Assembly (NCBI GenBank): GCA_019090295.1
Contig: JAHRWG010000372.1
Span: 1 to 14,468, forward strand
Length of the DNA stretch: 14,468 nt
Source of the DNA: Cycloclasticus sp.
Lineage (GTDB): Bacteria; Pseudomonadota; Gammaproteobacteria; Methylococcales; Cycloclasticaceae
Direction: 5' to 3'
The translations under genes were made by a program, and so were the position numbers. The stretch's first letter is position 1. Every line of letters begins with the position of its first letter. Of the stretch, positions 1-14,468 are shown piece after piece. The notes beneath the pieces were generated by a model that worked only from the letters and a program-made list of their open reading frames with translations, was not told the DNA's origin and ran no database searches.

Positions 1-236
1 GTGGGCATTAGGCCATCGGTTTTGACCTTATCTAACACCATTTTGACTTTATCAGGTTGAGACCGCGCCTTATCAATCCAACCAGATTTGCCAAAATCAA
101 TTAACATTCGCTCTGTTCCAACAGAGACCAATGTTTTAGCTGTTGATATTAGTAATTGGCCATTTTTTGCTTGTGGGCAGGGCACATCAACTAATTGGGT
201 TTCACCGTTTGAAATATTTTGAAGGATTTGCTTCAT
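1..236 (-). CDS. Zinc-type (alcohol/threonine dehydrogenase-like) dehydrogenase, N-terminal part, cut by window edge
   Basis: About 78 codons are visible, from an ATG at 236-234 to the left window edge; the rest lies outside. The protein begins MKQILQNISNGETQLVDVP and continues with an SVGTER segment, then FGKSGW and KARSQPDKV. This matches the N-terminal GroES-like domain of the medium-chain dehydrogenases that sit beside Gfo/Idh/MocA oxidoreductases in polysaccharide loci. In many relatives the two activities are fused as one bi-domain oxidoreductase; here they are separate genes. The start overlaps the stop of the upstream oxidoreductase gene by four bases (ATGA), which implies translational coupling. 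The likely role is a redox step on a sugar or sugar-like substrate, but the substrate is unknown. The cofactor-binding half is not visible, so the family call rests on the N-terminus alone. Confidence 0.75.
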   Translation of the reverse strand, partial: MKQILQNISNGETQLVDVPCPQAKNGQLLISTAKTLVSVGTERMLIDFGKSGWIDKARSQPDKVKMVLDKVKTDGLMP

Positions 237-1507
237 GAATAAACTTCTTTACTATTCGCTTTAGGAGCATTCAAATTATTATCGTAACCATACGCTACTA
301 TCGAAGACTCTGTTTCAACAGCTTCTTTTGTTCTTAACATCAAATTCCCTGACTCCCATAATTCTTTAACAGTATACCCCCCCATATTCTGTAAATTTTG
401 GTAAGAACGCGTAATAGCCGACTCATGACCATGATCCCGATATATTGGGTTTATTACTTTGACTTTATTTAGATTTTTGATTGTCAACTTCTCGAAATCC
501 ATCAACGATATAAGTACATTCCCGCGATGAATACTAAGCCGCTCACTAACACCTTCAAAAGTGTGGCCTTTTGAAGACATCGTTAAAACTGCAAGTGAAC
601 CATCTGCAAATTCATAAGATATAACAAAATCACTTTTAAACTTATTGGAGGTTGCTGGTGTAATTTTAACAGGAAAACGAGATCCCTCTGGTATTAAGGA
701 TAGCGTGTAGTCAATCCAGTGACAAAGATTCCCCAATACTCGCCCCCCTTCTTCTGGAGCGAAGTACCAGTGCTCATCTTCCAATTCATGTGCAGCAATA
801 AACCAATTAATCATCATTGGTCCACTTTGGCTATCTATAGCTTTTTGAACCTTTTGGCCTAATGAACTTTGCGGCCGATTATACCCAAGACCAACTGAGC
901 CTTTTGAATGTTCCATTGCATAACATAATCTGAATAGCTGATCATCACTTACAACAGGGGGTTTTTCAATATGCACACTTTTATTATTTTTTAGCGCTCT
1001 AATAGCGTACTCTGCATGCGAAGCATGGTTTGAAGCTATATAAACAAGGTTGATCGCGTCATCAGAAATAACCTTTTCAGCATCATCAGTATAGTAGTTT
1101 GCCCCATAGGCTTCACATAAAGACGCAGCCCGAGCTAAGTTTAAATCCATTACGCCATGAATCACATACCCATAATTTTTTTTTAGGTAGTGAGCTATAG
1201 TACTGTAACTAAAGTTCCCACAGCCCAAAATACCCACATGCCCAGCTACATTAGTTTTGTCTATCACGGGAAGAACAGCATATTCTTTTTTCATATGATA
1301 CGCTGATCTCACCTTATTCAGAGTTCTTTTAAACCCATACAACCTAAGGTACTTCAATACTTTTAATATACGAAACGATAATTTCGATTGTGTGTAATCC
1401 ATTTTACTAACCTGCCTAATTAATAACTGGTTAATCTTATATTCAAAGGCACCATCATAATTAACAATTATGCGATCTCTAAATAAATATTCATCTTCTA
1501 TGATCAC
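233..1507 (-). CDS. Gfo/Idh/MocA-family NAD(P)-dependent oxidoreductase
   Basis: The protein carries a Rossmann nucleotide-binding motif (GILGCGNF, about residues 92-99) and the family EKP signature (VHIEKPP), followed by GYNRP and EGGRVLGNLCHWID segments typical of the C-terminal substrate domain. About 85-90 residues precede the Rossmann fold, more than in minimal family members, as seen in relatives partnered with a zinc-type dehydrogenase. The open frame reaches a TTG at 1516, but GGGTGG abuts that codon. I prefer the GTG at 1507, which has GGTGG about 7 bases upstream. Its stop overlaps the start of the zinc-type dehydrogenase gene by four bases, so the two probably act on the same substrate. 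A 107-base gap separates it from the acyltransferase gene upstream, with T-rich stretches but no clear GC-stem terminator, so it may be read with the operon or from a weak promoter I cannot identify. The substrate is unknown. Confidence 0.85.
   Translation of the reverse strand: MIIEDEYLFRDRIIVNYDGAFEYKINQLLIRQVSKMDYTQSKLSFRILKVLKYLRLYGFKRTLNKVRSAYHMKKEYAVLPVIDKTNVAGHVGILGCGNFSYSTIAHYLKKNYGYVIHGVMDLNLARAASLCEAYGANYYTDDAEKVISDDAINLVYIASNHASHAEYAIRALKNNKSVHIEKPPVVSDDQLFRLCYAMEHSKGSVGLGYNRPQSSLGQKVQKAIDSQSGPMMINWFIAAHELEDEHWYFAPEEGGRVLGNLCHWIDYTLSLIPEGSRFPVKITPATSNKFKSDFVISYEFADGSLAVLTMSSKGHTFEGVSERLSIHRGNVLISLMDFEKLTIKNLNKVKVINPIYRDHGHESAITRSYQNLQNMGGYTVKELWESGNLMLRTKEAVETESSIVAYGYDNNLNAPKANSKEVYS
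377..383 (-). repeat. G7 homopolymer on the coding strand of the oxidoreductase gene
   Basis: Seven C on the plus strand are read as G7 in the coding strand, encoding part of a Met-Gly-Gly-Tyr stretch. It is short for a contingency tract but belongs to a set of unusually long G runs in this AT-rich locus. Confidence 0.6.
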
Positions 1508-1623
1508 ACTAAGCAACCACCCGAATCGAAGTGCATGTAACTAAATCCAATATTCATACATACATTAGTAAACAATCTTAGTAGCAAAAAAAATAACCAA
1601 AAAAATTAAAATTCGCGATCAAG

Positions 1624-2727
1624 CTAAGCAGCCCCCTGAGCATTAAAAGATTCGATTTTAGACTTTTTTCTCCTCTTAATGTATTCAACAGTTTTCACTT
1701 CAAACAATACGTAACTAATGTAGGAAACGAATATTGCTAAAACAAGACTAAAAATAAAAAACAAGAAAAACGCCCCATAACTACCAAATAAATCAACCCT
1801 GTTTGCAAATATTCTTTTAGTGCCAAACATTATAGGAGTATGCCAAACATAGAAGCTGTAACTAATAGTGCCAAAAAACTGCATCCACTTCCATTTAAGT
1901 AACATTGTTGCGGCAGGTGACTGAAGAGCGATTTCAATAAATATCAAATAACCTAACACTACACTAAAAACCCAAAGAAGAACTAATTCAGTTTTGGAAA
2001 TAGAAATATCCAAACTTTCGTGAAATTGAATAAAAAATAACACACTTAAAAATGCCAACAAAGAAACGAAAAATACCTTCGGCAGACGAAACACCTTACG
2101 CACATCATTTTTCAAATAGAAATATATTCCTACACCTACGACAAAAAATAGTGCTCTAGGATACACTGCTAGAAAAGGAATCACGCCAAAAATAACAAAT
2201 AATGATATAGCAACTCTACTCGATTTAAAAAATTTAAAATAAGACAAAGATATGTAAAAAACAGCCTCGTAACTCAACGACCAAGCCACAACTAACGCTG
2301 CTTCAATGGGATACACACCTGGCACGAAAAGTACGTTAATTACCAGCAAGGCAACCCACTCACCCCATGACACACCTGAAAAGTATGCATAACCAGCGAA
2401 TGGCCCCAAGATAAAAATTAGTAATACTACAGGCAAGAAAACTGGGTACAACCGCACACACCTATCCCACAGAAAGGAAGATACGCTAGCATGCCGAATA
2501 ATACTGTCGGTCACTATATATCCACTAATCATAAAGAATATTTCAACTCCATATTGCCCAGACAGCAGAATATTCTTAAAGATAAGCAGTTCGGTCGGAA
2601 TATTAACGAAGTATTTTTCAGTTATTCCCGCTATTCCTATATGGCTAAGAAATACCATAAAGGCAGCCAATCCCCTAGCTCCATGTAGAGATAAATTAAT
2701 TTTTTTTATTTTCGGATCGTCGTTCAT
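1624..2727 (-). CDS. Acyltransferase-3 (OafA/NodX-type) membrane O-acyltransferase
   Basis: This is an integral membrane protein of about 367 residues with roughly ten hydrophobic segments. Family motifs are in order: LHGARGLAAFMVFLSHIG near the N-terminus, with the conserved Arg and His; FFMISGYIVTDSI; DRCVRLYPVF; and AWSLSYEAVFY. Members transfer acyl groups, often acetyl, to sugars of O-antigen, capsule or exopolysaccharide across the inner membrane, so it probably O-acylates the repeat unit made here. The frame is open 18 codons further upstream (to 2781), overlapping the polymerase gene. I chose the ATG at 2727-2725 because GGGAAG lies 7 bases upstream and the domain starts just after it; the gap to the polymerase stop is then 25 bases. 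The upstream region contains a 16-base exact copy of sequence from the start of the polymerase gene. Acyl donor and acceptor cannot be told from sequence. Confidence 0.9.
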   Translation of the reverse strand: MNDDPKIKKINLSLHGARGLAAFMVFLSHIGIAGITEKYFVNIPTELLIFKNILLSGQYGVEIFFMISGYIVTDSIIRHASVSSFLWDRCVRLYPVFLPVVLLIFILGPFAGYAYFSGVSWGEWVALLVINVLFVPGVYPIEAALVVAWSLSYEAVFYISLSYFKFFKSSRVAISLFVIFGVIPFLAVYPRALFFVVGVGIYFYLKNDVRKVFRLPKVFFVSLLAFLSVLFFIQFHESLDISISKTELVLLWVFSVVLGYLIFIEIALQSPAATMLLKWKWMQFFGTISYSFYVWHTPIMFGTKRIFANRVDLFGSYGAFFLFFIFSLVLAIFVSYISYVLFEVKTVEYIKRRKKSKIESFNAQGAA

Positions 2728-2729
2728 CT

Positions 2730-2745
2730 GAATACTTCCCTTTAA
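2730..2745 (-). repeat. 16-bp exact direct repeat, copy 1 (acyltransferase translation-initiation region)
   Basis: GAATACTTCCCTTTAA on the plus strand is identical to 4112-4127. On the coding strand it carries GGGAAG, placed 7 bases before the acyltransferase ATG. Read in frame as an upstream extension it gives LKGSI, the same peptide as the C-terminal tail of the 404-residue protein encoded next to copy 2. Confidence 0.85.
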
Positions 2746-2752
2746 CGTACCA

Positions 2753-4108
2753 CTAATTAATACGCCTTCTTGATGGCACAAAAATTTTTAAAAACAACGC
2801 CAACGTTAGCAAAGACGGATACACTCCTGAAGACGTTATTGCGACTACTGGTGAAAACAAGATCAATACAAAGTACAATATGCATATGTAGAGGTCAAAA
2901 AAATGCATCTTTCTCAGGTATCTGACCCAATAATAAGAACCTATTATAGATATAAAAAATATTGCGACACACCCACCCCAATATCCAAAATCCAAATAAA
3001 AGGCTCCAGCCAAAGTAAAATAAACTCCTGGATTAACGATTTCATCTAATATTTGCTGTATTGTTATTAGATCCAAGCCCATTTTATTTAGTAAAAGTGT
3101 CTGCAGGTAGCATTGGTATGCCAAAAAATAGGGCGCATTCAAGGGGTATGAAGCTCCAAATAGGATGTCAAACTGGTACATTGCATGACCAATATAATAT
3201 TGAAAAAGCGCAACCACAAAGTACAAAGGAATGAGTTCAGGAACCTCCAATAAAAATGCCTTATGCTCATGAGTCATAGACACCCCACTTAAATTATTGG
3301 AAATAACTCCCAATAAAGCTATAAAATCGCCCCCCCCCCCTATAGCTCTGTTAATAAAAATCATTGAAAATATGTATATTATCGAGAATATAAAAATCAC
3401 TTTCGCTATCGTACTCAAAAAGCTACTCTTTGCTTTAAATACTTTGAATAATTTTTTGGATGACCTATCAAAAGGCCTTCGTTCAAATGAATTAGCACTT
3501 CCGCATAATCTATAAGTAACGTATACAACGACTAGGGCTATCGCTGCGACAAACCGCCCACCAGACAAGAATGAAGTAAATAACCCTAGCACAAAAACCA
3601 CATTCAGCAGCCTTCTTTGGCTAGGTTTTAACTCACGATAAAAATAAACTTTATAAACATAGGAAATGATAAAAAAACCTGACAATGCCATACCCAAAAC
3701 ACCAGATATAGTTCCTCCTTTAACTTCACTAGAGTCACGCCCCCTAGAAAGCCTTAGGTCAGTAATATTTGCAAGTGAAAATACCTCTCCCCCCATTAAC
3801 ATTAAAAACTTATAAATCAGTAATGCAATCGACACTATGGATAATAATATTAGCCAATTCGCTCTAACATTAGTACTTCTATAAGCATATACTGGGCGTT
3901 CCGTTACAGTAACAAAACGGAACATCAATGGCCCCAAAATAGTCCCCAAAAAAAAAGACGTGAAATAGAGCAATAAATATAAGCTCGCTTCGACCGACAC
4001 GCCATCAAAGGTAAGCAAAGAAAACTCTCTTACAAACAACACCCCCCCCCAAGAAGCCAACAATACTATTGAAGGTGCAAAATATAAGGCTATACCCTTA
4101 CCTTTCAA
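2753..4108 (-). CDS. wzy: Wzy-like oligosaccharide repeat-unit polymerase
   Basis: This is a 451-residue, strongly hydrophobic protein with about ten to twelve predicted membrane segments and one larger loop in the C-terminal half. An SGGRFVAAIAL segment near residues 180-190 resembles the SG-R element in oligosaccharide repeat-unit polymerases. Length, topology and position beside the flippase and acyltransferase genes fit Wzy, which joins lipid-linked repeat units on the periplasmic face of the inner membrane. Wzy proteins are very divergent, so context carries much of the call. The start is a TTG at 4108-4106, with GGGAAG 8 bases upstream, inside the end of the preceding gene (11-base overlap). 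The gene carries unusual G runs: G9 at residues 20-23 and G11 near residues 257-260, plus G6 at 3789-3794. The frame is open as given (ON state); loss or gain of one G would truncate the protein, suggesting phase variation. Confidence 0.8.
   Translation of the reverse strand: MKGKGIALYFAPSIVLLASWGGVLFVREFSLLTFDGVSVEASLYLLLYFTSFFLGTILGPLMFRFVTVTERPVYAYRSTNVRANWLILLSIVSIALLIYKFLMLMGGEVFSLANITDLRLSRGRDSSEVKGGTISGVLGMALSGFFIISYVYKVYFYRELKPSQRRLLNVVFVLGLFTSFLSGGRFVAAIALVVVYVTYRLCGSANSFERRPFDRSSKKLFKVFKAKSSFLSTIAKVIFIFSIIYIFSMIFINRAIGGGGDFIALLGVISNNLSGVSMTHEHKAFLLEVPELIPLYFVVALFQYYIGHAMYQFDILFGASYPLNAPYFLAYQCYLQTLLLNKMGLDLITIQQILDEIVNPGVYFTLAGAFYLDFGYWGGCVAIFFISIIGSYYWVRYLRKMHFFDLYICILYFVLILFSPVVAITSSGVYPSLLTLALFLKIFVPSRRRIN
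3330..3340 (-). repeat. G11 homopolymer inside the polymerase gene
   Basis: Eleven consecutive C on the plus strand are read as G11 in the coding strand, giving four glycines followed by Asp. Gly is encoded only by GGG/GGC here although the neighbourhood is AT-rich. The tract length is in the range known to slip during replication in phase-variable genes of other bacteria. With 11 residues the frame is open. Confidence 0.9.
4042..4050 (-). repeat. G9 homopolymer near the 5' end of the polymerase gene
   Basis: Nine consecutive C on the plus strand (G9 in the coding strand) encode Trp-Gly-Gly-Val at residues 20-23. It lies within the first membrane segment, so a one-base slip would abolish nearly the whole protein. 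Confidence 0.9.
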
Positions 4109-5312
4109 AAGGAATACTTCCCTTTAATATCTCTTCAACAAAAACATAAGGATCTGTGATAGATATCAATTCCCCTTCCCGTTCAATTATCTCTGGATGA
4201 AGATCCATTGCTTGCCGGTAGTATTGTTTCTCGCAAAAAAGCTCTATTTTTTTACCGTTAACCAAGGCTTCAATACCCGCAGTCCCCGTCCAACACCCAA
4301 CCACGTCAATATGCTCCAATAATGACGTGGTAGCGACAAAGGGATCAACCAGTACAACTTTAGGGTTGGCCTTTAAATTCCTGTAAAAAGCGCTGCTATT
4401 ATCAAAAACTGTCGCTGGGTGCTCCTTTAAGATAATCTGTTCATACCGCTTAGACAACTCATCCACTTTACATCGAAGCATATCTTCAAATTCAACTAAA
4501 TTGGAATTACCACTCCAGTATTCAACGGTCGCCTCTGGAAAATAATGAAGCGGTATCAATATTGACTTTTTGGCAAAATTCAAATCTTCAATCGATGTAA
4601 AATGCCTTTCCACAAAAAAATTCATGAACTGCCGAACGGTAGTATTATAAGGAGTAGCAAGAAAATCATACTCGCTTCGCTTAAGTATTTTTGCGGCAAA
4701 CAAATAGAAAATCAGGTACCGGGCCTTATACTTAACATACCGAATTACCGCTGCCTTTAGCGCCTTCATCCGATTGGGCGCCATATGGGATCTGAAATTG
4801 TTTTGCAATTTTTCAAGAACACCATCAACTTCCGTTTTTTCGGGGATTCTATGAGGGTTATGCTCTCCATACACAGTCAATCGTTTATATCCAGAAACAA
4901 AAAAACTAGAAACACCATGGCAAGGTATGGCTTCTTTATTAGCTACCTGTATAAGTATATCCATAATATAGTTATCAACCGGATATATCACTACCGCATC
5001 AAAAGCATTATTCCGGAATACATCCAAGAGATTACCAACAGCTCGGCGTATCAGAACAAGGCAGCGTTTAAACGGTGTATTTCTCAACACGCGATCACGA
5101 AAGATAATATTACGCAGATCTAAATTCTGCTCCACAAAGGATTGAGTTTCTGCACAAAAATCCCAACGAGTATCATTCATGTTTATGCGAAAATCGCCAT
5201 TAAAATACTCAGAAATCGTTACTAAGGATTGAGTTGGTAAGCTTTTTTTTGCGTAATCAAGCACTACCTTATCAAAAACCTTGTTACGCCGGATGTAAAC
5301 TAGAGTACGCAT
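4098..5312 (-). CDS. Putative GT-B / capsule-synthesis-like glycosyltransferase
   Basis: This is a 404-residue soluble protein with no signal peptide. The N-terminal half (about 1-150) looks like a Rossmann-like domain, and a basic hydrophobic stretch sits near residues 185-210. The C-terminal half has PLHYFPEAT (about 254-262), KEHP (296-299) and GTAGIEALVNGK (343-354). This order of a PLHYxPE motif, an HP motif and a G-T-x-x-x-E-A-L-x-x-G loop resembles capsule polysaccharide biosynthesis proteins and GT-B enzymes that use CMP-activated acid sugars. In the relatives I recall the residue before PE is Gln; here it is Phe. It is therefore a candidate for the transferase using the CMP-nonulosonate made by the neighbouring module, which is inference. 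The ATG at 5312 has AGGTGA 6 bases upstream, 10 bases after the flippase stop. Its stop overlaps the polymerase gene. It could instead be an unrelated GT-B enzyme. Confidence 0.6.
   Translation of the reverse strand: MRTLVYIRRNKVFDKVVLDYAKKSLPTQSLVTISEYFNGDFRINMNDTRWDFCAETQSFVEQNLDLRNIIFRDRVLRNTPFKRCLVLIRRAVGNLLDVFRNNAFDAVVIYPVDNYIMDILIQVANKEAIPCHGVSSFFVSGYKRLTVYGEHNPHRIPEKTEVDGVLEKLQNNFRSHMAPNRMKALKAAVIRYVKYKARYLIFYLFAAKILKRSEYDFLATPYNTTVRQFMNFFVERHFTSIEDLNFAKKSILIPLHYFPEATVEYWSGNSNLVEFEDMLRCKVDELSKRYEQIILKEHPATVFDNSSAFYRNLKANPKVVLVDPFVATTSLLEHIDVVGCWTGTAGIEALVNGKKIELFCEKQYYRQAMDLHPEIIEREGELISITDPYVFVEEILKGSIPFER
4112..4127 (-). repeat. 16-bp exact direct repeat, copy 2 (polymerase translation-initiation region)
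   Basis: Identical to 2730-2745. Here the sequence lies inside the last codons of the 404-residue transferase gene (LKGSIPFER) and supplies GGGAAG 8 bases before the TTG start of the polymerase. Confidence 0.85.
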
Positions 5313-5322
5313 TTATTTTCAC

Positions 5323-6513
5323 CTAAGATTCGCGAGTTACCACGCGCAATCTGTAACAAATATAGCAAAATGAGCAAACAGAAAACAAAAGGAATAAACC
5401 GTATGTTTTCCCCAATAACAAATAGTACCCGTCATTACTATTCAGCGGCACCACAAAATTTAATGATACTGACACTATCAATGAAACAAGCATCATACCC
5501 GCCATAACATTTACACTACCAAGATACAAATGGGCTGAATTCACGGACGCAAGCACACTCGCAAGCCCAAATAGAGAAACCATCAGAAGAGTGGTTTCAA
5601 ATACTAACTCATAACCATAAAAAGACTCAGCTATATAAGCAAAAATAAGGCTACAAAAGCCAATCACCACATAGAGAATAAAACACTTCTTTAAAGAACT
5701 AAATATTTTTTTCTTTAGTATCTCATATTCATTTTGATCCTTTCCAAACTCAACAACATTCACATATGAGAAGGTTGTAATCGCCACTACCGTCAACTGC
5801 ATTATTGAAAAAGAAAGCGAATAGTCTCCCAAAAAACCTGGAAACTCTTTTTTAACTGTGAAACGGTCTATGTAAAAAAAGAGAAATATCATTGCAGTCG
5901 AAATATTCAAAACAAAACCAGATCTAATATTCTGTACGTAATTTAATATTAAAACATTGAATGATGCTGGCGCACCAGAGCCAACATCACTTTTTATATC
6001 TAACACGTAATTTATAATGACAAAATAAATTAGTAACGCAATACAAAAAGAAATCAGCACAAAATATTCGACTAGCATCGAATCCAATAATATAACAGGC
6101 AGACAAAGGATAAGAACCAAAGACAATACTGGTTTAAAAGACATAGCCAACAAGTATTTTTCCCTCGCTTTAACTACTGTTTCTAACACCATTGCAACAA
6201 TTGCAGTAAACGACAGGGCAGCAAAAATCCAATTATCAAAGAACATGGCAAGCGCAGCTACTAACGAAGCATGTAATAACGCGCCTACAACGAAACCATA
6301 CGTTAGTTCGGACCTACTGAAATTTGACTCCTTTAAAGAGGTAACAAGATAACCAGTACCGGAACCCATTAGTGCAAATTGAGCTAAAAAAGCTGTATAC
6401 TTCAGAAATTCGACTTCCCCGTATACCTCCTTCGGTAAAAAGAAGGGCAGCACCAGAGCCTCTATACCAAGAATGCCAAATAAAAAATATCTACCTGCAA
6501 TAATTTCAATCAT
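5323..6513 (-). CDS. wzx: Wzx-like polysaccharide flippase (MOP/MATE superfamily)
   Basis: This is a 396-residue integral membrane protein with about twelve hydrophobic segments evenly spread and short polar loops, as in the polysaccharide-transport branch of the MOP superfamily. The N-terminal part (GRYFLFGILGIEALVLPFFLPKEVYGEVEFLKY) has the pattern of helix 1 followed by a P-x-x-Y/F-G-x-x-x turn common in Wzx proteins. It probably flips undecaprenyl-linked repeat units across the inner membrane. At 396 residues it is at the short end for Wzx. The frame has no alternative start upstream before an in-frame TAA, so ATG 6513 stands, although no strong ribosome-binding site precedes it. The 101-base gap to the upstream nucleotidyltransferase gene is one of two larger gaps in the operon and separates the sugar-synthesis genes from the assembly genes. 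Confidence 0.8.
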   Translation of the reverse strand: MIEIIAGRYFLFGILGIEALVLPFFLPKEVYGEVEFLKYTAFLAQFALMGSGTGYLVTSLKESNFSRSELTYGFVVGALLHASLVAALAMFFDNWIFAALSFTAIVAMVLETVVKAREKYLLAMSFKPVLSLVLILCLPVILLDSMLVEYFVLISFCIALLIYFVIINYVLDIKSDVGSGAPASFNVLILNYVQNIRSGFVLNISTAMIFLFFYIDRFTVKKEFPGFLGDYSLSFSIMQLTVVAITTFSYVNVVEFGKDQNEYEILKKKIFSSLKKCFILYVVIGFCSLIFAYIAESFYGYELVFETTLLMVSLFGLASVLASVNSAHLYLGSVNVMAGMMLVSLIVSVSLNFVVPLNSNDGYYLLLGKTYGLFLLFSVCSFCYICYRLRVVTRES

Positions 6514-6614
6514 CCGAACAAGGTCACCAACTTGACTTTAAATGCACCATACAATGAAACATACACTAAACAACCATTGGCTAAAGCCGGTGTCTTAAAC
6601 TTTATAATTAAAAA

Positions 6615-7655
6615 TTAAACGCACTTATACGACATCAAATCTTCAGTCGCCTTCTGAAGATCTTCAACCTTACCGATATCGACCCAATAATCGTTAAGCC
6701 GCAAGGTGGCACAAGAAAACTCTCTATCCATTAAAGATTCAAATAAGGTAGGCATGTCATAGAACCCTCCTTCTGGAATATATTCTAACGCTTCTGGTTG
6801 AAGCACATAAATGCCGGCATTAACATCAAAACTCAAACTTGGCTTTTCATTGATGCTAGTAATTACTGAATCGGCCCCGGAATATACAACTCCATATGGC
6901 ACCTGATATTCATATTTTCTTACACACATAGTAGCCATGCAATTTTTCAACGAATGAAAGTCTAATAACTGAGAGAAGTCAAAATTTGTTAGCACATCCG
7001 CATTAATTACAAAAAATGGCTCGTTGAGCAAAGTGCGATCAATCAAACTCAGAGCGCCGGCAGTTCCCAATCGTTTGTTTTCAACCACGTAATCAATCTT
7101 TACTCCAAATTCTCCTCCGTCACCAAAGTGACTTTGTATGACTTCTTTCTTATAGTTCAAGCAAAATAGAAACTTGTAAAATCCTTGATCCCTAAACTGT
7201 TCAACTAAATGCTGCAACATAGGCCGATCACCGACAACCAGCATTGGTTTTGGCGTATTTATTGTCAAGTCCCCCAATCTACTTCCTAGCCCTCCAGCCA
7301 TAATCACAACAATATTGTCTTTTGATATGAACTCAACATCATCTAACGAAAAAACAGATTTTAAAATATTATTTTTATCAACAAGGGGCATATGTCGCCG
7401 ATGCATACGACGCAACATTGTTGAAATACTTTCTGGGTGCGCATCACATAACATTGTAACTGGTTTTTTATTTATAACCGAATCCAGTGAGTGCTCATTC
7501 CTCAGTATTGCTCGCCTTAAATCGCCGTCGGTCAAAATCCCTTTCAGTTCACAAAACTCATCTACAAACGCGACGAAACCTATACCGCCCTCGTCAAGCG
7601 CTTGCACCGCATCTTTTAACGTGCTATTCGGTTTAATTACGAACGCATGCTTCAT
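6615..7655 (-). CDS. CBS-domain sugar nucleotidyltransferase (PtmE-like)
   Basis: The 346-residue protein has two parts. Residues 1-112 form a CBS pair (FVDEFCELKGILTDGDLRRAIL and a second repeat ending MPLVDKNN...VFSLDD). Residues 113-346 form a nucleotidyltransferase domain with MAGGLGSRL and TPKPML (119-139), KRLGTAGAL (194-202) and the metal-binding NAD (Asp220). This architecture matches PtmE of the Campylobacter legionaminic pathway, which makes the GDP-activated glucosamine that feeds the route. By analogy it may supply GDP- rather than UDP-linked precursor to the dehydratase here, but nucleotide specificity cannot be read from sequence. The ATG overlaps the neuA stop by four bases (ATGA). 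CBS pairs often sense adenosyl ligands, so allosteric control is possible. A generic glucose-1-phosphate-type nucleotidyltransferase role is the alternative. Confidence 0.85.
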   Translation of the reverse strand: MKHAFVIKPNSTLKDAVQALDEGGIGFVAFVDEFCELKGILTDGDLRRAILRNEHSLDSVINKKPVTMLCDAHPESISTMLRRMHRRHMPLVDKNNILKSVFSLDDVEFISKDNIVVIMAGGLGSRLGDLTINTPKPMLVVGDRPMLQHLVEQFRDQGFYKFLFCLNYKKEVIQSHFGDGGEFGVKIDYVVENKRLGTAGALSLIDRTLLNEPFFVINADVLTNFDFSQLLDFHSLKNCMATMCVRKYEYQVPYGVVYSGADSVITSINEKPSLSFDVNAGIYVLQPEALEYIPEGGFYDMPTLFESLMDREFSCATLRLNDYWVDIGKVEDLQKATEDLMSYKCV

Positions 7656-8329
7656 TTTAACTTCCCCATTAAAAATCCAGCATATTCAAAATCTTCAATT
7701 GTATCGATATCCACAGATCGATTTCTTGGCATCAGGTAACAATAGCTATTTTCCGAATAATACAAACGCCTTTTTATAAGGTCATATTGAAATATATATA
7801 TTGCTCCGTTAGGAAAAACAGTTGGCCGTGTATCTTGTCTGTTTTTCAAACTTTCCTCAAAAATATTCTCAAACCTCCCATCTGGCATCACATACTTATG
7901 CCACGACAATGGGTGGCACTCCTCACAATAACTAACAACCGAGTCAGCCGACTTTATTCTAAATAGCTCTATAGCTGAATCAATATCAGCGGCTGTACGC
8001 AAGGGAGAGGTGGGCTGCAAAACAACAAATGAAGCAGTATCAAGGCCATGTTCCATATGTAGCCTATCTAACGTATACAAATAATTATCCACTGCAAGGG
8101 AGCTGTCTTCGGCTAGCTCCTTAGGCCGCAAAAAAGTATCCTTTACGCCTAAACTCAACGCCACCTCATATATTTCTGGATCATCCGTAGAAACTATCAC
8201 TTCAGTGATATATTTTGATTTACAAGCAGCTTCGATTGTATAAGCGATCAAGGGTTTACCATGTAGTTCTTTAATATTTTTACCTGGCAGCCCCTTTGAC
8301 CCCCCCCTAGCAGGGATAATCGCAATCAT
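7652..8329 (-). CDS. neuA: CMP-nonulosonate (N-acylneuraminate) cytidylyltransferase
   Basis: This 225-residue protein has the NeuA/LegF/PseF family signature. PARGGSKGLPGKN at residues 6-18 binds CTP and is followed by GKPLIAYTIEAA, STDDPEI and the LQPTSPLRTAADID motif. It transfers CMP from CTP to a nonulosonic acid so that a glycosyltransferase can use it. It is a short cytidylyltransferase without the extra C-terminal domain of some NeuA proteins, as is usual for LegF/PseF types. The ATG at 8329-8327 overlaps the neuB stop by one base (TAATG), and its own stop overlaps the next gene by four bases. The conserved P-loop-like motif is encoded by a G8 run, a possible slippage site. Whether the substrate is Neu, Leg or Pse type cannot be decided here; neighbours favour the legionaminic type. 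Confidence 0.92.
   Translation of the reverse strand: MIAIIPARGGSKGLPGKNIKELHGKPLIAYTIEAACKSKYITEVIVSTDDPEIYEVALSLGVKDTFLRPKELAEDSSLAVDNYLYTLDRLHMEHGLDTASFVVLQPTSPLRTAADIDSAIELFRIKSADSVVSYCEECHPLSWHKYVMPDGRFENIFEESLKNRQDTRPTVFPNGAIYIFQYDLIKRRLYYSENSYCYLMPRNRSVDIDTIEDFEYAGFLMGKLK
8300..8307 (-). repeat. G8 homopolymer in the nucleotide-binding motif of neuA
   Basis: Eight consecutive C on the plus strand, G8 on the coding strand, encode Arg-Gly-Gly-Ser of the conserved PARGGSKG motif. The residues are fixed by function, but the choice of consecutive GGG codons is not. Confidence 0.8.
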
Positions 8330-9384
8330 TAAACGATATCATCCTTAGTTAAAACATGATCGAAGCCACAATCTTTATTTAGCTTCATTCCTATTATAAA
8401 ATCGGTCATCCCTGGTGCAATACCAGTCCCTGGGCGCTTATAATCTATATCTTCCATGCAGATTACTTCCCCTTTTTTCTTTGCTTTCGTAAGAACAACA
8501 CTTCTCCTAAACTCTGCTTTTTTCTCATCTGACTCCGAAGCCGTAATACGGAAACTACCCAAAGCATCGTTAATTCGTTTCACTCCAGTTACGATAGCAA
8601 GCAACTCATCACTATTTGCTGAAACCTTATGGTCCCAACCTTCCATATTTTTGTCTAGAGTAAAGTGTTTCTCAATAATACAAGCTCCCATCGCCGCTGA
8701 TGCAAGTGGAATATCGATACCCGATGTATGATCAGAAAAGCCTACCGGATAATCCGGGTAGCATTCCATTAGTGTTTTCATATTATTTAAATTCACATCG
8801 CTATCTTCGGGAGGGTACGTTGCAACACAGTGTAAGATAACAATCTGCCTGTTACCCGCCTCCTCTATAACTTTCACTGCCCTGTCTATCTCATATAACT
8901 CACTTAGACCTGTTGATATAATCATCGGCTTTCCCTTCCTGGCCAAATAATCTAGGAAGGGATAGTTATTAAGATCCATTGAGGCCACCTTTATAAAAGG
9001 TGCGCTCATTACGTCCACTAAAAAATCTGCCTCGGCCTGACAAAACGGTGTGGACATGCAATCAACACCCAGTTCATCGGCATATTCCTTCATTTGTAAC
9101 AGCTCACTTTCTGAAATTGAGTAGGCATCAACAATCTCTTCCAATGTATAATCTGATCTATCCCTATAATCATCCGCAATAAAGTAATTTTCTTCATACT
9201 TTACTCTTGCAAATAACGTATCTTTAGACCAACTCTGGAATTTCACGCAATCCGCTCCTGATTCCTTTGCTGCCAAAATCAGCTTTTTTGCTAATTCCAT
9301 ATCACCGTTATGGTTCGAGCCTAACTCTGCAATAACATAAGGTTTACAAAAATTAAACAACTCTTTCTTCGTTGTTAGCCTCAC
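8329..9384 (-). CDS. neuB: Nonulosonic acid synthase (NeuB/LegI family)
   Basis: The family condenses phosphoenolpyruvate with a six-carbon N-acyl sugar to make a nine-carbon nonulosonic acid. The TIM-barrel domain shows YVIAELGSNHNGD, KLILAAKESGADCVKFQSW, ISTGLSELYEID, VGFSDHTSG and IIEKHFTLDKNMEGWDHKVS. A C-terminal SAF/antifreeze-like domain (EFRRSVVLTKAKKKGEV to the end) closes the active site of the partner subunit. The frame is open to a GTG at 9426, inside the preceding gene. I chose the GTG at 9384-9382, because AAGGAG lies 8 bases upstream and the resulting 351 residues fit the family length. The gap to the glycosyltransferase gene is then 14 bases. The family fixes the reaction type, while the exact sugar depends on the upstream enzymes. 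Confidence 0.93.
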   Translation of the reverse strand: MRLTTKKELFNFCKPYVIAELGSNHNGDMELAKKLILAAKESGADCVKFQSWSKDTLFARVKYEENYFIADDYRDRSDYTLEEIVDAYSISESELLQMKEYADELGVDCMSTPFCQAEADFLVDVMSAPFIKVASMDLNNYPFLDYLARKGKPMIISTGLSELYEIDRAVKVIEEAGNRQIVILHCVATYPPEDSDVNLNNMKTLMECYPDYPVGFSDHTSGIDIPLASAAMGACIIEKHFTLDKNMEGWDHKVSANSDELLAIVTGVKRINDALGSFRITASESDEKKAEFRRSVVLTKAKKKGEVICMEDIDYKRPGTGIAPGMTDFIIGMKLNKDCGFDHVLTKDDIV

Positions 9385-9392
9385 AGATAATA

Positions 9393-9398
9393 CTCCTT
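9393..9398 (-). promoter_or_regulatory. Shine-Dalgarno site that decides the neuB start
   Basis: On the coding strand AAGGAG lies 8 bases before a GTG at 9384. The alternative in-frame GTG at 9426 has no such element and lies within the upstream gene. Confidence 0.75.
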
Positions 9399-10262
9399 TT
9401 AAATAATTTGCATTTGTTCCCACCACAAAGGGTGATCAATAGTTTTTTTTGATTCGATTATTTGAAGATATGCTTTACGAGCATTCTCATCAGAAAAATA
9501 ATCTTCAAGTCGACTAAAGGCAACATAAAAATTAATATAACGATCGTCAACCATTGCTAATTTCTGGTAATGAAGTCGTTTCACAGAAAAATGTTTTTCC
9601 ATATTAGATGCTGACAAACAAGATAGCCCTACGGTATTCTTCTCATGCTGACGGTAATAAGTGACCGCCTCATTGGTAAAGCACGCTCTCAACCCACTCA
9701 GCAACAACCTAGAAAAAATATACCAATCAATTGCCACAAGATTTTTATCAATAGACATTAATTCGCTATCAACTCGTTCAAAATTAATCGCCGTGTTTGA
9801 TAGACCAAACAGGTTTTTTTCCAGTATATCATCAATAAAAATCTCTACTCTATTATCGAACCTACAAGATAGGTAATTTTTTTCACCGAAATAATCCACA
9901 CCGCCAACCAAACTTAAGTCATTAACCACCACATCATATTCAAGCAAATATTTTAATGAAATTTCGATTCTATTATTTGAAAACCTATCATCTGAATCAC
10001 CAAGTATAACTTTCGAGTAACTACTAGTAAGTAAATACTGTAGGCCAAATTCTCTAATTTGAGCGGGAGTTTTATCAAAAACAGGGATTTCAATTAAATT
10101 GATTTCTTTGCATGCTCTAATTAAGGAGATATCCACATCACCATCATTCATCACAACCAAATCAAACAACTTAAATGTTTGATTTCTTATCGACAAAAGA
10201 AAATCAGAAAGAAATGGCTCGCAACCAGGATACACCACCGTAAGAAAAGCAACTTCTTTCAT
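9399..10262 (-). CDS. GT2-like (GT-A fold) glycosyltransferase
   Basis: This 287-residue cytoplasmic protein opens with VAFLTVVYPGCEPFLSDFLLSI, followed by VVMNDGD (about 36-42) and ILGDSDDRFSNNRIE (86-100). That is the layout of a GT2-type domain with a DxD-like acidic motif for metal-bound nucleotide-sugar. The C-terminal half ends in a Pro-Leu-Trp-Trp-Glu stretch. It probably adds one sugar to the lipid-linked repeat unit. It sits between the formyltransferase and neuB genes, where a LegG/NeuC epimerase often lies in related clusters, but nothing in its sequence resembles the epimerase fold. The ATG overlaps the formyltransferase stop by four bases and has GGAG about 10 bases upstream. Donor and acceptor are unknown. 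Confidence 0.75.
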   Translation of the reverse strand: MKEVAFLTVVYPGCEPFLSDFLLSIRNQTFKLFDLVVMNDGDVDISLIRACKEINLIEIPVFDKTPAQIREFGLQYLLTSSYSKVILGDSDDRFSNNRIEISLKYLLEYDVVVNDLSLVGGVDYFGEKNYLSCRFDNRVEIFIDDILEKNLFGLSNTAINFERVDSELMSIDKNLVAIDWYIFSRLLLSGLRACFTNEAVTYYRQHEKNTVGLSCLSASNMEKHFSVKRLHYQKLAMVDDRYINFYVAFSRLEDYFSDENARKAYLQIIESKKTIDHPLWWEQMQII

Positions 10263-11152
10263 CCAAACCTAGCTCCAACTCTAATTTTTCCATCAAAGTC
10301 CAACTCGGAAATCTTGATAAAAGTATCTCCTGTCTTCACTATATATTTTTCACCATCGACACCGATAACTGCACCATTTATCCCTTTATAACCAGGTGCA
10401 TCAACAACAATCTCAGCCCTATTTATTAACACTGGGCTACCCGCCAGGCTCGTGCTTGCCTTTGGGCCGGGATAACATAGAGCCCTGACAAAATTAAACA
10501 CCTCCCTGCTTGATTGATTCCAGTCAATCATCTCATCACCCTGTTTTCGCTGCGTGCAATACATACCCTCAGGATGGATATCACCCTGCTTTATCGCCTT
10601 CACTTTTCCACCCTGAATCATTTTAATAGCGTCATATAAAATATCGGCACACGCTACATACGCTAATTCTAATAACGTTTTATAAGTATCGCTATCCGTG
10701 ACAGGGTAAGTTCGTTGGATAATAATATCGCCGGTATCTATACCTTCATCAATATAATGAACAGTTATACCAAGCTCGACCTCATCATTAATCAACAACC
10801 AATTGAGCACGTTCCGCCCTCGATAAAATGGCAGTTTTCCCGCATGACAATTGATAGCTTTGTATTTCGGCAAATTAATAATTTCTGTTTTAAATATCTG
10901 ATTGAAACTCATCGATACAAAAAGGTCGCATAAAAACTCCCTCACCATAGCCATAAACTCTGGAGAATTGATATCCTTATGCTTCAAGCAAGGTATGCCA
11001 TTCTTTTCTGCCATCTTAGCTAAAGTATCATCCGTTGTATCATATCGCACACAGACGAAAGAAATATCTACTGAACCATCTCCATTCAATAACTTAAATG
11101 CTTCGTGAGACCAAGGGCCGTCTGCAAAGTAGCCAATTTTAATTACCCCCAT
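10259..11152 (-). CDS. Sugar N-formyltransferase (methionyl-tRNA formyltransferase fold)
   Basis: The 297-residue protein has the formyltransferase catalytic set: Asn101 and His103 in INCHAGKLPFYRGRN and Asp139 in DEGIDTGD. A smaller C-terminal domain (from about residue 200) resembles the OB-like domain of Fmt/ArnA-type enzymes. Such enzymes move formyl from 10-formyltetrahydrofolate to an amine. Next to a LegC aminotransferase the likely acceptor is the newly made 4-amino group of the nucleotide sugar (or the later free sugar), giving an N-formyl rather than N-acetyl group. True Fmt is unlikely given the operon position and the altered N-terminus. The ATG abuts the aminotransferase stop exactly (TAGATG). 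In standard legionaminic pathways this step is done by the acetyltransferase LegH, which is absent from the window. Confidence 0.85.
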   Translation of the reverse strand: MGVIKIGYFADGPWSHEAFKLLNGDGSVDISFVCVRYDTTDDTLAKMAEKNGIPCLKHKDINSPEFMAMVREFLCDLFVSMSFNQIFKTEIINLPKYKAINCHAGKLPFYRGRNVLNWLLINDEVELGITVHYIDEGIDTGDIIIQRTYPVTDSDTYKTLLELAYVACADILYDAIKMIQGGKVKAIKQGDIHPEGMYCTQRKQGDEMIDWNQSSREVFNFVRALCYPGPKASTSLAGSPVLINRAEIVVDAPGYKGINGAVIGVDGEKYIVKTGDTFIKISELDFDGKIRVGARFG

Positions 11153-12292
11153 CTAGATCACCACGCTACTAGGAATATTTACCAACCGCTCTTCCAGCCA
11201 CAATGCATCACTTAGATCCCCGGCGAGACAATCGGCAAACATATGCAGCCTACTCATCAACACCCACGCCGGCCGCGTCATAACACCATTTTCGTTTGTT
11301 AGCTCTAAGAACTTATCACGCGTCGCCCTATCGGGAAGGATAAGTGTATTTAGCCAATAATTTGCTTTACAGCCTTCGCCCTCTAAAACAAAGCTAATAT
11401 CACTTTTTGAAAAAAACTCCTTATACTTTTCTGCTAACTCTCGCTTTCGTTCTAAAAACACTGGTAATTGCTCCAACTGTGCACAACCTAGTGCGGCATT
11501 TAAGTTAGGCATTCGGTAGTTAAATCCAATCTGATCATGCATATATTCCCATTTATGCTGGACTTTGGCTGTTGTAGTAATATGTTTGGCTCGTCTTGCA
11601 AGCGCTTCATCATTAGTAACAATCATTCCTCCACCCCCAGAGGTAATGATTTTATTTCCATTAAAACTAAACGCCGCCAATGCCCCGAAAGTCCCCGTAT
11701 GCTGGCCTCGAAACAGGCTTCCCAAGGACTCAGCAGCGTCTTCCACTAAAGCAATACAGAAACGCTCACAGACTGCTTTCAAACCATCAATTTCTGCCGG
11801 ATGTCCGAAGGTATGCATCGGAACGCAAGCTCTAATGACACGTCCAGATACCTTATTAACACACTGCCCTCCTTTTATTTCAGAAAACTCCTCCAACCAG
11901 GCCTGCAATTTGACAGGAGACAAACCCATGGTATTCCGATCCACATCAATAAATACTGGCTGTGCGCCACAATAATTAATAGCATTACAAGTAGCGACAA
12001 ACGTCAGAGGCTGAGTGATGACCTCATTATTTACCTCTACCCCAGATAGCAGCAGCGCAATGTGCAACGCTGACGTTCCATTCACTGTGGCTATTGCATA
12101 TTTAGCACCAACAAACTCCGCAAACATCCGCTCCAGCTCATCAACATAATTACCAACACTTGAAACATATGTGCTTTCAATGGCATCCAACACATAGCGC
12201 TTTTCATTCCCGGCAAATATTGGGGCATGAAGAGGGATAAAGTCTTTTGTTTGGTAAGTGTCGCGAACAAATTCAACAAATTGAGAATACAC
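11153..12292 (-). CDS. legC: LegC-family PLP-dependent sugar aminotransferase
   Basis: This is a DegT/DnrJ/EryC1-type aminotransferase that converts a 4-keto nucleotide sugar to a 4-amino sugar using glutamate and PLP. Visible elements, numbered from the chosen start, are DFIPLHAPIFAGNEKRYV near the N-terminus, VEDAAESLGS with the PLP-contacting Asp (about 185), and SFNGNKIITSGGGGM with the Schiff-base Lys (about 214). The FNGNK form and IPLH...GNE opening are typical of the LegC branch. The frame is open to a TTG at 12316, but the GTG at 12292 has GAGG at a 5-base spacing and gives 379 residues with a family-like N-terminus. The gap to the dehydratase stop is then 7 bases. The substrate is probably the 4-keto product of the preceding dehydratase. 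Confidence 0.9.
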   Translation of the reverse strand: MYSQFVEFVRDTYQTKDFIPLHAPIFAGNEKRYVLDAIESTYVSSVGNYVDELERMFAEFVGAKYAIATVNGTSALHIALLLSGVEVNNEVITQPLTFVATCNAINYCGAQPVFIDVDRNTMGLSPVKLQAWLEEFSEIKGGQCVNKVSGRVIRACVPMHTFGHPAEIDGLKAVCERFCIALVEDAAESLGSLFRGQHTGTFGALAAFSFNGNKIITSGGGGMIVTNDEALARRAKHITTTAKVQHKWEYMHDQIGFNYRMPNLNAALGCAQLEQLPVFLERKRELAEKYKEFFSKSDISFVLEGEGCKANYWLNTLILPDRATRDKFLELTNENGVMTRPAWVLMSRLHMFADCLAGDLSDALWLEERLVNIPSSVVI

Positions 12293-12299
12293 GGTCCCC

Positions 12300-13487
12300 T
12301 CACATTTTGCTGTCAAGGTATTTCCCCACTTCTTTATGATTAAAATCCGGAATCATCCTGAAAAATAACTCGATAATCTGGTCTTTTGACCAAGCTCTGT
12401 TTGCTTTTAACTTGGCTACAGCTAACTCGAACTTTGTCAGCAAATCATTGTCATATGCAGCTTCAGCTTTAATAACTCCTATGTTCTCGAAACGAGCCAT
12501 ATCAAGGGTTTCTTTATCGGTAAAAAATTCCTCAAAACTTTTTTCCCCCGTAGTATCACTGGTAGTAAATAGACAGGGCCACTTGCCTTGTTGCGGCAAA
12601 GACTTAGCTAAACTTCTTGCTTCATCTTCTGAATGACATAGATAGGGTACATAATCGATTTGTTCTAAATATTTTACTGCTATATCAGAAAAAGTGGTCA
12701 AATGGAGAGACTCACTCAATTTTGGGAAGAATATATCGCGGTTATCGCCAAAGATGCATGACATCAAACAAAGCTCACCAGATTCCTGTGGAGTGATAAA
12801 GTAGCGTTTAATATCTTTAGGTGCCACTATGGGTTGGAGCTTTTTAATTCGCTGATCAAAACCATGTAACAAAGATCCATCTGAAAAAGCCACGTTTGCA
12901 AATCTTGCGGTCGAAATCGAAATCTCTTCGCTACGACGCATTAAAAACATCTCCATAATTCTTTTTGATGCGCCCATCATATTCACCGGATTTGCTGCTT
13001 TATCCGTTGAAACACAAAAATACTTTTTCACCCCACTATCAATTGACTGTTTGATAGTTTTATCTGTATTAAACACATTCACATCAATCATACGCATAAG
13101 AGTGAATGAATCTTTCTCGCTACGAACGTGCTTTAAAGCTGATAGGTTTAATACGTAGTCATATTGGCCATCAGCCTTAATAAAAGCATCATATTCCACT
13201 GAGCCTATATCTAATGCAAATGTTTGGAAATCTCCCTCAATATAGCCAAGGGAACTACGGATATCTCGAACTAACTCAACCATATTGTTTTCACTGATAT
13301 CAACAACATGAAGCTTTTTAGGCTGGCGCTTGAATATCGCCTTGGTAACAGCTTGACCAATGGAGCCTGCCCCACCGAGGACCAAAAAAGACGATTGTGA
13401 AACAACATCACATAACTCAGCGTCATGTATGCTCATGTCGCCAAAAAATAAATGTCTATCTCGGCCTATTAAATTTAATATATTCAT
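12300..13487 (-). CDS. Nucleotide-sugar 4,6-dehydratase (soluble FlaA1/LegB-like extended SDR)
   Basis: This 395-residue extended short-chain dehydrogenase/reductase has the NAD(P) motif GGAGSIG (about 38-44), LNLSALKHVRSEKD, and VSTDKAANPVNMMGASKR (about 159-176). It converts UDP- or GDP-GlcNAc to a 4-keto-6-deoxy sugar, the first committed step before the aminotransferase. The catalytic Tyr of the YxxxK signature is replaced by Met (MGASK), as in the large membrane-bound dehydratases WbpM/PglF, yet this protein has no N-terminal membrane domain. An in-frame GTG two codons upstream is part of the ribosome-binding site (GAGGTG), so the ATG at 13487 is the start, with a 5-base spacing. It is the first intact gene of the module after the scar at the right. 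Stereochemistry and nucleotide preference are not visible. Confidence 0.88.
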   Translation of the reverse strand: MNILNLIGRDRHLFFGDMSIHDAELCDVVSQSSFLVLGGAGSIGQAVTKAIFKRQPKKLHVVDISENNMVELVRDIRSSLGYIEGDFQTFALDIGSVEYDAFIKADGQYDYVLNLSALKHVRSEKDSFTLMRMIDVNVFNTDKTIKQSIDSGVKKYFCVSTDKAANPVNMMGASKRIMEMFLMRRSEEISISTARFANVAFSDGSLLHGFDQRIKKLQPIVAPKDIKRYFITPQESGELCLMSCIFGDNRDIFFPKLSESLHLTTFSDIAVKYLEQIDYVPYLCHSEDEARSLAKSLPQQGKWPCLFTTSDTTGEKSFEEFFTDKETLDMARFENIGVIKAEAAYDNDLLTKFELAVAKLKANRAWSKDQIIELFFRMIPDFNHKEVGKYLDSKM

Positions 13488-13544
13488 TATCACCTCAAAA
13501 AACTGGCGCTAACATATCTGCTTAACGTAGTGAAATTTTAACTG

Positions 13545-13562
13545 TAGAAACTCAGGTTTCTA
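13545..13562. other. Small perfect hairpin upstream of the dehydratase gene
   Basis: TAGAAAC and GTTTCTA form a 7-bp perfect inverted repeat around a 4-base loop, in the 108 bases between the wzz remnant and the dehydratase start. It is AT-rich with no following U run on the coding strand, so it is not a convincing terminator. I could not identify a good promoter here. Confidence 0.4.
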
Positions 13563-13595
13563 TATTTCATTTTCTGACATACCATAAAATGAAAC

Positions 13596-13943
13596 TTAAT
13601 TATTTATTTCGGTACCCTTTTTTAAAACCTCACTCAAAAAACCAACATAACCCCAAATATCTCACCAAAGAAAAAACAAACGCTCTTGTCGGTTTATCTT
13701 TTAACTCTGGAACAGTAGGCACTATCAATAATTTCCAAAACATACTGATCACGAATCTCTGCCAACATCTTTGTTTCCGTTTGTACCTCAATCAACTTAT
13801 AGAAAATCTTCTACATTTCAGCCAAGGAAGTTTATTCCAGTTTTATTGTAAGGTAACCAACGCTTTTATTTTCTTAAGAAATATCCCACTTCCGCATGTG
13901 TTGATTAATTTCCGCTATTAACCATTACACCCACTACTGTCTT
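13596..13943 (-). pseudogene. wzz: Broken second copy of the Wzz C-terminal region
   Basis: Read on the minus strand, this stretch parallels the C-terminus of the wzz gene at 14074-14468. It shows QWV*WL, INQHMR, SLAEM*KIFYKLIE, QTETKMLAEIRDQYVL, then after a one-base shift VPTVPELKDKPTRA, and finally a shifted GVMLVF/LSEVLKKGTEINN end. The two internal stops (marked *) sit where the neighbouring copy has Gln (CAA and CAG to TAA and TAG). At least two one-base frameshifts are needed, one just before the PTVPELKDKP segment and one in a T run near the end. The copy clearly differs from its neighbour at many silent and coding positions, so it is an older or foreign wzz remnant, not a fresh duplication. 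No N-terminal half is present. It cannot give a functional protein. Confidence 0.85.
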
Positions 13944-13950
13944 GCAAAAG

Positions 13951-14094
13951 AGGAGGAGACCATATACGCGAAGTACTTTGAATACAATGCCGATCAGGAA
14001 TTGGAAACCTGCGCTCAACAGATTTATGATTGAATTTGAAGAGCGTCGAATGGATTATATTTAACCTTAGCAGTTACATAGAATTATTTTTACA
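13951..14094 (+). mobile_element. IS256-family remnant: transposase 3' end and right terminal sequence
   Basis: On the plus strand, codons ending at the TAA of 14062-14064 read TMPIRNWKPALNRF followed by MIEFEERRMDYI. This matches the C-terminal end of IS256-family transposases (W-x-x-A-L-N-x-F-x-I-x-F-E-x-R). Sequence upstream of about 13981 is less clear. After the stop, CAGTTACATAGAATTATTTT and a following run to about 14094 resemble an IS256-type terminal repeat. Everything else of the element is missing, so it is inactive. The adjacent wzz gene terminates inside this putative end. The family call comes from recalled motif similarity. Confidence 0.7.
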
Positions 14095-14468
14095 TCCTCT
14101 TACAGGCTCCTTTTCATTTATAAAAAAATTCCTTAAGAATACCCACATTATTCCAAGCATTCCGCCCAACAAAACAGCCAAAACACAAATTTGCGCCCTT
14201 TTTGGTTTATCTTTTAATTCTGGCACAGTCGGCGCATCAATTATTTTTAACACATACTGCTCACGAATTTCCGCTAGCATTTTAGTTTTAGTCTGCGCCT
14301 CTATCAACTCATAGAATATTTTCTGCATCTCTGCAAGCGGTGTTTGCTCAAGCTTTGCTTTAAGATAACCAATACTTTTTTCTGCTTCAGAAATATCCTG
14401 CCGACGCATATGCTGATTAATATCTTCGACAAGCCACTGTACCCATTGCTGCGCGATATAAGGTGATA
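14074..14468 (-). CDS. wzz: Wzz-type polysaccharide chain-length regulator, C-terminal part, cut by window edge
   Basis: About 131 codons are visible; the start lies beyond the right edge. Reading in, the protein shows SPYIAQQWVQWLVEDINQHMRR, a coiled-coil-like helical stretch, EIREQYVLKIIDAPTVPELKDKPKRA, and a membrane segment AQICVLAVLLGGMLGIMWVFL. The Pro-rich lead into the second transmembrane helix is the hallmark of Wzz. Wzz sets the modal length of Wzy-polymerised polysaccharide at the inner membrane. The last residues (GCKNNSM) are encoded by sequence that looks like an IS256 end, so the natural C-terminus has probably been replaced by an insertion, apparently without harming the membrane helix. 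It is probably the first gene of the cluster or close to it. Confidence 0.9.
   Translation of the reverse strand, partial: SPYIAQQWVQWLVEDINQHMRRQDISEAEKSIGYLKAKLEQTPLAEMQKIFYELIEAQTKTKMLAEIREQYVLKIIDAPTVPELKDKPKRAQICVLAVLLGGMLGIMWVFLRNFFINEKEPVRGCKNNSM

What the first reader, a model, noticed from the sequence alone, without database searches (positions are those of the whole stretch)
3330..4050. Two long G tracts (G11 and G9) in the polymerase gene suggest phase-variable polymerisation
In AT-rich DNA, an 11-base and a 9-base G run in one gene are far beyond chance (by rough composition arithmetic, well under one G9 is expected in a window this size). Both are in frame as written, so the gene is ON; a one-base slip at either would truncate the polymerase. 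Poly-G contingency loci are well known for surface sugars in Campylobacter and Neisseria, but two in a Wzy gene of this kind of bacterium would be notable. The expected outcome of OFF cells is short or single-unit polysaccharide.
Basis: partly seen in the sequence, partly recalled or inferred. Interest (0 to 1): 0.75.

Follow-up and report, generated by a model that had tools for sequence, protein, structure and literature searches.

The report
Slippery G runs in polysaccharide polymerase gene
A marine bacterium's surface-sugar polymerase gene contains two long runs of the letter G that could let copying slips switch it off and on, but no length variation could be observed and such runs are common in its relatives' ordinary genes.

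Summary
The tracts are real: G11 (3330-3340) and G9 (4042-4050), both in frame on the coding strand of a Wzy-like polymerase gene (2753-4108, minus) in a nonulosonic-acid/surface-glycan locus of a Cycloclasticus-like marine MAG. They are the only G>=9 runs found in the 2.15-Mb assembly, and a non-triplet slip at either meets a stop within 2-11 codons. But "far beyond chance" is not borne out: the genome's own G-run spectrum (25 G7, 8 G8, 1 G9, 1 G11) shows no excess. What is odd is that both long runs share one gene (P about 7e-4 for this genome, about 0.08 over the genus). In sister species G9-G10 runs sit in frame in tsaE, cdsA-type, recG and ftsK genes, and MutS is intact, so G9 alone is not a switch. 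G11 is the better candidate: the only tract >=10 deep inside an ORF among 55 genus tracts, encoding a tetraglycine that 0 of 23 homologues share; all 4 in-ORF tracts >=11 lie in surface/glycan genes. No length variant was found, but only one other record exists, and it is identical. Phase variation is plausible, unproven, and would be a new instance of a known kind.

The parts
2753..4108 (-). Wzy-like polysaccharide repeat-unit polymerase gene (451 aa, TTG start, overlaps the upstream glycosyltransferase gene)
   Evidence: ORF; TIGR04370 E=7.6e-8, 31.7 bits, below the 40-bit cut-off; 24 of 24 alignment members, itself included, match TIGR04370 at E <= 0.01; AlphaFold model pLDDT 82.1 whose best solved neighbours are RodA and WaaL
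3330..3340 (-). G11 tract, codons 257-260, tetraglycine in a predicted loop between helices 230-256 and 263-271
   Evidence: none of 23 homologues has GGGG there
4042..4050 (-). G9 tract, codons 20-23, in the first predicted long helix (11-28)
   Evidence: GG at this site in 1 of the 18 homologues with residues there
4098..5312 (-). Glycosyltransferase (capsule-synthesis type), overlaps the wzy start; its relatives often share contig lengths with wzy relatives
   Evidence: PF05159 E=3.1e-9
5323..6513 (-). Probable flippase (Wzx-like), inferred from its hydrophobic sequence and position only
   Evidence: no hit in Pfam, NCBIfam or PHROGs
1624..2727 (-). Membrane acyltransferase (possible glycan O-acylation), next gene after wzy
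   Evidence: PF01757 E=4.8e-26; start at the ATG seen
7652..8329 (-). CMP-nonulosonate cytidylyltransferase-like gene; carries a G8 run at 8300-8307
   Evidence: PF02348 E=6e-24; PseF 153.7 bits, below cut-off 205.7; run
8329..9426 (-). NeuB-family nonulosonate synthase
   Evidence: PF03102 E=7.7e-80
11153..12316 (-). LegC-family aminotransferase
   Evidence: TIGR04181 543.4 bits, over cut-off 420
12300..13493 (-). Polysaccharide-biosynthesis NAD-dependent dehydratase
   Evidence: PF02719 E=2.7e-45

Best explanation
The gene encodes the Wzy-like polymerase of a surface polysaccharide that probably contains a nonulosonic acid, caught in its in-frame (ON) form. The G11 tract, and much less the G9, is a slippage-prone site. 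When replication adds or drops a G that is not corrected, translation ends within 2-11 codons, giving a peptide of about 25-35 or 260-271 residues without the conserved C-terminal half. The cell then carries unpolymerised (single-unit) glycan until a second slip restores the frame. Shown: the tracts, the frame, the early stops in the other frames, the family resemblance and locus, the predicted loop position, the non-conservation of the tract-encoded residues. Inferred: that slips happen at a useful rate in a MutS-bearing cell, that they reverse in nature, and that switching is favoured (for example by phages that bind the polymer).
For: Only two G>=9 runs in the assembly, both in this gene. 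Early stops in both other frames: after 3 and 11 codons past G9, 2 and 11 past G11. The G11 residues are shared by none of 23 homologues (the columns read GDDE, GDSE, GSED etc.) and lie in a predicted loop, so no conserved motif imposes the run. Among 55 G>=9 tracts in 17 genus genomes, the G11 is the only one of length >=10 lying deep in an ORF: it starts at codon 257, while the other four in ORFs start at about codons 9, 11, 22 and 36 of the ORFs as called. All 4 in-ORF tracts >=11 are in surface/glycan genes, against 6 of 19 classified tracts of 9-10 (4 unclassified ones left out): one-sided Fisher P = 0.024; 0.042 with paralogues collapsed; 0.088 with paralogues collapsed and this gene left out; all post hoc. 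Of these 4, one has an uncertain start (GT2, L072) and one lies 31 bases from a contig end (L061). Context: in C. jejuni the phase-variable tracts are mainly G9-G10, with SSR indel rates of 1e-4 to 1.6e-3 per division (PMC8355987, passages); in N. meningitidis homopolymers of 8 or more were predominantly variable (PMC5084427, passages).
Against: No length variant or OFF allele was seen: the protein search returned only the identical protein and homologues of 54% identity or less, although products of a slip at G11, or restarts after G9, would fall within its length range (only the 8000 candidates sharing most words were scored). MutS1 is full length in this genome, whereas C. jejuni lacks functional mismatch repair (PMC8355987). 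G9-G10 runs are tolerated in frame in tsaE, cdsA-type, recG, ftsK and nine other housekeeping-type genes of sister species. Run numbers match the genome's decay curve. A single close pair in the genus is not very improbable (P = 0.083).
Confidence: 0.45

Rival explanations
1. Accidental, mutation-prone tracts without an evolved switch: an accessory, probably horizontally acquired surface gene with frequent GGG codons happens to hold long G runs. They occasionally slip and break the gene, but there is no selected reversible switching. This is the category that a 2025 review gives for the 7C tract of meningococcal siaD.
For: Run numbers fit the genome's geometric decay. GGG is 54 of 223 glycine codons in the other window genes. 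G9 runs are widespread in genus genes of many kinds. MutS present. No wzy homologue at E <= 0.001 in the 60 other genomes, nor at E <= 1e-10 in the 368 others (a sample of the class, partly the same genomes), so it is an accessory gene. siaD example read in passages of PMC11868660.
Against: Two long runs in one gene, P about 7e-4 in this genome. The G11 is longer than any tract found in the 13 housekeeping-type ORFs of the genus (longest there G10).
Confidence: 0.38
2. Neutral, stable protein-coding runs: the glycine codons reflect protein evolution and codon use, mismatch repair keeps the lengths fixed, and nothing switches.
For: Both tracts in frame; the identical protein is listed on a much longer contig; one homologue, P0018, also has GG at the G9 site; in-frame G9-G10 in housekeeping-type genes of sister species.
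Against: The tetraglycine is shared by none of 23 homologues; P(run >=11) with the protein fixed is 0.014 and P(two >=9) 0.001.
Confidence: 0.14
3. Assembly or sequencing artefact in tract length.
For: The source is a fragmented assembly (375 contigs, 80.9% complete), homopolymers are error-prone, and one genus assembly (G015) does carry suspicious poly-G contig ends.
Against: Both lengths preserve a 451-aa frame with homologues over its whole length, and a second record gives the identical protein.
Confidence: 0.03

Closest known systems
Poly-G contingency loci of Campylobacter jejuni (surface-glycan genes)
   Same: G9-G11 tracts inside surface-glycan genes; frameshift on slip
   Different: C. 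jejuni lacks functional mismatch repair and has multiple phase-variable genes with measured rates (PMC8355987, passages); here MutS is present, one gene holds all G>=9 runs of the assembly, and no variation was measured
N. meningitidis siaD 7C tract ('accidental' mutation-prone tract)
   Same: A G/C run in an acidic-sugar capsule gene that can break it by slippage
   Different: siaD's run is short and such runs are common in that genome, about 40 loci (PMC11868660, passages); this G11 is the longest G run found in its assembly
Reversible excision of wzy in Salmonella Typhimurium DT8/DT30
   Same: Population heterogeneity in Wzy and so in polymer length, proposed to help recovery after phage predation (PMC12074656, abstract and passages)
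   Different: There by deletion that needs a flanking direct repeat and regain by transfer; here a proposed frameshift
Salmonella opvAB and glycosyltransferase phase variation of O-antigen
   Same: Chain length or decoration switched, phage protection (named in PMC12074656 passages)
   Different: Different genes; that opvAB is controlled by methylation is recalled, from no call

Membership tests
Simple-sequence-repeat phase-variable (contingency) gene | Homopolymer of at least about 8 G/C in the ORF or promoter | tested here: met
   G11 and G9
Simple-sequence-repeat phase-variable (contingency) gene | A one- or two-base slip changes expression | tested here: met
   By reading frames only: stops within 2-11 codons in both other frames after each tract; expression itself not measured
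Simple-sequence-repeat phase-variable (contingency) gene | Tract lengths differ between strains or reads | tested here: inconclusive
   One other record, identical; no homologue in 60 relatives or 368 other sampled class members; reads not available
Simple-sequence-repeat phase-variable (contingency) gene | Reversible switching detectable without selection (about 1e-5 or more) | not testable with these tools
   Needs culture or deep reads; criterion from passages of PMC11868660
Simple-sequence-repeat phase-variable (contingency) gene | Tracts beyond the genome's chance expectation | tested here: inconclusive
   Number not in excess; co-location P = 6.6e-4 own genome, 0.083 genus-wide
Wzy-type repeat-unit polymerase (TIGR04370) | Profile score over the curated cut-off | tested here: not met
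   31.7 bits against 40, though 24 of 24 alignment members, itself included, match at E <= 0.01, best 2.7e-17; so called Wzy-like, not filed as a TIGR04370 member
Wzy-type repeat-unit polymerase (TIGR04370) | Polytopic membrane fold of the lipid-linked glycan polymerase/ligase kind (SEDS, WaaL) | tested here: inconclusive
Wzy-type repeat-unit polymerase (TIGR04370) | Lies in a glycan locus with sugar-synthesis genes, glycosyltransferases and a flippase | tested here: inconclusive
   LegC, NeuB, CTP_transf_3, PF05159 and acyltransferase genes found; the flippase had no family hit

The most novel reading that the evidence does not exclude
Mismatch-repair-bearing, Cycloclasticus-like marine bacteria carry a small set of poly-G/C contingency loci aimed at surface glycans and surface proteins: wzy here (G11+G9), pseB (G9, encoding VGGGET where a sister pseB has VGARVT), a NanM-like sugar O-methyltransferase in a pse cluster (G9), a GT2 glycosyltransferase (G11), and in one species a family of PARCEL/DUF285 surface proteins with C6, C9, C11 and C24 at the same site before the signal peptide. 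These would let populations hedge against phages or hosts in the sea.
Probability: 0.22. Interest if true: 0.62.

Novelty: new member of a known kind. Interest (0 to 1): 0.4.

Why it matters
[quoted passage not shown] A slippage-switched polymerase in a marine Cycloclasticus-like bacterium (hydrocarbon degraders, recalled) would bear on that directly and would link polymer length to phage pressure in such communities. As it stands it is a testable lead, not a demonstration.

Tried and rejected
Genome-wide excess of long G runs: rejected, counts follow the decay curve. G9 as evidence by itself: rejected after finding G9-G10 in housekeeping-type ORFs of sister species. Finding other copies of wzy: relatives (1 of 61 matched, itself), a sample of the class (1 of 369 at E <= 1e-10, itself) and named genomes (3 loci at 46-50% identity, longest G run 5 in each) gave no near copy. 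Looking for records of the upstream glycosyltransferase where wzy might be broken: at 100% only one protein is listed, with the same 357,515-bp contig length. A fold-level identification beyond RodA/WaaL: no solved structure matches by sequence at E <= 0.1; the plain Foldseek PDB search could not be queued. The promoter/terminator scan gave no more sites than shuffles. The first guess at the organism (SAR92) was wrong; a paper search on it found nothing. Papers: Cycloclasticus with phase variation gave one paper, on Alcanivorax, seen as a listing only. Searches (listings) showed no poly-G phase-variable Wzy in the titles or abstract starts listed; the H. parainfluenzae Wzy paper (PMC3989065, passages) makes no such claim in the passages seen. 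These searches cover open-licence papers only and do not show absence from print.

Full report
What is there. The window is the whole contig C328 (14,468 bp) of an assembly of 2,153,436 bases in 375 contigs, 80.9% complete. The Ffh protein of the same genome has unnamed hits up to 100%, and its nearest named hits in the listed 120 are Cycloclasticus sp. and Piscirickettsiaceae at about 86-87% identity, so I call it Cycloclasticus-like; the label rests on that one protein. The contig carries a minus-strand glycan locus: a Wzz-like fragment at 14074-14466 (resemblance recalled, not tested), a PF02719 dehydratase, a LegC-family aminotransferase over its cut-off, a formyltransferase, a NeuB-family synthase, a cytidylyltransferase, a CBS/nucleotidyltransferase, a probable flippase (no family hit), a PF05159 glycosyltransferase, the polymerase, an acyltransferase and an oxidoreductase.

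The tracts. The G9 lies in the first long helix (residues 20-23); the G11 encodes a tetraglycine at 257-260, in a predicted loop between helices 230-256 and 263-271 (mean pLDDT 69 for residues 251-260). Of 23 homologues none has GGGG at that loop (at most two glycines); at the G9 site 1 of the 18 with residues there has GG. After either tract the two other frames stop within 2-11 codons. A slip at G11 would remove the second half, where 16 of the alignment's 23 invariant residues lie.

How unusual. In this assembly these are the only G>=9 runs. The spectrum of exact lengths is G7 25, G8 8, G9 1, G10 0, G11 1; a geometric tail predicts 2.9 runs >=9 and 0.23 runs >=11. So there is no excess in number. 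What is unusual is where they are: both in one gene (P = 6.6e-4 within 712 bp), and 4 of the genome's 35 runs >=7 in this 14.5-kb contig (expected 0.235, Poisson P = 1e-4). Both figures are post hoc: across the genus 0.087 such close pairs are expected (P = 0.083). Holding the protein fixed and redrawing codons gives P = 0.014 for a run >=11 and 0.001 for two runs >=9.

The genus as a control. I listed G>=9 tracts in 18 genus genomes (its pattern misses runs that touch a contig end, such as one on G016:C66 seen). G015 was set aside before counting because its contigs look contaminated or artefactual (poly-G contig ends, microsatellites); one of its in-ORF tracts, in a 5-FTHF cyclo-ligase gene, was family-scanned but is not counted. 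The other 17 genomes hold 55 tracts: 39 G9, 8 G10, 5 G11, 2 G12, 1 G24; 3 of the 17 have none. I count 27 of the 55 as lying in or at an ORF longer than 80 aa or in a gene fragment that I translated: the two in wzy and 25 others. My assignment of those 25: 13 housekeeping-type (thiolase end, GDH, HlyD, SPOR/AAA, PhaC-like, TsaE, enoyl-CoA hydratase, CheD, MCP, CTP_transf_1 (cdsA-type), FtsK, RecG, CorA; 12 G9 and one G10); 8 surface or glycan (GT2, PseB, NanM-like methyltransferase, sulfatase, autotransporter, three DUF285/PARCEL proteins); 1 PAS-GGDEF gene whose frame is broken at the tract; 2 judged by eye to lie upstream of the true start; 1 unassigned fragment. The remaining 28 lie in no ORF or only in ORFs of 80 aa or less, which I took as non-coding. 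Thus G9 in frame is ordinary here. The four in-ORF tracts >=11 are all surface or glycan (wzy, GT2 near an uncertain start, two DUF285 N-termini, one of them at a contig end), against 6 of 19 classified tracts of 9-10, the 4 unclassified left out: Fisher one-sided P = 0.024, or 0.042 with paralogues collapsed, or 0.088 with paralogues collapsed and wzy left out. The grouping was made after seeing the data. The G11 of wzy is the only tract >=10 deep inside an ORF; the other four in ORFs start at about codons 9 (FtsK), 11, 22 and 36.

Do tracts change length in this genus? Three hints, none decisive. In G016 four DUF285/PARCEL surface genes carry C6, C9, C11 and C24 before the signal peptide, all in frame; other DUF285 genes of that genome lack a run there (L170) or have cut or unclear N-termini (L169, L171). 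The C24 is 31 bases from a contig end, so its length is doubtful, and four of four in frame is not what random OFF states would give. In G004 a PAS-GGDEF gene is interrupted at a G9; the 91%-identical orthologue in G013 is open and has no run of 6 or more there. In G001 pseB a G9 encodes VGGGET where G008 pseB has VGARVT without a run.

Mechanism and verdict. The anatomy is what a slippage switch needs, and the G11 is the plausible working part. Against it: MutS1 is full length in this genome (over the cut-off in 16 of 18 genus genomes), no OFF or variant allele was found, and wzy has too few records to look for polymorphism: one other, identical, on a 357,515-bp contig whose independence from this assembly I cannot judge. 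The review literature separates evolved phase variation from 'accidental' mutation-prone tracts such as siaD 7C by rate and reversibility (PMC11868660, passages); neither could be measured here. I give 0.45 to a slippage switch that works in nature, 0.38 to an accidental mutation-prone tract, 0.14 to a stable neutral run and 0.03 to an artefact. If it switches, it is a new member of a known kind in an unexpected host.

Noticed in passing
L173 (G016:C52), L172/L075 (G016:C59), L091 (G016:C74), L168 (G016:C50): Four DUF285/PARCEL-repeat surface-protein genes of one genus member carry C24, C11, C9 and C6 runs just before the signal peptide, all in frame; the DUF285 family was found in only 1 of 18 genus genomes.
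   Followed up: partly
L101 and L136 (G004:C21 near 44091), L137 (G013:C77): A PAS-GGDEF diguanylate cyclase gene is split at a G9 tract; the 91%-identical orthologue in G013 is open and has no run there.
   Followed up: partly
L087 (G001:C20), L078 and L094 (G008:C8): G9 runs in pseB and in a NanM-like sugar O-methyltransferase gene of pseudaminic-acid clusters, the latter near a pilB-like gene (label recalled); the tract residues in pseB are not shared by the sister pseB.
   Followed up: partly
window 8300-8307: A G8 run encodes the glycine pair of the RGGSKG stretch in the cytidylyltransferase gene of the same locus; that this motif is conserved is recalled.
   Followed up: no
It suggests a mobile two-gene module.
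   Followed up: partly
G015 contigs C104, C131, C165, C169, C193: Poly-G contig ends (up to G36) and microsatellites, mostly without long ORFs, in a genome held as 99% complete; likely contamination or read artefact.
   Followed up: no
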